Positions 1 to 64,000 of a stretch of DNA of 64,000 nt are shown piece after piece. A model generated the notes under the pieces. That model had not been told where the DNA came from. It saw nothing but the letters and a program-made list of their open reading frames with translations, and did not search any database. Origin of the DNA: a bacterium (GTDB taxonomy: Bacteria > Campylobacterota > Campylobacteria > Campylobacterales > Sulfurimonadaceae). A program made the translations under genes and the position numbers. How positions within the stretch are numbered: the stretch's first letter is position 1; the number at the start of each line of letters is the position of its first letter. Where the stretch lies: positions 1 to 64,000 of the forward strand of contig JAHJEG010000018.1 of the NCBI GenBank assembly GCA_018825665.1, written 5' to 3'.

Positions 1-141
1 CAATAATGAGTCTACAATACTGATAAGGGTTTGCTCGTCCATAAACTCTAAAAGATCAGGATTGATAGATGTGGAGTTCACATCGCCATACGTATTAAGA
101 AGATTTTGTATATCTTCAATCAATTGTTGTTTTGTGCTCAT
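1..141 (-). CDS. Truncated hypothetical protein (N-terminal 47 residues)
   Basis: An ATG at 141 on the minus strand opens a frame that runs without a stop to the window edge. The visible protein begins MSTKQQLIEDIQNLLNTYGD and is acidic and probably helical. I do not recognise the family. Because only the N-terminus is inside the window, length and function cannot be judged. It is divergent from the diguanylate cyclase gene, with about 230 bp between the two starts. Confidence 0.6.
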   Translation of the reverse strand, partial: MSTKQQLIEDIQNLLNTYGDVNSTSINPDLLEFMDEQTLISIVDSLL

Positions 142-327
142 GTTTTTCCGTTGTAATCAATAATTTATAACGAACTATATATTTAATACCTTATAAATAG
201 ATTAGAAGTATACAATAATCTATTTATTGATTAACATAATGTAAATTCTATTGAAATATTTTTTCTTCATTCTATTCACATAATACAATATATAATTACA
301 TTATGCGGTATTTAATTTATTATATTT

Positions 328-333
328 TATAAT
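328..333 (+). promoter_or_regulatory. Candidate -10 box for the CZB-GGDEF gene
   Basis: TATAAT lies 36 bp before the ATG in a very AT-rich gap (142-368). No convincing -35 box is seen, which is normal for Campylobacterota sigma-70 promoters. The rest of the gap holds only AT-rich sequence and a weak CATAAT/ATTATG inverted repeat. Confidence 0.35.
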
Positions 334-368
334 GTAGCGATTGAAAATTTTTAGGTCTGGACTATACA

Positions 369-1649
369 ATGCAGATAATACAGAAATACTTTCCCCAAAT
401 TCAAGAATGTGTACGTGACTTCAATATAAGTATAGAAAGCATACAAATTGATACGAATAGTGAGCTTCTGTATACACACGCAATTTCAGAACATAAAAAG
501 ATGTTTTTAAAGCTTCTTCTTTCCACTTCTGAAGATGAAATTAAAAGTAATACAAAAGAGCTTGTACACTTTACCATTGAGCATGATATATCCTATTTGT
601 TCCTTTATAGCGAGCTAATTACCGTTGTACGTAAACTTCTGGGCAATCTTGTAGAAAAACACGATTTTGAGCATATCGATACAATCAATCTTTTTTTCTC
701 GGAACATGAAGATAGAATATCATCTTTATATCTCCAAAAATATTTAAATCAACTTCGTATTAAAAATGAGCTGCGACTGTCTCATATCTCATTAATGCCT
801 GATAAAAAGTTTATGGTGCATTTTGAGAGTCATATATTATGGGTGCTAAATCTTATTTCCTACATACAAAATAATGAATTCCATGATGATTATCCTGAGC
901 TTAACCCTAATCATTGTGGATTTGGAAAATGGATGAAAGAAGCAACAACTTCATACCTACTGTCCACCTCTCATTTTAAACTCTTGGAAAAACTTCATAT
1001 AAACTTACATGATTTGGCTGCGAATGTTGTCAACTATTGTAAGAATAAAGAGATCCGCCCTTCCACCCTTATTCACCTTATGCATAGAATTGATGACTAT
1101 TCGCTTGAAATAGGAAATGAGATCGCGTTTTTAAATGAGATAGAAGAGAGTGCAAAAGACCCTCTCACTCACCTGTTGACCAGGCGCTTATTTAACAAAA
1201 TAATGCTAAGCAAACTTGACATATCAAAAGCTACAGGCAGAGAATTCTCTCTTATGATGTGCGATCTGGATCATTTTAAACTAATTAATGATACGTATGG
1301 ACATGCTGTGGGAGATATCGTATTGAAGCATTTTTCAAGTGTACTGGAGCATACTCTTCGTAAATCAGATTATATTTTTCGTTTTGGAGGGGAAGAATTT
1401 ATGATTTTACTGCCAATGACGAATAAAGATGAAGCCCTTATGCTCGCACAAAAAGTATGCAAGGCAACTGCCTCTAAGCAGGTGGCTCTGGAAAATATAT
1501 CTATAAATTATACTGTGAGTATAGGTACTATAGCTATTATGACAGACAATGCGACCACTGTAAACCAGGATGTAGTAGACAAGCATATTACTCAAGTAGA
1601 TGAAAAGCTTTATCTGGCGAAAGAACGGGGAAGAAATCGCGTGGAATAA
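369..1649 (+). CDS. Diguanylate cyclase with CZB zinc-sensing domain
   Basis: A 426-residue protein predicted to make cyclic di-GMP from two GTP. The C-terminal GGDEF domain (about 265-426) has the active-site signature GGEEF at 340-344 and an intact inhibitory I-site RKSD at 331-334, five residues upstream, so product inhibition is expected. Residues about 145-235 form a CZB domain: H155, C183 (in HCGFGKW), H210 and H214 match the three-His/one-Cys zinc site of E. coli DgcZ, including the 27-residue C-to-H gap. The first ~145 residues are helical and not recognised. No membrane segment or signal peptide is visible, so it is probably cytoplasmic. By analogy with DgcZ, zinc binding would inhibit it; this is inferred. 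It is a single-gene unit convergent with rnpB. Confidence 0.88.
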   Translation: MQIIQKYFPQIQECVRDFNISIESIQIDTNSELLYTHAISEHKKMFLKLLLSTSEDEIKSNTKELVHFTIEHDISYLFLYSELITVVRKLLGNLVEKHDFEHIDTINLFFSEHEDRISSLYLQKYLNQLRIKNELRLSHISLMPDKKFMVHFESHILWVLNLISYIQNNEFHDDYPELNPNHCGFGKWMKEATTSYLLSTSHFKLLEKLHINLHDLAANVVNYCKNKEIRPSTLIHLMHRIDDYSLEIGNEIAFLNEIEESAKDPLTHLLTRRLFNKIMLSKLDISKATGREFSLMMCDLDHFKLINDTYGHAVGDIVLKHFSSVLEHTLRKSDYIFRFGGEEFMILLPMTNKDEALMLAQKVCKATASKQVALENISINYTVSIGTIAIMTDNATTVNQDVVDKHITQVDEKLYLAKERGRNRVE

Positions 1650-1724
1650 ATCAGGGCATACAAGCTCTTATATACTCATATTTTTTAATATTAGCATATA
1701 TAAACCTTCGAAAAATAAGAAGCT

Positions 1725-2044
1725 AGGTACAACTATAAGCCGAGTTTTGTCTCAATAGCATTAATCTACTATACCATTTACATAGTATCTCTAGCGAAAC
1801 AATAGCAATGTAAGACGCTAACCATTTGTTTCTTGCTGCCATGTTGGGTTTACAAGCTTTCTATATTGCTATAGAAACTGGTGGTCTCTTACTCCACCTT
1901 TTCACCTTTACTGCCCGTTAAAGCAGAAGTCTATTTTCTGTTGCACTTTCCCTCGTATCACTACGGCCATTAATTAAATGGAACACTGTCTTACAGCAGC
2001 TCGGACTTTCCTCTTGTAAAAACAAGTCACTATCTGTTGTACCT
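1725..2044 (-). ncRNA. rnpB: RNase P RNA (bacterial type A)
   Basis: The catalytic RNA of ribonuclease P, which trims the 5' leader of tRNA precursors. On the minus strand the 5' region contains GAGGAAAGTCCGAGCTGC (about 2000-2017), the middle has GGTGGAGTAAGAGACCACCAG-like sequence (about 1878-1900), and the 3' region ends with GACAAAACTCGGCTTAT (about 1736-1752); all three are universal conserved elements. The ends pair: AGGTACAAC at the 5' end with GTTGTACCT at the 3' end (helix P1), which sets the boundaries to within a few bases. Confidence 0.95.
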
Positions 2045-2049
2045 GCGAA

Positions 2050-2055
2050 ATTCTA
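2050..2055 (-). promoter_or_regulatory. -10 box of rnpB
   Basis: TAGAAT on the minus strand sits 6 bp before the P1-defined 5' end of RNase P RNA, the right distance for a sigma-70 start. The outermost TetR-type palindrome (2094-2105) lies about 50 bp upstream of the start. Confidence 0.55.
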
Positions 2056-2093
2056 CACTTTTATCCTTTAAATAATATTCAAATCCACGTAAT

Positions 2094-2201
2094 GAACAGT
2101 TGTTAACTTTAACTACATCTACAAAGAACACTTGTTCACTTGGCAATAAGTTTAAATTAACACTTGTTCATATATAATACATATCTAATTAACAAGTGTT
2201 C
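2094..2201. promoter_or_regulatory. Four phased palindromic operator-like sites
   Basis: Four copies of the dyad (G/T)AACA-N2-TGTT(C/A) lie at 2094-2105, 2126-2137, 2158-2169 and 2190-2201. Their centres are exactly 32 bp apart, about three helical turns, so all face the same side of the DNA. The DNA between them is not repeated, so this is not a simple tandem duplication. The last two flank the -10 box of the adjacent TetR-type gene. They most likely bind that regulator; binding is inferred. Confidence 0.7.
2173..2178 (+). promoter_or_regulatory. -10 box of the TetR-family gene
   Basis: A perfect TATAAT 46 bp before the start codon. One palindrome (2158-2169) covers the -35 to -10 spacer and another (2190-2201) covers the start of transcription, a layout suited to repression. 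Confidence 0.55.
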
Positions 2202-2223
2202 ATCTTAAGAAAAAGGTTGCTTT

Positions 2224-2841
2224 ATGCCCGAAAATACGAAGCTCATTAAACATCATGGAACAAAAGAAAAAATACTAAAAGAGTCGTTTATATTGTTTTC
2301 CGAACATGGATATACAGGTACAAGTGTTAGAAAAATTGCTTCAAAAGTTGGAATTAGGGAGAGCGCCCTTTATAATCACTTTAAAAATAAAGAAGAGATA
2401 TTTCTCGAAGTCGCAAAAGATATTTTTTCTTCACCCTTCTCTTTTGAGAATGAGAACATCCATGAATTGGCTTTAAAAGGAAAGATGTTTCTGCATAAAT
2501 ATACGATGCAGTACAAGCTGCTTACATTCGACAAAAACAATGAAAGTATGTTTAGAATACTGCTTATAGAGTTATTGCAGAACAAAGAGCTTAGAGAGCA
2601 GTTTATGAATGAATTTCATAACAAAAATATAAAGCTTCTCTCTGAAGGTTTTTTTGTAATGATGCAAAATTCACTTATCAGATCATCAGATCCGATGACA
2701 ATGTCTTATGAATTTTTATCCACCCTATTCTACATAAGACTTCAAATTACTCTTATGAGATTTGATTCCTTATCCACAACACATCTATCTACACAATTTG
2801 AAAAACATGTTGATTTTTTTTGGGAAAGCATAAAAATTTAG
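2224..2841 (+). CDS. TetR/AcrR-family transcriptional regulator
   Basis: A 205-residue one-component regulator. The N-terminal helix-turn-helix (about 14-60) is typical: KEKILKESFILFSEHGYTGT followed by SVRKIASKVG and SALYNHFKNKEEIF. The C-terminal ~140 residues form the usual helical ligand-binding and dimer region, which is too diverse to name a ligand. The start follows a weak AAGG site 8 bp upstream. No gene on the same strand follows it, so its targets besides its own promoter must lie elsewhere. The four palindromes upstream suggest autoregulation. Confidence 0.9.
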   Translation: MPENTKLIKHHGTKEKILKESFILFSEHGYTGTSVRKIASKVGIRESALYNHFKNKEEIFLEVAKDIFSSPFSFENENIHELALKGKMFLHKYTMQYKLLTFDKNNESMFRILLIELLQNKELREQFMNEFHNKNIKLLSEGFFVMMQNSLIRSSDPMTMSYEFLSTLFYIRLQITLMRFDSLSTTHLSTQFEKHVDFFWESIKI

Positions 2842-2906
2842 AAAATGATTTAATACTATGTAATATCTAGTCTTTTTAGATATTAGTTAATATTAGGATT
2901 GGGGTT

Positions 2907-2937
2907 AAAAAAAAGCAACTCTTGCGAGCTGCTTTTT
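2907..2937. terminator. Bidirectional terminator between the TetR gene and oorC
   Basis: An A-run, AGCAACTC, a TTGC-centred loop, then GAGCTGCT and a T-run: a 12-bp stem with one mismatch and A/T tracts on both sides. It can terminate both the plus-strand regulator and the minus-strand oor operon. Confidence 0.8.
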
Positions 2938-2943
2938 GATTTT

Positions 2944-3501
2944 TTATTTTGCCATAGCTTCTTTTGCATATTTTTCACCAAGTTCATACGCTTTTAAATT
3001 CGCTGCATGTACTTTGGCCGGTACTTTAGAAAGCATAGTTTCTACAAGTGCATCTTTATCGATTGCTTTTTGCATAGTATTTGCAATTGCAAGAGCAACT
3101 ACAGATTGTGTAATTACATTACCAACCTCTTCTTTTGCAATAGTAATGATAGGAATCTCATGTATCTTCCATGTTTTTCTGTCCTCATCTGTTGGGTGCA
3201 CAAGATTTGGATCAACAACGATAGTGCCGCCTGGCGTAACTCCGTTTTTAAATGAGTTGTAGCTTACCTGAGCAACAGAAAGCATAAAATCAATTTCACC
3301 GTCATTTGCATAAGGATAGAAAATCTCTTCATCATCCAGAGTAATATCAACAACAGTTGGTCCACCACGCACCTGTGAAGTATACGTAGCAGTTTTTAGA
3401 CCTTCTCCGCCAGTTTTGATTTTTGCAGCTGCAAAAATCTCTCCTGCTAGAAGTACACCTTGACCGCCAACACCAGTAAATCTCATTAAATTTCTAGCCA
3501 T
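2944..3501 (-). CDS. oorC: 2-oxoglutarate:acceptor oxidoreductase, gamma subunit
   Basis: The 185-residue gamma subunit of the CoA-dependent, ferredoxin-type 2-oxoglutarate oxidoreductase. It opens with the family signature RFTGVGGQGVLLAGEIFAAA, the Rossmann-like start of the pyruvate/ketoisovalerate oxidoreductase gamma domain. In autotrophic Campylobacterota the enzyme works reductively, carboxylating succinyl-CoA to 2-oxoglutarate. It is the last gene of the operon, 9 bp after oorB, with GGGGA before its ATG, and the bidirectional terminator follows its stop. Confidence 0.93.
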   Translation of the reverse strand: MARNLMRFTGVGGQGVLLAGEIFAAAKIKTGGEGLKTATYTSQVRGGPTVVDITLDDEEIFYPYANDGEIDFMLSVAQVSYNSFKNGVTPGGTIVVDPNLVHPTDEDRKTWKIHEIPIITIAKEEVGNVITQSVVALAIANTMQKAIDKDALVETMLSKVPAKVHAANLKAYELGEKYAKEAMAK

Positions 3502-3510
3502 CGTGTCCCC

Positions 3511-4368
3511 TTATATTTTTTTAGTAAAGTCATCTTGAGAAATTGTTTTTCTCTGACCTTGATGTACTTTGATAATCTCAGCATACATGTCACAATACTC
3601 ATCAGCTTCCGTGTCTTCTTTTAAGATACCTGTAGGAAGTAGATTAGTTTGCTCTTCCGGAGTAAGTGCATCGTACTTTTTCTTAGGCATAGTAATGCTA
3701 TCAATCCATTCCAGATTTTCCATCGCAGAAGCCATTTTATTTTTTCTACCAAGGTTAATGTGACAGTTTGAAAGGATATCAAGACATGCAAATCCTCTGT
3801 GCTCCAGTGCTTTTACAAATACTTTTTCAAGCTTTTTAGGATCAAGCATAGACTCACGAGCAACAAAAGAAGCTCCAGAAGCAATCGCCAAATTACATGT
3901 ATCAAAAGTCGGATCGATATTACCGGCTTTTTGAGAAACTGTCCACATACCTTTTGGAGTAGTTGGAGAAGTTTGTGAATTTGTTAAACCGTAGATAAAG
4001 TTGTTGATAATAATCATCGTTATATCTATGTTTCTTCTACAGCCGTGAATAGTATGATTACCACCAATTGCTAGAGCATCACCGTCACCTGCAACACAAA
4101 TAACGTGTTTATCAGGATTAACAAGTTTGATACCGGTTGCAAATGCAACAGTACGACCATGTGTAGTATGAACAGTATTGAAATCAACATAAGATGAAAA
4201 TCTTCCCGAACACCCTATTCCCGAAACAACACATACGTCATCTCTGTTAATGCCAAGCTTATCAATTGCTCTCACGAAAGCTTTAAGAATAACACCGTCA
4301 CCACAACCCCAACACCATAGTGTTGGCATTTTTTCAAGTCTTAAATATTTATCATAATTAAATGCCAT
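3511..4368 (-). CDS. oorB: 2-oxoglutarate:acceptor oxidoreductase, beta (TPP) subunit
   Basis: The 285-residue thiamine-pyrophosphate subunit. The N-terminal WCWGCGDG motif carries cluster or cofactor cysteines, and GDGDALAIGGNH followed about 25 residues later by NNFIYGLT is the TPP/Mg-binding signature. It follows oorA by a single base, so translation is probably coupled. With OorA it forms the catalytic core. Its size agrees with Helicobacter OorB. Confidence 0.94.
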   Translation of the reverse strand: MAFNYDKYLRLEKMPTLWCWGCGDGVILKAFVRAIDKLGINRDDVCVVSGIGCSGRFSSYVDFNTVHTTHGRTVAFATGIKLVNPDKHVICVAGDGDALAIGGNHTIHGCRRNIDITMIIINNFIYGLTNSQTSPTTPKGMWTVSQKAGNIDPTFDTCNLAIASGASFVARESMLDPKKLEKVFVKALEHRGFACLDILSNCHINLGRKNKMASAMENLEWIDSITMPKKKYDALTPEEQTNLLPTGILKEDTEADEYCDMYAEIIKVHQGQRKTISQDDFTKKI

Positions 4369-4369
4369 T

Positions 4370-5503
4370 TTACAGCTCCTTTACTTTATTAACAATCTCA
4401 TAAGGAGATATCGGTCTACCGTTAACTTTAAACAAACCGTTAATGTCAAGTCTACCAGTTGAACGTTGAACTTCATCTCTATATTGGCCGATATTTAACT
4501 CAACAACTAGGATTTTAGGGATTTTAGCTCCTAATTCTCTCATTCTGTCTTGTGGGCTTGGCCATAAAGTAATTGGTCTGAATAAACCGGCTTTGATTCC
4601 TTCAGCTCTTAAGTGACGAATCGCTTCTTTGGCAGCAAGTGATACAGAACCATAAGCAATGATTAAGATTTCAGCATCATCAATAAAAAACTCTTCATTT
4701 GATTCAATCTCGTCTTTATGTAATTCAACCTTGTCTTCAAGTCTTTGAATCAGTTTTCTACAAGTTTCAATCTCTTCAGTCGGAAAACCTTTTTTATCAT
4801 GGTGAAGACCTGTAAAGTGATAACGGTACCCTTTAAACATTGGGTTAAGCACTGCTGGCTGATCATGTTCACATTCGTATGGGAAGTATTCTTCAGCCGG
4901 ACCGTCAAAAGATTTACGAGGTACGATACCGTCTCTTACTTCTTCTTCCGTAGGAAGCATTGCTTTTCCATGCATGTGCCCAATAGTTTCATCAAGCAAT
5001 ACAAATACCGGCTGCATAAATCTATCAGCCAAGTTAAACGCTCTTACTGTTTCTGTGTAGCATTCAGCAAGTGAACCGGCACATAAAGTGATTGATTTGT
5101 AATCACCGTGTGATGGATTTTTCGCTTGTGCAACGTCACCCTGTGATACACGGGTAGGAAGACCAGTTGATGGACCGCCACGCATAACGTTTACAACAAC
5201 CAAAGGCACTTCAGCCATCTGCGCAAGACCAAGGTTTTCTGCTTTAAGAGAAATACCAGGACCCGATGTAGCCGTCATCGTTCTAACGCCAGCCATACCT
5301 GCACCAATAGCAGCAGCAACACCAGCAATTTCATCTTCCATCTGAATACATACACCGCCAACTGCTGGCATTAAGTCAGACATCTCATGCATTACTTCAC
5401 TTGATGGTGTAATTGGGTATCCACCGAAAAATGTACATCCTGCATCTTTTGCAGCTAATGCTGATAATTCATTACCAGTTGAAATTACTTCTCTAGTTCC
5501 CAT
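4370..5503 (-). CDS. oorA: 2-oxoglutarate:acceptor oxidoreductase, alpha subunit
   Basis: The 377-residue alpha subunit. The conserved YPITPSSE segment near residues 30-37, which contacts TPP and substrate in this superfamily, is intact, and the C-terminal transketolase-like domain runs through GSVSLAAKEAIRHLRAEGIK. Its ATG overlaps the oorD stop (TAATG), so translation is probably coupled. Part of the oorDABC set. Confidence 0.95.
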   Translation of the reverse strand: MGTREVISTGNELSALAAKDAGCTFFGGYPITPSSEVMHEMSDLMPAVGGVCIQMEDEIAGVAAAIGAGMAGVRTMTATSGPGISLKAENLGLAQMAEVPLVVVNVMRGGPSTGLPTRVSQGDVAQAKNPSHGDYKSITLCAGSLAECYTETVRAFNLADRFMQPVFVLLDETIGHMHGKAMLPTEEEVRDGIVPRKSFDGPAEEYFPYECEHDQPAVLNPMFKGYRYHFTGLHHDKKGFPTEEIETCRKLIQRLEDKVELHKDEIESNEEFFIDDAEILIIAYGSVSLAAKEAIRHLRAEGIKAGLFRPITLWPSPQDRMRELGAKIPKILVVELNIGQYRDEVQRSTGRLDINGLFKVNGRPISPYEIVNKVKEL

Positions 5504-5838
5504 TATTTAACTCCTTGTTGGTCAAGTGACATAAAATTGTTTGCCACAATCGCCGCTTGACGCTCTTTAGCATCATCTGTAAGTTTAGCAAATTTATAAT
5601 CTTTTTTATCTGCTACATAAATAGCAAAATCAGGGCATGTAAGTTCACACTCATTACAGCCAATACACGCTTCTGGATGATCAATAGAAATCATTGCACC
5701 CAAAGTTGATGTTGAGTCATATCTCATACCTAAAACACCCGAAGGACATACAGACACACAAATGTCACAAGCTTTACAATTGCTAGTATTTACCCAAACA
5801 GGTGCATTATTTACGTTTTCAGTCATTGCAGTTCCCAT
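5503..5838 (-). CDS. oorD: 2-oxoglutarate:acceptor oxidoreductase, ferredoxin-like subunit
   Basis: A 111-residue protein with two [4Fe-4S] motifs: C21, C24, C27 and C31, and C58, C61, C64 and C68, the last cysteine of each followed by proline. It carries electrons between the TPP core and the cellular ferredoxin. The ATG at 5838 is preceded by GGAG within the end of the HMA gene, whose stop codon is directly adjacent (TAAATG). An in-frame ATG at 5826 is less well placed. Confidence 0.94.
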   Translation of the reverse strand: MGTAMTENVNNAPVWVNTSNCKACDICVSVCPSGVLGMRYDSTSTLGAMISIDHPEACIGCNECELTCPDFAIYVADKKDYKFAKLTDDAKERQAAIVANNFMSLDQQGVK

Positions 5839-6165
5839 TTATTCTCCTATTTTATTATTTGCAGATTCATCTGCACTATCTTTGATATTAAATTTCCCTA
5901 TAGCACAAGAAACAAAACTTTTCGCCTTAAGACTAGCTAAATCTCCAAAGCTATTTTCCTCATCACAAAGAGGATAGCCTAGTTTTCTTAAAATAGCTCT
6001 AAAGTGTGCTGGTGACGCCTCATCTTCGATCTCTACTGTTACCTTACGAGGCTCGCACGAAAGGTCAACTTTTACACCATCAAAGCCCTCTTTTTTCAGG
6101 GCTTTTTTAATGGTATTTGCACAGCCTTCACAGCGTACATTGTCAACCTCTACTGTATAAAGCAT
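5839..6165 (-). CDS. HMA-domain (CopZ-like) metal-binding protein in the TCA operon
   Basis: A 108-residue protein whose first ~68 residues form a heavy-metal-associated ferredoxin-like fold with the metal-binding RCEGCANTIKKAL motif (C12, C15). The ~40-residue tail adds further cysteines (in PLCDEE and FVSCAIGKF) and is not recognised. Such domains carry Cu(I) or similar ions. It sits between sucD (5 bp) and oorD (0 bp) with no promoter of its own visible, so it is made together with CO2-fixing enzymes. Why a metallochaperone-like protein belongs here is not known to me; a role in enzyme maturation or redox sensing is only a guess. Confidence 0.8.
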   Translation of the reverse strand: MLYTVEVDNVRCEGCANTIKKALKKEGFDGVKVDLSCEPRKVTVEIEDEASPAHFRAILRKLGYPLCDEENSFGDLASLKAKSFVSCAIGKFNIKDSADESANNKIGE

Positions 6166-6170
6166 TTGAA

Positions 6171-7046
6171 CTATTTCTTTTTTAAGACTTCTGCAACAGC
6201 TTTGCCAATCTCAGCAGGGGAAACTACAACTTTTACGCCAGCAGCTTCAAGTGCTTCCATTTTTTCTTTTGCTGTTCCAGCACCGCCGCTAACAATAGCC
6301 CCGGCGTGCCCCATACGTTTACCTGCAGGTGCAGTTTGACCAGCAATAAATGCTACGACAGGCTTAGTAATATTTTCTTTAATATATGCTGCCGCTTGAA
6401 TTTCAAGATCACCACCGATTTCACCGATCATTACAATTGCTTCAGTTTCCGGGTCTGCTTCAAACATTGGTAAAAGTTGTTTGTATGATAGACCGATTAT
6501 TGGATCACCGCCTATACCAACTGCAGTTGTAATACCAAAGCCTTCTTTACATACCTGATTCGCACCTTCGTATGTTAAAGTTCCTGACTTAGAGATAAGA
6601 CCCACGTTGCCTTTTTTGAAAATCATTCCAGGCATAATACCTATTTTACACTCTTCTGCAGTGATGATACCCGGACAGTTTGGCCCGATTGTCATCATGC
6701 CGTGTTTTACAGCAAATGCTTTTGCAGCTTGCATATCACGAACAGGAGCACCTTCTGTAATTATTACAGCAAGCTCAATACCTGCATCAGCAGCTTCCAT
6801 TACAGCATCTGCAACAAATGCAGGTGGAACAAAAATCATACTCACTGTTGCACCTGTAGTGTTCACTGCATCTTTTACAGTATTGAAAACCGGCTTACCT
6901 AAATGTTCCTGACCGCCCTTGTTTGGAGTAACACCGCCAACAATATTTGTGCCGTACGCTATACATTGTTCAGCGTGGAAAGAGCCCTCTTTACCTGTAA
7001 AACCTTGAACGATAACCTTTGTATCTTTGTTTACTAAAATACTCAT
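6171..7046 (-). CDS. sucD: Succinyl-CoA synthetase, alpha subunit
   Basis: The 291-residue alpha subunit, which interconverts succinate, CoA and NTP with succinyl-CoA. The CoA-binding domain starts with [17 protein letters not shown] and [16 protein letters not shown], and the phosphorylated histidine is H247 in [14 protein letters not shown]. It follows sucC by 5 bp with GGAG upstream of its ATG. In the reductive cycle it supplies succinyl-CoA for the adjacent OorDABC. Confidence 0.96.
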
Positions 7047-7051
7047 ATAAA

Positions 7052-8221
7052 CTATTCTCCTTTCGCTGCAGCTACTGCTTTTGCAGCACCATCAGCTAAA
7101 TCTGTAGCTGCTATAACATTTGGGATGTTTGCATTTTTAAGAATCTCTGCTGCTTCTGGTGCATTTGTTCCATCAAGACGAACGATAACCGGCACATGAA
7201 CATCTACAAGTTTTGTAGCTTCAAGAATACCGTTTGCAATACGATCACATCTAACAATACCGCCAAAAATATTTACAAATATAGCTTTTACATTAGGATT
7301 TTTAAGAATAATTTCAAAACCTTTTGCAACTGTTTCAGCATTTGCACTACCGCCAACATCAAGAAAGTTTGCAGGAGTTCCGCCCATGTAGTTAATTGTA
7401 TCCATAGTACCCATAGCAAGGCCGGCACCATTTACCATACAACCAATTTCACCATCAAGACTGATATAAGAAAGACCGTAACGACTTGCTTCACGCTCAT
7501 CAGCATCCTCTTCAGAAATATCTCTCATATCTTCGATATCAGGATGACGGCCAAGAGCTGAATCATCAAATCCCATTTTTCCATCAAGCGCCAAGAAATC
7601 GCCACTAGCTGTTTTGATCAAAGGATTAATTTCAATCATTTCCGCGTCATTTTCCATATATACTTTGTAAAGAGCAGCAGCAAACTTTATAAATTTACCT
7701 TGCTCTTCTTTAGCAAGTCCAAGTCCGAATGCCAATTCACGTCCATGAAAACCTTGAAAACCAACAGCTGGATCTACAGCAACTTTGATTATTTTTTCAG
7801 GAGTATTGTGAGCAACATCTTCGATTGCCATACCGCCTTCTGTAGAAGCCATTATTACCGGCATCTCTTTAGCACGGTCAAGAACTACACCTAAATAAAG
7901 TTCATCTTTAATATCAGCACCCTCTTCAATATAAACTTTTTGAACAAGTTTACCTTCAGGTCCAGTCTGATGAGTTACAAGTTGCATCCCTAAAATCTCG
8001 CCTGCAAGAGTTTTCACTTCTTCCAGTGATTTAGCAAGTTTAACACCACCGCCAAGTCCGCGACCTCCAGCATGTATTTGTGCTTTTACAACCCAAATTT
8101 TTCCGCCTAATTCCTGTGCATTAGTCATCGCCTGAGATGGTGTATTTGCAATAATACCTCTTGGTGTCGGAACACCATATTTAGCAAATATTTGCTTTGC
8201 CTGATACTCATGTATATTCAT
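7052..8221 (-). CDS. sucC: Succinyl-CoA synthetase, beta subunit
   Basis: The 389-residue ATP-grasp beta subunit. It begins [20 protein letters not shown], has the glycine-rich [14 protein letters not shown] nucleotide loop near 52-65, the metal-binding EINPLIKT segment near 198, and the C-terminal [13 protein letters not shown] region that closes over the phosphohistidine. AAGGAG precedes the ATG. It follows fumC by 26 bp. Confidence 0.96.
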
Positions 8222-8247
8222 TAATTCTCCTTTTTATAAAATGGAAA

Positions 8248-9642
8248 CTACGCTTTAGGCGCAATCATCTCTTCTGGTTTAACATATTTGTCGAATTCTT
8301 CTTCAGTTAAAAGACCAAGCTTAACCGCTGTCTTTTTTAAAGTAGAGTTTTCGGCATGTGCAGTTTTTGCAATCTTGGCCGCATTTTCATAACCGATATA
8401 AGGGTTAAGTGCGGTAACAAGCATTAAAGAATCATGTAGATAGTAATCAATTTTATCTTCTACAGGCATAATCCCTATAGCGGCATTATCATTAAATGAG
8501 ATTATAGAATCAGCCAACAATCTTACCGATTGTAAAAAGTTATAAGCTATAACAGGCTTAAAGACATTTAATTCAAAATTACCCTGGGATGCTGCAAAAC
8601 CGATAGTTGCATCATTGCCCATAACCTGACAAGCAACCATTGTCACTGCTTCACTTTGAGTTGGATTTACTTTTCCAGGCATAATGGAAGAGCCCGGCTC
8701 ATTCTCAGGAATTGTAATTTCACCCAATCCACATCTTGGACCGGAGGCCAACCAACGAACATCATTGGCTATTTTCATCATATCTGCGGCTAATGCTTTT
8801 AATGCGCCATGTGCAAATACCAATGCATCATGAGATGTCAAAGCATGAAATTTGTTTGGAGCAGTTATAAAATCATGTCCTGTCAAATCTGAAAGCTTTT
8901 TTGCTACCCTTTCACCCAGTTCCGGATGAGCATTAAGTCCTGTACCTACGGCTGTACCGCCAAGAGCAAGCTCACGAACTGCCTCCAAAGATATCTGTGC
9001 CATTCTTTCTGATTTGCTCAACATCTCAACCCAACCGCTTATCTCTTGGCCAAGAGTAAGTGGCGTAGCATCTTGTAAATGTGTACGACCTATTTTTACT
9101 ATATGACCGAAGGCTTCACTTTTTGCTTGCAATGTTGCTTTTAATTTTGATATAGCCGGTAAAAGCTGTTCTTCAACCGCAATGACAGCTGCAACATGAA
9201 GAGCTGTAGGGTATGTGTCGTTAGAGCTTTGAGATTTGTTTACATCATCATTTGGGTGAACTATTTTTTCCGTACGGAAGTCCCCTCCAAGAATCTCTGT
9301 AGCTCTATTTGCGAGAACTTCGTTGTTATTCATATTAGACTGTGTACCCGATCCTGTTTGCCATACGACCAAAGGATAGCTTCCGTCTAATTTTCCTGCC
9401 AGCATATCATCAGCGGCCTGAGCGATAGCATCAGCTTTCTTGGCATCTAGTTTCCCAAGGTCTTTATTTACGAGCGCTACAGCTTTTTTCAAATAAGAAA
9501 ATGCACGAGTAATCTCGTAAGGCATTTTTTCTTCGCCTATTTTAAAGTTTTCAATCGAACGTTGTGTTTGCGCTGCCCAATAAGCATCGACGGGAACTTC
9601 AATTGAACCCATAGTATCTTTTTCAATACGAAATTCAGCCAT
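8248..9642 (-). CDS. fumC: Fumarate hydratase, class II
   Basis: A 464-residue homotetrameric, iron-free fumarase of the aspartase superfamily that interconverts fumarate and malate. The signature [13 protein letters not shown] and the upstream [16 protein letters not shown] segment are intact. I place the start at the ATG at 9642 ([13 protein letters not shown]): GGAGAG lies 8 bp upstream and the mdh stop is 1 bp away. The longer frame would overlap mdh. Part of the mdh-to-oorC operon. Confidence 0.96.
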
Positions 9643-9643
9643 A

Positions 9644-10603
9644 TTATTTCTCTCCATCAAAAAAATTATTTTTATGTAATGTGTCAATCAACTCTTGAAC
9701 GGATGCACAAGAATTTTTAAACATACTCTGTTCTGCTTCATTCAGTGTAACTTCAATAATTTTTTCAGCTCCATTAGCGCCTATCATTACCGGAACGCCA
9801 GAAACAACATCGTTATAGCCATATTCACCCTCAAGATAAACCGCACAAGGGTGAATCTGTTTTGTATCTTTTAATATAGCTTCAACCATGATCGCCGTAG
9901 ACTTAGCAGGAGCATAATAAGCAGAACCTGTTTTTAAATGAGCTACAATCTCCGCGCCGCCGTGTCTTGTTCTATCTACAATCTCTACTATTTCTGATTC
10001 AGTCAGCAAATCTGTCAATGGAACACCCGCAACAGTTGAGTATCTAGGTAAAGGAACCATATCATCTCCGTGTCCACCCATCACTGAAGCACGAATCTGT
10101 CCTCCGCCATATCCCAATTTTTCCTGAATAAATGCAGCCATTCTCGAACTGTCCAGTATACCGGCCATACCAAGAACTCTTGAACGGTCAAATCCGCTCT
10201 CCTTTAATGCCACATGCACCATGGCATCTAAAGGGTTTGAAACCATTATGATAATAGCATCCGGAGAATACTTCGCAATTCCCTGAATAACCTCTTTTGT
10301 AATATTCGCATTAATCATAAGCAAATCATCGCGGCTCATACCTGGTAATCTTGGACTACCTGCAGTCACAACGACTACATTACAGTCAACCATATCTTCC
10401 ATGGTTTCTGCAACTTTAACAACAGTGTGACTTCTTACGGCAGAAGCAGCCTGAGACATATCAAGCGCTTTACCGCGTGCAACGTCAAGCTTATTATCAC
10501 GAAGAATAATCTCATGGCATGAGCCAAGCATAGCTAAAGAATAAGCTACCGTTGCACCAACGTTTCCGGCACCTACTATCCCTACTCTTTTTCCTTGTTT
10601 CAT
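9644..10603 (-). CDS. mdh: Malate dehydrogenase (LDH-like)
   Basis: About 319 residues; interconverts malate and oxaloacetate with NAD(P)H. The dinucleotide-binding loop is [17 protein letters not shown], the catalytic histidine lies in [10 protein letters not shown], and substrate arginines are in [10 protein letters not shown]. The ATG at 10603 has AAGGAG 6 bp upstream; a GTG two codons earlier would bury that site. It is the first gene of the mdh-fumC-sucC-sucD-HMA-oorDABC unit. Confidence 0.95.
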
Positions 10604-10740
10604 ATACACTCCTTAAAATTATTTAATGGTGCTTTTATACAATACACTTAAACAACATGTGCAAACACATAACACTTAAGTATATTAAAAACACGCAGTC
10701 AAAGACTTTCGTCTTTTTTATAAAACCATGCTTAGTTTCA

Positions 10741-10779
10741 TAAAAAAAAGGAAAATGAGAGGAAATAATCCCTCTCATT
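10741..10779 (-). terminator. Rho-independent terminator of icd
   Basis: Read on the minus strand just after the icd stop: AATGAGAGG, an 8-base loop, CCTCTCATT, then TTTTCC and a run of eight T. The 9-bp stem is perfect. It separates icd from the mdh operon, so the latter must have a promoter in 10604-10740. Confidence 0.88.
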
Positions 10780-10783
10780 GTAA

Positions 10784-12958
10784 CTATATAGCGTCTATTA
10801 TGCTATTTAACGTAGCAGATGGTCTCATCGCAGCTTCAGCTTTTGCATCATCCGGGTGAAAGTAACCACCGATATCTTGAGGTTTACCCTCAACAGCCAA
10901 TAACTCTTCAATGATTTTTGCTTCATTTTCAGTCAAAGCTTTTGCTACAGGAGCAAATTTAGCAGCCAATTCTGCATTATCACTTTCAGCGAGTGCTTTT
11001 GCCCAGTATTGTGCTACATAGAAGTGAGAAGCTTTATTATCCGGCTCACCACATTTTCTTGAAGGTTCTTTTGAATTATCTAAGTATCCCTCATTAGCAA
11101 CATCAAGAGCAGCAGTAATTGCCGCTATTTTTGCATCACTGTTTTTCTGACCGATGAAACGTAAAGATTCAGCAAGTGCTAAAAATTCACCTAAAGAATC
11201 CCATCTTAAGTGACCCTCTGCCAAGAACTGGTCAACATGCTTAGGAGCAGATCCGCCAGCACCAGTCTCGTATAATCCACCACCAGCTAACAATGGCACG
11301 ATAGAAAGCATTTTAGCAGATGTACCAAGCTCTAGGATTGGGTACATATCTGTTAAGTGGTCACGTAAAACGTTCCCCGTTACAGCGATAGTATTTTTGC
11401 CTGCGCGAACACGAGCATTTGTAAAACGTGTAGCATCTGTTACATTCATAAATTGAATATCCAAACCGGCTGTATCGAAGTCCGCAAGGTAAGTTTTTAC
11501 TTTTTTCATAACTTCGGCATCGTGAGCACGATTTTCATCCAACCAGAATATTGCAGGAATACCTTCAAGTCTAGTTCTTTCAACTGTTAGTCTAACCCAG
11601 TCTTTGATTGGAATATCTTTAGTACGAGACATTCTCCAGATATCACCTGCAGCACAGTCAAAGCTCATTAGCTCCGTACCGTCTTCAGTAGTTACCGTTA
11701 CTTTACCAGCTTCTGCAAGCTCAAATGTAGTTGGGTGAGAACCATATTCTTCAGCTTTTTGAGCCATAAGACCGATATTTTGCATTGTACCCATAGTTGT
11801 TACATCATACTGACCGTTTTTAACACAATCAGCTACCATTTCAGCGTGGAACATTGCGTAAGTAGAGTCAGGAATTACAGCAACACACTCTACTGCAGCA
11901 CCAGTTCTATCCCACTGCTTACCACCTTCACGTACCACTACAGGCATAGAAGCATCGATAATCACATCATTAGAAGCGTTAAAGTTTGTAGTACCTTTAT
12001 CTGAATCAACCATTGCAAGTTTCGGAGCATCAGATTCTAATACAGCTAAAAAATCAGCTTTGATTTCAGCTTCTTTTGCATGACCTTTGATTTTTTTCTC
12101 TAAATCAGACATACCTTGATTAGGATTAACATTTAACTCTGCAAATGTATCTGCATGCTTCTTGAATACATCTTCAAAGAATGCTACAAATCCGTAACCA
12201 AACATAATAGGGTCAGAGATTTTCATCATAGTTGCTTTAAGGTGTAAAGACCATAATACGTCATTAGCTTTTGCATCTTCAATTGTCTTTTTATAGAAAG
12301 CTTTGAGTGCTTCAACTGACATGAATGTACCATCAAGAACTTCGCCTGCAAGTGCAGAAACAGTAGTCAATTCTTTACCGTTAAGTGCGATTGTCACCTT
12401 TTGATTTTTATCAGATGTTACAGATTTCTCATTTCCAAAAAAGTCGCCTTTTCCTTCCATATGAGCAACATACGCTTTTGAGTTTTCTGAAAATGCTCTA
12501 AGTTTATGTGGATTCTTTTGAGCAAACTTTTTAACCGCAACTGCAGCACGTCTGTCAGAGTTACCTTCACGAAGAACAGGGTTAACAGCAGAACCTAGAC
12601 AAGTGCTGTATTTAGCCTGAAGAGCTTTCTCCTCATCATTTGCAGGATTTTCAGGGTAGTTAGGGATATCGTAACCTTGACCCTGAAGCTCAGCAATACA
12701 ATCTTTAAGCTGACCAACAGAAGCAGATATATTTGGAAGCTTAATAATGTTTCCATCTTCTTGTAAAACAACTTCACCTAGTTTTGATAATTCATCTTCT
12801 GCAAGACCCATTGCAGCTAAAACTCTACCAGCCAGTGAAATGTCACTTGTAACTACTTCTACGCCTGCCGCTTTAGTAAAAGCATTAACGATTGGTAATA
12901 ACGAATAAGTTGCTAAAGCAGGTGCTTCATCAATTTTGGACCAAATAATTTTTGACAT
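10784..12958 (-). CDS. icd: Isocitrate dehydrogenase, monomeric type
   Basis: A 724-residue monomeric isocitrate dehydrogenase, the ~80-kDa type that is unrelated in length to the ~415-residue dimeric enzymes. It interconverts isocitrate and 2-oxoglutarate plus CO2, usually with NADP. The start MSKIIWSKIDEAPALATYSL and the segments GTMQNIGLMAQKAEEYGSHP and TGAGGSAPKHVDQFL are typical of the family. GAGGA precedes the ATG. It has its own terminator, so it is a separate transcription unit from the mdh operon downstream. Confidence 0.95.
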   Translation of the reverse strand: MSKIIWSKIDEAPALATYSLLPIVNAFTKAAGVEVVTSDISLAGRVLAAMGLAEDELSKLGEVVLQEDGNIIKLPNISASVGQLKDCIAELQGQGYDIPNYPENPANDEEKALQAKYSTCLGSAVNPVLREGNSDRRAAVAVKKFAQKNPHKLRAFSENSKAYVAHMEGKGDFFGNEKSVTSDKNQKVTIALNGKELTTVSALAGEVLDGTFMSVEALKAFYKKTIEDAKANDVLWSLHLKATMMKISDPIMFGYGFVAFFEDVFKKHADTFAELNVNPNQGMSDLEKKIKGHAKEAEIKADFLAVLESDAPKLAMVDSDKGTTNFNASNDVIIDASMPVVVREGGKQWDRTGAAVECVAVIPDSTYAMFHAEMVADCVKNGQYDVTTMGTMQNIGLMAQKAEEYGSHPTTFELAEAGKVTVTTEDGTELMSFDCAAGDIWRMSRTKDIPIKDWVRLTVERTRLEGIPAIFWLDENRAHDAEVMKKVKTYLADFDTAGLDIQFMNVTDATRFTNARVRAGKNTIAVTGNVLRDHLTDMYPILELGTSAKMLSIVPLLAGGGLYETGAGGSAPKHVDQFLAEGHLRWDSLGEFLALAESLRFIGQKNSDAKIAAITAALDVANEGYLDNSKEPSRKCGEPDNKASHFYVAQYWAKALAESDNAELAAKFAPVAKALTENEAKIIEELLAVEGKPQDIGGYFHPDDAKAEAAMRPSATLNSIIDAI

Positions 12959-13107
12959 GTTGTTTTCCTCAGGTTATATTTTATTTTTAAAGTAGCATAT
13001 TTGTATAAAAAGCATGCTCTCTAAAAATTTACAGGTTTATGATAACACTAAGATATATAATATATTGAATAAGCTGATGAAACATCTGCTTATGTTTAGA
13101 AAGTGTT

Positions 13108-14052
13108 TCATTTTGTAGCATGCTTTATATTGCTTAAATGTGTAGAATAGTTACATGAAAAATCATGCAAACCGCTCTTTGATTTCATAAAGTAAAGGTA
13201 TTTTGTCTTTGCAGGAAATATGGCAGCTCTGATAGCATCAAAACTAACATTACAAACTGGCTCCGACGGAACCCCACTGTGCTTGTATGTGTTGTAGGGA
13301 GAATCATCCTCTCTTATCCTTCTCGCTGTTATTTTGGTATGAGAATACTTGCCATAGTTTAAAGTACCGTCCATTTGCAGTTTCATCCCTTTTTTAATTC
13401 TGTTGTAGATTACAGAACTTATCAGCGGCATCTCCTCTATATTTGCAGATTCTTTTTGAATTACCGATGCTATTGCTACATATTGAAACCATTTTTTTTC
13501 ATTATAGTTTCCAAATATTTTTATAGACAGCTCTTTCATCTGTCTTAATGATTCATCCATCAATATTTTAATTAATTCTTTTTCAGTAATACCGATGGGT
13601 AATTTATACGTATTTGGAACAAACACTCCCTCAATCCTTGATGAATGCAGAATATACTCCTGTTCCAGCTTGTCCCTGTCTAAATTAAGGTTATCGGATA
13701 GTTGGTTTAAAAATATAAATGTTGTTTCTCCTGGAATCAGTGTTATGCTTTGAAGTGCCGCTTTTGCTCTTGTCAGTTTATATAAAAAGTCGGCTTTTGT
13801 ACTTTGTGTCGTTGCGATATTTATCCATCCGCTTTGCGGAGCGCCAATGATTCGTAAAAAGAATGAATCCAGTTTGCTTACATTATAGTTTTTCTCACGC
13901 AATTGTGTTATAATCTTGTTTATTGAACCTTGCTGAATATGTAACACTTTTGAGGTTTGTAGAGGTTTATTCAGGTAATACATGAACGACAATATAATAA
14001 TTAATACTATTTCAAAAATATACTTCATAATAATCAGTTTTTTGTCATTCAT
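13108..14052 (-). CDS. mltG: Endolytic murein transglycosylase MltG (YceG family)
   Basis: A single-pass membrane enzyme that cuts nascent glycan strands. From the ATG at 14052 (MNDKKLIIMKYIF) it has 314 residues with one membrane helix (IFEIVLIIILSFMYYL) and a LysM-like then catalytic domain. The segment ASVIQKESANIEEMPLISSV matches the family catalytic motif ASIVEKE(T/G): the second glutamate is kept, the first is glutamine. The open frame extends upstream to 14217 but that part is antisense to the next gene and lacks a ribosome site. Even the short form overlaps the divergent gene by 71 bp. Start certainty is low because no strong Shine-Dalgarno is visible. Confidence 0.85.
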   Translation of the reverse strand: MNDKKLIIMKYIFEIVLIIILSFMYYLNKPLQTSKVLHIQQGSINKIITQLREKNYNVSKLDSFFLRIIGAPQSGWINIATTQSTKADFLYKLTRAKAALQSITLIPGETTFIFLNQLSDNLNLDRDKLEQEYILHSSRIEGVFVPNTYKLPIGITEKELIKILMDESLRQMKELSIKIFGNYNEKKWFQYVAIASVIQKESANIEEMPLISSVIYNRIKKGMKLQMDGTLNYGKYSHTKITARRIREDDSPYNTYKHSGVPSEPVCNVSFDAIRAAIFPAKTKYLYFMKSKSGLHDFSCNYSTHLSNIKHATK

Positions 14053-17000
14053 CTTTTTAACACTTTCCATTATTTTTATTGTTTTACAAAATGGATTATA
14101 CATTGAAAACATCGCTGTTCCGAATGTTGAAATCAAGAAATTATACATAAAATGGAATGAAAAATTAGAAATTTCCGTTAAAGATGCAAGAATAACCAAA
14201 AAAGAAAACACAAACAATCCAAGACTTGATTATAAAAAAATAAATTTCTTTTTCAAACAGTTGCTTCTATTGAATAACTGGTTTGAAAAAATCAGTATTT
14301 ATAATGTAAGTTACAATGACATAAGTGTTACCTTTAGATACAATGAGGGCAAAAATGGTTTTTTAACTGCAAAATCACAAAATTTTTCATTTGCAAGCGA
14401 TCTGTTTTTTGACGCACACTTATTAAACATGAAAATAGATGAGTTTAAAGACCATGCACGCAAAATAGAGGTGAAGGGCAACGTAATATTAGATACGGAC
14501 AATATCGAAATAAGCTCTATTCTTGATATAAATATTAACAATGACGCTTCACTTAAACTTTTTCTCAATGCAAACAAAGAAAAACTTTTTTACAAAATAA
14601 ATTCTTTGCAAAACATTAAAAGTATCACACATACAATTGAGTTGTTCAAGCTTCCAAAAGAAGTAAGATATTGGGCGCTAGATGCGATAAAGATGAAAGA
14701 CCTGTCAATTCTACACGCATATGGATGGATTGAGTATAAAAGCTTATCCCAGGCTTATAAAACCATCTATATAGAGGCCATAGCCAATGAGCTGCATTAT
14801 ACATATAATACACAACTTGATTCGATTCACTCTGAATATACCCGACTGCAATACAGGGACGGTATATTGTCTATACTTCCAAAGAAAGCTTTTTCATATA
14901 ATTACTTTCTCGACAGAAGCTGGCTAAAAATAGATTTTACACAACAGCAGGAACTCTTGACCTTATATCTTCTGTTTAAAGGCTCTCTAAACAGCGACAT
15001 GTTGGGCGTACTTCAAAGATATAAGATAAATCTTCCCTTCTTGCAAAAACAAGGACTTGTAAGCACGAATTTAAAGCTAGAAGTGAATCTTAGGACGATT
15101 GATGTAGATGCCAAGGGAGATTTCTTTACAAAAAAGGCGAACTTTGACTATCTTGGATTAAATATTGATATATATGATGCATATGTCTCCTTGGACAATT
15201 ATGATGTGACAATAAATAATATGCTGGCAAAGTATAAAGATATCGCTACTTCAAATGTAAGCGTTCGTTATGATGCCAAAAATTCCAGGGGAGAGATAAA
15301 ATTCAATATTGAAAAATTTGAATTGAAGGATGTCAATCTGTCTTTGGCAAGACAAAATACGCCTCTTCTTGTCACCTACCGTATAGCACCAAAAAAGGAT
15401 ATGATAAATATAAAGAAATCAAAATGGATGTTTAACGAAAATCAAATCAGTGTAAACCAGATCAAAATACCATTTGATTTGGATCAGCTTAGCGCTGTTA
15501 TTCCGCCTACCTTGGTTGAAATTCCAAAAATCGCTTCAGCGTATGTTTCCGGAAATACTTCAATAAAAGAGCATAAGGCTGATATCTATCTTGATCTGTT
15601 TGACTTGTCCTATAAAAATGTAAAACTTAATCAGTCAAATGTTCCAATGAGAATAAAGTTCGACAAAAAAACTGAGATATCTTTCAAAAATAAATTTTTA
15701 TTCAGTGTAGATGATTTTAATTGTTCCATAGATAATGGATTGGCAGAAATTGACGATAAATATTTTCGTATTATACGTGCCGATTTCGACTTGGATAATA
15801 CAGTTAAGACTGATATTAGCGGTGTTTATAATATACAAGAGGATTTAGGACAAATAAATCTAAAGAACTTGTATATCCAAAACGACGATGTTGAACTATT
15901 ACACTTGAGGGAAAGCACTCTCTTTGATATCAGAAGACATAAAGACTCTACAATAATCAACTCTAAAAAACTCAATATAAATTATCAATCAAACAATAAA
16001 CAGTGGATGTTTAATCTCAATTCACTACAGGATATATCCAATTATTCAATTTTGCTAAGAGACTACAATCTCACAAATGGAAATTTTAGCGTATATAAGA
16101 ATAGTGACGATAAGAGTATAGGGTTCAGGGCAGATATCTTTTATCCGTATAAAATACTGGTAAAAGACAAAAAACTTATAGAACATTATCAAATCAACGG
16201 CAGCATTGATAAAAAAAACAATATAGCACTCAATGTAAATAATGCAGTGGACGTTCATATAAATAAGGATATAAGAATTGATGCGAAAGATGTGGGGATA
16301 AATCTTGATGCCTTGCTTGAACAGATTGGCAAGAATAAAACCGAACCGGACAGCACCAGGGATATTTATCTCAAATCTAAAAACTCCTATTTATACATAA
16401 GCGAAAATAGAAATATCATTTCAGATACAATGAATTTTCAGTATCTAAAAAACAAACTTTCCGTGCAGCTTACACATAAAAAAGGGATTGCAGGCTTTGC
16501 ATATGAAAATAAAAAGTTTAATCTTTACGGAGAGGGTTTTGGCGATGAATTTATGGATAAACTCTTCGCTCTTTCTAAATTCAAAGGCGGTTCATTGACC
16601 TTTTCTATGGAGGGCAATACAAGTGAGTATAGCGGTACCTTCCATGTGGAAGATACAATAATAGTGGACTACAAAGTTTTAAACAATATATTGGCCTTTG
16701 TCAATACTGTTCCATCTTTGGTTACATTCAGTTTACCCGGCTACAGCACGAACGGATTAGCGGCAAAAAGTGCTTATATGAACTTTCATTCTAAAAACGA
16801 TGTTTTTTATATCTCTGATATATTTCTTGATTCTAAAGAGATAGATATATTCGGAAAAGGTACAGTAAGTACGAAGAAAGATGAAATTGATCTGGAACTC
16901 AATCTCAAAACAGACTTGGGAAGCAGTGCCTCGAAAATACCTCTGGTTGGTTATATCTTATTTGACGGGGAAAGCTTATCAACGACTTTGAGTATTACCG

Positions 17001-17140
17001 GAACACTAAACAACCCGGAAGTAAACTCGCTCATTGCCAAAGATATCATTGTTGCTCCGCTAAATATCATAAAAAGAACTTTATTGCTTCCCTATCACCT
17101 GATTACAGGCGGTAAAAAAGACAAAGAAGAAGATAAGTAG
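13982..17140 (+). CDS. AsmA-like protein with DUF3971 (YhdP/TamB-type)
   Basis: A 1052-residue protein with one N-terminal membrane helix (IYFIIISFLSFIFLTLSIIF) and a long, beta-strand-rich periplasmic body. The DUF3971-like central region and the C-terminal AsmA_2-type part (about 870-1040: LSKFKGGSLTFSMEG, LPGYSTNGLAAKSAYMNFHS, GSSASKIPLVGYILFDGE) match AsmA/YhdP proteins, which bridge inner and outer membranes and carry phospholipids in E. coli. Lipid transport here is inferred from that family. Its start overlaps the divergent mltG start. The stop lies 7 bp from the convergent permease gene. Confidence 0.8.
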   Translation: MNDNIIINTISKIYFIIISFLSFIFLTLSIIFIVLQNGLYIENIAVPNVEIKKLYIKWNEKLEISVKDARITKKENTNNPRLDYKKINFFFKQLLLLNNWFEKISIYNVSYNDISVTFRYNEGKNGFLTAKSQNFSFASDLFFDAHLLNMKIDEFKDHARKIEVKGNVILDTDNIEISSILDININNDASLKLFLNANKEKLFYKINSLQNIKSITHTIELFKLPKEVRYWALDAIKMKDLSILHAYGWIEYKSLSQAYKTIYIEAIANELHYTYNTQLDSIHSEYTRLQYRDGILSILPKKAFSYNYFLDRSWLKIDFTQQQELLTLYLLFKGSLNSDMLGVLQRYKINLPFLQKQGLVSTNLKLEVNLRTIDVDAKGDFFTKKANFDYLGLNIDIYDAYVSLDNYDVTINNMLAKYKDIATSNVSVRYDAKNSRGEIKFNIEKFELKDVNLSLARQNTPLLVTYRIAPKKDMINIKKSKWMFNENQISVNQIKIPFDLDQLSAVIPPTLVEIPKIASAYVSGNTSIKEHKADIYLDLFDLSYKNVKLNQSNVPMRIKFDKKTEISFKNKFLFSVDDFNCSIDNGLAEIDDKYFRIIRADFDLDNTVKTDISGVYNIQEDLGQINLKNLYIQNDDVELLHLRESTLFDIRRHKDSTIINSKKLNINYQSNNKQWMFNLNSLQDISNYSILLRDYNLTNGNFSVYKNSDDKSIGFRADIFYPYKILVKDKKLIEHYQINGSIDKKNNIALNVNNAVDVHINKDIRIDAKDVGINLDALLEQIGKNKTEPDSTRDIYLKSKNSYLYISENRNIISDTMNFQYLKNKLSVQLTHKKGIAGFAYENKKFNLYGEGFGDEFMDKLFALSKFKGGSLTFSMEGNTSEYSGTFHVEDTIIVDYKVLNNILAFVNTVPSLVTFSLPGYSTNGLAAKSAYMNFHSKNDVFYISDIFLDSKEIDIFGKGTVSTKKDEIDLELNLKTDLGSSASKIPLVGYILFDGESLSTTLSITGTLNNPEVNSLIAKDIIVAPLNIIKRTLLLPYHLITGGKKDKEEDK

Positions 17141-17147
17141 ATATTGG

Positions 17148-18350
17148 CTATTCGTTTCTTAAAACGGTAAGGATATCAACCTCGCTTGCTTTTTTTGCCG
17201 GATAATAAGAAGAGACAATAACGATGAAAAATGCACCGGTTACAATAAGAAGAAAATCCTGCAGACTTAAGTCCAGCGGCAATGTGGTGGTTGGATAAAC
17301 ATCTTTTGGCAAAGAGACGATATCAAAACTACTTAAAATCCATAGTCCGCCCATGCCAAAAACTATACCGGCAAAAATACCGCTAACACCGATAACAATA
17401 CCTAAATACAAAAAAACTTTTTTAATTTCAGCCGTTGTGGCACCAAGAGAAAGAAGCAGGGCTATCTCACTTCTTCTGTTCATCACAGTCATTAGCAACG
17501 ATGAAATAATATTTATAGAAGCTATCAATATTATGAGCATAAGGACTATAAAGAGTGAAACCTTTTCCAATTCAAGAGCTGCAAAAAAATTAAGATTGTC
17601 TTCCCACCATCCTTTGATTGTAACGGTTACGGGAAGAGCTTCTTTAATCCTTGCTATATCGGCATGTGGATTTGAAGAATATATGTGTATTCCGTCATAC
17701 TGATTTGAAGGGATGTTTAAAATTGCCTGCAAAGATGAAAGTGTTGTATAGCTATACGCTTTATCATAAGCAGAAAGTCCCGAATCAAATATTCCTTTGA
17801 CCTTAAAGCGCTTGATTTTAGGCGTTACGGAAAGACCGCCTGGTTCTACATGAGTAAAGATATACATCAATTTGTCATCTTTATAGATGTCAAATTCATC
17901 TTTTAAAGATTTTCCTATCAAAACATCAAACTTGCCGATATCATTATTTTCGATTGCCGCACCCAATACACTATTGACTTTTGCCTCATCTTTTAAGTTG
18001 ACACCAAAAAGATAACCACCTTCAAGCTTTGTTCCGCTTCTTGCCATAACGGCTGACTGGACATAGGGACTAAATGATAGTTCAGGAAATCTATTTTCAA
18101 GATCAATCAATAAATCTTCATTTACAGAAGCATAGAACTTAGGGATAATAGTAAGCGGATAATTCATAATAGTGAGTTTTTTCTTAAACTCTTTATCGAA
18201 TCCATTCATGAGAGCCATGGCTATTAAAAGGACCATAACACCCAAAGTAATCCCTAAAAAGGCAAGCAATGCCGATAAAAAGATAAAGGGCTGTTCGTTA
18301 TCAAAACGTAAAAATCTTTTTACCAGATATGTTACAATAGAATTTTTCAA
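17148..18350 (-). CDS. LolC/LolE-family ABC transporter permease
   Basis: A 400-residue permease with one N-terminal membrane helix ([22 protein letters not shown]), a ~220-residue periplasmic MacB-like domain, and three C-terminal helices in an FtsX domain ([40 protein letters not shown] and [20 protein letters not shown]). This is the topology of the LolCDE complex that releases lipoproteins from the inner membrane to LolA. It overlaps the end of secA by 4 bp, so the two are co-transcribed. lolA lies just beyond secA on the other strand, which supports the assignment. Confidence 0.85.
17661..17671 (+). repeat. One-mismatch copy of the GGCATGTGGAA motif
   Basis: GGCATGTGGAT inside the permease gene, where the reverse strand encodes N-P-H-A-D. 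This is the first motif-like copy in the window; none is seen in 1-17660. Confidence 0.6.
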
Positions 18351-20926
18351 GAAGCAAAAACACCTTTTTTAGGACCACTTTTTCCACAGCATTGCTTATA
18401 TTTTTTACCACTTCCACATGGACAAGGATCATTTCTTGCTATTTTCTTTTCTATCACTTCTTCATTTTCTTTTGTATCCAAAAGATTAAGTTTCATCTGC
18501 GATTCTTTTAGTTTTTGTTCTTGTTCGAGTTGCTGCGTTATTCGCTTAGCTTCTTCTTCCGGTGATTCAAGTTTGAACTGTATTATCTGCAGAGTCTTGA
18601 TGGTATTGAATTTAATATCATTTGTAAGCTCGCCAAAGAGATTATAGCTTTCTTTTTTATACTCGACCAAGGGATCTTTTTGATTATAGGCACGAAGTCT
18701 TATCCCTGTTTTCATACTGTCCATTGCATAAAGGTGATCTCTCCAGGCACTGTCCAATTCTTTTAAATAAAATTCTTTTTCTATCTCTTGGCGGATATCC
18801 TCTTCCAAAACACTCATTTTGTCGTCATACGATTTTTTAACACTTTGCACGATTGTCTCTAGGAGTTCTTCATATTCAAGAGACGCGATTGTTTCTATAT
18901 TCAAATCAAAATTAATCTGTTCTTTTAATAATTCCGCAACTTTTTTAAGATTAAAATCTTCATGTGCTCCGCCATTAAAAATAGCAGAACTGCTTAAAAT
19001 ATTTTCAATATATTCCACTCTTATACTGTCAATTTTTGAAGAGATATCATAATCTTCGCTGAGCAGCTGGTTTCTAAACTTATAAACAATTTTTCTTTGT
19101 TCGTTTGCAACATCATCATATTCAACAATCTGTTTTCTGCCTTCATAATGCATGTTTTCAACTTTTTTCTGAGCCTTTTCAACCGCACGCGTAACCATTT
19201 TTGATTCTATGTATTCGCCATCTTCAACACCCAGTCTGTCCATAATGGACTTTATTTTATCTGAACCGAATATACGGAGTAGATTATCTTCAAGGCTTAG
19301 ATAAAACTGTGTAGTTCCTGCATCACCCTGACGCCCGGAGCGACCGCGAAGTTGATTGTCTATACGACGGTTTTCATGTCTTTCCGTTCCGATAATATAG
19401 AGCCCGCCCAGTGCTTTGACTTCATCACTGACCTTTATATCCACTCCACGACCCGCCATATTTGTAGCAATCGTAACAGCACCTTTTGCCCCGGCACTTT
19501 TGATAATCTCACCCTCTTGGGCATGGTTTTTTGCGTTTAAGACCGTATGTGCGATTTTTTCTTTTTTCAGTATTTCATGCAAGGTTTCAGATTTTTCTAT
19601 AGATGCCGTACCTATCAGCACCGGCTGTCCTGATTTGGATAAATTTTTAATCGTTTCAATAACGGCATTAAATTTTTCGCCCTCAGTTTTATAGATCAGG
19701 TCGTTTAAATCTTTTCTGGCAATTGGTATATTGGTCGGGATAGAGACAACATCCAGAGAATATATCTGTGCAAACTCCGTGGCTTCCGTTTCTGCCGTAC
19801 CCGTCATACCTGCCAATTTATCATACATTCTGAAATAGTTTTGAAATGTGATATCTGCTAAAGTTTGCGTTTCCTCTTTTATCTCCACGCCCTCTTTTGC
19901 TTCAAGTGCCTGATGAAGACCTTCTGAAAAGCGACGCCCTTCGCTCAGTCTTCCCGTAAACTCATCAACAATAACCACTTCCCCGTCATTGACAACATAG
20001 TCTACATCCTTAACAAAAAGATAGTTTGCTTTTAATGCCTGATCCAGGGCATGTGGAAGTGAGGAGTTTTCTGCACTGTAAAGATTTTCAACACCGAATA
20101 ATTCTTCTGCTTTGGTGATGCCCTCTTCCGTTATAAGCACCACCTTATCTTTTTCATCTACGGTAAAATGCTCATCTTTTGTTAGCTTCATCGCAATTTG
20201 GTTTGCGTCACTATAGTCCTGCATAGTTCTATTTGTAGGACCTGATATGATTAGCGGTGTTCTTGCCTCATCAATCAAAATAGAGTCTACTTCATCCACG
20301 ATTACAAAATTATGGCCATTTTGAGCCATATTTTTTGCAGAATAGCTCATATTGTCTCTTAAATAATCAAATCCGAACTCATTATTCGTACCATAGGTTA
20401 TATCAGCATTATACGCCGCTTTTTTGGCTTCTGTATCGTGCATATTTTCCAGGATTGTCCCCACGGAAAATCCTAAAAAGTTATATAATTTTCCCATCTC
20501 ATTCGCATCCCTGGATGCAAGATAGTCATTTACTGTTACCAAATGAACACCTTTTCCGGTCATTGCATTTAATATAATTGCCAAAGTTGCTACAAGTGTT
20601 TTACCCTCACCTGTTTTCATCTCCGCAATTCTGCCCTCGTGCAAGACCATTCCACCGATAAGCTGTACATCAAAATGTCTCATACCGAGTGCTCTTTTGG
20701 AAGCTTCTCTAGTTATAGCAAAAGAGTCCTCCAAAACATCATTTAGACTTTTTTCATCGGCTAAAACACTGTTCTTAAGTTCTAAAAATGAAGCCTTTAG
20801 CTCGTCATCATTTAAAGCTTCATATTTAGCCTCTAAGGCATTTATTTTTTCAACTCTTTTTAAATATTTTTTTAATTCGCGATCATTAGAAGTACCAAAA
20901 ATCTTACCCATTAATGCTTGTAGCAT
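18347..20926 (-). CDS. secA: Preprotein translocase ATPase SecA
   Basis: About 859 residues; the motor that drives proteins through SecYEG. Nucleotide site 1 is [13 protein letters not shown], the DEAD-like box is in [18 protein letters not shown], and the helicase motif [11 protein letters not shown] is intact. The tail [14 protein letters not shown] is the zinc-binding SEC-C motif that contacts SecB or lipids. The ATG at 20926 has AAGG 7 bp upstream; the frame could also start at a TTG two codons earlier. A perfect 12-bp inverted repeat lies 16 bp upstream of the start. Confidence 0.96.
20048..20058 (+). repeat. GGCATGTGGAA motif copy 1
   Basis: Exact 11-mer inside secA. The opposite (coding) strand reads it as L-P-H-A. 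Confidence 0.9.
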
Positions 20927-20942
20927 TCTCAACCTTATGTGC

Positions 20943-20972
20943 GATTACTATATAATATACTATATAGTAATC
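20943..20972. promoter_or_regulatory. Perfect inverted repeat upstream of secA
   Basis: GATTACTATATA, a 6-base spacer, then TATATAGTAATC: 12-bp perfect arms, starting 16 bp upstream of the secA ATG. It contains -10-like TATA elements on both strands. It could be a repressor operator over the secA promoter or a hairpin in the 5' leader; the sequence alone does not decide. Confidence 0.5.
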
Positions 20973-21077
20973 AAAGAAATATCCGTTATTCTAGCATACA
21001 ATAAATAATATTGCACATAAAAAATACCATTTTAGGAATTATGCAAAATATCATTTCTATATTAACAGTCTCTTTGA

Positions 21078-21083
21078 TATAAT
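21078..21083 (+). promoter_or_regulatory. -10 box of lolA
   Basis: TATAAT 18 bp before the lolA ATG, giving a short leader that contains AAGGA. Confidence 0.5.
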
Positions 21084-21101
21084 TTCGAAAAAAGGAACTG
21101 A

Positions 21102-21617
21102 ATGAAACTATTATTTATTTCAGTATTGTTTTTGAGCAGTTTATTCGCTTCTCTGGACTCAATTCACTCGTTTGAAGCTGATTTCACACAAAGCGTGACT
21201 GATGACAAAAATAAAACGCTCACCTATAATGGCCGTATATTGGCATCAAAACCACAAAATGCAATCTGGAGTTATACTCATCCTATTCAAAAAGATGTAT
21301 ACATACATGCCAATACGCTAACAATCATAGAACCTGAAATAGAACAGGTTATAATAAAAACCATAGAATCGAAACTTGACTTTTTCAAGATGATAAAAGA
21401 TGCTAAAAAAATAGATGAAAACTCTTATATTGCAATCTTTCAAGATTCAAAATATACGATAACGACAAAAGACAAACTGATACAATCTATTTCTTATAAA
21501 GATGAATTTGAGAATCAGGTAAAAATAGAATTTAAAGAGCAAAAACAAAATCAAGGAATAAATAAAAAGTTATTTACACCCAATATACCCATAGATTTTG
21601 ACATAATAAGAGAGTAG
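21102..21617 (+). CDS. lolA: Outer-membrane lipoprotein carrier protein LolA
   Basis: A 171-residue periplasmic chaperone that ferries lipoproteins from LolCDE to the outer membrane. It has a signal peptide (MKLLFISVLFLSSLFASLDS) and the start of the mature LolA fold, FEADFTQSVTDDKNKTLTYN followed by GRILASKPQNAIWSYTHP, where F, Q and W positions match the family's lipid pocket. AAGGA precedes the ATG. It is divergent from secA and ends 1 bp from the convergent EAL gene. Confidence 0.88.
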   Translation: MKLLFISVLFLSSLFASLDSIHSFEADFTQSVTDDKNKTLTYNGRILASKPQNAIWSYTHPIQKDVYIHANTLTIIEPEIEQVIIKTIESKLDFFKMIKDAKKIDENSYIAIFQDSKYTITTKDKLIQSISYKDEFENQVKIEFKEQKQNQGINKKLFTPNIPIDFDIIRE

Positions 21618-21618
21618 T

Positions 21619-23364
21619 TTAACTTAGTCCAGGGGATGGCTTGCCAAGCAGGTGCCCTTGAATATAGTCTATACCCAGTTCCCCAACAAGCTCATAGACC
21701 TTTTGGCTTTCAACATGTTCTGCTATAGTCTTAATCCCGCTTTTTTTGGAAAAATCAATGATGTTTTGAACGATAATCTTATATATGACATTTGTATTCA
21801 TCTCTTTTATAATACTTCCGTCTATTTTTATAAATTCGGGTTTTAGCTCATATATTCGGTTATACACAAAAGTGTCAGATCCAAAATTATCAATAATGAT
21901 GTGAATACCCATCTCTCTTAATTCAGATATCTGTTTATCTATATGTTCTGACTTCATAAGAACGACATCTTCTGTAATCTCTAAATGGACTCTATCCGTT
22001 GCTATATTGTACTTCAGGCACTTGTATTTTAAAAACTTTAGCAAATAATTTTCACGAAGATCATACATGCTTATATTTAAAGAAAAACTGTAATCATTCT
22101 TTGCAAAAAGTTTAAATGTTTTGTCTATTACAATTTTTGTAAGATATGTTATGAGACCGAGATGCTTGGCACTTTTTATAAATTTGTTGGCATCAACCAG
22201 ATTTCCTTTTCCATCCATCAACCTGCACAGGACTTCATAATGTTTTATGCTTTGATCATTCTTGCTTATGATTGGCTGGTAAGATGTAAAGATCTTATCT
22301 TCTTCAAAAGCTTTTTTAAGAGTTTCTACCCAGTACAAATTTTCTTTTTGCTCTTTCATATATTCAGACACGGGAGAATAAACGGTGATTTGGTTTCCGC
22401 CGAAAAATCTTGATTCTTTTGATGCTGACTTGGCATTGACAAAAAGTGTTTTCCCCTCTCCCGTATCTATCCCTATCGAAAACACGACAAAGTGCTTATA
22501 GCCTTCAAATTCAACTGCAGCTTCTTTAAAAAAAGACTGTATCTGTTGCGCAAGAATCATATCCTGCTGTTTTGAAGGTTCATGAATCAGTATCACAAAT
22601 TCATCGGCAGTAATGTGGAACAGCTTCGCGTTACTCGGAAGATACTTGCTTAATCTGTTGGCGCACTCTTTTAACAGTTTATTTGCTTTTCCCATCCCAT
22701 AAATGCTGTTTATAAAATCAAAGTTATCTATATTGATGTATAAAAGTGATTTCTTAGCTCCGTCCAAGGCCTTTTGGAGGAGATGCTTACTGGGTAGTTT
22801 TGTCAATTCATAGGTGTCTTTATTGGCATCTATATTGTTTTGCATAGATTTTATCTGCTCACTCAGTTTCTTTTCATTGAGCATAAAGCGCCCTATTCTT
22901 TTTCTCTCATATAAAAGTTCCTCATTCATTTTTTTCAGTTTATCCTCTGAATAGGATCTGTCATAGAGTAATTTTGACACTGTTTTCAAGATTGCATCCA
23001 GCAACAATGAAACTTTTAAAGGTTTATCTACAATTGCACCGATAGAGAGTTTGTAAATATCAAGTATCTGTTCGTTTGTCAATTTCTTGGCGGTTACAAT
23101 AATATTTTGAAAGCTGTTAACCGCTTTTAGATTTTTTATTAACTGGGTTACATCCATTATAGAAGAGGAAGAATCAACAATGATCAAATCATATTTATTT
23201 ATTTTTGCATAGGCCAAGCCCATTGTAGCATCCTCGGCATCATCCACTTTGAAAAAAACTTTCTTCAATGCTTCGGTCACTTTGATCAACAGCTCTCTGT
23301 CTTCATCTATATATAACAATGATAATGTACTTGAATACGGAATAAGTTCTTTTAGCTCAGCCAT
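21619..23364 (-). CDS. Response regulator with degenerate GGDEF and EAL domains
   Basis: A 581-residue c-di-GMP protein: receiver domain (about 14-125) with phospho-acceptor D64 in LIIVDSSSS, T91 and K114; a degenerate GGDEF domain whose signature is TADEF, so no synthase activity is expected; then an EAL domain. EAL residues seen are E in EVLCRL, N in SLNISMYDL, E in LEITED, K in FIKIDGS, E in IAEHVES and Q in YIQGHL. The DDFG loop is DNFGS, so one catalytic aspartate is asparagine. Weak phosphodiesterase or a binding-only role is possible. The ATG at 23364 has GGGGA 5 bp upstream; a TTG at 23376 is less likely. No histidine kinase is adjacent. Confidence 0.88.
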   Translation of the reverse strand: MAELKELIPYSSTLSLLYIDEDRELLIKVTEALKKVFFKVDDAEDATMGLAYAKINKYDLIIVDSSSSIMDVTQLIKNLKAVNSFQNIIVTAKKLTNEQILDIYKLSIGAIVDKPLKVSLLLDAILKTVSKLLYDRSYSEDKLKKMNEELLYERKRIGRFMLNEKKLSEQIKSMQNNIDANKDTYELTKLPSKHLLQKALDGAKKSLLYINIDNFDFINSIYGMGKANKLLKECANRLSKYLPSNAKLFHITADEFVILIHEPSKQQDMILAQQIQSFFKEAAVEFEGYKHFVVFSIGIDTGEGKTLFVNAKSASKESRFFGGNQITVYSPVSEYMKEQKENLYWVETLKKAFEEDKIFTSYQPIISKNDQSIKHYEVLCRLMDGKGNLVDANKFIKSAKHLGLITYLTKIVIDKTFKLFAKNDYSFSLNISMYDLRENYLLKFLKYKCLKYNIATDRVHLEITEDVVLMKSEHIDKQISELREMGIHIIIDNFGSDTFVYNRIYELKPEFIKIDGSIIKEMNTNVIYKIIVQNIIDFSKKSGIKTIAEHVESQKVYELVGELGIDYIQGHLLGKPSPGLS

Positions 23365-23472
23365 GATCTTCCCCAAAATAGTAAATTACTGAATTATAAT
23401 GTAACAATATTATCACTTTATTATTAATAAACAATTCAATACGCCACAACCTGATATTTTATTTTCTTCCTG

Positions 23473-23478
23473 TATAAT
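23473..23478 (+). promoter_or_regulatory. -10 box of the DUF234 gene
   Basis: TATAAT directly preceded by TG. A start about 7 bp downstream would give a ~20-base leader containing AGGG (23495-23498), in line with translation starting near 23506. Confidence 0.5.
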
Positions 23479-23505
23479 TACGCATATCAACATTAGGGTT
23501 CTATC

Positions 23506-24423
23506 ATAACTTCAAAACATCCGACATTATTAGAGCAGTTTAGATCATTTTGCTTTGAAAATAATATTAAAAATCCTCAAGAAGCGGTCACGCACTTCAC
23601 AGTTTTTGGCGGGCTTGGTCTAAAAATAGACACTACCGTCCCCCTTTTAGATTCAATTGAAGATGTTATTTTGAATAACTATAAATATCTTCATAAAAAA
23701 ATAACAAAAATCACTATGGGCGAGAGCATATATCATTCTGTCCTTACGGGCATAGCTATGGGTGATGGCAGAAGCAATACCGCCTTTAAAAGAGCCAATG
23801 TGTCTCAAGAAGTAGGCAACAGTGCACTTGATTATCTGTGTGAGAATGGCATGATAAAAAGAAATTTTTCCAAAAAAATCTCAAATTCATGGATGGATCA
23901 TGAAGCAAGCAGTGCCAAACTCAGTTTTAATACCCCTTTTATCCGTTTTTGGTTTGCTTTTGTCTCTCCAATCTTTAAAGGCATACAAGAGGAAAACTAT
24001 GAGGAATTTCATCAAAGATTTACAAACCGTTTTGATGAGTTTCTCAATTTGACTTTTGAACAACTCTCAAAAGAACTACTGCAAAAAAGTTTTACACAAG
24101 ATGTCATAGTGGATATCGGAAGCTACTGGAATGGGGAAACAGATATAGATATATTTGCCAAAACCGCTTCAGGTAAAACCATTGCGGGGATATGCAAATA
24201 CACAAATACGAAAACCAAAAAAAATGAACTCACCAAACTAAAAGAGACATGTTCAAAAGCAGGCTTAAAAGCAGATATATTTGTCATCTTTTCAAAAACA
24301 GGCTTTTCCAATGAACTTAAGTCATTAAAAGGGGAAGATCTTCGTTTATTCACTCTCAAAAATTTTAATAAACTTATGGAGAATACAAGCAGGAACGATA
24401 TTGTAAAAGGATTCGTTGATTAG
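23506..24423 (+). CDS. DUF234-domain protein, apparent AUA start
   Basis: About 306 residues. The first usual start codon is a TTG at 23671, but the frame stays open 165 bases further up and reads like protein (ITSKHPTLLEQFRSFCFEN, then HFTVFGGLGLKID). No ATG, GTG or TTG lies in that stretch. An AGGG site at 23495-23498 is 7 bases before ATA at 23506, which I take as the start. The body has a winged-helix part (about 70-120) and a C-terminal region with D-I-G, E-T-D-I-D-I-F and G-I-C-K-Y-T, resembling the PD-(D/E)xK-like DUF234 domain of archaeal-type ATPases, but with I where the last acidic residue should be. The P-loop domain usual in such ATPases is absent. Function unknown. Confidence 0.7.
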   Translation: MTSKHPTLLEQFRSFCFENNIKNPQEAVTHFTVFGGLGLKIDTTVPLLDSIEDVILNNYKYLHKKITKITMGESIYHSVLTGIAMGDGRSNTAFKRANVSQEVGNSALDYLCENGMIKRNFSKKISNSWMDHEASSAKLSFNTPFIRFWFAFVSPIFKGIQEENYEEFHQRFTNRFDEFLNLTFEQLSKELLQKSFTQDVIVDIGSYWNGETDIDIFAKTASGKTIAGICKYTNTKTKKNELTKLKETCSKAGLKADIFVIFSKTGFSNELKSLKGEDLRLFTLKNFNKLMENTSRNDIVKGFVD

Positions 24424-24442
24424 TGTAAATTAAAAAGTTTTT

Positions 24443-24469
24443 GCAAAACCGAACAAAGTTCGGTTTTGC
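24443..24469. terminator. Hairpin between convergent DUF234 and acnB genes
   Basis: GCAAAACCGAAC, a 3-base loop, GTTCGGTTTTGC: a perfect 12-bp stem. The minus-strand side is followed by AAAAACTTTTTAA. Probably a shared terminator. Confidence 0.75.
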
Positions 24470-24478
24470 GCTATAGAT

Positions 24479-27028
24479 TTAGTCTAGTTTGTAATCTCTG
24501 ATAAGATTAAAGTTCAGATATTTATAGATCTCAGCTTCTTTACCAACTATTTTTTTAGTTTTTTCTATATATTCGGCTGCTGTTGGAAGACGACCAAGCA
24601 TTGAACATACCGCAGCTAATTCTGCAGAACCAAGATACACTTGGGCACCCTTGCCTAAACGGTTGTCAAAGTTACGCGTTGAAGTTGAGAATACTACTGC
24701 ATTATCAGCAACACGTGCCTGGTTACCCATACATAAAGAACATCCAGGAATCTCAGTACGAGCACCTGCTGCACCAAATACCGAATAGTATCCGTCTTCA
24801 GTAAGTTGTTTTTCATCCATTTTTGTCGGAGGACAAACCCATAGACGTGTAGGAACAGTACCTTCACCTCTTAAAACCTCACCAAGTGCACGGTAGTGAC
24901 CGATGTTCGTCATACATGAACCAACAAATACTTCATCTATTTTATGAGGACGGTTTGATGCTAAGACTTCAGTCAATGTAGCAACATCATCCGGATCATT
25001 AGGACAAGCTAAGATTGGCTCTTTTATTTCATTAAGATCGATATTGATAACGGCTGCATACTCGGCATCGGCATCCGGCTTCATTAAAGTAGGATTAGCC
25101 AACCAGTCTTTCATCTTGTCGATTCTTCTTTGAAGTGTACGTTTATCCTCATAACCGGCTTCAATCATAGACTCTAAAAGAGTTACGTTTGATTTTAGGT
25201 ACTCGATAACCGGTGCATCATCCAAAAGAACCGTACACGCAGCAGCTGAACGCTCGGCAGATGCATCTGAAAGCTCAAACGCCTGCTCCGCTTTTAAGTT
25301 TGGCAGACCTTCGATTTCCATAATGCGGCCTGCAAATATATTCTTCTTGCCTTTTTTCTCAACTGTAAGAAGACCCTCTTTAATCGCTTGGTGAGGAATA
25401 GCATTTACAAGGTCACGAAGAGTGATACCCGGTTGAAGTTCACCTGAGAAACGCACAAGTACTGACTCCGGCATAGTAAGAGGCATAGCACCTGTTACAC
25501 CGGCAAAAGCAACGATACCGGAACCACCAGGAAAAGAGATACCTATTGGGAAACGTGTGTGAGAATCCGCACCGGTACCTACAGTATCAGGAAGAACCAT
25601 TCTGTTTAACCATGAGTGGATAACACCGTCACCCGGGCGAAGTGCAACACCAGAACGGTTAGAGATAAAGTCAGGAAGCGTATGATGCATAACAACATCC
25701 GAAGGCTTAGGATATGCTGCAGTATGACAGAATGACTGCATTACCAAATCAGCTGAGAAACCTAAGGCCGCAAGCTCTTTAATCTCATCTCTTGTCATCG
25801 GTCCTGTTGTATCCTGAGAACCTACAGTTGACGTTTCAGGCTCTACATACATACCAGGTTTAACACCGGCCATTCCACATGCCTTACCAACCATTTTTTG
25901 CGCAAGAGTAAAACCTTTGCCATTATCAGCAGGCTGCTCTGCAGTTAAGAAAATATCCGTTGCTCCCATACCTAAAACACCACGAGCTTTAGAAGTTAAA
26001 CCGCGACCGATAATCAGTGGAATACGACCGCCTGCTCTTACTTCGTCTGTTATAGTGTTAGGGTTAAGTTTAAAAGTAGCTATACACTCACCGTTTTTGT
26101 GAGCCTCGCCCTTGTATGGATAAATAGTTACAACGTCACCTGTTTCCATTTGAGTTACATCCAACTCTAATGGTAAAGCACCTGAATCTTCACATGTTGC
26201 AAAGAAAATCGGAGCGATGATACTACCAAGAACCACACCGCCTGTGCGTTTGTTTGGAACACCAGGAATATCTTCACCCATATGCCACTGAACAGAGTTA
26301 ACACCTGATTTACGAGATGAACCCGTACCCACAACATCACCAACATAAGCAATCGGGTTGCCTAATTCTTTTAGCTTGCTGATCGTATTGATTGGATCAT
26401 CCATTTTAGCAACGAGCATAGAGTTCGCATGAAGAGGAATGTCCGAACGTGTAAATGCTTCTGATGCAGGAGAAAGGTCGTCTGTATTTGTTTCACCAGG
26501 AACTTTGAATACAGTAACGGTAATCTCATCAGCTAAAGCAGGCTTAGAAGTAAACCACTCAGCATTTGCCCAAGAAGTCATAACTTCAGTTGCAGCAGCA
26601 TTTCCAGCCTTGTGTAACTCTTCAACATCATTAAATGCATCATATACAAGTAAAGTATGTTTAAGAGCTTCTTTAGCAGCTTCAACAACAGCGCTTTTTG
26701 TAGAAGTTAATGCGTCTATTATAGGTTTTACATTGTAACCGCCAAGCATCATACCCATTATAGTAACAGCATGCTCAGGAGAAATCGCATCTACAGTAAT
26801 GTTTTCAGATGCAACATCATTTAAAAAAGCAGCTTTTACATACGCAGCGTCATCAACACCAGGTGATACACGATTTGTAATCAGGTCGATATTTTGAGCC
26901 ATATCACCTTCGCCAGCTTTAATCATTTCAACCAATGCAGCAGTCTGCTCCGCTGTAAGTGGTAATGGTGGTACACCAAGTGTTTCTCTTTCAGCTATAT
27001 GTGCTTTGTATTCTTCAATAAATGCCAT
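24479..27028 (-). CDS. acnB: Aconitate hydratase B
   Basis: About 849 residues; interconverts citrate and isocitrate with a [4Fe-4S] cluster. The AcnB order (HEAT-like N-terminus, swivel, catalytic domains) is seen: [19 protein letters not shown] in the swivel, then [26 protein letters not shown], and cluster cysteines in [10 protein letters not shown] and GCSLCMGNQ. The ATG at 27028 ([15 protein letters not shown]) has AGGA 8 bp upstream; a TTG at 27043 opens the longer frame. It stands alone, away from the other TCA genes. AcnB can bind mRNA when the cluster is lost, known from other bacteria. Confidence 0.96.
25873..25883 (-). repeat. GGCATGTGGAA motif copy 2
   Basis: Exact 11-mer inside acnB, on the coding strand, read as K-A-C-G-M. 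E. coli AcnB also has A-C-G here. Confidence 0.9.
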
Positions 27029-27149
27029 AGTTATTCCTGTCAATAAATTTGCATTATTGTATCCTAATAAATACTCTCCAATTTCAACATGTTACAAATA
27101 TAAACACTATTATTCTATTTTTTCCATCTAGTGTTAAGTTATGTAACAC

Positions 27150-27557
27150 TTAGAGCCCCCGAGCCTTTAACTGACTATCTATAAGCTCTCTATCCGCACC
27201 CCTGTAGTTTCGTTTTAGCCATAAAAGATAGACATCGGGTATTTCACTGTACTGCATCCCCTTGTATTTACCAAAGTCTATTTTTTTATCACTCTTAGAT
27301 GCAGAGAGTGTTTCCCGGCATGTGGATTCCAGGCATGTGGAATCAATATTTGCATATTTCAGCAGGGAGATAAAATCATTAAACTCTAGTCTTTTTTGAA
27401 TTGTAAAAGTGTAAGAGGAAAAATCAAATACGCCTCTTCTTGCAGTTACAAAATCTTGAATCTCTTTAATTTGCTCTACAGAAAGTTTCTCTAAATTCTC
27501 AACTTGAACGCTAAAAGAGTTAAGACGCTTTGTAAAAGTAAATACAGGTTTATTCAT
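27150..27557 (-). CDS. DUF3820-family protein
   Basis: A 135-residue protein. The C-terminal ~45 residues (IDFGKYKGMQYSEIPDVYLL to IDSQLKARGL) match the DUF3820 / exonuclease-X-C-terminal-like motif, in which FGKYKG and a W-x-x-R-N segment are conserved; some members are called quorum-regulated virulence factors, but the activity is unclear. The N-terminal ~85 residues are unrecognised. The linker contains S-T-C-L-E-S-T-C-R-E, which comes from two copies of the GGCATGTGGAA-type motif in tandem. It follows ftsK by 11 bp on the same strand and is probably co-transcribed. Confidence 0.75.
   Translation of the reverse strand: MNKPVFTFTKRLNSFSVQVENLEKLSVEQIKEIQDFVTARRGVFDFSSYTFTIQKRLEFNDFISLLKYANIDSTCLESTCRETLSASKSDKKIDFGKYKGMQYSEIPDVYLLWLKRNYRGADRELIDSQLKARGL
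27317..27342 (+). repeat. Tandem pair of GGCATGTGGAA motifs (copy 3 exact plus a variant)
   Basis: GGCATGTGGAT at 27317-27327 and exact GGCATGTGGAA at 27332-27342, 15 bp apart in the same orientation, inside the linker of the DUF3820 gene. Both are read as S-T-C on the coding strand. Confidence 0.9.
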
Positions 27558-27568
27558 AAAAGAATCTT

Positions 27569-29806
27569 TTATAATATTTCACGGATACCTTTTGAATTAG
27601 GGGGAGAGAGAATCCCTTCCGCCTCTAACTGTTCCACAACTCTCGCTGATCTGTTATATCCTATCTGCAGCTTTCTCTGCAGGTAGGAAATCGATGTCTT
27701 TTTATCGGTCAAGACTACGTTTTTAGCTTCTGCAAAGAGTTCGTCAAGCTCTTCATATGTATCACGGGAAGAGGGGGAGATATCATTTTCCTCCAGTAAA
27801 AAACTCTTGTCGTAGTTTGGTTCTCTTTGAGATTTTATAAAATTCACTATCTTCTCTATCTCTTCCTCTGTGCTCCACGGCGCGTGAAGACGAACAAGTC
27901 CGGTAGCACCCGGAGGAGTAAAAAGCATATCTCCTTTGCCGAGCAAAGATTCTGCGCCCTGCTGGTCAAGGATAATCTTGGAATCTACTTTTTGCCCCAC
28001 TCTATAAGATATGCGGGAGGGGAGATTTGCTTTTATAAGCCCCGTAACAACATCTACGGAAGGTCTTTGAGTCGCCACAACCAAATGTATTCCCGAAGCT
28101 CTCGCCATCTGTGCAAGTCTGGCGATAGAGTGCTCCACATCTTTTCCGCTTGTCATCATCAAATCTGCCAATTCATCAATTATCACTACAATATACGGAA
28201 AGTGCTCGCCACCCTCTTTTTTTACCTTGTCATTATAGTTTTCTATATTTTTTGTTCTGTTTTCACTCATTAGCTCATAGCGGCGCTCCATCTCTGAAAC
28301 CATATTATTAAGGGCAACTATTGCCTGCTTGGGTTTTGTGATGACGGGTGTAAGAAGATGCGGGATATCATTATATATAGAAAACTCCAGCATTTTTGGA
28401 TCGATCATCAACAGTCTAAGCTGGTCAGGTGAGTTTTTGTAGAGCAATGAAAGTATCATCGCATTTATACCGACACTTTTTCCGCTTCCTGTCGTTCCGG
28501 CGATAAGCAGGTGCGGAAGTTTTTTAAGATCGGTAATAAACGGCTTGCCCACTATGTCCTTGCCCAGAACTATAGTTAATGGCGATGAAGACTCTTTAAA
28601 GAGCTTGCTGTCTAATAAGTCTCTTAAATAAATAGTATCAACGGCAGCATTTGGTATCTCTATTCCCACAACATCCTTGCCCGGAATCGGAGCCTGAATC
28701 CTGATGCTCTCAGCCGAGAGTGCCATAGCCAAATCGTCCTGAAGATTTAAGATCCTTGATACTTTGACATTGGCGGCCGGTTTAAACTCAAACGTAGAAA
28801 CGACCGGACCCGCATAAGTTCTGACTACGTCACCCTCAATTTTAAAATGAGCCAGTTTTTCTATAAGATAGCGTATCTTGTCATCTACTTCGCTCTCATC
28901 CACACTGTGTGCGGCTGCGCTTGGTTTTTGCAAAAAGTTTACCGACGGAAGCGTGAAGTTTTTTGGTTTTTCCACCTCCCCTTTTTCTATCGCTTCCAAA
29001 AGTTTTGCATTTTCTTCAAGTTCATCGATTATGAGCGCACTTTTTTGTTCTTTTACCCTAGAAGCAAGCTCCACGATATTATGCGGCTTCTCCTGCAGTG
29101 TTTTTTCTGCATCACTCTTTGTATCATTATTGGTATTTTCTGTTGACTCCGCAGAAGGTATTATCTTCTCAACTGCAGGTTCTTTCTCAAAAGTCTGTTC
29201 AAAGACGGCAGAGTCTTTTTTTCTCAGATAAGAGGGCTTGTCAAACTCATCTTCAAACTCTTGCACCTCGACAACTTTTTCGTCATTTTGCAATGACACG
29301 GTTTTTTGTATCGCAGGTTCAAAATCTGAAAAATTCTTTTTTTTTGTAAATAAACCTTTTACAAAAAGAGTACACGTGCCCACAAGCTCTTCGGTACTTT
29401 TATCCAAGATAATTACAACCGAGACCAAACTTATAATACTCCAAAATATCCATAAACCGAATATACCGATATAGGGTGATAAAAAATCGACAAAGTCGCC
29501 CCCTATTGTTCCTCTGAAATCATTTTCAATGAGCATGGATTGTGCAAGAAGGAAAGAAAAGAGCAGGAGGAATGATGCCACAACAACTTCAGTCTTGCGA
29601 AGATTAAAGCTCGTATCTTTGTAGAGCATATACAAGGGGATAAGCAGCACAAAAAGATAGATATAAGATATGTAGCCGAAATACTGATGATTATAGAGTG
29701 AAAAGGTAGCGCCATAACTGCCTATAAGCCCGCTATCGCCTAAAATTGTAGCAAAACCAAGATAAATTAAAATTCCAAAAACTAAAATAAATACGGTATC
29801 TTTCAA
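27569..29806 (-). CDS. ftsK: DNA translocase FtsK
   Basis: A 745-residue septal DNA pump. The N-terminus has four membrane helices (residues 1-155), followed by an acidic linker, then the RecA-like motor: Walker A AGTTGSGKSVGIN, Walker B VVIIDELADLMM. The C-terminal gamma winged helix (SYLQRKLQIGYNRSARVVEQ) reads polar DNA sequences and activates XerCD/XerH recombination in other bacteria. The start is a TTG at 29806 preceded by AAAGG; an ATG 9 bases upstream is out of frame and stops at once. It lies downstream of flgL on the same strand. Confidence 0.94.
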   Translation of the reverse strand: MKDTVFILVFGILIYLGFATILGDSGLIGSYGATFSLYNHQYFGYISYIYLFVLLIPLYMLYKDTSFNLRKTEVVVASFLLLFSFLLAQSMLIENDFRGTIGGDFVDFLSPYIGIFGLWIFWSIISLVSVVIILDKSTEELVGTCTLFVKGLFTKKKNFSDFEPAIQKTVSLQNDEKVVEVQEFEDEFDKPSYLRKKDSAVFEQTFEKEPAVEKIIPSAESTENTNNDTKSDAEKTLQEKPHNIVELASRVKEQKSALIIDELEENAKLLEAIEKGEVEKPKNFTLPSVNFLQKPSAAAHSVDESEVDDKIRYLIEKLAHFKIEGDVVRTYAGPVVSTFEFKPAANVKVSRILNLQDDLAMALSAESIRIQAPIPGKDVVGIEIPNAAVDTIYLRDLLDSKLFKESSSPLTIVLGKDIVGKPFITDLKKLPHLLIAGTTGSGKSVGINAMILSLLYKNSPDQLRLLMIDPKMLEFSIYNDIPHLLTPVITKPKQAIVALNNMVSEMERRYELMSENRTKNIENYNDKVKKEGGEHFPYIVVIIDELADLMMTSGKDVEHSIARLAQMARASGIHLVVATQRPSVDVVTGLIKANLPSRISYRVGQKVDSKIILDQQGAESLLGKGDMLFTPPGATGLVRLHAPWSTEEEIEKIVNFIKSQREPNYDKSFLLEENDISPSSRDTYEELDELFAEAKNVVLTDKKTSISYLQRKLQIGYNRSARVVEQLEAEGILSPPNSKGIREIL

Positions 29807-29851
29807 ATCATAATGCCTTTAAAAATAGATGTTAAATAAAAAAGAAGTATA

Positions 29852-29866
29852 GCCAAAAATGTTCCA
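29852..29866 (-). promoter_or_regulatory. Possible sigma-54 promoter before ftsK
   Basis: TGGAACATTTTTGGC on the minus strand: the GG-N10-GC spacing is right and the -24 half is good, but the -12 half is TGGC rather than TTGC. It would start transcription about 34 bp before ftsK. Confidence 0.3.
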
Positions 29867-29902
29867 CAAAGAAGCATTTATGGCATTTTGAAAGATAAAT
29901 CC

Positions 29903-31996
29903 TTAGAGGTAGTTTACCAAACTTAGTTTTGAAACTCTGCCCACTGTTGAGAGCATTGCTTCATAGTTGAGCGTAAGCTGGGTCAACTTTAAAGAGGCCT
30001 CAGCCAGGTCGGTATCCACAACGGACGATCGAAGCGTCATAGTGCTAAGCTCAAGCAGTTCTGTTCTCTCCAGGGAAGCTGTCAGTTCATTTGACTGAGC
30101 TCCGACCCGGGCATGTGCTTTGGATACATGATCTCTTAAGTTATCCATCATGGTTATCGCATTTTCTATACCGACATTTCTAATATCCCCTTTACTGTCA
30201 TCGGGATACAGTTTATGATTTTCTACAGCAGAAATCATCTCATCGAGAACTTTAAAAAAATCAGTTTTAGGGTCACTCACCGTAATGGCATTGTTGGAAT
30301 TAAATGTCATCAAAGAAGCATCCAAACTAAAATCACCGCTGTTTGCATCATGCATGGAAAGGCTTGCCTTTGTGTCCGTAACACCAATCTGTTCAAACTG
30401 AAGCTTTCCATCATAACTCAGATAGGTGTTTGCGCTAAAAGTTGATGTATACACGGCACTGTCGTAGTCGGTATCTATATTGACTGAAGCCGGTATATTG
30501 TCTGTAACTACAATATTTACGACATCCATAAGCTGCTGGTATGTCATCTCATCCGCAGCAACGGCAGATCTTGGAGTGTTCATGTTGAATATATCGTAAT
30601 TCGTCACTCCTCCATCAAGTGAAAAAGTTGAGCCGGCAGTCGCAAAATCTATCTGCACATCAAAAGCGGCACCGTTGATATTTGTACCAACCAGCTTAAA
30701 CCGTGAGCCGTCAAGTGTGCCGGCCGTACCTTTTGAGATATCTGCCACTTCCGATATTTTAGTTGAACTGCTTGCAAATGTGTTTGTATCTTTTAAGATT
30801 TGAGATACATTCGCTGATAATTTTGATCCGCTTTTATGGAACTGCGTCCTGTCATACAAAAGCCCGTCAATATTCGTAATGGCGCTGTCACCCGAAGCAA
30901 CACTGTTTGAGCGGACGAATTCTCTTATAAAAAGATTATTCGCCGGAGGAGATGTGGGATTTATAATCTCATCAAAATTTGTTTCGCCCCCGTCAAGCAA
31001 ATCCAGATCTGAAACATTTGCAGCCCCTCCACCGCTAAAATCAACCGCGCCGATCATATGAAATTCCAGCTTGCTCGAACCCTTCATCTTATCCTGAACT
31101 ACTATCTGTCCATTAGGGTTAAGGGAAACATTTACAACTTTTAAATTGGGTGTATTGCCGTATATATCGCCTATTTGTTTTAAGAGCTCATCCAGAGTCT
31201 CATCATCCCGCATAGATATTTGCTCTTTAAAAGAGGTGCCGTTACTCGTTGCTCCCCTGATATAAAAATGATGTTTTGCATTTACGGTATCGATCACATT
31301 ATCGGTATCGCCCATCATGTCTCGTATAGTGTCACCTGAAGTAATAAAAGAACCTTTTCCTGTTACACTTGAATCTGTAAAATCAGGATATTTTGTACTT
31401 AGATTGGAAATAGGAACATTTGTTGTGATTTCTCTTCTTTGGAGCACTTCCTCGCCCAAAAACAGATCCGCACCACTGAGGTTGTACTGCTGCTTCACGC
31501 CTGAGCCCAGAAAAGCATTCATAGAAACGCCATTGCCCATATATGTTCCGTCTGCCGCTATAGGCTTGGTATTTACCGCCGATCCGGAAAATAGGTACTG
31601 ACCGTTTATTGAGGTATTTGACAAACTCATAAAATGGTCTTCCACACCTCTTAATTCGGCAGCTATTGCATCCAGGGAATCTTCATCGTTTGTCCCGTTT
31701 GCTGCTTGAAGCAGAAGAGTTCTCATTCTATTCATGCTTGTTTCAAATTCGTTTAAAACAACATCGGTTTGATTTGATATCTTATAGCCGCTTTGGGTAC
31801 TTTTCTTAATCTGTCCAAGCACAACCACCTCATTATCGAGTCTCATGGTCTCAGAAAATGTTCTGACATCATCCTTGGCATACTGTATGGACATCCCCGA
31901 AGCTATTTGTTTATTGACGTCAAAGAGCTTACTGTTGAGCTGAGAATTGTTCTGTCCGTATAAACTCTGATAATACATACTCGATGTGACTCTCAT
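29903..31996 (-). CDS. flgL: Flagellar hook-filament junction protein FlgL (HAP3)
   Basis: A 697-residue flagellin-like secreted protein that joins the hook to the filament. The conserved coiled ends are clear: N-terminal MRVTSSMYYQSLYGQNNSQL and C-terminal LKLTQLTLNYEAMLSTVGRV. It is more than twice as long as E. coli FlgL (~317), with a large variable central domain (about 170-560), which is usual in Campylobacterota. GAAGGAG precedes the ATG. A strong sigma-54 promoter lies 50 bp upstream. Confidence 0.92.
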   Translation of the reverse strand: MRVTSSMYYQSLYGQNNSQLNSKLFDVNKQIASGMSIQYAKDDVRTFSETMRLDNEVVVLGQIKKSTQSGYKISNQTDVVLNEFETSMNRMRTLLLQAANGTNDEDSLDAIAAELRGVEDHFMSLSNTSINGQYLFSGSAVNTKPIAADGTYMGNGVSMNAFLGSGVKQQYNLSGADLFLGEEVLQRREITTNVPISNLSTKYPDFTDSSVTGKGSFITSGDTIRDMMGDTDNVIDTVNAKHHFYIRGATSNGTSFKEQISMRDDETLDELLKQIGDIYGNTPNLKVVNVSLNPNGQIVVQDKMKGSSKLEFHMIGAVDFSGGGAANVSDLDLLDGGETNFDEIINPTSPPANNLFIREFVRSNSVASGDSAITNIDGLLYDRTQFHKSGSKLSANVSQILKDTNTFASSSTKISEVADISKGTAGTLDGSRFKLVGTNINGAAFDVQIDFATAGSTFSLDGGVTNYDIFNMNTPRSAVAADEMTYQQLMDVVNIVVTDNIPASVNIDTDYDSAVYTSTFSANTYLSYDGKLQFEQIGVTDTKASLSMHDANSGDFSLDASLMTFNSNNAITVSDPKTDFFKVLDEMISAVENHKLYPDDSKGDIRNVGIENAITMMDNLRDHVSKAHARVGAQSNELTASLERTELLELSTMTLRSSVVDTDLAEASLKLTQLTLNYEAMLSTVGRVSKLSLVNYL

Positions 31997-32045
31997 AATA
32001 GCTCTCCTTCTACGGGTTATAAGGTTTTTCTTTGCAAATAATACA

Positions 32046-32060
32046 GCAAAAAAGGTTCCA
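32046..32060 (-). promoter_or_regulatory. Sigma-54 promoter of flgL
   Basis: TGGAACCTTTTTTGC on the minus strand, an exact TGGAAC-N5-TTGC with GG-N10-GC spacing. The predicted start near 32034 gives a ~38-base leader before flgL. Sigma-54 control of hook-class genes is established in Campylobacter and Helicobacter, and rpoN is in this window. Confidence 0.8.
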
Positions 32061-32142
32061 TGTTTGTAAATCGACTAAATGTTATTTACTTTTAAGTATT
32101 ATCTCACTATTATTTCACTCTCAAGTACGAAATAGTATCAAT

Positions 32143-32226
32143 GCCTGCGTGATGGAATGGTAGACATGACGGATTCAAAATCCGTTGGCGCAAGTCGTGG
32201 CGGTTCAAGTCCGCCCGCAGGTACCA
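32143..32226 (+). tRNA. tRNA-Leu (anticodon CAA)
   Basis: An 84-base class II tRNA. The acceptor stem GCCTGCG pairs with CGCAGGT (one G-T pair), the discriminator is A and CCA is encoded. The anticodon stem ACGGA/TCCGT encloses TTCAAAA, giving CAA. GGTTCAAGTCC is the T-arm, and a short variable arm separates them. It reads leucine UUG codons. Confidence 0.95.
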
Positions 32227-32264
32227 TCAATGTTAAATCTAGAAAAACCTAATAAGTGATTCAA

Positions 32265-33134
32265 ATGTTAACAAAGCTTCTTTTTATTATTCTCATCACT
32301 TTATCACTCCATTCAAAAGACCAACTGGAAAAAATCTATTTTATTGACTCCAATGATATAAATATCTCATCCATCAGCCAAAACTATAAAAATGAGATAA
32401 GATTGTTTTCACTCGACAAAAACAGATATACAAAAAAAATAAAATCAAAAGAACTTATAGAGATTCTGAAATCACACGGATACAATTCTTTTACTGCCAA
32501 AAGCAGATATGTAAAATTTATAAAAAAAAGTCCGATAGATTTATCAAAAATAACAGCGGATATCAAAAAGTTTTACCAAAAAAAATATACTACGATACAT
32601 ATAGAGGAGATTCATGTCCATCCCAGAGGATACATAGAGTCTTTGCCCCCCGAATACAAGATATATATCAGATATAAAAACTATCTCTCCAACGATGGCA
32701 CCCTTTCTATTAAAACGCTTGATAATAAAAAAATCTTTTTCGACTATAGAATCAAAGCAAGGCTAGATGTGTACACGGCCAAAAATGATATAAAAAGAGA
32801 AACATCCCTCTCCCTAGTAAACTGCACGAAACAAAATATATACTTAAGCCGTTTCAGAGCTATGCCCATTGAAAATATCAATGACGAAGCTTTGCAGAGC
32901 AAGCAGCATATAAAGAAGAACAACATAATCACGCAAAGGGATGTAGAGGGATTGAGCCTTGTAAAAAGAGGCTCAAATGTAAATGTAAGCTTAAACGGTG
33001 ACGGTATGAGCATCACATTTACGGCCGAAGCTCTCCAGGATGGAAAGTTAAACGATATAATCACGGTTCAAAAAACTAATTCAAAGAAAATAAAAGTTAA
33101 AGTTACAGGAAGAAACAAGGTGGAGATGAGATGA
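32265..33134 (+). CDS. flgA: Flagellar P-ring assembly chaperone FlgA
   Basis: A ~289-residue periplasmic chaperone for the flagellar P ring. The signal peptide is MLTKLLFIILITLSLHSKD, and the C-terminal SAF-like domain is recognisable by LVNCTKQNIYLSRFRAMP, KNNIITQRDVEGLSLVKRGS and VNVSLNGDGMSITFTAEAL. The ATG at 32265 fits the signal peptide best; a GTG three codons earlier is possible. Its stop overlaps the ubiX start by 4 bp, tying flagellar assembly to a cofactor gene in one operon. Confidence 0.85.
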   Translation: MLTKLLFIILITLSLHSKDQLEKIYFIDSNDINISSISQNYKNEIRLFSLDKNRYTKKIKSKELIEILKSHGYNSFTAKSRYVKFIKKSPIDLSKITADIKKFYQKKYTTIHIEEIHVHPRGYIESLPPEYKIYIRYKNYLSNDGTLSIKTLDNKKIFFDYRIKARLDVYTAKNDIKRETSLSLVNCTKQNIYLSRFRAMPIENINDEALQSKQHIKKNNIITQRDVEGLSLVKRGSNVNVSLNGDGMSITFTAEALQDGKLNDIITVQKTNSKKIKVKVTGRNKVEMR

Positions 33135-33664
33135 GAGAAAAAACAAAAAAAATTGTTGTAGCTACAAGCGGAGCAAGCGGCGTAAATCTCGGCATTAAAA
33201 CTCTCGAACTTCTTCCTGATAGTGTTGAAAAACACTTTATCATGTCAAAAAATTCCAAAACAGTTCTCAATAAAGAGACGGATACTGTCTACCATAAAAA
33301 CAAAGATATCTCCGCTTCCATAGCCTCGGGATCCTTTGGTGTCGATGCGATGATTATCGCACCTTGCAGTATGAATACTCTTGCCAAAATAGCATGTGGA
33401 ATCTCAGATAACCTGATAACCCGATGTGCAAGTGTGATGATAAAAGAACATAAAAAGCTTATCCTTGCACCGAGAGAGATGCCCTTTTCTGCTATAGCCT
33501 TGGAAAATATGCAAAAACTTGCAAAACTGGGTGTCATAATCGCACCGCCTGTTATGGCGTATTACTCACAGCAGCAAACGCTCGAAGAGATGGAAAACTT
33601 TATCATAGGCAAGTGGTTTGATCTGCTTGATATTGAAAACAACCTTTATAAAAGATGGGAATAA
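33131..33664 (+). CDS. ubiX: UbiX-family flavin prenyltransferase
   Basis: A 177-residue flavoprotein that makes the prenylated FMN cofactor of UbiD-type decarboxylases. The FMN-binding N-terminus ATSGASGVNLGIKTLELL and the AIASGSFGVDA-like and MIIAPCSMNTLAKIACGISD segments match the family. It overlaps flgA by 4 bp. A one-mismatch copy of the GGCATGTGGAA motif falls in A-C-G-I. The cognate UbiD is not in the window. Confidence 0.88.
   Translation: MREKTKKIVVATSGASGVNLGIKTLELLPDSVEKHFIMSKNSKTVLNKETDTVYHKNKDISASIASGSFGVDAMIIAPCSMNTLAKIACGISDNLITRCASVMIKEHKKLILAPREMPFSAIALENMQKLAKLGVIIAPPVMAYYSQQQTLEEMENFIIGKWFDLLDIENNLYKRWE
33391..33401 (+). repeat. One-mismatch copy of the GGCATGTGGAA motif
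   Basis: AGCATGTGGAA inside ubiX, read as I-A-C-G-I. Confidence 0.6.
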
Positions 33665-33666
33665 AA

Positions 33667-34161
33667 TTGAATAAGAAAATAGCACTCTACCCCGGTACCT
33701 TTGACCCGATCACAAACGGACATTTCGATATTATAGAAAGAGCTTTAGGTCTTTTTGACGAGGTGATTATCGCTGTTGCAATATCACAAGACAAAAAGCC
33801 GATGTTTACGCTCGAAGAACGAATTGAGATGACACAGCGGGCTGTACAGGGTCTTAAAAATGTGAGTGTAGTCGGATTCGACAATCTGACAGTTGAACTG
33901 GCACGCACCCATAACGCAACTATTCTCATCCGGGGTCTCCGTGCCGTTAGCGATTTTGAATATGAATTGCAGCTGGGTTATCTCAACAACTCATTAGATG
34001 ACTCCATTGAGACAGTTTATCTTATGCCCAAACTAAAACACGCTTTTATCAGCTCATCCATAGTCAGAAATCTGCTTAAATTTAACGGCAAAACAGAGCA
34101 TCTTCTTCCGGCTGAAGTTCAAAAAATAATAGGAAGTATGACATCATGTACTTTGCAATAG
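33667..34161 (+). CDS. coaD: Pantetheine-phosphate adenylyltransferase
   Basis: About 164 residues; adds AMP to 4'-phosphopantetheine in coenzyme A synthesis. YPGTFDPITNGHFDII contains the nucleotidyl-transferase T/HxGH motif, and RGLRAVSDFEYELQ and ISSSIVRNL are typical. I prefer the TTG at 33667 (MNKKIALYPGTFDP) because GGGA lies 6 bp upstream and the protein then begins like its relatives; an ATG at 33655 inside ubiX would add four residues. The stop overlaps tmk. Confidence 0.93.
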   Translation: MNKKIALYPGTFDPITNGHFDIIERALGLFDEVIIAVAISQDKKPMFTLEERIEMTQRAVQGLKNVSVVGFDNLTVELARTHNATILIRGLRAVSDFEYELQLGYLNNSLDDSIETVYLMPKLKHAFISSSIVRNLLKFNGKTEHLLPAEVQKIIGSMTSCTLQ

Positions 34162-34736
34162 AAGGGATAGACACAGCCGGTAAGAGCACCCAGATAAACA
34201 ACATATCCAAGCACTTTCCACATGCCGTAATCACAAAAGAACCAGGTGCCACAGAGATAGGCAAAGAGATACGCGAGATGGTTTTAAGCGCCAAGGCAAA
34301 GAGTAAAAAAGCTGAGTTTTTACTCTTTTTGGCAGATCGTGCCGAACATATCAAAGAAGTCATTGAACCAAATATAGGCAAAAATATGATTATTTCAGAC
34401 AGAAGTGCTGTCAGCGGTGTCGCTTACGCTCTGATTCAAGGGGAGATAAGTAAAAAAGATCTGGTCGAACTCAATAATTTTGCGACAAACAGTATCTATC
34501 CGCAAAAAGTTTTTTTACTGCGGCTAAGCAAAGAAGAACTGCAATACAGACTCTCCCAAAAAGAACTGGACGGGATCGAACTGCGGGGAAGCGAATATCT
34601 CTTAAAGATTCAAGATGCCATCATAGAGGCCGCGCATCTTCTTGGCCTGGAGCTTGTAACCATTGATGCGGGCAAGAGCATAAACGAAATAACGCAAGAG
34701 ATTCTAAATAATATCAACACACGGGACAATATTTGA
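34146..34736 (+). CDS. tmk: Thymidylate kinase
   Basis: A 196-residue kinase that phosphorylates dTMP to dTDP. The P-loop is EGIDTAGKSTQ, DRX is in IISDRSAVSGVAY, and TKEPGATEIGKEIRE corresponds to the family's REPGGT segment. It overlaps coaD by 16 bp and is the last gene of flgA-ubiX-coaD-tmk. H-F-P-H-A-V near residue 21 is encoded through an exact GGCATGTGGAA motif. Confidence 0.93.
   Translation: MYFAIEGIDTAGKSTQINNISKHFPHAVITKEPGATEIGKEIREMVLSAKAKSKKAEFLLFLADRAEHIKEVIEPNIGKNMIISDRSAVSGVAYALIQGEISKKDLVELNNFATNSIYPQKVFLLRLSKEELQYRLSQKELDGIELRGSEYLLKIQDAIIEAAHLLGLELVTIDAGKSINEITQEILNNINTRDNI
34216..34226 (-). repeat. GGCATGTGGAA motif copy 4
   Basis: Exact 11-mer on the minus strand inside tmk; the coding strand reads F-P-H-A. 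Confidence 0.9.
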
Positions 34737-34765
34737 TTGCCCGCAATGAAGTGACTTTCAAAAAT

Positions 34766-35233
34766 TTAGATTAAATTTTTTATCTTTTCTTCTGAAGTTG
34801 CCAACAGTCTTCTCTCCAGACGGTTTATCTCTTCTAGAAGATCCTTGGAAACATCAGCCATTTTTTCATAATACCCTTTTGCTTCTTCTACTTCATGGGC
34901 AGAGACATCGATTCTCTTGCTCCCGAAAAGTTTAGAGAAAAAGCCTTTTTTCGGTTTGTTAAAATATATATTAAATATGCTCAAATATATATCATGCAGT
35001 TCAAAATGCAGTTTTTCCACTTTTTCCATGCATTCAAGAGGGTTGTTTGTGAGTGCGTTCAACTTTTGTCCGTCACTGTAAAACCATTGTCCAAACTTAC
35101 ATTCTGTGGAATCAATAGGGATAGCATCTTCTTTGACTTCAACACCGTTTATCAACAGTTTTGCTTTTTGAACCCATTTTATATGTGCAGATTTTGCCGC
35201 TCTTAAATGCTCAAGTACATGTTCTTTATCCAT
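34766..35233 (-). CDS. Stand-alone CZB zinc-binding protein
   Basis: A 155-residue protein. H17, C45 (in ECKFGQW), H76 and H80 form the CZB three-His/one-Cys zinc site with the same 28-residue H-to-C gap as in the CZB-GGDEF protein at 369-1649. CZB domains usually regulate chemoreceptors or cyclases; here no output domain is attached. The C-terminal ~60 residues (from about 95) are basic then coiled-coil-like. The ATG at 35233 has GGAG 7 bp upstream; the longer frame would start within that site. It may act in trans on a partner; none is adjacent. Confidence 0.82.
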   Translation of the reverse strand: MDKEHVLEHLRAAKSAHIKWVQKAKLLINGVEVKEDAIPIDSTECKFGQWFYSDGQKLNALTNNPLECMEKVEKLHFELHDIYLSIFNIYFNKPKKGFFSKLFGSKRIDVSAHEVEEAKGYYEKMADVSKDLLEEINRLERRLLATSEEKIKNLI

Positions 35234-35465
35234 AAAAATCTCCATACTTTTTTTAAATACTATCTAAAGATTACATTAAAACGAGAACATAACATAAACT
35301 TATCACACTAATCCACGAAATGTTACAAATACGGACTAAATATATTGTCTCAATTTCTTTGTTTCTCTGCGGTTGTTTTTCCTTCCTTTGTTTCTTTAAA
35401 CCCGTTTGCCTCAGACAATATCAAAAAAAAAGATAAAAAATGGTATCCTTGCAGACTCATTTATT

Positions 35466-35471
35466 TATAAT
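35466..35471 (+). promoter_or_regulatory. -10 box of hisS
   Basis: TATAAT 28 bp before the hisS ATG. The rest of 35246-35465 is AT-rich with no gene that I can support. Confidence 0.5.
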
Positions 35472-35498
35472 AAATATTACAAAAAATTAAGGACGAAA

Positions 35499-36710
35499 AT
35501 GATTAATTCGCTAAGAGGGATGAATGATATTTTAAGCGAGGACTATGAAAGATTTACATACTTTATAAATACTGCGACAGAGATAGCGCAGAAGTACGGT
35601 TTTCATTTTATAGAAACTCCCCTTTTAGAAGAGACTGCTCTTTTTAAACGCTCAGTAGGTGAATCAAGTGATATTGTCGGCAAAGAGATGTACCAGTTCA
35701 TTGACAAAGGTGAGAACGATGTTTGTCTTCGACCCGAGGGAACAGCAGGCGTAGTCCGTGCTTTTGTTCAAAAAAAACTTGACAAAGCAGGCGGAATTCA
35801 CAGATTCTTCTACCACGGTTCAATGTTTCGTTATGAAAGACCCCAAAAGGGACGTCTAAGACAGTTTCACCAGTTTGGCGTGGAAAGCTTTGGCGTAGAC
35901 AGCGTATATGAAGATGCCACTATGATTATGATGGTAGCCGATATACTCGGGGCATGTGGAATCGGATACAGGCTTCAGCTGAACTCTTTGGGGGATTCAA
36001 ACTGTATGCCTCAATACAGAGATTCTCTGGTCTCCTTTATTCAAAGCTGTGAAGATAAGATTTGCGAAGACTGCCAAAGAAGAAAGTCGACAAACCCTAT
36101 CCGTGTTCTTGATTGTAAAAATCCCACATGCCGTGATTTGTACACAAATGCTCCAAAACTTATCAATAATCTTTGTTCCACATGCCAGGATGATTTTGAT
36201 ACACTCAAGAAGATCTTGGATAACAATGACATAGCGTATGAGATAGACACAAATCTGGTTCGCGGACTGGACTACTATTCAAAAACCGCTTTTGAGTTTG
36301 TGAGTGATAATATCGGAAGTCAGAGTGCAATAGCAGGCGGTGGACGCTATGACAGACTTGTAGAATTTTTAGACGGGCGCCCTACTCCGGCTGTCGGATT
36401 TGCAATGGGAATCGAAAGGCTTATGGAGCTTATCGTTATGCCTGAGACTGCAAGAGAAGGATACTATATCGGCGCAATGGACGAAGAAGCCGTTGATTTG
36501 GTAGTGAGCCTTGCTCAGAAGAAAAGAAAAACAGATAAAACGACCATTGACTACAAGGCAAAAAATTTAAAAAATCATCTAAAGGCAGCAGACAAGGCAA
36601 ATGCGGAGTTTTGTTGCGTTATTGGCGAAAACGAGCTAAAAGAAGCAAGTATCTGGGTCAAAGATTTAAAAAATAAAACAGAAAGTACAATTGCTTTAAA
36701 AGATTTTTAA
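35499..36710 (+). CDS. hisS: Histidyl-tRNA synthetase
   Basis: A 403-residue class II synthetase. Motif 2 is FRYERPQKGRLRQFHQFGVE, the HisA-type signature is LVRGLDYYSKTAFEF, and motif 3 is VGFAMGIERLMEL; the anticodon domain follows from about 315. The ATG at 35499 (MINSLRGMNDILSEDY) has AAGGA upstream; the longer frame is not conserved-looking. Three copies of the GGCATGTGGAA motif (two exact, one with a mismatch) fall within 240 bp, in frames reading A-C-G, P-T-C and S-T-C. Confidence 0.96.
   Translation: MINSLRGMNDILSEDYERFTYFINTATEIAQKYGFHFIETPLLEETALFKRSVGESSDIVGKEMYQFIDKGENDVCLRPEGTAGVVRAFVQKKLDKAGGIHRFFYHGSMFRYERPQKGRLRQFHQFGVESFGVDSVYEDATMIMMVADILGACGIGYRLQLNSLGDSNCMPQYRDSLVSFIQSCEDKICEDCQRRKSTNPIRVLDCKNPTCRDLYTNAPKLINNLCSTCQDDFDTLKKILDNNDIAYEIDTNLVRGLDYYSKTAFEFVSDNIGSQSAIAGGGRYDRLVEFLDGRPTPAVGFAMGIERLMELIVMPETAREGYYIGAMDEEAVDLVVSLAQKKRKTDKTTIDYKAKNLKNHLKAADKANAEFCCVIGENELKEASIWVKDLKNKTESTIALKDF
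35951..35961 (+). repeat. GGCATGTGGAA motif copy 5
   Basis: Exact 11-mer inside hisS, read as G-A-C-G-I. Confidence 0.9.
36122..36132 (-). repeat. One-mismatch copy of the GGCATGTGGAA motif
   Basis: GGCATGTGGGA on the minus strand inside hisS; the coding strand reads P-T-C-R. Confidence 0.6.
36176..36186 (-). repeat. GGCATGTGGAA motif copy 6
   Basis: Exact 11-mer on the minus strand inside hisS; the coding strand reads C-S-T-C-Q. Confidence 0.9.
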
Positions 36711-36771
36711 AAGATATAAATTTTAAACAAATCTTCGCTAACATTCGAAAAACTATATTATTGGAAAAACA

Positions 36772-38619
36772 ATGAATACTATGAATAATATGAACAATTA
36801 TGGTCTTGACATCTGGTCTAACAATAATTTTATTATTGAAGACGGACAGATTAAACTAAACTACAAAAGTATGCCTTCTATTTTGCAGATTACGGAGGAT
36901 ATTCGTTCTTCTGATGTAAAAGGTCCTATACTACTCAGGTTTCCGCATTTAATCAAAAAACAGATCAAGACCCTATATTCATATTTTGACAAAGCCATCA
37001 CCAAAAACAGCTATAAAGGCAAGTTTCACGCTGTTTTTCCATTGAAAGTAAATCAGTTTCCACATGCCGTGGAAGCGATAACCTCCCAGGGTACTGATTT
37101 TAATTACGGACTTGAAGCGGGCAGTAAAGCTGAGCTGATCTTAGCAATGAGCAAGACGCCAAGCGGAGCACATATCACGGTCAACGGTTTTAAAGACAAA
37201 GAGATGATGACCCTAGGATTTATGGCGGCACACAGCGGTCACGATATAACTATAACCATAGAGGGTCTGGGGGAGCTTGAGACCATTATAGAAGTGGCAA
37301 ACGAATGCAATCTTAAGGTTCCAAACATCGGTATCAGGGTCAGACTTCACAGTGCGGGAAGCGGAACTTGGGCAAAAAGCGGCGGTATGGATGCAAAATT
37401 CGGTCTAACCTCCACAGAGATTATAGAAGCGGTTACACTTCTGAGAAATGAGGATATGCTCGATAATCTTACCATGATACATTTTCATATCGGTTCGCAG
37501 ATGTCAGATATCGCCCCGCTTAAAAGAGCACTCAGAGAAGCAGGAAACATCTATGCGGAACTTAAAAAAATGGGTACCTCTTCTCTTAACAGTATCAATA
37601 TAGGTGGTGGTCTGGCAGTAGAATATGACCAACATACCCATGCAAGATCCCGTAACTACTCCATAGATGAGTTTTCCAGCAGTGTGGTGTTTTTAATCGG
37701 TGAGATTATGAATGCCAAAAATGTTTCCCATCCTGATATATTTACAGAATCAGGAAGGTTTATCGTAGCTTCCCACGCTGTTTTGATAACTCCTGTTCTT
37801 GAGCTTTTCACACAGGACTACCATGAAAGACTTTTATCTTTCAAGCCTGTGAATCCGCCTCTTTTGGAGGAGCTGATTTACCTGGATAAACAGCTGAACA
37901 ATGCCAACTGTGTAGAATATCTGCATGATGCACTCGACCATATGGAGTCCTTGTTGACACTTTTTGATTTAGGGTACATAGACCTGCAGGACCGCTCTAA
38001 TGCTGAGATACTGGTGCACAATATTATGAAAAAAGCACTCTATCTCAATACTACGTATTCCACAAATGAACTGGCACAGCTTCAGGTGAGATTGCAAGAG
38101 CGATACCTTATCAATGCATCTATTTTTCAAAGTCTGCCGGATTACTGGGGCTTGAATCAGCATTTTCCCGTGATGCCTCTGCATCATCTCAACTCGACCC
38201 CTTTTAGAGCGGCTTCTCTTTGGGACATCACCTGCGACAGTGACGGAGAAATAGGGTTTGATCCTGAAAAGCCGCTTTACCTGCATGATATAAATCTGGA
38301 TGAAGAAGAGTACTACCTCGGCTTTTTTAATGTGGGTGCCTATCAGGAGACTTTGGGGATGAACCACAACCTTTTTACGCATCCAAACGAGTATACCGTC
38401 TATATAGACGATACAGGGTATAAAGTCACAAACGGTGTAGAATCAAAAAACATCTTAGATATTCTTGCTTCAATAGGATACGATAAATCAGAAATTTTAA
38501 ATAAGCTTAAAACAGATTTATCAAAGAGTGAATTTAGCACAGAAAAAGAAAAAGATGATACACTTGCGAAACTTAATACGTTTTTAAAACAAAATGGTTA
38601 TCTAAGAACTACTAACTAG
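36772..38619 (+). CDS. speA: Biosynthetic arginine decarboxylase
   Basis: A 615-residue PLP enzyme that decarboxylates arginine to agmatine for polyamine synthesis. The PLP lysine is in FHAVFPLKVNQFPHAVEAI, the glycine-rich phosphate site in INIGGGLAVEYD, and HFHIGSQ is the barrel histidine segment. Length matches SpeA (about 630). F-P-H-A-V replaces the usual residues after KVNQ and is encoded by an exact motif copy. It precedes cysE by 9 bp. Confidence 0.95.
   Translation: MNTMNNMNNYGLDIWSNNNFIIEDGQIKLNYKSMPSILQITEDIRSSDVKGPILLRFPHLIKKQIKTLYSYFDKAITKNSYKGKFHAVFPLKVNQFPHAVEAITSQGTDFNYGLEAGSKAELILAMSKTPSGAHITVNGFKDKEMMTLGFMAAHSGHDITITIEGLGELETIIEVANECNLKVPNIGIRVRLHSAGSGTWAKSGGMDAKFGLTSTEIIEAVTLLRNEDMLDNLTMIHFHIGSQMSDIAPLKRALREAGNIYAELKKMGTSSLNSINIGGGLAVEYDQHTHARSRNYSIDEFSSSVVFLIGEIMNAKNVSHPDIFTESGRFIVASHAVLITPVLELFTQDYHERLLSFKPVNPPLLEELIYLDKQLNNANCVEYLHDALDHMESLLTLFDLGYIDLQDRSNAEILVHNIMKKALYLNTTYSTNELAQLQVRLQERYLINASIFQSLPDYWGLNQHFPVMPLHHLNSTPFRAASLWDITCDSDGEIGFDPEKPLYLHDINLDEEEYYLGFFNVGAYQETLGMNHNLFTHPNEYTVYIDDTGYKVTNGVESKNILDILASIGYDKSEILNKLKTDLSKSEFSTEKEKDDTLAKLNTFLKQNGYLRTTN
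37058..37068 (-). repeat. GGCATGTGGAA motif copy 7
   Basis: Exact 11-mer on the minus strand inside speA, next to the PLP-lysine segment; the coding strand reads F-P-H-A. Confidence 0.9.
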
Positions 38620-38628
38620 GACTTTATC

Positions 38629-39330
38629 TTGGGACTTTTCACTGATATCAAAGAAGATTTTACAAATGTTTATAAAAATGATCCTGCACTCAGCTCCAAA
38701 CTAGATTTTATATTCAACTATCCTGGAGTCTGGGCGGTAGCCTGGTACAGGATAGCCAACAGACTTTACCGCGCAAACTTTAAAAGACTGGCAAGAATCA
38801 TAATGGGTATCAATCAGATCATAACAAATATAGATATACATCCCGCCGCCACTATCGGAAAAAGATTGTTTATAGACCATGGAACCGGGGTTGTAATAGG
38901 CGAAACCACAATTATAGAAGATGATGTCTTAATCTATCAGGGAGTGACGCTTGGCGGTGTTTCACTTACGCAGGGCAAACGACACCCGACAATAAAAAAA
39001 GGTGCAGTAATCGGTGCAGGTGCAAAAGTTTTAGGAAATATCACTATAGGCGAGTATGCAAAAATAGGTGCAAACTCCGTTGTGGTCAAAACAGTCCCTG
39101 ACTGCTCAACCGCTATCGGTATTCCGGCCCACGTAATAGAAAAAGGAAGATGTAAAGATCCGTTTATGCACAATATGCTTCCGGACATCAACAAAGAGAT
39201 GTTTGAGTATCTACTAAAAAGGGTTGCCATCCTTGAACATATCCTGGTAGAGGACAACAAAAACCTGCTTGAGCAAGACTTAGAGCTTGAAAACATCTAT
39301 GAATCATTTATCAAGGCAATGAAAAACTAA
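38629..39330 (+). CDS. cysE: Serine O-acetyltransferase
   Basis: A 233-residue hexapeptide-repeat enzyme making O-acetylserine for cysteine synthesis. The N-terminal helices lead into left-handed beta-helix repeats (IHPAATIGKRLFIDHGTGVV, then GETTIIEDDVLIYQGVTLGG); the catalytic histidine is in IDHGTGVVIG. The start is TTG with AGGA 8 bp upstream; no ATG fits. The C-terminal tail, which in other CysE proteins mediates cysteine feedback or CysK binding, is longer and not readable here. Probably co-transcribed with speA. Confidence 0.93.
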   Translation: MGLFTDIKEDFTNVYKNDPALSSKLDFIFNYPGVWAVAWYRIANRLYRANFKRLARIIMGINQIITNIDIHPAATIGKRLFIDHGTGVVIGETTIIEDDVLIYQGVTLGGVSLTQGKRHPTIKKGAVIGAGAKVLGNITIGEYAKIGANSVVVKTVPDCSTAIGIPAHVIEKGRCKDPFMHNMLPDINKEMFEYLLKRVAILEHILVEDNKNLLEQDLELENIYESFIKAMKN

Positions 39331-39408
39331 AATATTTATCTTTTATATAAACAAATATATACCATTCTTTAAGTATAATACGCCCATTATTTCACCTAAA
39401 GGGTTCCT

Positions 39409-40575
39409 ATGCTAACTGACCGCATTAACACACTATCTGAATCAATCACGATTGCTATATCTACTTTGGCACAAGAGCTAAAAGCTCAAGGCAAAGACAT
39501 CATCAGCTTTTCGGCCGGTGAACCGGACTTTGATACGCCACAGGTTATTAAAGATGCTGCTATTGAAGCAATTCAAAGCGGTTTTACCAAATATACCGCT
39601 GTAGATGGCATACCGGCTCTAAAACAGGCAATAGCTGAGAAATTAAAAAGAGAAAACGGCCTAACATACGCTCCAAACCAGATCATTGCCAACAACGGTG
39701 CAAAACATTCACTTTTTAACCTTTTTGCAGCAACGATCCAAAAAGGCGATGAAGTCATTATTCCTGCCCCTTACTGGGTTACATATCCTGAATTAGTATT
39801 ATATTGCGGAGGAACTGTTGTCGAGATTGAGACACATGACGACACTGAGTTCAAAATTACGCCAGAGCAGTTAAAAAATGCAATTACGCCAAAAACAAAG
39901 ATGCTTGTTCTTACAAGTCCTTCTAATCCTACGGGTGCGGTTTATACTAGAGAAGAACTGACTGCTCTTGGAAAAGTTTTGGAAGGTACGGATATCATTG
40001 TTGCCAGTGATGAGATGTATGAAAAACTGATCTATGACGGTGAGTTTACCTCTGCAGCAGCTGTAAGTGATGATATGTTCAAACGAACTGTAACTATCAA
40101 TGGTCTCAGCAAGTCCGTGGCTATGACAGGCTGGAGATTTGGGTATATGGCCGCACACAACACTGAACTTATCCAGGCGACTAAAAAACTTCAAAGCCAA
40201 AGCACATCCAACATCAACTCTATCACGCAAAAAGCTGCCATTGTAGGTCTTAACGGCTCAGCTGATGCCGATATAGAAATGATGAGAAAAGCCTTTAAAG
40301 AGCGTCGCGATGAGGCTGTAAAGCTGTTTAATGAGATTGACGGTCTTAGCGTTTTTAAACCGCACGGAGCTTTTTATCTTTTTGTGAATATCAAAAAAGT
40401 CAACAATGATTCAATGGAATTTTCAAAAGATCTTTTGGCAAAAACAGGTGTTGCAGTTGTTCCGGGCGTAGGTTTTGGAAGTGAAGGTTATTTTAGATTT
40501 AGTTTCGCTACTGATATTGAGAGTATCCGCGAAGGAATAAAAAGAATCGAAGAATACGTAAAAGGCTTAAAGTAG
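39409..40575 (+). CDS. aspC: Aspartate aminotransferase, class I
   Basis: A 388-residue PLP aminotransferase. The Schiff-base lysine is in NGLSKSVAMTGWRFGY, the motif SFSAGEPDFDTP binds substrate, and SPSNPTGAVYTREEL is typical of the I-gamma subfamily, which in many bacteria also accepts prephenate or aromatic acids. Its stop codon lies in an 11-bp hairpin shared with the convergent 67-residue gene. Confidence 0.93.
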   Translation: MLTDRINTLSESITIAISTLAQELKAQGKDIISFSAGEPDFDTPQVIKDAAIEAIQSGFTKYTAVDGIPALKQAIAEKLKRENGLTYAPNQIIANNGAKHSLFNLFAATIQKGDEVIIPAPYWVTYPELVLYCGGTVVEIETHDDTEFKITPEQLKNAITPKTKMLVLTSPSNPTGAVYTREELTALGKVLEGTDIIVASDEMYEKLIYDGEFTSAAAVSDDMFKRTVTINGLSKSVAMTGWRFGYMAAHNTELIQATKKLQSQSTSNINSITQKAAIVGLNGSADADIEMMRKAFKERRDEAVKLFNEIDGLSVFKPHGAFYLFVNIKKVNNDSMEFSKDLLAKTGVAVVPGVGFGSEGYFRFSFATDIESIREGIKRIEEYVKGLK

Positions 40576-40591
40576 GTATAACCTACTTTAA
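40567..40591. terminator. Hairpin over the aspC stop and the convergent gene end
   Basis: TTAAAGTAGGT, loop ATA, ACCTACTTTAA: a perfect 11-bp stem that spans both stop codons. There is no long T-run, so its strength as a terminator is uncertain. Confidence 0.6.
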
Positions 40592-40786
40592 TGACTTCAA
40601 AGCTTCGATAACTTCGTCCAAGTTATCAAACGGAATATGCACCTTCCACTCAGGCTCATTGGCATTTCCGGCCAAAGATATGCCGACACTCGCGACCGAA
40701 GCACTTCCCGCACCGTAAGGCTCATCTATTTTTGTTACTGAGATAACACCTTTTTTTGTTCCGCTCAAATGAATTGTTTTTGACAT
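40583..40786 (-). CDS. Conserved-looking 67-residue protein of unknown function
   Basis: MSKTIHLSGTKKGVISVTKI to EALKSLK; compact, mixed strand and helix, no cysteines and no signal peptide. The ATG follows AAGGGT. It lies 23 bp after lpxD on the same strand, at the 3' end of ilvB-ilvH-lpxD. I do not recognise a named family. Confidence 0.65.
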   Translation of the reverse strand: MSKTIHLSGTKKGVISVTKIDEPYGAGSASVASVGISLAGNANEPEWKVHIPFDNLDEVIEALKSLK

Positions 40787-40809
40787 CTGCCACCCTTTGT
40801 TGTAATTTT

Positions 40810-41760
40810 TTATTTGATTAGTTTAGCTAGTTTTGCCTGAAGTTTTAACCATATTCTATGTTCCATCAAAGGAAAGCCGGAAAAGGTTAAGCCGCTTTGT
40901 TGAATGCTTTTTGTAATACCGCTTCTTGCTGCAAATGTACTAAACGGAGCGATTTCCAAATGTCCTGCTGCTGCAGCTTGACCGCCCATAACGACATTAC
41001 GCCCAAGCTTCGTGGAGCCCGCGACGCCCGATTGAGCGACCAACACAGAATATTCGCCTATTTCACAGTTATGTCCAATTTGGACCAGATTGTCTATGCG
41101 GACACCTTTTTTTATCAAGGTACTGCCAAATACAGCTCTGTCAACCGTAGTACAGCTGCCTATTTCAACATTATCCTCTATCAGTACATTTCCGTTTTGA
41201 TATATTTTTTTATGCTCGCCCAGTTTGTTTGTAGCAAAGCCAAAACCATCACTCCCCACAACACTTCCCGCGTGTATTACACACTCGTTTCCAATCCTGC
41301 AATCTCTGTATACGGTCACATTAGGATAAAGCACGGTATTATCGCCTATAACAGCTTTTGAACCCACATACGTATGCGCCATGACAGTACAGTTTTTTCC
41401 TATAACGGCTCCGTTTGCTATCTCGGCTTTTGGGGATATTTTAGTACCCTCACCTATCACGGCATGTGGAAGTTCGTCATTTTCCAAAGGAGGAGCAAAA
41501 TATTTTGAGAGTGCCGCCATTTCCCAGTAGGGAAAATTAACAACCAAAGCCACACTTCCCTCGGGAACGAAATCTTTTGTAGAACTATCCACAATAATTG
41601 CCGCCGCGTTAGAGTTTTGTATCTCTTTTACATATTTGCTGTTTGAAACAAAAGAGACTTCACTTTTGTTTGCATCCTTCAGGGTGTTCATACCGGTTAT
41701 TTCAATATCTTCACCAATAAAATCTGCACCGATTATGGATGCTATCTCTTTTAAATTCAT
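40810..41760 (-). CDS. lpxD: UDP-3-O-acylglucosamine N-acyltransferase
   Basis: A 316-residue hexapeptide acyltransferase, third step of lipid A synthesis. The N-terminal uridine-binding domain (1-95) precedes a left-handed beta-helix with repeats such as IGDNTVLYPNVTVYRDCRIG; the catalytic histidine is in GGQAAAAGHLEIA. It follows ilvH by 4 bp, an odd pairing of branched-chain and lipid A genes that appears to be one transcript. E-L-P-H-A-V is encoded by an exact motif copy. Confidence 0.94.
   Translation of the reverse strand: MNLKEIASIIGADFIGEDIEITGMNTLKDANKSEVSFVSNSKYVKEIQNSNAAAIIVDSSTKDFVPEGSVALVVNFPYWEMAALSKYFAPPLENDELPHAVIGEGTKISPKAEIANGAVIGKNCTVMAHTYVGSKAVIGDNTVLYPNVTVYRDCRIGNECVIHAGSVVGSDGFGFATNKLGEHKKIYQNGNVLIEDNVEIGSCTTVDRAVFGSTLIKKGVRIDNLVQIGHNCEIGEYSVLVAQSGVAGSTKLGRNVVMGGQAAAAGHLEIAPFSTFAARSGITKSIQQSGLTFSGFPLMEHRIWLKLQAKLAKLIK
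41461..41471 (+). repeat. GGCATGTGGAA motif copy 8
   Basis: Exact 11-mer inside lpxD; the opposite coding strand reads L-P-H-A. Confidence 0.9.
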
Positions 41761-41764
41761 GAGA

Positions 41765-42241
41765 TTATCTCTCCAGTGCTACGGCACCGCTTCTTACTAT
41801 CTCTTTGGGATTGTATTTTTTTATAGCACTTAAAAAATTCTCGACTCTTTTTGGCTCATCTGTAACCATTCCGATAATCATATCGTCGCCTATATCTACA
41901 ATCTTTCCATTGTATGCATCACACAAAGAGTTGATATCGCTGATATTTTCCGTGATAGGAAACTTTACCAACGCCATCTCTTTTTCAACCAAATCACAAT
42001 GCTCATAAACTCTCAAAACAGGGATAAGCTTATGTAATTGCTTCGTTATCTGCTCAATTACGCGTACTGAGCCCGATGTAACGATAGTAAGTCTTGAATA
42101 CTTACTATCAGGGATAGGGGCAACCGTCAAAGATGTTATGTTATAACCGCGTCCGGAAAAAAGATCGGTGATACGGGATAAAACGCTTGCCTCATTCACA
42201 ACAATAACTGAAATTACTCTTCTTTCACTATTCTCAGTCAT
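41765..42241 (-). CDS. ilvH: Acetolactate synthase, regulatory small subunit
   Basis: A 158-residue ACT-domain subunit giving valine feedback control to acetolactate synthase. The N-terminal ACT domain (ISVIVVNEASVLSRITDLFS, then RGYNITSLTV) is followed by the second ferredoxin-like half. The start shares a base with the ilvB stop, so translation is coupled. Confidence 0.95.
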   Translation of the reverse strand: MTENSERRVISVIVVNEASVLSRITDLFSGRGYNITSLTVAPIPDSKYSRLTIVTSGSVRVIEQITKQLHKLIPVLRVYEHCDLVEKEMALVKFPITENISDINSLCDAYNGKIVDIGDDMIIGMVTDEPKRVENFLSAIKKYNPKEIVRSGAVALER

Positions 42242-43941
42242 TATTTTGTCTCCTTTTTCTTTTCTAACAGCATCATGTTGAACAAGCTTCCGCCGGCTGG
42301 TACCATCGGCATAACATTTTCAAATCTTTCAACTAAAACTTCTATAAAAGCAACTACGTTTTTCTCAACAGCATCTTTGAGAGCTGCGTCGAATTCCTCT
42401 TTTGTGTGTACTCTGTAGCCAATCCCGCCAAAGGCTTCTGAAAGCTTTACAAAGTCAGGCTGAACACTCAAATCTGTTTCACTGTGTCTTTTATCATAAA
42501 ACAGAGTCTGCCACTGACGCACCATTCCCAGAAAATTATTATTGAGAATAATATTGATAACGGGAAGTTTTTTCTCAACCGCCGTCATCAGCTCCTGAAC
42601 ATTCATCAAAATGGAACCGTCACCCGTAAAGTTGATACTCGTCTTTTCCGGAGATGCGGCTTTTACACCCATAGCGGCCGGAAAACCAAATCCCATTGTT
42701 CCAAGACCACCTGAACTGATAAACTGGCGAGGACGCGTAAACGGATAAAACTGGGCAGCCCACATCTGATGCTGTCCGACATCCGTAGATATATTGGCAT
42801 TATCCCCAAGAAGCTCACCGACTCTTTTGACAACCCACTGAGGCTTTAGTCTTTCGCTGTCTTCGTGAAAAGCCAGGGGATGCAACTCATCAAAGTTATT
42901 GATAGTCTCTCTCCATGATTCATAATGGTCAGGGTTGATTGTATCTGCTAATTCCAGCATCTCCTCAACAACGTTTTTTACATCTCCAACGATAGGAAAG
43001 TCCGCATTCACAAGCTTAGAGATACTCGCAGGGTCAATATCCACATGAATAACGCCCGCATTTTTGGCAAACTCTGAAAGTTTTCCTGTTACACGGTCAT
43101 CAAATCTTGCACCAAGAGCAATAACCATATCTGTTTCACTCATAGCCATGTTCGCAGCGTATGAGCCGTGCATCCCAAGCATAGAGATAAGATACTTGTC
43201 ATCATGGCTCAAAGTTCCTCTGGCCATAAAAGTCTCAACAGCAGGGATTCCCGTTCTATGAATCAGATCTCTTACTTCATAGGCAGCATTGGAATTTATA
43301 ATACCTCCGCCGAGATAAAACAATGGTCTTTTTGAATTTGCAATAGCTTCCATAGCTTTTTTAATCTGGCGGGTACTTCCTTTTGTATGGGGCTTGTACG
43401 TCTCCAGATCCACAGGTTTTGAATAGTCAAATTCGGCTATTTGCGCTGTAACATCCTTAGGGATATCCACATGAACAGGACCCGGACGACCTGAACGGGC
43501 TATATAAAAAGCCTCTTTGAGGACACGTGCCAGATCATTGGCATCTGTTACAAGATAGTTATGCTTTGTACAAGGACGGCTGATTCCTACCGCATCTATC
43601 TCCTGAAATGCATCTGTTCCTATGAGACTCATAGGAACCTGTCCGCTAACAACAACTAAAGGGATTGAATCCATATACGCATCCGCTAACCCGGTTACTG
43701 CATTTGTAAAACCTGGACCGCTGGTAATCATTGCTACACCGACTTTACCGCTGGCTTTTGCATAGCCTTCTGCAGCATGTACAGAAGCTTGTTCGTGACG
43801 GTTTAGAATATGCTGGAATTTATCTTGTTTATATATTTCATCATAGACATTCATTATTGCTCCGCCTGGGTAGCCAAAAACTGTGTCTACACCTTCTGCA
43901 ATAAAAGCTTCAATGACCATTTGCGCGCCACTAATCTGCAT
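42241..43941 (-). CDS. ilvB: Acetolactate synthase, catalytic large subunit
   Basis: A 566-residue TPP enzyme, first step of valine, leucine and isoleucine synthesis. The catalytic glutamate is in NRHEQASVHAAEGYAKASGK, and the TPP/Mg motif is GDGSILMNVQELMTAVEKK with NNNFLGMVRQWQ following. GAGGAGA precedes the ATG. It heads the ilvB-ilvH-lpxD-67aa unit. Confidence 0.96.
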   Translation of the reverse strand: MQISGAQMVIEAFIAEGVDTVFGYPGGAIMNVYDEIYKQDKFQHILNRHEQASVHAAEGYAKASGKVGVAMITSGPGFTNAVTGLADAYMDSIPLVVVSGQVPMSLIGTDAFQEIDAVGISRPCTKHNYLVTDANDLARVLKEAFYIARSGRPGPVHVDIPKDVTAQIAEFDYSKPVDLETYKPHTKGSTRQIKKAMEAIANSKRPLFYLGGGIINSNAAYEVRDLIHRTGIPAVETFMARGTLSHDDKYLISMLGMHGSYAANMAMSETDMVIALGARFDDRVTGKLSEFAKNAGVIHVDIDPASISKLVNADFPIVGDVKNVVEEMLELADTINPDHYESWRETINNFDELHPLAFHEDSERLKPQWVVKRVGELLGDNANISTDVGQHQMWAAQFYPFTRPRQFISSGGLGTMGFGFPAAMGVKAASPEKTSINFTGDGSILMNVQELMTAVEKKLPVINIILNNNFLGMVRQWQTLFYDKRHSETDLSVQPDFVKLSEAFGGIGYRVHTKEEFDAALKDAVEKNVVAFIEVLVERFENVMPMVPAGGSLFNMMLLEKKKETK

Positions 43942-43983
43942 GAAAAGTCTCCTCTAATTGTTTGTAATTTTAAAAAGTCGCTT

Positions 43984-43989
43984 ATTATA
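43984..43989 (-). promoter_or_regulatory. -10 box of the ilvB operon
   Basis: TATAAT on the minus strand, 42 bp before the ilvB ATG. I see no leader peptide or attenuator hairpin in 43942-44032. Confidence 0.45.
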
Positions 43990-44032
43990 GGTAAAAAGAG
44001 CTATATTTGAGGTTAAATGGGCAGGTAATTTA

Positions 44033-46159
44033 TTAATCTAATATAGATTTAACTATCATGGAAGGTCTCCACATACGCAAGGATCCTTTATTCAATAATT
44101 CAAAATTTAATTTTGAATCCGGATAATATTTTTTGAAGATTCGATAGAAGCTTTCTATCTGGTCCAACAGGCCAAAGGAGACGATATAATTCTTTATTCC
44201 GTGTTCGATATATGCCTGTTCCTGCTTGGTTTTTATCGCATTTTCAAGCTGCGTCATATAGCACCAGGCAAAAACATTGCCAAGAGCCGTATTCTTTGAA
44301 CTTGTCGCCATATATTTTTCCAATGTTTTTTTAATCCCCTCAACATCTCCCAAAGAAGCCTGGTGATTTGCCAGAGCCAAATCACCGTTCCAGATATCTT
44401 CAAGCATCATTCCGTCTTTGGTTTCATAAAGCTCTTCATTTTTATCCAGTAAATTATATGCAAGGACCATATCATTGTTCTTTACCGCATTGAAAAAAAC
44501 CTGTTTGGACTCTATTTTGCTCATGATATCTCTTGCTTCTTCATTGAATTCCGGAAAATCCAAGAGAACCCTTAAGAGTTTGGTAGCTTCAAGAGTATCA
44601 CCGTTATTGATAAGTTTTTGCGATTTTATAAAAATAGAATCCGCATAATCCATCAATGCTTCGTATTCGGAAAACTCTTTTAAATACAAATTCTTTCTGG
44701 TAAGCTCAAGAGCCATTCTATAGTCCCTGTTTACAAGATATGCCTTAAATCTTTTATATACATTTCCCTTGGTCATCAAATCCTGTATAAGCATGGTTTT
44801 TTCACTTATTCCCCTGTATGGGGACAATATCTCTCTGGCTTTATCTTCTCCTCTGGGCTGCAAAGCATATTTTTGTGCGAGCATAAATGTTTTCTTCCAT
44901 TGCAGTTCCATATTTTTATAAAGCTTGGATTCTTTGTATGAGGGGTTTGAATTTGCAGCGGTATAAGCCAGAGGCAGTTTACCCTGTTTTACGAGCATGG
45001 CGAACTTGTCAAAATCTGTATACTCTATCATTATCTTATTCATAATAGAGTTTTTCATAGGTATATTTTTAAACTTTTTAAATAGATTTATTGCCCCTTC
45101 CCTGTCACTGTTTTGCAGGCAATCAATGGCTTTTTCGACTGTTTTGTCCCATATTACGGAAACCATTCTGTACACATCTGTATATTTTAAAACAATATTC
45201 TTATTGACATCCTCTTCCACGCCCTCATAATCCTGTATCTGCAGTAATTTTTTAATTCTCTCAAGACCTGAGTATATATCAAAAAACAGTACCTCGCCTT
45301 TGGCAGTACCGACAATCAGATTATTACTTGTTGCGTTGAATTCAAGGGAAGTGATGGACGAATCTACTTTTATAAACTTTCTGTCAAGCAGCTCATATGT
45401 ATCCAGATCATATATCAGAACATACCCCAAACTTGTTCCCAAAAACAAGAACTTGTGGTCATTACTTTTAGTAACCTGGGTTACGTCATCATGAATTCCT
45501 CCAAGCCTTGCTATTACCTGTCCGCTGTGCAGATGCCAAACTATCCCTACATTGTTTTTGTCCACACTGAAGATTCGATTTTTATTTAAAAACTGAGCCT
45601 TCATAACAGCGGCGGCATGGGCCTTGAACCTATGTCTTCTTGACATAGTGAGCATATTAAAAATAGAAACTTTTTTATCATAACTCGAAGTAGCTATCCA
45701 GTGTCCGTTTTCACTAAAAGATATATCATTAATCGTATCGGCATGTGGAGGAAGGGTAAAAGAGAGTTTTCCGCTTTTTATATCTAGGACGAAGGTCTTA
45801 CCGTCCTCTCCGCATGAAAACATATATCTGTTGAGCGGATCAAGCCCCACGCAGGAAACTTCGCCATGATGTCTGTTTACCTTGCCGATAGCTTTTTTGG
45901 TTTGTGTATTATAAAGGGTGGAGTCTTTGCAGTCTGCACTGATCGTAACAAAATAGTTTGCATCACTGCTGAAAGACACAACATTCGTTTTGTATCTTTC
46001 ATGCTCAATATTTGCCTTAAAACCGCCAACTATCTCTAGCGATTCCCCATCAAGCTGTCTGATGGTCGTTTTTGAATCTACGACAAGAATATTGCCATCA
46101 TCCATATATTTTGCAATAATAACCGGTTCATGAATATTTTTAGTTTTTACTGGAATCAT
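44033..46159 (-). CDS. WD40-repeat protein with helical C-terminal half
   Basis: A 708-residue protein. Residues 1-300 form about seven WD40-like blades (for example HHGEVSCVGLDPLNRYMFSC and HADTINDISFSENGHWIATS); residues 300-708 are helical and TPR-like (GNVYKRFKAYLVNRDYRMAL, LINNGDTLEATKLLRVLLD). There is no signal peptide, so a cytoplasmic scaffold is likely. I cannot name a function. It is the last gene of the long minus-strand run that begins at the S4 gene, 7 bp after ilvA. Confidence 0.75.
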   Translation of the reverse strand: MIPVKTKNIHEPVIIAKYMDDGNILVVDSKTTIRQLDGESLEIVGGFKANIEHERYKTNVVSFSSDANYFVTISADCKDSTLYNTQTKKAIGKVNRHHGEVSCVGLDPLNRYMFSCGEDGKTFVLDIKSGKLSFTLPPHADTINDISFSENGHWIATSSYDKKVSIFNMLTMSRRHRFKAHAAAVMKAQFLNKNRIFSVDKNNVGIVWHLHSGQVIARLGGIHDDVTQVTKSNDHKFLFLGTSLGYVLIYDLDTYELLDRKFIKVDSSITSLEFNATSNNLIVGTAKGEVLFFDIYSGLERIKKLLQIQDYEGVEEDVNKNIVLKYTDVYRMVSVIWDKTVEKAIDCLQNSDREGAINLFKKFKNIPMKNSIMNKIMIEYTDFDKFAMLVKQGKLPLAYTAANSNPSYKESKLYKNMELQWKKTFMLAQKYALQPRGEDKAREILSPYRGISEKTMLIQDLMTKGNVYKRFKAYLVNRDYRMALELTRKNLYLKEFSEYEALMDYADSIFIKSQKLINNGDTLEATKLLRVLLDFPEFNEEARDIMSKIESKQVFFNAVKNNDMVLAYNLLDKNEELYETKDGMMLEDIWNGDLALANHQASLGDVEGIKKTLEKYMATSSKNTALGNVFAWCYMTQLENAIKTKQEQAYIEHGIKNYIVSFGLLDQIESFYRIFKKYYPDSKLNFELLNKGSLRMWRPSMIVKSILD
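45740..45750 (+). repeat. One-mismatch copy of the GGCATGTGGAA motif
   Basis: GGCATGTGGAG inside the WD40 gene; the coding strand reads P-P-H-A-D in a blade. Confidence 0.6.
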
Positions 46160-46166
46160 AATCTAA

Positions 46167-47372
46167 TCAATTTCTCAAATATCCTTCTTTACTCAATACA
46201 TCTCGAATCTCTTGTTGATGCTCCTCGCCTTTTGTTTCCATATGTACAGTAACATTCGCATCACCGTAGTCAAGCGAGATGGAGGTCCTGTCATAGGAGA
46301 TATGGACTATATTGGCATTTAACTCTTTGAGTATCTCCGTAAAGCGCATCAGTGAACCCGGTTTGTCAACCAGAGTTACCGTGATATTCATTTTTCTGCC
46401 GGATTTTAAAAGCCCTTTTTCAATAATCACCGAGAGCAGTGTAACATCCATATTCCCGCCGCTTAAAACAACGGCGACCTTTTTATTTTTTAAGTGGTCC
46501 AGTTTATGATGAAGGAGCGCTGCCACACCTACCGCGCCGGCACCTTCGACCACAAGCTTTTGCTTTTCAAGCAAAAACAGGATTGCGCTGGCTATCTCTT
46601 CGTCATCCACACTTAAAAATCTGTCAACACTCGAAAGAATATGCTGCAGGGTAATTTCCGATGTATCACGAACGGCGATACCATCGGCTATCGTTCTGAC
46701 ACTCGTTGAATCAATGGCACGGCCGAGTTCATACGAGTTTTTCAAGGCCGGGGCTCCCTTGGCGCTCACACCTATGACTTCGATATTTGGATTGATGCTT
46801 TTAAAGGCTGATGCCATACCGGAAATAAGTCCGCCACCGCCTACGGGGATAATAACAGCATCAACGTCATTGCATTTTTCCAGGATATCCAGGGCTACGG
46901 TTCCTTGTCCGGCTATAACTTCCGCATCCTCAAAAGGGTGTACAAAAGTCAGAGAATGTTCTTTACCGTAAGCAAGGGCATACGCATAGGCCTCATCATA
47001 ATTTGCGCCGGCAAGAATAACCTGCGCCCCGTAATGCTTCACACCGTTTATTTTCGTAAGAGGCGTTGATTCGGGCATAACGATTACGGCTCTGATATTA
47101 AACTTCGAAGCTGACAAGGCTACGCCTTGAGCGTGATTTCCGGCGCTTGCGGCAACGACACCGCATTTTCTCTGAACATCACTTAAAGAAGCTATTTTAT
47201 TGTAGGCTCCCCTGATTTTAAAAGCACCCGTAATCTGCAGGTTTTCTTTTTTTAGAAAAACCTCACATCCGGATATTTCACTCAAATGCGGTGCATACGA
47301 AAAAGGCGTGTCTACGACAACATCTTTTATCCGCTCTTTAGCATCATAAATCTTATTTATATCTATCAACAA
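46167..47372 (-). CDS. ilvA: Threonine ammonia-lyase
   Basis: A 401-residue PLP enzyme that deaminates threonine to 2-oxobutyrate for isoleucine synthesis. The PLP lysine is in TGAFKIRGAYNKI, the glycine-rich loop is PVGGGGLISGMASA, and a C-terminal ACT domain (NITVTLVDKPGSLMRFTEIL) suggests regulation. It follows the CoA-binding gene by 6 bp. Confidence 0.92.
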   Translation of the reverse strand: MLIDINKIYDAKERIKDVVVDTPFSYAPHLSEISGCEVFLKKENLQITGAFKIRGAYNKIASLSDVQRKCGVVAASAGNHAQGVALSASKFNIRAVIVMPESTPLTKINGVKHYGAQVILAGANYDEAYAYALAYGKEHSLTFVHPFEDAEVIAGQGTVALDILEKCNDVDAVIIPVGGGGLISGMASAFKSINPNIEVIGVSAKGAPALKNSYELGRAIDSTSVRTIADGIAVRDTSEITLQHILSSVDRFLSVDDEEIASAILFLLEKQKLVVEGAGAVGVAALLHHKLDHLKNKKVAVVLSGGNMDVTLLSVIIEKGLLKSGRKMNITVTLVDKPGSLMRFTEILKELNANIVHISYDRTSISLDYGDANVTVHMETKGEEHQQEIRDVLSKEGYLRN

Positions 47373-47378
47373 CTTCCC

Positions 47379-47804
47379 TTACAAAGATTTGTGTTCAACC
47401 ATGCTGCACATGTTTTGAACGACTCTCATACCTGCATCTTTTGCTTTTTGCGCAGCTTCATTGTTTACTATACCTTTTTGGGCCCAGAACACTTTGATGT
47501 CCCCTCTTTGTATACAGGCATCGGCAATAGCGTCTAAAGCATCCGGTTTTCTGAATATATTGACCATATCTACCGCAAAAGGGATCTCTGCAAGTGAATT
47601 ATAAACTTTTTCACCAAGGATAGTTTCTTCTTTTGGATACACAGGCACTATCTTAAATCCATGATTCTGCAAATAGCGCGCTACCCTGTGGCTGTCTTTG
47701 CTCTCATCCGGAGAAAGACCCAAAACCGCGATTGTCTTAACACTTTTAAATATATCTTTTATCTCTTGTTTATTAGAGTTTACAGACGGAAATTCGCACT
47801 CCAT
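47379..47804 (-). CDS. CoA-binding (YccU-like) protein
   Basis: About 141 residues forming a Rossmann-like CoA-binding domain: TIAVLGLSPDESKDSHRVAR, NHGFKIVPVYPKEETILGEK and DMVNIFRKPD are typical of the small YccU family. The biochemical role of this family is unclear. The ATG at 47804 (MECEFPSVNS) has AGGA upstream; a TTG at 47822 is the alternative. Confidence 0.82.
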   Translation of the reverse strand: MECEFPSVNSNKQEIKDIFKSVKTIAVLGLSPDESKDSHRVARYLQNHGFKIVPVYPKEETILGEKVYNSLAEIPFAVDMVNIFRKPDALDAIADACIQRGDIKVFWAQKGIVNNEAAQKAKDAGMRVVQNMCSMVEHKSL

Positions 47805-47879
47805 AATGGATCCTAGTATCAAATTTTTAATGATTATAGCAAAATATGATATAAAATTCTATCCCGCACACGCACAAGC

Positions 47880-48623
47880 CTATAAAAGCTTCTCCTGCCC
47901 AATCCTGTAAAGAGCAAAATCATACTTTAGCGGGTCTTTGCTGTCAAAGGTTTTTAACGCTTGCGTCAGTTCTATTGCAGCTTCGAGGTCATATGTTTTT
48001 CTGCCGAGCAGACCAAGTCTTTTGGAGACCTTAAAAGTATGCGTATCGAGGGGAATAATCAAGTCCGCCTTGTCTATGCCGCTCCATAGACCCATATCAA
48101 TAGTGTCTTTTCTTACCATCCACCGGAGAAACATCATCCATCTTTTTAAGGCTCCTGCACCTTTTGTTTTCAAGGTCACTTTGGATATTAAAAAATTATA
48201 GCCTTGTGTGGCATGTGGATATTTTGATGTTATCTCCCTGATTAACTCGTTTATCCCCTCAACGGTATTTTTGTTTTTTAGATATCCCCGCTTGAAAACA
48301 TCTTCGAGTGTCGTTTTTTCATTTAATCTCTTAAGAGCTATAAACAAAGCTATAAGGTCCTCGCTCTTTTGAAATCGGTAATAATGCTTCGAGAGGGCTT
48401 GTTTAATTTCCTCATCGCTTTTTTTCAAAAGCGAAAAGTCCAGAGAATCCAAAAATTTGACTATCTGTTTTACATTTCCATAGGAAAAAAGCGCACAAAC
48501 AAGTGCTATTGTCGGGTCATTATAACGGTATGCCACGAAAATAGGGTCAAGTCTCTCCTGTGATATCTCACCGACCTGATTGCGTTTTTTTACCTCTAGA
48601 TCCAAGCGTTTTTTTACATTCAT
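47880..48623 (-). CDS. TIGR02757 (DUF2400) family protein
   Basis: A 247-residue helical protein. FVAYRYNDPTIALVCALFSY, NLISKVTLKTKGAGALKRWM and RWMVRKDTIDMGLWSGIDKA are the conserved blocks; a helix-hairpin-helix-like section suggests a DNA-repair glycosylase fold, but activity is not shown for the family as far as I know. It lies 9 bp after rpoN in the same operon. Confidence 0.8.
   Translation of the reverse strand: MNVKKRLDLEVKKRNQVGEISQERLDPIFVAYRYNDPTIALVCALFSYGNVKQIVKFLDSLDFSLLKKSDEEIKQALSKHYYRFQKSEDLIALFIALKRLNEKTTLEDVFKRGYLKNKNTVEGINELIREITSKYPHATQGYNFLISKVTLKTKGAGALKRWMMFLRWMVRKDTIDMGLWSGIDKADLIIPLDTHTFKVSKRLGLLGRKTYDLEAAIELTQALKTFDSKDPLKYDFALYRIGQEKLL
48210..48220 (+). repeat. One-mismatch copy of the GGCATGTGGAA motif
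   Basis: GGCATGTGGAT inside the TIGR02757 gene; the coding strand reads Y-P-H-A-T. Confidence 0.6.
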
Positions 48624-48632
48624 AACTTTTGC

Positions 48633-49901
48633 CTAATGCAGATGATAGAGTTTTTTTCTTTCACTTGAGCCGGCTATATTTAACTGTTTTCTGTATTTGG
48701 CAATCGTTCGTCTCACCATTTTTACTTTAAATTTTTCCTGGATCAAATCAAGAAGTTTCATGTCACTGAGCGGTTTTAATCTGCTCTCTTGCTTTACAAG
48801 CCCGATTAGAAACTCTTTTATGGCTGCATTTGAGACATCCTCGTCAATGGCCGTGGTAAAGAAATCCTTCATAGCAAACACACCTCGGTCGCATGCTATG
48901 TATTTGTTGGCAATTGCCCTTGAAATCGTAGACGGATTATGCCCAAACTCATCAGCCAAAGTCTTGAGCGTAAGCGGCATGATAGCTCCACCCGTAAAAA
49001 ACGCATACTGGTATTCCACAATCATAAGCCCCACTTTGTATAAGGTTGCTTTTCTCATATCCAGGGCGTCCACAAGACTCTTGGCCTCTTTAATTTTTTG
49101 TGAGATAAACTCATGCTCGACCGCATAGTTCGTATCTATGTTTATGCTTGGATAATACGCATCATTGAGTTTGACCTCTATGGAGTCCTCATCGTTGAAA
49201 TATATCATCAAATCAGGCACTATCTGGGAAGAGTCTTCCTGATACTCGATAGAGGGAGGATTTTTGAAGGTACCCAAAACACGCATCACTTCACTGAAAT
49301 TCTTTTCATCCGAATACGCGTGTATCCCGGGCAGATCATTGATGACCTGCACCGCAAGTCCGTAGGCTTCATCGCTTATATCCGAGCTCTCAAGCTGAAA
49401 GATAAAAGATTCTGCCAAATCCACAGCAGCAATGCCTACAGGCTCTACATGGGCAAATCTGGCGCGCACTTTTTCAAACTCCTCTATGGAGATTTTATGC
49501 TTTTGGCAAAACTCTTCGCTTTGTCCTTCATAGTAGCCGTTTTCATCCAGATTTGAGACAACAAAAGAAGCAATCTCCTGTGAGAGAGGAGTGGGAAAAA
49601 GCGGTTTGCCTATCTGCTCATCCAAAATATCATAAAGGGAACGATTTTGGATGGTCAGGGCTTCTATCTGTTCGGTTCTTGAATTGCTCACTGCACCTGA
49701 TATGATTTTTTTTGGAATTTTCTTTTCAAACTCCTCTTCATATCCTGATGCAACTTCCACAACAGGATTGGCCTCGATAAACGGTGCCATCGCATCACCC
49801 AGGTCACTAAGGCTCGAATGTAAAATCGGCAGCCAGTTTCGCAGAGTATTGGAAAGTTTGTGTTTTGTCTCTACACTCTGAGTTTGTCTAAGGGCTGCCA
49901 T
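48633..49901 (-). CDS. rpoN: RNA polymerase sigma-54 factor
   Basis: A 422-residue sigma-54. Region I is short and leucine/serine rich, the core-binding part spans about 70-300, the HTH is in LADEFGHNPSTISRAIANKY, and the C-terminal RpoN box is VRRTIAKYRK, which reads the -24 element. In Campylobacterota it drives middle flagellar genes; the flgL promoter here is a predicted target. It sits directly downstream of lptB, as in Campylobacter jejuni. Confidence 0.95.
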   Translation of the reverse strand: MAALRQTQSVETKHKLSNTLRNWLPILHSSLSDLGDAMAPFIEANPVVEVASGYEEEFEKKIPKKIISGAVSNSRTEQIEALTIQNRSLYDILDEQIGKPLFPTPLSQEIASFVVSNLDENGYYEGQSEEFCQKHKISIEEFEKVRARFAHVEPVGIAAVDLAESFIFQLESSDISDEAYGLAVQVINDLPGIHAYSDEKNFSEVMRVLGTFKNPPSIEYQEDSSQIVPDLMIYFNDEDSIEVKLNDAYYPSINIDTNYAVEHEFISQKIKEAKSLVDALDMRKATLYKVGLMIVEYQYAFFTGGAIMPLTLKTLADEFGHNPSTISRAIANKYIACDRGVFAMKDFFTTAIDEDVSNAAIKEFLIGLVKQESRLKPLSDMKLLDLIQEKFKVKMVRRTIAKYRKQLNIAGSSERKKLYHLH

Positions 49902-49916
49902 ACATCATCTAAGCTC

Positions 49917-50645
49917 TTAAAGCTTAAACTCCTCACCCAGATAATGTGTACGTACATCCGCATTTCTTCCTATCTCTTCACTGGTTCCGCTCGCCAAAAG
50001 AGAACCCGATTTGATAACATAGGCTCTGTCGCAGACGGCCAGGGTTTCTCTGACATTGTGGTCTGTTATAAGCACTCCGATATCGTACTCTACAAGCTGC
50101 TTTATAACATTTTGGATATCCATGACGGCAATAGGGTCTACCCCCGCAAAAGGCTCATCCAGAAGTAAAAACTTCGGTGCATTGACCAAGGCTCTTGCAA
50201 TCTCGACACGACGACGCTCTCCGCCGCTGAGGCTTATCCCCTTACGGTAACGTATAGGCTCGATGTTGAACATATCCAGCAATTCGAGAATCCTTGCTTC
50301 TTGCGCGTCTTTGTCTTTGATGCCGACCTGTGCAGCTACCATCAGATTGTCTTCCACGCTTAAGTCTTTAAATATCGAAGCTTCCTGCGGGAGATAGCCT
50401 ATTCCTCGTAGAGCTCTTTGATGAAGCGGCATGCCTGAAATATTTTCACCGTCAAAGAACACCTCTCCTCCGCTGGCTTCAACCAGTCCGCAGATCATAT
50501 AAAAGGTAGTTGTTTTTCCAGCTCCGTTTGGTCCCAAAAGTCCCACGACTTCACCGCTTGAGACCTCAAGACTCATCCCCTTGACTATTTCCAGATCTTT
50601 TATTTTTTTCTTTAAATCAATTGCCTTAAGCGTATGCATATTCAA
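49917..50645 (-). CDS. lptB: LPS export ABC transporter ATPase LptB
   Basis: A 242-residue ATPase that powers lipopolysaccharide (or LOS) export with LptFG. Walker A is GPNGAGKTTTFYM, signature LSGGERRRVEIARAL, Walker B FLLLDEPFAGVDP, and switch histidine is in ITDHNVRETL. It overlaps the end of tsaE by 20 bp. Confidence 0.95.
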   Translation of the reverse strand: MNMHTLKAIDLKKKIKDLEIVKGMSLEVSSGEVVGLLGPNGAGKTTTFYMICGLVEASGGEVFFDGENISGMPLHQRALRGIGYLPQEASIFKDLSVEDNLMVAAQVGIKDKDAQEARILELLDMFNIEPIRYRKGISLSGGERRRVEIARALVNAPKFLLLDEPFAGVDPIAVMDIQNVIKQLVEYDIGVLITDHNVRETLAVCDRAYVIKSGSLLASGTSEEIGRNADVRTHYLGEEFKL

Positions 50646-51045
50646 CCCTGTATTTTCTCATATCGTCTGAAATCTTTTCTATCTTTATAGTTAGCGTGTC
50701 TATCCCTGCCGAAGTAAGGATAGCGACAAGTTCATCACTGCCCCACTCTACAAAATGAAGACCCTCTTTTTCCAGCTCTTCCAACATCCCCAAAGATATG
50801 AAATGCTCCAGTCCGTGATTATATATATCATAATGAAAAATCTTATCCCCGTAACAGTGCTGAAGTGAAAAAGTCGGAGACGTCACATCTGCGCCGTAGC
50901 CGAGTTTTTTAGCCATCTCTTTTACAAATGTCGTTTTTCCACATGCCAAGTCACCCTGCAAAATAACAACACCGTTTTTAAAGTTTTCGGCCACATCCTC
51001 GATTAAAATATGAAGCTCGCTGAGCTTGAGTTCATAACTCTTCAT
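50626..51045 (-). CDS. tsaE: tRNA threonylcarbamoyladenosine synthesis ATPase TsaE
   Basis: A 139-residue P-loop protein that cycles the TsaBD complex during t6A37 synthesis. The P-loop reads GDLACGKTTF where relatives have GDLGAGKTTF; the lysine and threonines are kept. The altered A-C pair is exactly the part encoded by a GGCATGTGGAA motif. SPTFSLQHCY and HYDIYNHGLEHF (relatives: HxDxYR) follow. It overlaps trpD by 4 bp. Confidence 0.92.
   Translation of the reverse strand: MKSYELKLSELHILIEDVAENFKNGVVILQGDLACGKTTFVKEMAKKLGYGADVTSPTFSLQHCYGDKIFHYDIYNHGLEHFISLGMLEELEKEGLHFVEWGSDELVAILTSAGIDTLTIKIEKISDDMRKYRVEYAYA
50937..50947 (-). repeat. GGCATGTGGAA motif copy 9
   Basis: Exact 11-mer on the coding strand of tsaE, over the P-loop, read as L-A-C-G-K. 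Confidence 0.9.
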
Positions 51046-52028
51046 AACTTATTGGAAACCTCTATTATCTGTCTTAATTTCTTTTTGGCTCTGGAATTTT
51101 TTATAGCTTCTCTGGCCATCTCCAGACCCTCTTGAATATCACGGGCAATACCGTCGACCATCAAAGCAGCGGCAGTGTTGATAAGCACGATATCTCTTTG
51201 CGCATCGGTAGCACTACCATCGAATATATTATAAAGTATCTGTGCATTTTGTGCCGCGTCTGCTCCCATTATGGCTTTAAGAGGTGCTTTTTTTATACCG
51301 TATTCCTCAGGATCGATCTCAAACTCATGTACCACCCCGTTACAAAGCCTCGACGCATACGTGATATCACTGATGCTTATCTCGTCCATCCCCTCTTTTG
51401 AACTTACGACCATAGCAGAGCTTGCGCCGTTCATTTTCAAGGCTTCAGCCATCTTGGGCACAAAGGCTTTATCAAAAACACCCAGAAGTGATTTTTGGGC
51501 ACCTGCGGGATTTGTAAGAGGCCCGAGTATATTAAAAATCGTCTTATCCGGTATGGTCTTTCTTACAGGAACGATAAAACTCATAGCGGGGTGGTGATTT
51601 GCCGCAAACATAAAGGTAAAGCCTGTCTCTTCCAAAAGCTTTGCACTGTTTTGCATGCTCAAATCAAGTCTTATTCCCAGATGTTCAAACATATCTGCAC
51701 TTCCGGATTTCGACGTGATAGAGCGGCTTCCGTGTTTTGCCACGTAGGTTCCACATGCCGAGACCAGAAGCGATGCGGTGGATGAGATGTTAAAAGAGCC
51801 TATCTTGTCTCCCCCCGTTCCTACCACATCGATGATCTTTGGACGAAGTTCTTCGGGTATAGGCAAGGGTATCGCAAAAGATCTCATCACCTCAGCGGCA
51901 GCTGCAATCGTACTTACACTGGTATTTTCATCGAGGGTCAATGAGAGCAAAAACTCCCGCATGACCTCATCATTCATTTCGTGTTTAAACAGTGACGTAA
52001 AAGCTGTTTTTGCTTCTTCATATTTCAT
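51042..52028 (-). CDS. trpD: Anthranilate phosphoribosyltransferase
   Basis: A 328-residue enzyme joining anthranilate to PRPP in tryptophan synthesis. The PRPP loop is VVGTGGDKIGSFNISS, with KHGSRSITSKSGSAD following; both are intact. It is not beside other trp genes here. It overlaps the S4 gene by 4 bp and tsaE by 4 bp. Confidence 0.94.
   Translation of the reverse strand: MKYEEAKTAFTSLFKHEMNDEVMREFLLSLTLDENTSVSTIAAAAEVMRSFAIPLPIPEELRPKIIDVVGTGGDKIGSFNISSTASLLVSACGTYVAKHGSRSITSKSGSADMFEHLGIRLDLSMQNSAKLLEETGFTFMFAANHHPAMSFIVPVRKTIPDKTIFNILGPLTNPAGAQKSLLGVFDKAFVPKMAEALKMNGASSAMVVSSKEGMDEISISDITYASRLCNGVVHEFEIDPEEYGIKKAPLKAIMGADAAQNAQILYNIFDGSATDAQRDIVLINTAAALMVDGIARDIQEGLEMAREAIKNSRAKKKLRQIIEVSNKL
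51749..51759 (-). repeat. GGCATGTGGAA motif copy 10
   Basis: Exact 11-mer on the coding strand of trpD, read as S-A-C-G-T just before the KHGSR loop. Confidence 0.9.
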
Positions 52029-52273
52029 GAAAGCTCCTTTATATACTCATGCTGTAAAGATTTTGGCGTGGATTTTGCAGTCGGTATCTGAAGCACTTCA
52101 TATTTTTTACAAGACTCAAGATAGTTGATAGTGATAATACTGCCAACCTCAACATTCTTGCTTGCTTTTGCCACGACACCGTTTATCAAAACAACACCGT
52201 TATGTATCATATCCTGTGCGACAGAACGTCTTTTTGTAATATTTACCGAATTTAAAAACTTATCTATTCTCAT
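52025..52273 (-). CDS. S4-domain RNA-binding protein
   Basis: An 82-residue protein made almost wholly of an S4 RNA-binding domain: MRIDKFLNSVNITKRRSVAQ, DMIHNGVVLINGVVAKASKN. It resembles Hsp15/RqcP-type small S4 proteins that bind stalled 50S subunits; which one it is cannot be settled here. First gene of the run down to the WD40 gene. Confidence 0.82.
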   Translation of the reverse strand: MRIDKFLNSVNITKRRSVAQDMIHNGVVLINGVVAKASKNVEVGSIITINYLESCKKYEVLQIPTAKSTPKSLQHEYIKELS

Positions 52274-52348
52274 TGTTTGACTTTTAAAATTTATTTTGGG
52301 TTATTGTAGAGTAATCAAACTGAAAGAAATGTAAGAAAATGTAAGAAG

Positions 52349-52363
52349 TGGAACATTTTTTGC
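52349..52363 (+). promoter_or_regulatory. Sigma-54 promoter match in an intergenic gap
   Basis: TGGAACATTTTTTGC, an exact TGGAAC-N5-TTGC with GG-N10-GC spacing, on the plus strand. No plus-strand gene follows; the predicted start near 52375 leads into the hairpin at 52397-52432. Confidence 0.5.
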
Positions 52364-52374
52364 GTATTTTGAAG

Positions 52375-52440
52375 AATTAGATATTTATCTGGGAGATTTC
52401 CACATGCCGCAATATTTTTTGGCATGTGGAAACTGTTTTT
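52375..52440 (+). ncRNA. Candidate sigma-54-dependent small RNA
   Basis: Defined only by signals: the sigma-54 promoter match at 52349-52363, then about 20 bases, a 12-bp perfect hairpin (52397-52432) and CTGTTTTT. A ~66-base RNA would result, ending over the stop codon of the opposite-strand radical SAM gene. No sequence family is recognised. Confidence 0.35.
52397..52432. repeat. Inverted pair of GGCATGTGGAA motifs (copies 11 and 12)
   Basis: TTTCCACATGCC at 52397-52408 and GGCATGTGGAAA at 52421-52432, with a 12-base loop. They form a strong hairpin directly after the radical SAM stop. T-tract only on the plus-strand side (52436-52440). Confidence 0.92.
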
Positions 52441-54214
52441 ATGAAGCAAATCCGCTGGCAAAATTATCTTTGGCAACCACTATCTGTTTTTGTTTCTCTT
52501 TTCTTTTTGTGTCTTTTTCGACAAATATTTTTTTACGCGTTACGGGGTCCATCTCCGTATAATACATAAGAGCAGAGTATGTTCCCGGCGTCGGGGTAAA
52601 CACCTGAGCCTGTTCGGGATTCATCTGCAGTTCATTTGTCGTAAAATCTTTGAGTTCGTGCATATCCTTGTCCGTGCATCCCGGATGTGCGGCAATCAGA
52701 TAGTACGTCAAAAACTGCTGTTTGCCCTCCTCTTTGTTTAATCGGTCGTAAAGTTTTTTAAAATCAATCAGTGTCTGTTTTCCAGGTTTGCCCATGAGTT
52801 CGAGGACATGCTGCTGTGTATGCTCCGGGGCAACTTTCATCTGTCCTGAAATATGGTGTTTGACCATCTCTTTGAGGTAGGAGTAGCCGTGTTTTTTATC
52901 TTCTGTAATGAGGTCGTATCGAACACCCGAAGCCACAAAGGCCTTTCTGACCCCTTCTACTTCCCTGACCTGACGAAGAAGATTTATATTTCTGCTATGG
53001 TCAACTTTCATGGAGTTACAAAGATGACTGGCATCCACACATCGCTGATGGTCACAGGTTCCGAGTTTTAACTTCTTGTTACATTCATACCCGTACATAT
53101 TTGCCGTCGGACCTCCGACATCGCTGATGATTCCCTTGTAGTCTTTATACCGGTTAAACTCTTTTGCCTCTTTGAGTATATTTGTTTCAGAGCGTGTTCG
53201 AATAGTTCTTCCCTGATGCACGCCTATAGCACAAAAATTACATTCTCCCCAACAGCCGTGGTGCGTCATAATTGAAAACTTTATAGTCTCCAGACACTTT
53301 ACCTTGCCCCACTTGGCGTAATAGGGATGCAGTTCTCTGGTAAAGGGGAGATTCGAATTGGCATCCATCTCCTCTTCATTGAGATAATCACAGGGAGGAT
53401 TTTGAATAAGATAGCGTGCATCCACGGGCTGACATAGACCTTTTGCCGCTATGGGGTCATTGTTGTCATAAAACAGGTCAAAGAGGTCTATATATTTCTC
53501 TTTGTCATCCAGACACTCCTGATGTGAGGGAAGCTGATGATACTCATGTTTTGGCTCTTTGGCTATGTAACATACACCCCGTATATCCGTATAGTCTCTT
53601 TTTTCTGCAATGGCTTTTGTCAATTGCTCCAGCGCTATTTCGCCCATGCCGTAGATAAGGATGTCGGCCTTGGAATCAAAGAGTATAGGTTTTTTAAGCT
53701 TGTTGGACCAGTAGTCATAATGGGTCACGCGTCTTAGACTGGCCTCAATTCCCCCAAGCACCAAAGGAACCGTATTCTTAAAGTGCTGTCTGATAAGGTT
53801 GCAGTATACGCTTAGAGCACGGTCAGGTCTTTTATCGTTTTTTCCGCCGGGTGTATAGTCGTCCGTGTTTCTGAACTTCTTGGTCGCCGTATAGTTGCTC
53901 ACCATGCTGTCCACACTTCCGCCGCTCACACCCCAATACAAACGAGGTTCGCCAAGACGCATGATGTCATCGCCGTTTTTAATATCAGGCTGCCCTATCA
54001 TCCCAACCCTGTAACCGAGTCTCTCCAGCATTCTTCCCACCATTGCCACACCGATAAAAGGGGAGTCGATGTAGGCATCGCCGCTGACAAGGATCACATC
54101 ACAATAATCCCAGCCCCTTGCATCCATATCGGCTCTGCATGTCGGTAAAAAATCTTTCTCGGTAAATTGCAGCGTATCTTTTTTTGTTTGGGGATTTTTG
54201 TTTCTTCTACTCAT
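52439..54214 (-). CDS. YgiQ-family radical SAM protein
   Basis: A 591-residue protein with an N-terminal B12-binding-like domain (about 35-180) and a radical SAM core; the [4Fe-4S] cysteines are CWGECNFCAIGVHQGR. DVGGPTANMYGYECNKK and APEHTQQHVLELMGKPGK are typical of YgiQ (UPF0313). The reaction is unknown. Separate from the S4-to-WD40 run by 165 bp. Confidence 0.9.
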   Translation of the reverse strand: MSRRNKNPQTKKDTLQFTEKDFLPTCRADMDARGWDYCDVILVSGDAYIDSPFIGVAMVGRMLERLGYRVGMIGQPDIKNGDDIMRLGEPRLYWGVSGGSVDSMVSNYTATKKFRNTDDYTPGGKNDKRPDRALSVYCNLIRQHFKNTVPLVLGGIEASLRRVTHYDYWSNKLKKPILFDSKADILIYGMGEIALEQLTKAIAEKRDYTDIRGVCYIAKEPKHEYHQLPSHQECLDDKEKYIDLFDLFYDNNDPIAAKGLCQPVDARYLIQNPPCDYLNEEEMDANSNLPFTRELHPYYAKWGKVKCLETIKFSIMTHHGCWGECNFCAIGVHQGRTIRTRSETNILKEAKEFNRYKDYKGIISDVGGPTANMYGYECNKKLKLGTCDHQRCVDASHLCNSMKVDHSRNINLLRQVREVEGVRKAFVASGVRYDLITEDKKHGYSYLKEMVKHHISGQMKVAPEHTQQHVLELMGKPGKQTLIDFKKLYDRLNKEEGKQQFLTYYLIAAHPGCTDKDMHELKDFTTNELQMNPEQAQVFTPTPGTYSALMYYTEMDPVTRKKIFVEKDTKRKEKQKQIVVAKDNFASGFAS

Positions 54215-54226
54215 ATCGTGACCTTT

Positions 54227-54237
54227 GGCATGTGGAA
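54227..54237 (+). repeat. GGCATGTGGAA motif copy 13
   Basis: Exact 11-mer in the divergent promoter gap between the radical SAM and acyl-CoA ligase genes, 13 bp upstream of the former. Confidence 0.9.
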
Positions 54238-54272
54238 GTTGCGTGTTTAAATAAATATCTAACTTTTATATG

Positions 54273-54278
54273 TATAAT
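54273..54278 (+). promoter_or_regulatory. -10 box of the acyl-CoA ligase gene
   Basis: TATAAT 34 bp before the ATG. Confidence 0.45.
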
Positions 54279-54311
54279 AATACTCAATCAATTTAAAATA
54301 AGAGATTATAC

Positions 54312-55982
54312 ATGAAGTACCCTTATGAAAATTTAGAAAACTTTACACTTCCGAGCCTGCTTGAGAGATCAGCCGGTCTGTATGCGGACAAGCCCTCCTT
54401 TGCCAACGTAGGCGGTGACGCCATAAGCTATGCGGAGTTCGCTCAAAGGGTGCAGGACACAATCACCCTCCTGAGACAAAACGGCATAAAAAAAGGGGAC
54501 AAGGTCTTATTGCTGAGCGAGAACATGCCCAACTGGGGCGTGGCATATTTTGCAGTTACATATTTTGGAGGCGTCATCGTCCCTGTCTTGCCCGACTTTC
54601 ATCCCTCGGATGTGCACCACATTCTAAGACATTCGGAGGCCAAAGCGATTTTTATCTCAAGCAGGCACCAATCCACCATCGAAGATTGTGACAGAGCCCA
54701 TATCAACTTTGTTATCAACCTGGATACTCTTGGAATGGTGGACGAGTATACCAATGACAGCTATATGCTGAAAATAAAACAAAAAATTGCAAAAACTTCA
54801 CATACTTCCGCCAAACCCCTAGAGGACGATTTGGCGGCTATTATCTACACATCGGGAACGACAGGGCACTCCAAAGGTGTTATGCTCTCCCATAAAAATC
54901 TTGTGACCAACGCCCTTTCATCTTTTTCAAAAGTAAAGATTGAACCTGAGGATGTCTTCTTATCCATCCTCCCGCTGGCGCATACCCTGGAATGTACGGT
55001 AGGGCTTATCGTTCCCGTACTTCACGGCGCAAGCGTCTATTATATAGACAAAGCACCTACTCCAAGCGTACTCCTAAAGGCATTTGAAGTTGTAAAACCG
55101 ACAATGATGCTCAGTGTTCCTCTTATCATAGAAAAAATCTACAAGAATAAGATTTTGCCAAAATTTACAGACTCCCTTATAATGAGGACTCTCTACAGCC
55201 TTCCTTTTATAAGAAAGACATTAAACAAAATAGCGGGCAAAAAACTGATAGAAACATTTGGCGGGAGAATGAGATTTTTCGGCATCGGGGGAGCCGCTCT
55301 TTCACCTTTTGTAGAACAGTTTTTGATTGAAGCGGAATTTCCCTATGTAATCGGCTACGGACTGACCGAAACTGCACCTCTTTTAGCAGGGGGGATATCC
55401 GGTGAAGTGCAAAGAATAAAGTCTACAGGTACGGCATTCGCAGGGGTAGAATTAAAAATAAAAGATAAGAACCCGCAAACCGGAGAGGGTGAGATAATAG
55501 CAAAATCACCAAGCGTGATGCTCGGCTATTACAAGGACGAGGAAAAGACAAAAGAGGTTATGGATGATGGCTGGTTTCTAACCGGAGACCTGGGATACAT
55601 TGACGATGACGGATATCTGTATATAAGCGGAAGAAGCAAGAACGTGATTATAGGCTCCGACGGAAAAAATATATATCCGGAGCAAATAGAGTCCCTTATA
55701 AACCAGAATATAGCGGTACTTGATTCACTAGTCATGGAGCAAGACGGCAAACTCGTAGCTAGAATACATCTCGATTATGAGCTTATCGATAAAATGTTTG
55801 AAGCGGATAAAAATCCTGATGACAAGGTGAGAGAAGAGATAAGCAACTTTTTAGAGGAGATGCGCAAAGATGTAAACTCAAAAATATCCTCTTTTTCAAG
55901 AATGGTAAAGTTTATAGAGCAGATTGAACCCTTTATAAAAACTCCAACCAAAAAAATAAAAAGATATTTGTACACAACATAA
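54312..55982 (+). CDS. AMP-forming acyl-CoA synthetase
   Basis: A 556-residue ANL-superfamily enzyme, long-chain type. IIYTSGTTGHSKGVMLSHKN is the AMP-binding P-loop, YGLTETAPLLAGG the aromatic/ATP motif, and GWFLTGDLGYIDDDGYLYIS with GRSKNVIIGSDGKNIYPEQI the hinge. The C-terminal lysine is in TPTKKIKRYLY. It probably activates fatty acids for lipid recycling. It is followed after 9 bp by the PH-domain gene. Confidence 0.9.
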   Translation: MKYPYENLENFTLPSLLERSAGLYADKPSFANVGGDAISYAEFAQRVQDTITLLRQNGIKKGDKVLLLSENMPNWGVAYFAVTYFGGVIVPVLPDFHPSDVHHILRHSEAKAIFISSRHQSTIEDCDRAHINFVINLDTLGMVDEYTNDSYMLKIKQKIAKTSHTSAKPLEDDLAAIIYTSGTTGHSKGVMLSHKNLVTNALSSFSKVKIEPEDVFLSILPLAHTLECTVGLIVPVLHGASVYYIDKAPTPSVLLKAFEVVKPTMMLSVPLIIEKIYKNKILPKFTDSLIMRTLYSLPFIRKTLNKIAGKKLIETFGGRMRFFGIGGAALSPFVEQFLIEAEFPYVIGYGLTETAPLLAGGISGEVQRIKSTGTAFAGVELKIKDKNPQTGEGEIIAKSPSVMLGYYKDEEKTKEVMDDGWFLTGDLGYIDDDGYLYISGRSKNVIIGSDGKNIYPEQIESLINQNIAVLDSLVMEQDGKLVARIHLDYELIDKMFEADKNPDDKVREEISNFLEEMRKDVNSKISSFSRMVKFIEQIEPFIKTPTKKIKRYLYTT

Positions 55983-55991
55983 GAAGATACG

Positions 55992-56483
55992 ATGAATAAT
56001 CTAAAAAAAGTTTTGTCCCAAGACGAATCCGTGCTTGTCAGCGCGGATATTTCCAAAACATTTTACAACGGGATACTTTCCCTCTATGCTCTTGGTCTTT
56101 TACTTCTTTTTATAGGCTATGAATATGAGATCGGGGTTATCGGACTCGTTTTAATTTTACGAACCTTTTATGTGCATTTGAACGAGATAAAAGAGAAAAA
56201 GTCGTATAACTGCCTCTTAACAGAAAAAAGGCTCATCATTTTAAAAGGGCACAAATCAAAAGAGATATTTCCTATCAATCTAAAAGATATCAGGACTATA
56301 TATATCAAGCCTGTCAGTGAAAGGTTTAAGGGCTTGCTGGATGTCGGCACACTTGAAGTCGTAACCACGTCCGGAGGAAGATATGTCATTAAAAATATCA
56401 AAAAACCCTATCTGTATCACAGGGCTATTATCGGAGATATTGTCAGCGCTACAAACTATTCCAATAAAAATAAGAGAGGATAA
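55992..56483 (+). CDS. Bacterial PH-domain membrane protein
   Basis: A 163-residue protein with two adjoining membrane segments (about 25-60: LSLYALGLLLLFIGYEYEIG and VIGLVLILRTFYVHL) and a C-terminal bacterial PH-like domain (YNCLLTEKRLIILKGHKSKE, IFPINLKDIRTIYIK). The function of such proteins is mostly unknown. It forms one unit with the ligase gene. Confidence 0.7.
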   Translation: MNNLKKVLSQDESVLVSADISKTFYNGILSLYALGLLLLFIGYEYEIGVIGLVLILRTFYVHLNEIKEKKSYNCLLTEKRLIILKGHKSKEIFPINLKDIRTIYIKPVSERFKGLLDVGTLEVVTTSGGRYVIKNIKKPYLYHRAIIGDIVSATNYSNKNKRG

Positions 56484-56510
56484 AAGGCAGTACCCTTTAT
56501 CCCCTCTCTT
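56472..56510. terminator. Terminator between the PH-domain gene and ppaC
   Basis: AAGAGAGG with ATAAAAGG pairs with CCCTTTAT and CCTCTCTT, with a small bulge. The minus-strand side runs into ATTTTTATTG, as for an intrinsic terminator of ppaC; it also covers the end of the PH gene. Confidence 0.75.
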
Positions 56511-57426
56511 AAAACTGCGGCTGCAAAAAAGGAATGATCTGTTTTTTACGGCTTAATACGCCCTCTAACCAGGCCTGATTATTTTTCAGTTCTATATTAA
56601 ATGCTTTTTCCACTTTGCTCATATCATCACTCAGAGCCAAAAGTGTAGAGCCCTCTTTCATGATGTCGGTTAAAAGAATCAAAATAGTATGCAGACCATC
56701 CTCTTCTTTCATCAGTTTCATATCTTCGAATAATTCGTCAATTCTGTTGTCAAGCACTGAAATATCTACCATTTCAAGCTGACCTACGCCGACTTTCGTG
56801 CCATTCATATCGAATGATTTGTAATCTCTGGTATTGAGATTTCTGGCACTTGCCCCCTCTACCGCAGATTTTGCTATAAACATCTCCATTGCAAGTTGTT
56901 TATAATCCTCTATTTCACATATTTTTGAGAGTTCTTTCACTGCTTTTGTATCTACTTTTGTGCATGTCGGTGATTTGAAAATAACCGTATCGCTTAAAAT
57001 AGCGAGCATCATCATCCCTGCTATATCTTTTGGAATCTCAATCCCGTAATGGTCGTACATCTCTTTTACCACCGTGTTTGAGCAGCCGATAGGACGAATC
57101 CAGCACTCCAAAGGGGTATCCGTTGTCAAATCGCCTAGTTTATGATGGTCTACGATGCCAAGGATTGTTGCTTCCATAATGTCTTTTGGAGCCTGAGCCT
57201 TGTCTGAAAAATCGATAAGATAAACTTTTTCACCTGCTACGGAAGTTTTAAGTTCAGGCACCTTCCCGCCAAACTTGTTTAAAATAAATTCAGTTTCTGC
57301 CGAGATTTCACCCTGACGTGTAGGAATACACTCTTCACCAAGTTGGTTTTTAAGATAAGAAAGAGATATTGCACCTATAATAGAATCGCTATCCGGGCTG
57401 GTGTGTCCAAAAACATATGTTGACAT
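56509..57426 (-). CDS. ppaC: Manganese-dependent inorganic pyrophosphatase
   Basis: A 305-residue family II pyrophosphatase of the DHH superfamily. Metal ligands appear in FGHTSPDSDSIIGA and the DHH motif ILGIVDHHKLGDL; the C-terminal DHHA2 domain ends with SRKKQIIPFL, the phosphate-binding loop. The ATG at 57426 (MSTYVFGHTSPDSDS) has AAGG 9 bp upstream; the longer frame adds nine residues. Confidence 0.94.
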   Translation of the reverse strand: MSTYVFGHTSPDSDSIIGAISLSYLKNQLGEECIPTRQGEISAETEFILNKFGGKVPELKTSVAGEKVYLIDFSDKAQAPKDIMEATILGIVDHHKLGDLTTDTPLECWIRPIGCSNTVVKEMYDHYGIEIPKDIAGMMMLAILSDTVIFKSPTCTKVDTKAVKELSKICEIEDYKQLAMEMFIAKSAVEGASARNLNTRDYKSFDMNGTKVGVGQLEMVDISVLDNRIDELFEDMKLMKEEDGLHTILILLTDIMKEGSTLLALSDDMSKVEKAFNIELKNNQAWLEGVLSRKKQIIPFLQPQF

Positions 57427-57547
57427 AGTAGTAACCTTTAATTTTTTCGTCATTATACTAAAATAATTTTAGAAATTTTACAGATGCAAAACTTAATCAA
57501 AAAAATTATATATTTTCGTGCCAAAACAAAATCATATGCAAACATGA

Positions 57548-57553
57548 TATAAT
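57548..57553 (+). promoter_or_regulatory. -10 box of cls
   Basis: TATAAT 17 bp before the cls ATG, with AAGGA between, so the leader would be only about 10 bases. Confidence 0.45.
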
Positions 57554-57570
57554 TTTTCAAGGACTAAAGA

Positions 57571-58959
57571 ATGAATATGGATATGACGAATTTAATCGTG
57601 TATTATGCTTTTATTATTATCGGAGAACTTCTGATTATCATGGTTCTTGGGCATATGCTCTATAAAAGGCGCACCCCTACAAGTATGATTGCTTGGCTTT
57701 TGCTTATGATTTTGCTTCCCTACTTCGCTATTTTTCTGTATCTGATATTCGGTCTAAGAAAAAGGGAAAACAGATATAAAAAAGAGCATATCCGCCTAAA
57801 GAACCGCAATAAAAGTTATCATCCGAAGAACCCCCTCAACGAAGTTTTGACAACCCACGGTATAGCTGATATAAGCCAAAATGAGCATTTCGAACTCTAT
57901 ACAGACTCACAAAGAGCCTATGAGCAGTTTATGGACTGCATTGAAAATGCAAAAAAATTCATCTTTATCAGCACCTATATTTTTGTATACGACGATCTTA
58001 CGAAAAATATTCTTGAGGCTCTAATAAAAAAAGCAAAAGAGGGAGTGGAAATCAAAATACTTATGGACTCACTTGGTTCTATAGGTTTATATCTTTTTGA
58101 TTCCAAGTTGAAGCCGCTGGAGGAGGCTGGAGTTGAGATTAAGTTTTTTATGCCTATATTTGAAATGCCTTTTAGAAACTACATCAATCTTAGAAATCAT
58201 AGAAAGATTTACATCTTTGACAATAAAAAAGTCCTTAGCGGCGGTATGAATCTCTCAAGTGAATATTTGGGAGCAAATGATGACCCCTCAAGATGGGAAG
58301 ATATACTGTTTTTAGTCGAAGGTTCCTCTGCGGAACTGTTTTTTGAGATATTTGCTTCAGACTGGTTTTACGCTTCGCAGGAAAAGCTCAGTTTTGAAAA
58401 AGATACTGTTCTTAGCGATGGAGACACCTCTGTACAGATCGTGCCATCGGGACCCGACATGAGCAAAGACACTCTTTATGAGGCCCTGCTTTGTGCCATC
58501 TACAGCGCGAAGAAACGCATCTGGATCGTCACGCCCTATTTCGTACCCGACACGTCTCTGGTGCAGGCTTTGCTCATCGCAAAAAACAAAGGTGTTGACG
58601 TGAGACTGATAACGCCAAAAGAATCGACCCATCTTATCGTGGACATCACAAGAAGCTCCTATATGAGAGAATTAGAAGAGGTGGGCATAGAAGTAGCCCT
58701 TTACGATGCTTCGGTATTACACGCAAAAGCGATACTCTTTGACAACACGAGTGCAATGCTTGGAAGCGTAAATATTGATAACAGAAGCCTGTTTTTGAAT
58801 TATGAGGTCGCTACCTTCGTTTATTCGGGCAGAGTGATTAAAGAGATTGAACTATGGATGAACAAGCTGCGGCTGCATTCATCAACGGGTCTCAAACATC
58901 CCTCTGCTCCAAGAAGAATAGTAGAAAACTTTATGAGAATAATAGCTCCTCAATTATAA
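57571..58959 (+). CDS. cls: Cardiolipin synthase
   Basis: A 462-residue phospholipase-D-superfamily enzyme. Two N-terminal membrane helices (YYAFIIIGELLIIMVLGHML, MIAWLLLMILLPYFAIFLYL) anchor it; the two HKD motifs are NHRKIYIFDNKKVLSGGMN and HAKAILFDNTSAMLGSVN. It joins two phosphatidylglycerols, or PG with another donor. The EEP gene follows after 17 bp. Confidence 0.92.
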   Translation: MNMDMTNLIVYYAFIIIGELLIIMVLGHMLYKRRTPTSMIAWLLLMILLPYFAIFLYLIFGLRKRENRYKKEHIRLKNRNKSYHPKNPLNEVLTTHGIADISQNEHFELYTDSQRAYEQFMDCIENAKKFIFISTYIFVYDDLTKNILEALIKKAKEGVEIKILMDSLGSIGLYLFDSKLKPLEEAGVEIKFFMPIFEMPFRNYINLRNHRKIYIFDNKKVLSGGMNLSSEYLGANDDPSRWEDILFLVEGSSAELFFEIFASDWFYASQEKLSFEKDTVLSDGDTSVQIVPSGPDMSKDTLYEALLCAIYSAKKRIWIVTPYFVPDTSLVQALLIAKNKGVDVRLITPKESTHLIVDITRSSYMRELEEVGIEVALYDASVLHAKAILFDNTSAMLGSVNIDNRSLFLNYEVATFVYSGRVIKEIELWMNKLRLHSSTGLKHPSAPRRIVENFMRIIAPQL

Positions 58960-58976
58960 TTTAATACAAAGAGAAG

Positions 58977-59720
58977 ATGATGTTTTTACCAAATAAATGT
59001 ATAAAATCTTTGAATCATCAGGATAAATACTGTGCGGAAAACTTTACACTGCTTTGCTGGAATGTCGCAAAACTCACATTGTCAAGTTCCTATAAAGAAT
59101 ATCTCAATACTCTTATCAAGGATGAAGATATAGATATTTTACTTCTTCAAGAAGTTAAAAAAAACAGTGCAAAAAAATTGGACCTCCATGCATTTTCCTA
59201 TATCCTCTCACCAAATATTCAAACAAAAAAACATGTTTTCGGGGTTTTAAGCGCCTTTAAAATCTCCTGCGAGAATGAACTCTCACTTCTTACAAGAAAA
59301 AGAGAGTTCAGATATGCCACTCGCAAAGTAACCTTGATTACAGAGCACAAATTGGCAGACGACAAACTCCTGCTCCTGGTAAACCTGCACGCTATAAACT
59401 TTGTAAAAAACAGTGATTTTTATCATGAGTTGCAAAGCATACAGTCGGTTCTTAGTTTTCACAAAGGGCCGATGATAGTTGCAGGTGATTTTAATACGTG
59501 GAATATAAAAAGAGTTGGGTTTTTAAAAGAGTTTACTCATAATCTATCGCTAAAAGAAGTTGGCTTTAGCGACCAAACAAATCTGAAAAAAGTTTTTTCC
59601 TATTGTCTGGACTATATTTTTTACAGAGACCTGGAGCTTGTGTACTCAAAAGTGATTGACAGCAAAAAGATCTCAGACCATAATCCGATTCTTGCGAACT
59701 TCAGAGTGATTAGTCAATAA
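58977..59720 (+). CDS. Endonuclease/exonuclease/phosphatase-family protein
   Basis: A 247-residue EEP-fold metal hydrolase. The fold's motifs are all present: LLCWNVAKL, LLLQEVKK, VAGDFNTWN and SDHNPI (Asn, Glu, Asp/Asn and Asp-His). The substrate (DNA, phospholipid or sugar phosphate) cannot be told. Located after cls, so a lipid link is possible. Its end overlaps the convergent nitroreductase by 11 bp. Confidence 0.85.
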   Translation: MMFLPNKCIKSLNHQDKYCAENFTLLCWNVAKLTLSSSYKEYLNTLIKDEDIDILLLQEVKKNSAKKLDLHAFSYILSPNIQTKKHVFGVLSAFKISCENELSLLTRKREFRYATRKVTLITEHKLADDKLLLLVNLHAINFVKNSDFYHELQSIQSVLSFHKGPMIVAGDFNTWNIKRVGFLKEFTHNLSLKEVGFSDQTNLKKVFSYCLDYIFYRDLELVYSKVIDSKKISDHNPILANFRVISQ

Positions 59721-60336
59721 ATTCGACCACATCCTCATAAGGCAGTCTCAGTTGTTGGGACTGTTCATTGATTCTATATCCGAAGGGCAAAAGCATAGAT
59801 AGCTGATATTTTTTAATATCAATACCTAAAATCTCTTCAACTTCCTTTTTGTTCAGTCCTTCTATAGGACAGGAATCTATCCCCAAAACTGCAGCCGCAC
59901 TCATCATATTCGCAGCAGCGATATAGGTCTGTTTTGAAGTCCAGGCATAGATGTTTTCATCACTGCTCAAAACATCTTTGAGATGCTCCGCATACAGAGT
60001 GAGATAAAAGTCAAGCTTGTCTTGAGGCATATTTCTTCTTTGAAACCTTTCTTTGGGTTTTGTGGATTCAGGTTTTACAGAATCTATTCCCGCCAAGATT
60101 ACAACAAGATGGGAACAAGAAGTGATTTGAATCTGGTTCCAGCAAGAAGGTCTCAGTTTTGCTTTGAGGTCCTCGTTTGTAACAACCAAAAACTTCCATG
60201 CTTCCATACCAAAAGATGAAGGTGATTTTCTGCCCGCCTCCAAGATAAATCTTATATCTTTGTCGGATATTTTCTTTGTCTCATCAAAAATCTTACACGC
60301 ATGTCTAAAATCCATAGCCTGTTCAAAAGTATTCAT
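59710..60336 (-). CDS. Nitroreductase-family flavoprotein
   Basis: A 208-residue FMN-dependent oxidoreductase, NfsB-like. RHACKIFDETKKISDKDIRF and EAGRKSPSSFGMEAWKFLVV bind FMN, and ILGIDIKKYQLSMLLPFGYR is the C-terminal arm. Typical substrates are quinones or nitro compounds; the native one is unknown. It lies 26 bp after the 98-residue gene. Confidence 0.9.
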   Translation of the reverse strand: MNTFEQAMDFRHACKIFDETKKISDKDIRFILEAGRKSPSSFGMEAWKFLVVTNEDLKAKLRPSCWNQIQITSCSHLVVILAGIDSVKPESTKPKERFQRRNMPQDKLDFYLTLYAEHLKDVLSSDENIYAWTSKQTYIAAANMMSAAAVLGIDSCPIEGLNKKEVEEILGIDIKKYQLSMLLPFGYRINEQSQQLRLPYEDVVEFID

Positions 60337-60362
60337 CTTAGCTTGTCCTCTGCCCTTGTATA

Positions 60363-60659
60363 TTAATCTGCAACTCTGTAGATTAACTGTCCTGCCAATT
60401 CCATATAAACGCTTTTTTTAAGTTCATGCAGTCTGTCTGGATCAGATAAACAAAATCTTTTTACGATTTTATCCAGATCTTCGTAATCGTGAGTCTCAGA
60501 CAGCATCGCTTCCATAGCTGCAAGTCTCCCGACGATACGGTCAAACTCATCCCTTCTTAAATCAACGCTCGTCTGGTCATGTATATCCCAGTATTTTGAT
60601 TCCGGCGTTCCGTTGAAGATATCATCTTCATCTTCAAAAAGTGCATCATATTTAGCCAT
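60363..60659 (-). CDS. Acidic 98-residue protein of unknown function
   Basis: Begins MAKYDALFEDEDDIFNGTPE; acidic, helical after residue 30, with one cysteine and no signal peptide. GAGGA precedes the ATG. I do not recognise the family. It has a good sigma-70 promoter and heads a two-gene unit with the nitroreductase. Confidence 0.7.
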   Translation of the reverse strand: MAKYDALFEDEDDIFNGTPESKYWDIHDQTSVDLRRDEFDRIVGRLAAMEAMLSETHDYEDLDKIVKRFCLSDPDRLHELKKSVYMELAGQLIYRVAD

Positions 60660-60699
60660 TTGTAATCCTCATAAAAATTTTATTGAATAGTACCATCAT

Positions 60700-60727
60700 T
60701 TTATACCAAATAATTGTTAATTGACAA
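60700..60727 (-). promoter_or_regulatory. Sigma-70 promoter of the 98-residue gene
   Basis: TTGTCA (60722-60727) and TATAAA (60700-60705) on the minus strand, 16 bp apart, about 40 bp before the ATG. Confidence 0.45.
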
Positions 60728-60773
60728 TTTAGAGTAAATTCTTTAAATATTATTTATAAAAGATACACTCTCT

Positions 60774-61649
60774 TTATGAATCGAATTTCGTGCGATAGGC
60801 ACAGTGGCGGCATAATTCCTCCACAACACGATTGTTCTTAAAACCCTCGATGATATTTTGTGAACGGGGTGTATCGAGAATCTTTCCTATCTTCTCATCT
60901 TTGACATTTCCAAGGTTTATCTTTGCCTCATAATCAAAACAACATGGAACAAGCCTGCCGTCACTGAGTATTGCCATCTGAGAACTCAGTCCGTGGCAGT
61001 AGCCCGTATCGCTTACAAAAGGGGCATCGAGCGAGGGCCATTCAAAAAGAGAATCAAAGTTAAAAAGCACTTTTGAAAGGACTCTCAAGCCTGTGTTTTG
61101 GTTCTCGTAGGTATCGGGCTGTTTTTCCCCCAGCTTTTCAAACATTATCCGCATCACTTCGCGGTTGTATTCTTGATGCGAATCGTCATCTTCTTTATTC
61201 CACAGCCTGTAGTTTATAAAAGATTTCGTATTTAAAGTACGAAAAGCAAGTGTAAACTCCGCTATTGCCGCAAGGTAGGTCTCAAGAGAGACAGGCAGAG
61301 TATTTCCGCGGTAACTGTTGAGCGAAAAATTGATCTGTTTTATGGCAGGATGGTTCAGGATTTCCACATGCCGGGCTTTGAGGTAATATCCCGCGGTCGT
61401 TATATGTACGTTCAAGCCGGCTTCATGGCTGATATCCAAATACTCTCTTATATTCTCAAGCAAAAGAGGATCGCCTACGACATGGTAGGCGATATCCTTT
61501 GTAAAAGCTTTTACTTCCCTGTTTATCTTGGCAAAGAGTTCTTTGTCCATCGTTGATAATGTTCTGCTCGAAGATGGGCAAAAATCACAGGAAAGCCCAC
61601 ATTTAGATGTAAGTTCGATGTAGACTTTTTGCATCATTTTTCTTGCCAT
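60774..61649 (-). CDS. Radical SAM protein with SPASM domain
   Basis: A 291-residue radical SAM enzyme. The SAM-cluster cysteines are CGLSCDFCPSS (C19-C26 region); the SPASM-type tail has VPCCFDYEAKINLGNVKDEK and ELCRHC, for an auxiliary cluster. Such proteins modify peptides or other substrates; no precursor peptide gene is visible nearby. It overlaps nothing and lies 3 bp after uvrA, so it is probably co-transcribed. Confidence 0.88.
   Translation of the reverse strand: MARKMMQKVYIELTSKCGLSCDFCPSSSRTLSTMDKELFAKINREVKAFTKDIAYHVVGDPLLLENIREYLDISHEAGLNVHITTAGYYLKARHVEILNHPAIKQINFSLNSYRGNTLPVSLETYLAAIAEFTLAFRTLNTKSFINYRLWNKEDDDSHQEYNREVMRIMFEKLGEKQPDTYENQNTGLRVLSKVLFNFDSLFEWPSLDAPFVSDTGYCHGLSSQMAILSDGRLVPCCFDYEAKINLGNVKDEKIGKILDTPRSQNIIEGFKNNRVVEELCRHCAYRTKFDS
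61362..61372 (-). repeat. GGCATGTGGAA motif copy 14
   Basis: Exact 11-mer on the coding strand of the SPASM gene, read as R-H-V-E, a different frame from all other copies. Confidence 0.9.
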
Positions 61650-61652
61650 ACA

Positions 61653-64000
61653 TCAGTCTTTGTGCAAAGCTAACTCTTTTTTCAGATATTCACCGGTATA
61701 AGAACCCGTTTTCTCATACGTGTCAGCCAGCTCTTCAGGTGAACCCTCCGCTATGATAAGTCCGCCTCCGCTTCCCCCTTCGGGTCCCATATCTATAATA
61801 TAGTCGGCGTTTTTAATCATATCGAGGTTATGTTCGATGATGAGCACACTGTTTCCAAGTTCCACAAACTGATGAAGCACGCTTGTCAGTCTGTCAACAT
61901 CCGCAAAATGAAGTCCCGTTGTAGGCTCATCCAAAATATACAGAGTCTGCCCCGTATCTTTACGGCTCAATTCTTTACTGAGTTTAATCCTCTGCGCTTC
62001 ACCGCCTGAGAGCGTGACGGCATTTTGTCCCAGAGTAATATATCCAAGCCCTACATCCACAAGTGTTTTCATCTTTTGATGTATTTTAGGAATTGGGTTG
62101 AAAAACTCATAGGCTTCATCCACGCTCATCTTTAAGACATCCGATATTGTTTTGCCCTTGTAAAAGACTTCCAAAGTCTGCTGGTTGTATCTTGTTCCGC
62201 GGCAGGTGTCACACTTGACCATAATATCGGGCAAAAAGTGCATCTCAATTTTGATCTCCCCTTCCCCCTGACACTTCTCACATCTTCCGCCCTTTACATT
62301 AAAGCTGAATCTCGAACTTGTATATCCGCGGATTTGTGATTCTTTTGTTTGGGAGAATAAGTTTCTTATCTCATCCATCACACCCGTATATGTAGCAGGA
62401 TTCGACCTTGGCGTTCTTCCGATAGGGCTTTGGTCAAGATAAATCACCTTGTCCACATGCTCAAGCCCTGTTATCTCCACTCCGGCAACCTTGTTCACTT
62501 TTCTGGCATGATTTAAAAGCTCTCTTGCAGTCGGCAAAAGTGTTTGAAGCATAAGGGAGCTTTTTCCGCTTCCGCTTACCCCTGTGATACATACAAAGTT
62601 ATTCAGGGGAATCTTCGCACTTAGATTGTTTATATTGTTTAAGGTCACATTCTTTATCTCTATATACTTATTTTGCGGACGTCTGTAAAAATACTCTATC
62701 TTTTTTCTGCCATAAAGATAGTCTGCCGTAAGCGTCTTTGCTTTTTTGAGTTTATCCAAAGTGCCGCTAAAGACAACTTCCCCGCCAAATTTCCCCGCTC
62801 CGCTGCCGATGTCGACAATAAAGTCGGCATTTTCTATAGTCTCTTTATCATGCTCCACAACAATAACGCTGTTGCCTTTTTCCTGCAAGCTTCTGAGCGT
62901 GCGTATCAGTTTTAAGGTATCTCTTTCATGAAGCCCGATGCTTGGTTCATCCAGAACATACATAACGCCCGTCAGTCCGCTGCCTATCTGGGAAGCTATA
63001 CGAATCCTTTGCGCTTCACCTCCGCTGATGGTTCTTGCGTCTCTTCCAAGAGTGATATAACCGAGTCCGACATCAAACAAGAAATATAATCTCTCGCGTA
63101 TCTCATTTAAAATAGGTGCGGAGACCTGTGTGCTTTGGGCTGTAAAGTACATGAAGTTCTCTTTGTCGCTAAACCACTCATAGGTTTTGGCAATAGGCAT
63201 ATCCAAAAGTTCCGCTATCCCTTTGCCTCCAACCTTTACAGCCAGAGATTCCCGTTTTAGTCTGTGTGAATTACATACGTTACAGACTTTTTCGCTCATA
63301 TAGTCCGCCAGCTCTTTTTCATCTTTGAACATATCGTACGCAATTCTTACTATCCCAGGCCACACTCTTTTTACCGTGTGGTTTTTCCATACAAAAGGCA
63401 CCTCTTCTATGCCTCCGTGAAGTATGGCTTTTTTCTGATGCTCCGGAAGTTCAGAGTAAGGTATACCTATATCTATCTTGTTTGCTGCACAAAAGCCTTT
63501 CAAAAATGTGAAGTAATACCCTTTGTTGAAGCCGTACACTATTTTGATAGCCCCTTTTTCAACACTTAAATCAGAATCTATGATCTTCTCATGATCCAGC
63601 GCATATCTAAGTCCCAGACCATCACATTCGCTACATGCGCCCTTGGGTGAATTAAACGAAAAAGAGAGAGGTTCAAGGGGTTCAAAACTTATCTTGCAGT
63701 CAAAACATGCATTATGCTCCGAGTAATGGATACTTGACTTGCTCAAGCCAAGCTCTTCATGATTTAAGATATCTATTTCAAGTTCACCGTAACTTTCCTG
63801 CAGCGCTTTTTCCACATCCGCCGCTATACGTTCCTTATTTTCCTCTTTTACGACCACTCTGTCGATTACGACTTTGATAGTATGTTTTTTCGTCTTGCTA
63901 AGTTCTATCTCCTCATCCAGACGAACCATAACACCGTCAATCATGGCTCTTACATAGCCTTTATGCACAAGAGATTCAAGCATGTCGGCATAAGAACCTT
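61653..64000 (-). CDS. uvrA: Excinuclease ABC subunit A, N-terminus cut by the window
   Basis: The C-terminal ~780 of about 940 residues of UvrA, the damage-sensing ATPase of nucleotide excision repair. Two ABC signatures (ISGGEAQRIRIAS and LSGGEAQRIKLS), the second Walker A GVSGSGKSSLM, and zinc fingers CSECDGLG, CNVCNSHR and CEKCQGEG/CDTCRG are visible. The frame is open past the ATG at 63983 (G-S-Y-A-D before it), so the true start lies outside the window. Confidence 0.96.
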   Translation of the reverse strand, partial: GSYADMLESLVHKGYVRAMIDGVMVRLDEEIELSKTKKHTIKVVIDRVVVKEENKERIAADVEKALQESYGELEIDILNHEELGLSKSSIHYSEHNACFDCKISFEPLEPLSFSFNSPKGACSECDGLGLRYALDHEKIIDSDLSVEKGAIKIVYGFNKGYYFTFLKGFCAANKIDIGIPYSELPEHQKKAILHGGIEEVPFVWKNHTVKRVWPGIVRIAYDMFKDEKELADYMSEKVCNVCNSHRLKRESLAVKVGGKGIAELLDMPIAKTYEWFSDKENFMYFTAQSTQVSAPILNEIRERLYFLFDVGLGYITLGRDARTISGGEAQRIRIASQIGSGLTGVMYVLDEPSIGLHERDTLKLIRTLRSLQEKGNSVIVVEHDKETIENADFIVDIGSGAGKFGGEVVFSGTLDKLKKAKTLTADYLYGRKKIEYFYRRPQNKYIEIKNVTLNNINNLSAKIPLNNFVCITGVSGSGKSSLMLQTLLPTARELLNHARKVNKVAGVEITGLEHVDKVIYLDQSPIGRTPRSNPATYTGVMDEIRNLFSQTKESQIRGYTSSRFSFNVKGGRCEKCQGEGEIKIEMHFLPDIMVKCDTCRGTRYNQQTLEVFYKGKTISDVLKMSVDEAYEFFNPIPKIHQKMKTLVDVGLGYITLGQNAVTLSGGEAQRIKLSKELSRKDTGQTLYILDEPTTGLHFADVDRLTSVLHQFVELGNSVLIIEHNLDMIKNADYIIDMGPEGGSGGGLIIAEGSPEELADTYEKTGSYTGEYLKKELALHKD

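Follow-up and report, generated by a model that had tools for sequence, protein, structure and literature searches.

Introduction

How a cell holds the chromosome terminus and passes it on to FtsK, Xer and the divisome has been worked out for a small number of model bacteria, which use unrelated proteins. MatP, with its matS sites, and ZapT are DNA-binding proteins of the terminus through which ter is coupled to division (PMC3116907, PMC7188993). In Bacillus, the TetR-family protein RefZ, which has a few nearly palindromic sites (RBMs) at positions conserved in the genus, couples chromosome and division (PMC6657595). As for the target of Xer recombination, Carnoy and Roten listed a dif sequence in S. 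denitrificans and one in Sulfurovum NBC37-1; for other members they listed difH (PMC2731167).

Here, we describe a locus in a bacterium of the genus Sulfurimonas (Sulfurimonadaceae). The window, that is the whole 64-kb stretch of DNA analysed, was compared with the orthologous loci of other Campylobacterales. In sulfur-oxidising Campylobacterota, the only recognisable cluster of presumed binding sites of a conserved regulator adjoins dif. The sites are spaced by whole helical turns, and instead of serving as an ordinary gene switch the protein may have a part in marking or organising the terminus.

Results

An array of palindromes precedes a TetR-family gene

Four palindromes at exact 32-bp steps in front of a regulator gene had been reported in a preliminary description of this DNA. 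A pattern search of the window confirmed them, with perfect AACANNTGTT cores starting at 2095, 2127, 2159 and 2191. The array, of the form (G/T)AACA-N2-TGTT(A/C), occupies positions 2094-2201 upstream of a TetR-family gene (Table 1). Only seven perfect AACANNTGTT cores occur in the whole 64-kb window and four of these belong to the array, so that chance is excluded. By our own estimate, which assumes about three background sites per 64 kb, three more sites would fall precisely at +32, +64 and +96 with a probability around 1e-13.

Table 1. Features of the locus and their positions in the window
Feature	Position	Strand	Basis or remark
dif, XerCD type	229..256	-	matches published S. denitrificans and Sulfurovum dif
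dif, XerD arm	229-239		alignment to canonical dif
dif, centre	240-245		alignment to canonical dif
dif, XerC arm	246-256		alignment to canonical dif
rnpB (RNase P RNA)	1720..2045	-	Rfam RF00010, 219 bits; between dif and array
Operator 1, GAACAGTTGTTA	2094..2105	.	perfect-core pattern search; relatives' loci
Operator 2, GAACACTTGTTC	2126..2137	.	perfect-core pattern search; relatives' loci
Operator 3, TAACACTTGTTC	2158..2169	.	directly upstream of -10 element; pattern search, relatives' consensus
TATAAT, probable -10 of tetR promoter	2173..2178	+	same place in 46 relatives
Operator 4, TAACAAGTGTTC	2190..2201	.	perfect-core pattern search; relatives' loci
TetR-family protein, 205 aa, presumed array binder	2224..2841	+	PF00440; predicted TetR fold

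The assignment of the downstream gene to the TetR type also held, with a match to PF00440 (TetR_N helix-turn-helix) at E 5e-15 and 55 bits, against a cut-off of 24. An all-helical TetR fold was predicted (pLDDT 85, TM about 0.7 to known TetR proteins). The fold search placed this ordinary TetR fold near ligand-responsive repressors and gave no functional pointer. A search of 399 Campylobacterales genomes gave orthologs in 109, spread over six families; they form a sharply separated group, almost always with one match per genome, and most Campylobacterales families are without the regulator. The protein tree follows families f1, f4, f6, f10 and f18. Codon divergence of 0.18, 0.11 and 0.46 at positions 1, 2 and 3 points to purifying selection on the gene. 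Segments kept across families are a C-terminal FEKHVDFFW and MMQ...S-DP.

The array precedes the regulator gene in nearly all orthologous loci read, and we infer that the adjacent TetR-family protein binds the palindromes as dimers. Among the exceptions are two loci. In G193 (L203), a 1.46-Mb genome, the regulator is a pseudogene with four internal stops and the array is lost; no dif was found in this genome. The other, a Sulfurimonas contig (L167), carries a regulator gene of 77% identity but no array, and it has no dif within 4 kb.

One operator lies within the promoter of the regulator gene

The -10 element TATAAT comes directly after one operator. In Sulfurovaceae (f6) and in family f10, the operator fills the spacer of a TTGACA-N17/18-TATAAT promoter. 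Because an operator is located within the promoter spacer, the regulator very likely represses its own gene. Most of the remaining operators extend from the promoter toward dif, and those upstream of the promoter are conserved in the relatives' loci as well as the promoter operator is.

The spacers between the palindromes had been taken to be unrelated in sequence. This is mostly true, but spacers 2-3 and 3-4 hold conserved promoter-like elements, TAAG-N-TTA and ATATATAAT, in the consensus of 46 relatives. At about 2148-2156 of the window, TAAG-N-TTA is conserved in Sulfurimonas between operators 2 and 3, at the expected -35 position. Either a promoter element particular to this lineage or a site for another protein could explain it.

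Spacing of the palindromes follows whole helical turns

The upstream DNA of 147 distinct orthologous loci was used to compare the phasing of the sites. Nearly all of these loci contain three to five sites. Counting gaps under 60 bp between strict sites, 392 of 393 fell within 1.5 bp of two, three or four helical turns (22, 31-33 and 42-43 bp). The pairwise site distances over the same 147 loci gave a best period of 10.6 bp with phase zero. Therefore, the exact 32-bp spacing of the preliminary description is a property of the window, whereas relatives also use 31-34, 22 and 42-43 bp.

Sulfurimonas arrays are mainly spaced 32-31-32 or 32-32-32 bp and those of family f6 (including G291) mainly 42-43 bp, while the gaps of the G151 array are 22-22-22 bp. 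Mixed arrays were also found (43-31-32, 33-31-22, 43-33-43 and 33-21-32). On the protein tree, the modal turn number changed at least four times; single gaps shift too, nearly always by whole turns. When the same pair pattern was applied to viral contigs, the gaps were spread from 13 to 55 bp, showing that the search itself is not the source of the phasing.

The phased gaps together with the whole-turn switches argue that placement of the sites on the same face is under selection. The proposal that spacing itself is selected, on one DNA face, thus gained support from the orthologous loci, where the spacing is held to whole helical turns. Contact between neighbouring dimers is not implied by the phasing, because a gap can lengthen or shorten by a whole turn.

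The same palindrome was also observed every 21 bp, or multiples thereof, in three viral contigs (L309, L339 and L351). In L309 it sits, in frame, inside a protein-coding EQLF/EQVF repeat and is unrelated to the regulator. No regulator homolog was present in the viral contigs fetched.

The array is nearly confined to one locus

The genome search for the same dyad, proposed as a way to the regulator's targets, was carried out. It showed the array to be nearly confined to this locus and no regulon emerged. Of the 39 close pairs of sites counted in 14 complete relatives, 37 belong to this locus, and no second array of the same kind was found in the regulon search. Single sites in the window's own genome numbered 20, as compared to 49 for a reversed-pattern control, that is fewer and with no enrichment. 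Perfect 14-mers outside the array are few, and most of those examined are in coding sequence. Intergenic sites beyond the array occur upstream of unrelated genes in G113 (L249) and in the window's own genome (L071); a conserved pattern was not seen at these two sites. Degenerate target sites elsewhere in the genome are possible. A plasmid search for the regulator returned weak matches only, under 30% identity among the matches shown.

dif is the neighbour that is retained

rnpB does lie upstream of the array, as first described, but the tie between the two is not general. rnpB and the array are neighbours only in Sulfurimonas and part of the related genera; six complete genomes from other families have them 30-760 kb apart. 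Regulation of rnpB by the array was rejected as a conserved role because of this distance. Around 13 loci from other families, neither the downstream oor genes nor the GGDEF gene was present. The one neighbour retained in nearly every lineage is dif, a site that the preliminary description does not mention.

A diguanylate cyclase gene (GGDEF plus CZB zinc-binding domain; window 369-1649) lies between dif and rnpB. Such a GGDEF/CZB gene is present at one of the 57 Sulfurimonas loci read, and it is likely a recent insertion beside dif.

The classical E. coli-like dif pattern gave scattered matches only, and the published S. denitrificans dif, which is also carried by a complete relative of the same genus (G061), was used instead. 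In the window, the 28-bp dif reads GATTAACATAATGTAAATTCTATTGAAA on the plus strand and is the sole match in the genome; the array is located on its XerC-arm side. Two good matches to XerC/D-type recombinases were found in the same genome; with E values of 4e-67 and 3e-44, neither reaches the curated XerD cut-off. The orthologous locus is near half of the sequence in most complete relatives. GC skew of the window is uninformative because the contig begins at the dif end.

Sixty-five contigs carry both an XerCD-type dif and the regulator. On all 65, dif is upstream of the regulator, and on 64 it has the same orientation. The distance between them has a median of 779 bp and is usually 0.2-2 kb (within 3 kb on 57 contigs); on the eight outlier contigs, dif is 3-99 kb off with the side unchanged.

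Two further dif-like sequences were observed. In G080 (L041), what looks like a half-dif relic is found 721 bp ahead of the regulator gene. The intact dif of this genome stands 99 kb off with the side unchanged, a layout that insertion of a large element at dif could have produced. In G113 (L199, about 203,887), a second dif-like site is found ~0.9 Mb from the regulator-linked dif.

Families f4 and f18 use XerH/difH, with a single recombinase, and show the order xerH-difH-array-regulator: difH is about 160-250 bp from the regulator and xerH lies beyond difH. In one f18 member, the adjacent recombinase matches Helicobacter pylori XerH at E 2e-101. Since these difH families lie among XerCD families on the protein tree, on which the deciding deep branches are weakly supported, it seems that the dif type was exchanged while the array stayed. 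In f3 (G091), dif was not located, making this the one family with the regulator that lacks a located dif. No array was found beside dif in families without the regulator, in a search whose finder also missed a known array (L063).

Overall, array and regulator keep their link to dif in five families and under two Xer systems, with side and orientation unchanged. As the other neighbours vary, and as no array was found where the gene is absent or a pseudogene, the comparison of loci argues that dif, array and regulator are one unit.

Discussion

We propose that the window carries a conserved terminus module consisting of dif, three to five palindromic operators and an autoregulated TetR-family gene. 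Regulator dimers would line one face of the DNA and form a nucleoprotein platform, which would mark or organise the dif/terminus region. The platform might, for example, hold sister termini, or offer termini to FtsK, Xer or the divisome. In its manner of working it may resemble MatP, ZapT or RefZ. The phasing, the near-uniqueness of the array, the dif linkage and the promoter operator are read from the sequence, and the terminus role is what we propose from there. That an array and its autoregulated binder mark or organise the dif/terminus region is a reading to which we give about even chances. We advance more tentatively, as somewhat short of probable, the view that this is a dedicated terminus-marking system of Campylobacterota. 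In this view, a TetR-derived protein would assemble on one face of the phased array beside dif, whichever Xer recombinase is present, and would serve segregation and division in bacteria without MatP by organising or reporting the terminus.

The predicted ordinary TetR fold and the operator in the promoter, which fits a plain autorepressor, argue against a terminus role, as do the eight contigs with dif 3-99 kb off, the regulator gene of L167 with no array, family f3 without a located dif, the absence of the protein from most Campylobacterales families and possible degenerate targets elsewhere. The fold and the promoter operator would suit a TetR repressor of the ordinary kind that controls its own gene and has divergent sites at its other targets, its array merely sharpening autorepression; the proximity of dif would then be inherited, or would suit late replication and low gene dosage. 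However, such a repressor leaves aside that neither a second array nor an excess of single sites was found, that the neighbour genes differ between families while dif stays, even with a changed dif type, and that operators beyond the promoter are conserved equally with the one that fills the promoter spacer. We consider this explanation rather unlikely. Alternatively, the array could be an accessory sequence for Xer recombination, like those of plasmid cer and psi, at which recombination at the core site is controlled by DNA-binding proteins that wrap the DNA flanking it. The side and orientation relative to dif are fixed, in the difH families no more than about 100 bp separate the array from difH, and the accessory proteins of cer include the transcriptional repressor ArgR (PMC5357621). 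But cer accessory DNA is about 180 bp and next to the core, whereas the distance in XerCD families is 0.2 to 3 kb, with outliers to 99 kb, and rnpB or a gene intervenes. An accessory function in recombination therefore appears improbable.

A replication fork barrier near the terminus, with a role like that of Tus/Ter, would be in line with several tight sites that lie close to dif and, in most complete genomes, roughly midway along the chromosome. Yet the sites have no polarity because they are palindromic, and only three to five of them are present, on one side of dif; we regard a barrier as very improbable. The array could finally be what is left of a mobile element that entered the chromosome at dif with its own repressor, as dif attracts integrating elements and as G080 has a half-dif relic near the regulator with the intact dif 99 kb away. 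This scenario is already disfavoured by the vertical inheritance pattern: genomes nearly always have a single strong match, the tree of the protein agrees with the families and the gene is under purifying selection. Moreover, plasmids gave weak matches only (<30% identity among the matches shown) and the viral contigs fetched gave none. We judge that it has hardly any likelihood.

Returning to the proposed terminus module, its phased array amounts to a natural experiment, in which evolution used 22, 32 and 43 bp and shunned intermediate values. With this natural variation in spacing, the role of same-face assembly becomes directly testable.

No earlier report of a dif-linked array module was found in the titles and abstracts listed by searches of open-access literature, nor was a TetR repressor with helically phased tandem operators at dif found in that literature. 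As in autoregulated TetR repressors, the sites are palindromic and an operator overlaps the regulator's own promoter; to our knowledge, no TetR repressor has three to five operators locked to two, three or four turns and fixed to dif. The cer and psi sites with ArgR, ArcA and PepA also place a regulatory DNA-binding protein beside an Xer core site, but they are plasmid sites with accessory DNA at a fixed short distance and with different proteins.

The candidate described here is a single gene at a single locus, beside dif under two recombination systems and where MatP was not found: MatP (PF06303) had no match in 8 genomes, with a positive E. coli control. MatP and ZapT are proteins unrelated to the regulator. 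Whereas MatP has 23 matS sites over the Ter domain, no such scatter of sites over the terminus domain was seen here, the sites forming one compact array at most a few kb from dif. For ZapT no motif is known, in contrast to the palindrome array. SlmA shares with the regulator the TetR family and a 12-bp palindrome, and acts in division more than in transcription; the regulator scored 30 bits against the SlmA model (cut-off 120), and SlmA sites are excluded from Ter whereas the array is beside dif. Against the RefZ model, it scored 43.5 bits (cut-off 180). Like RefZ, the regulator is a TetR-family protein with a few palindromic sites at a conserved chromosomal position; the RefZ sites, however, are single, near oriC and on both arms, whereas here one array stands beside dif.
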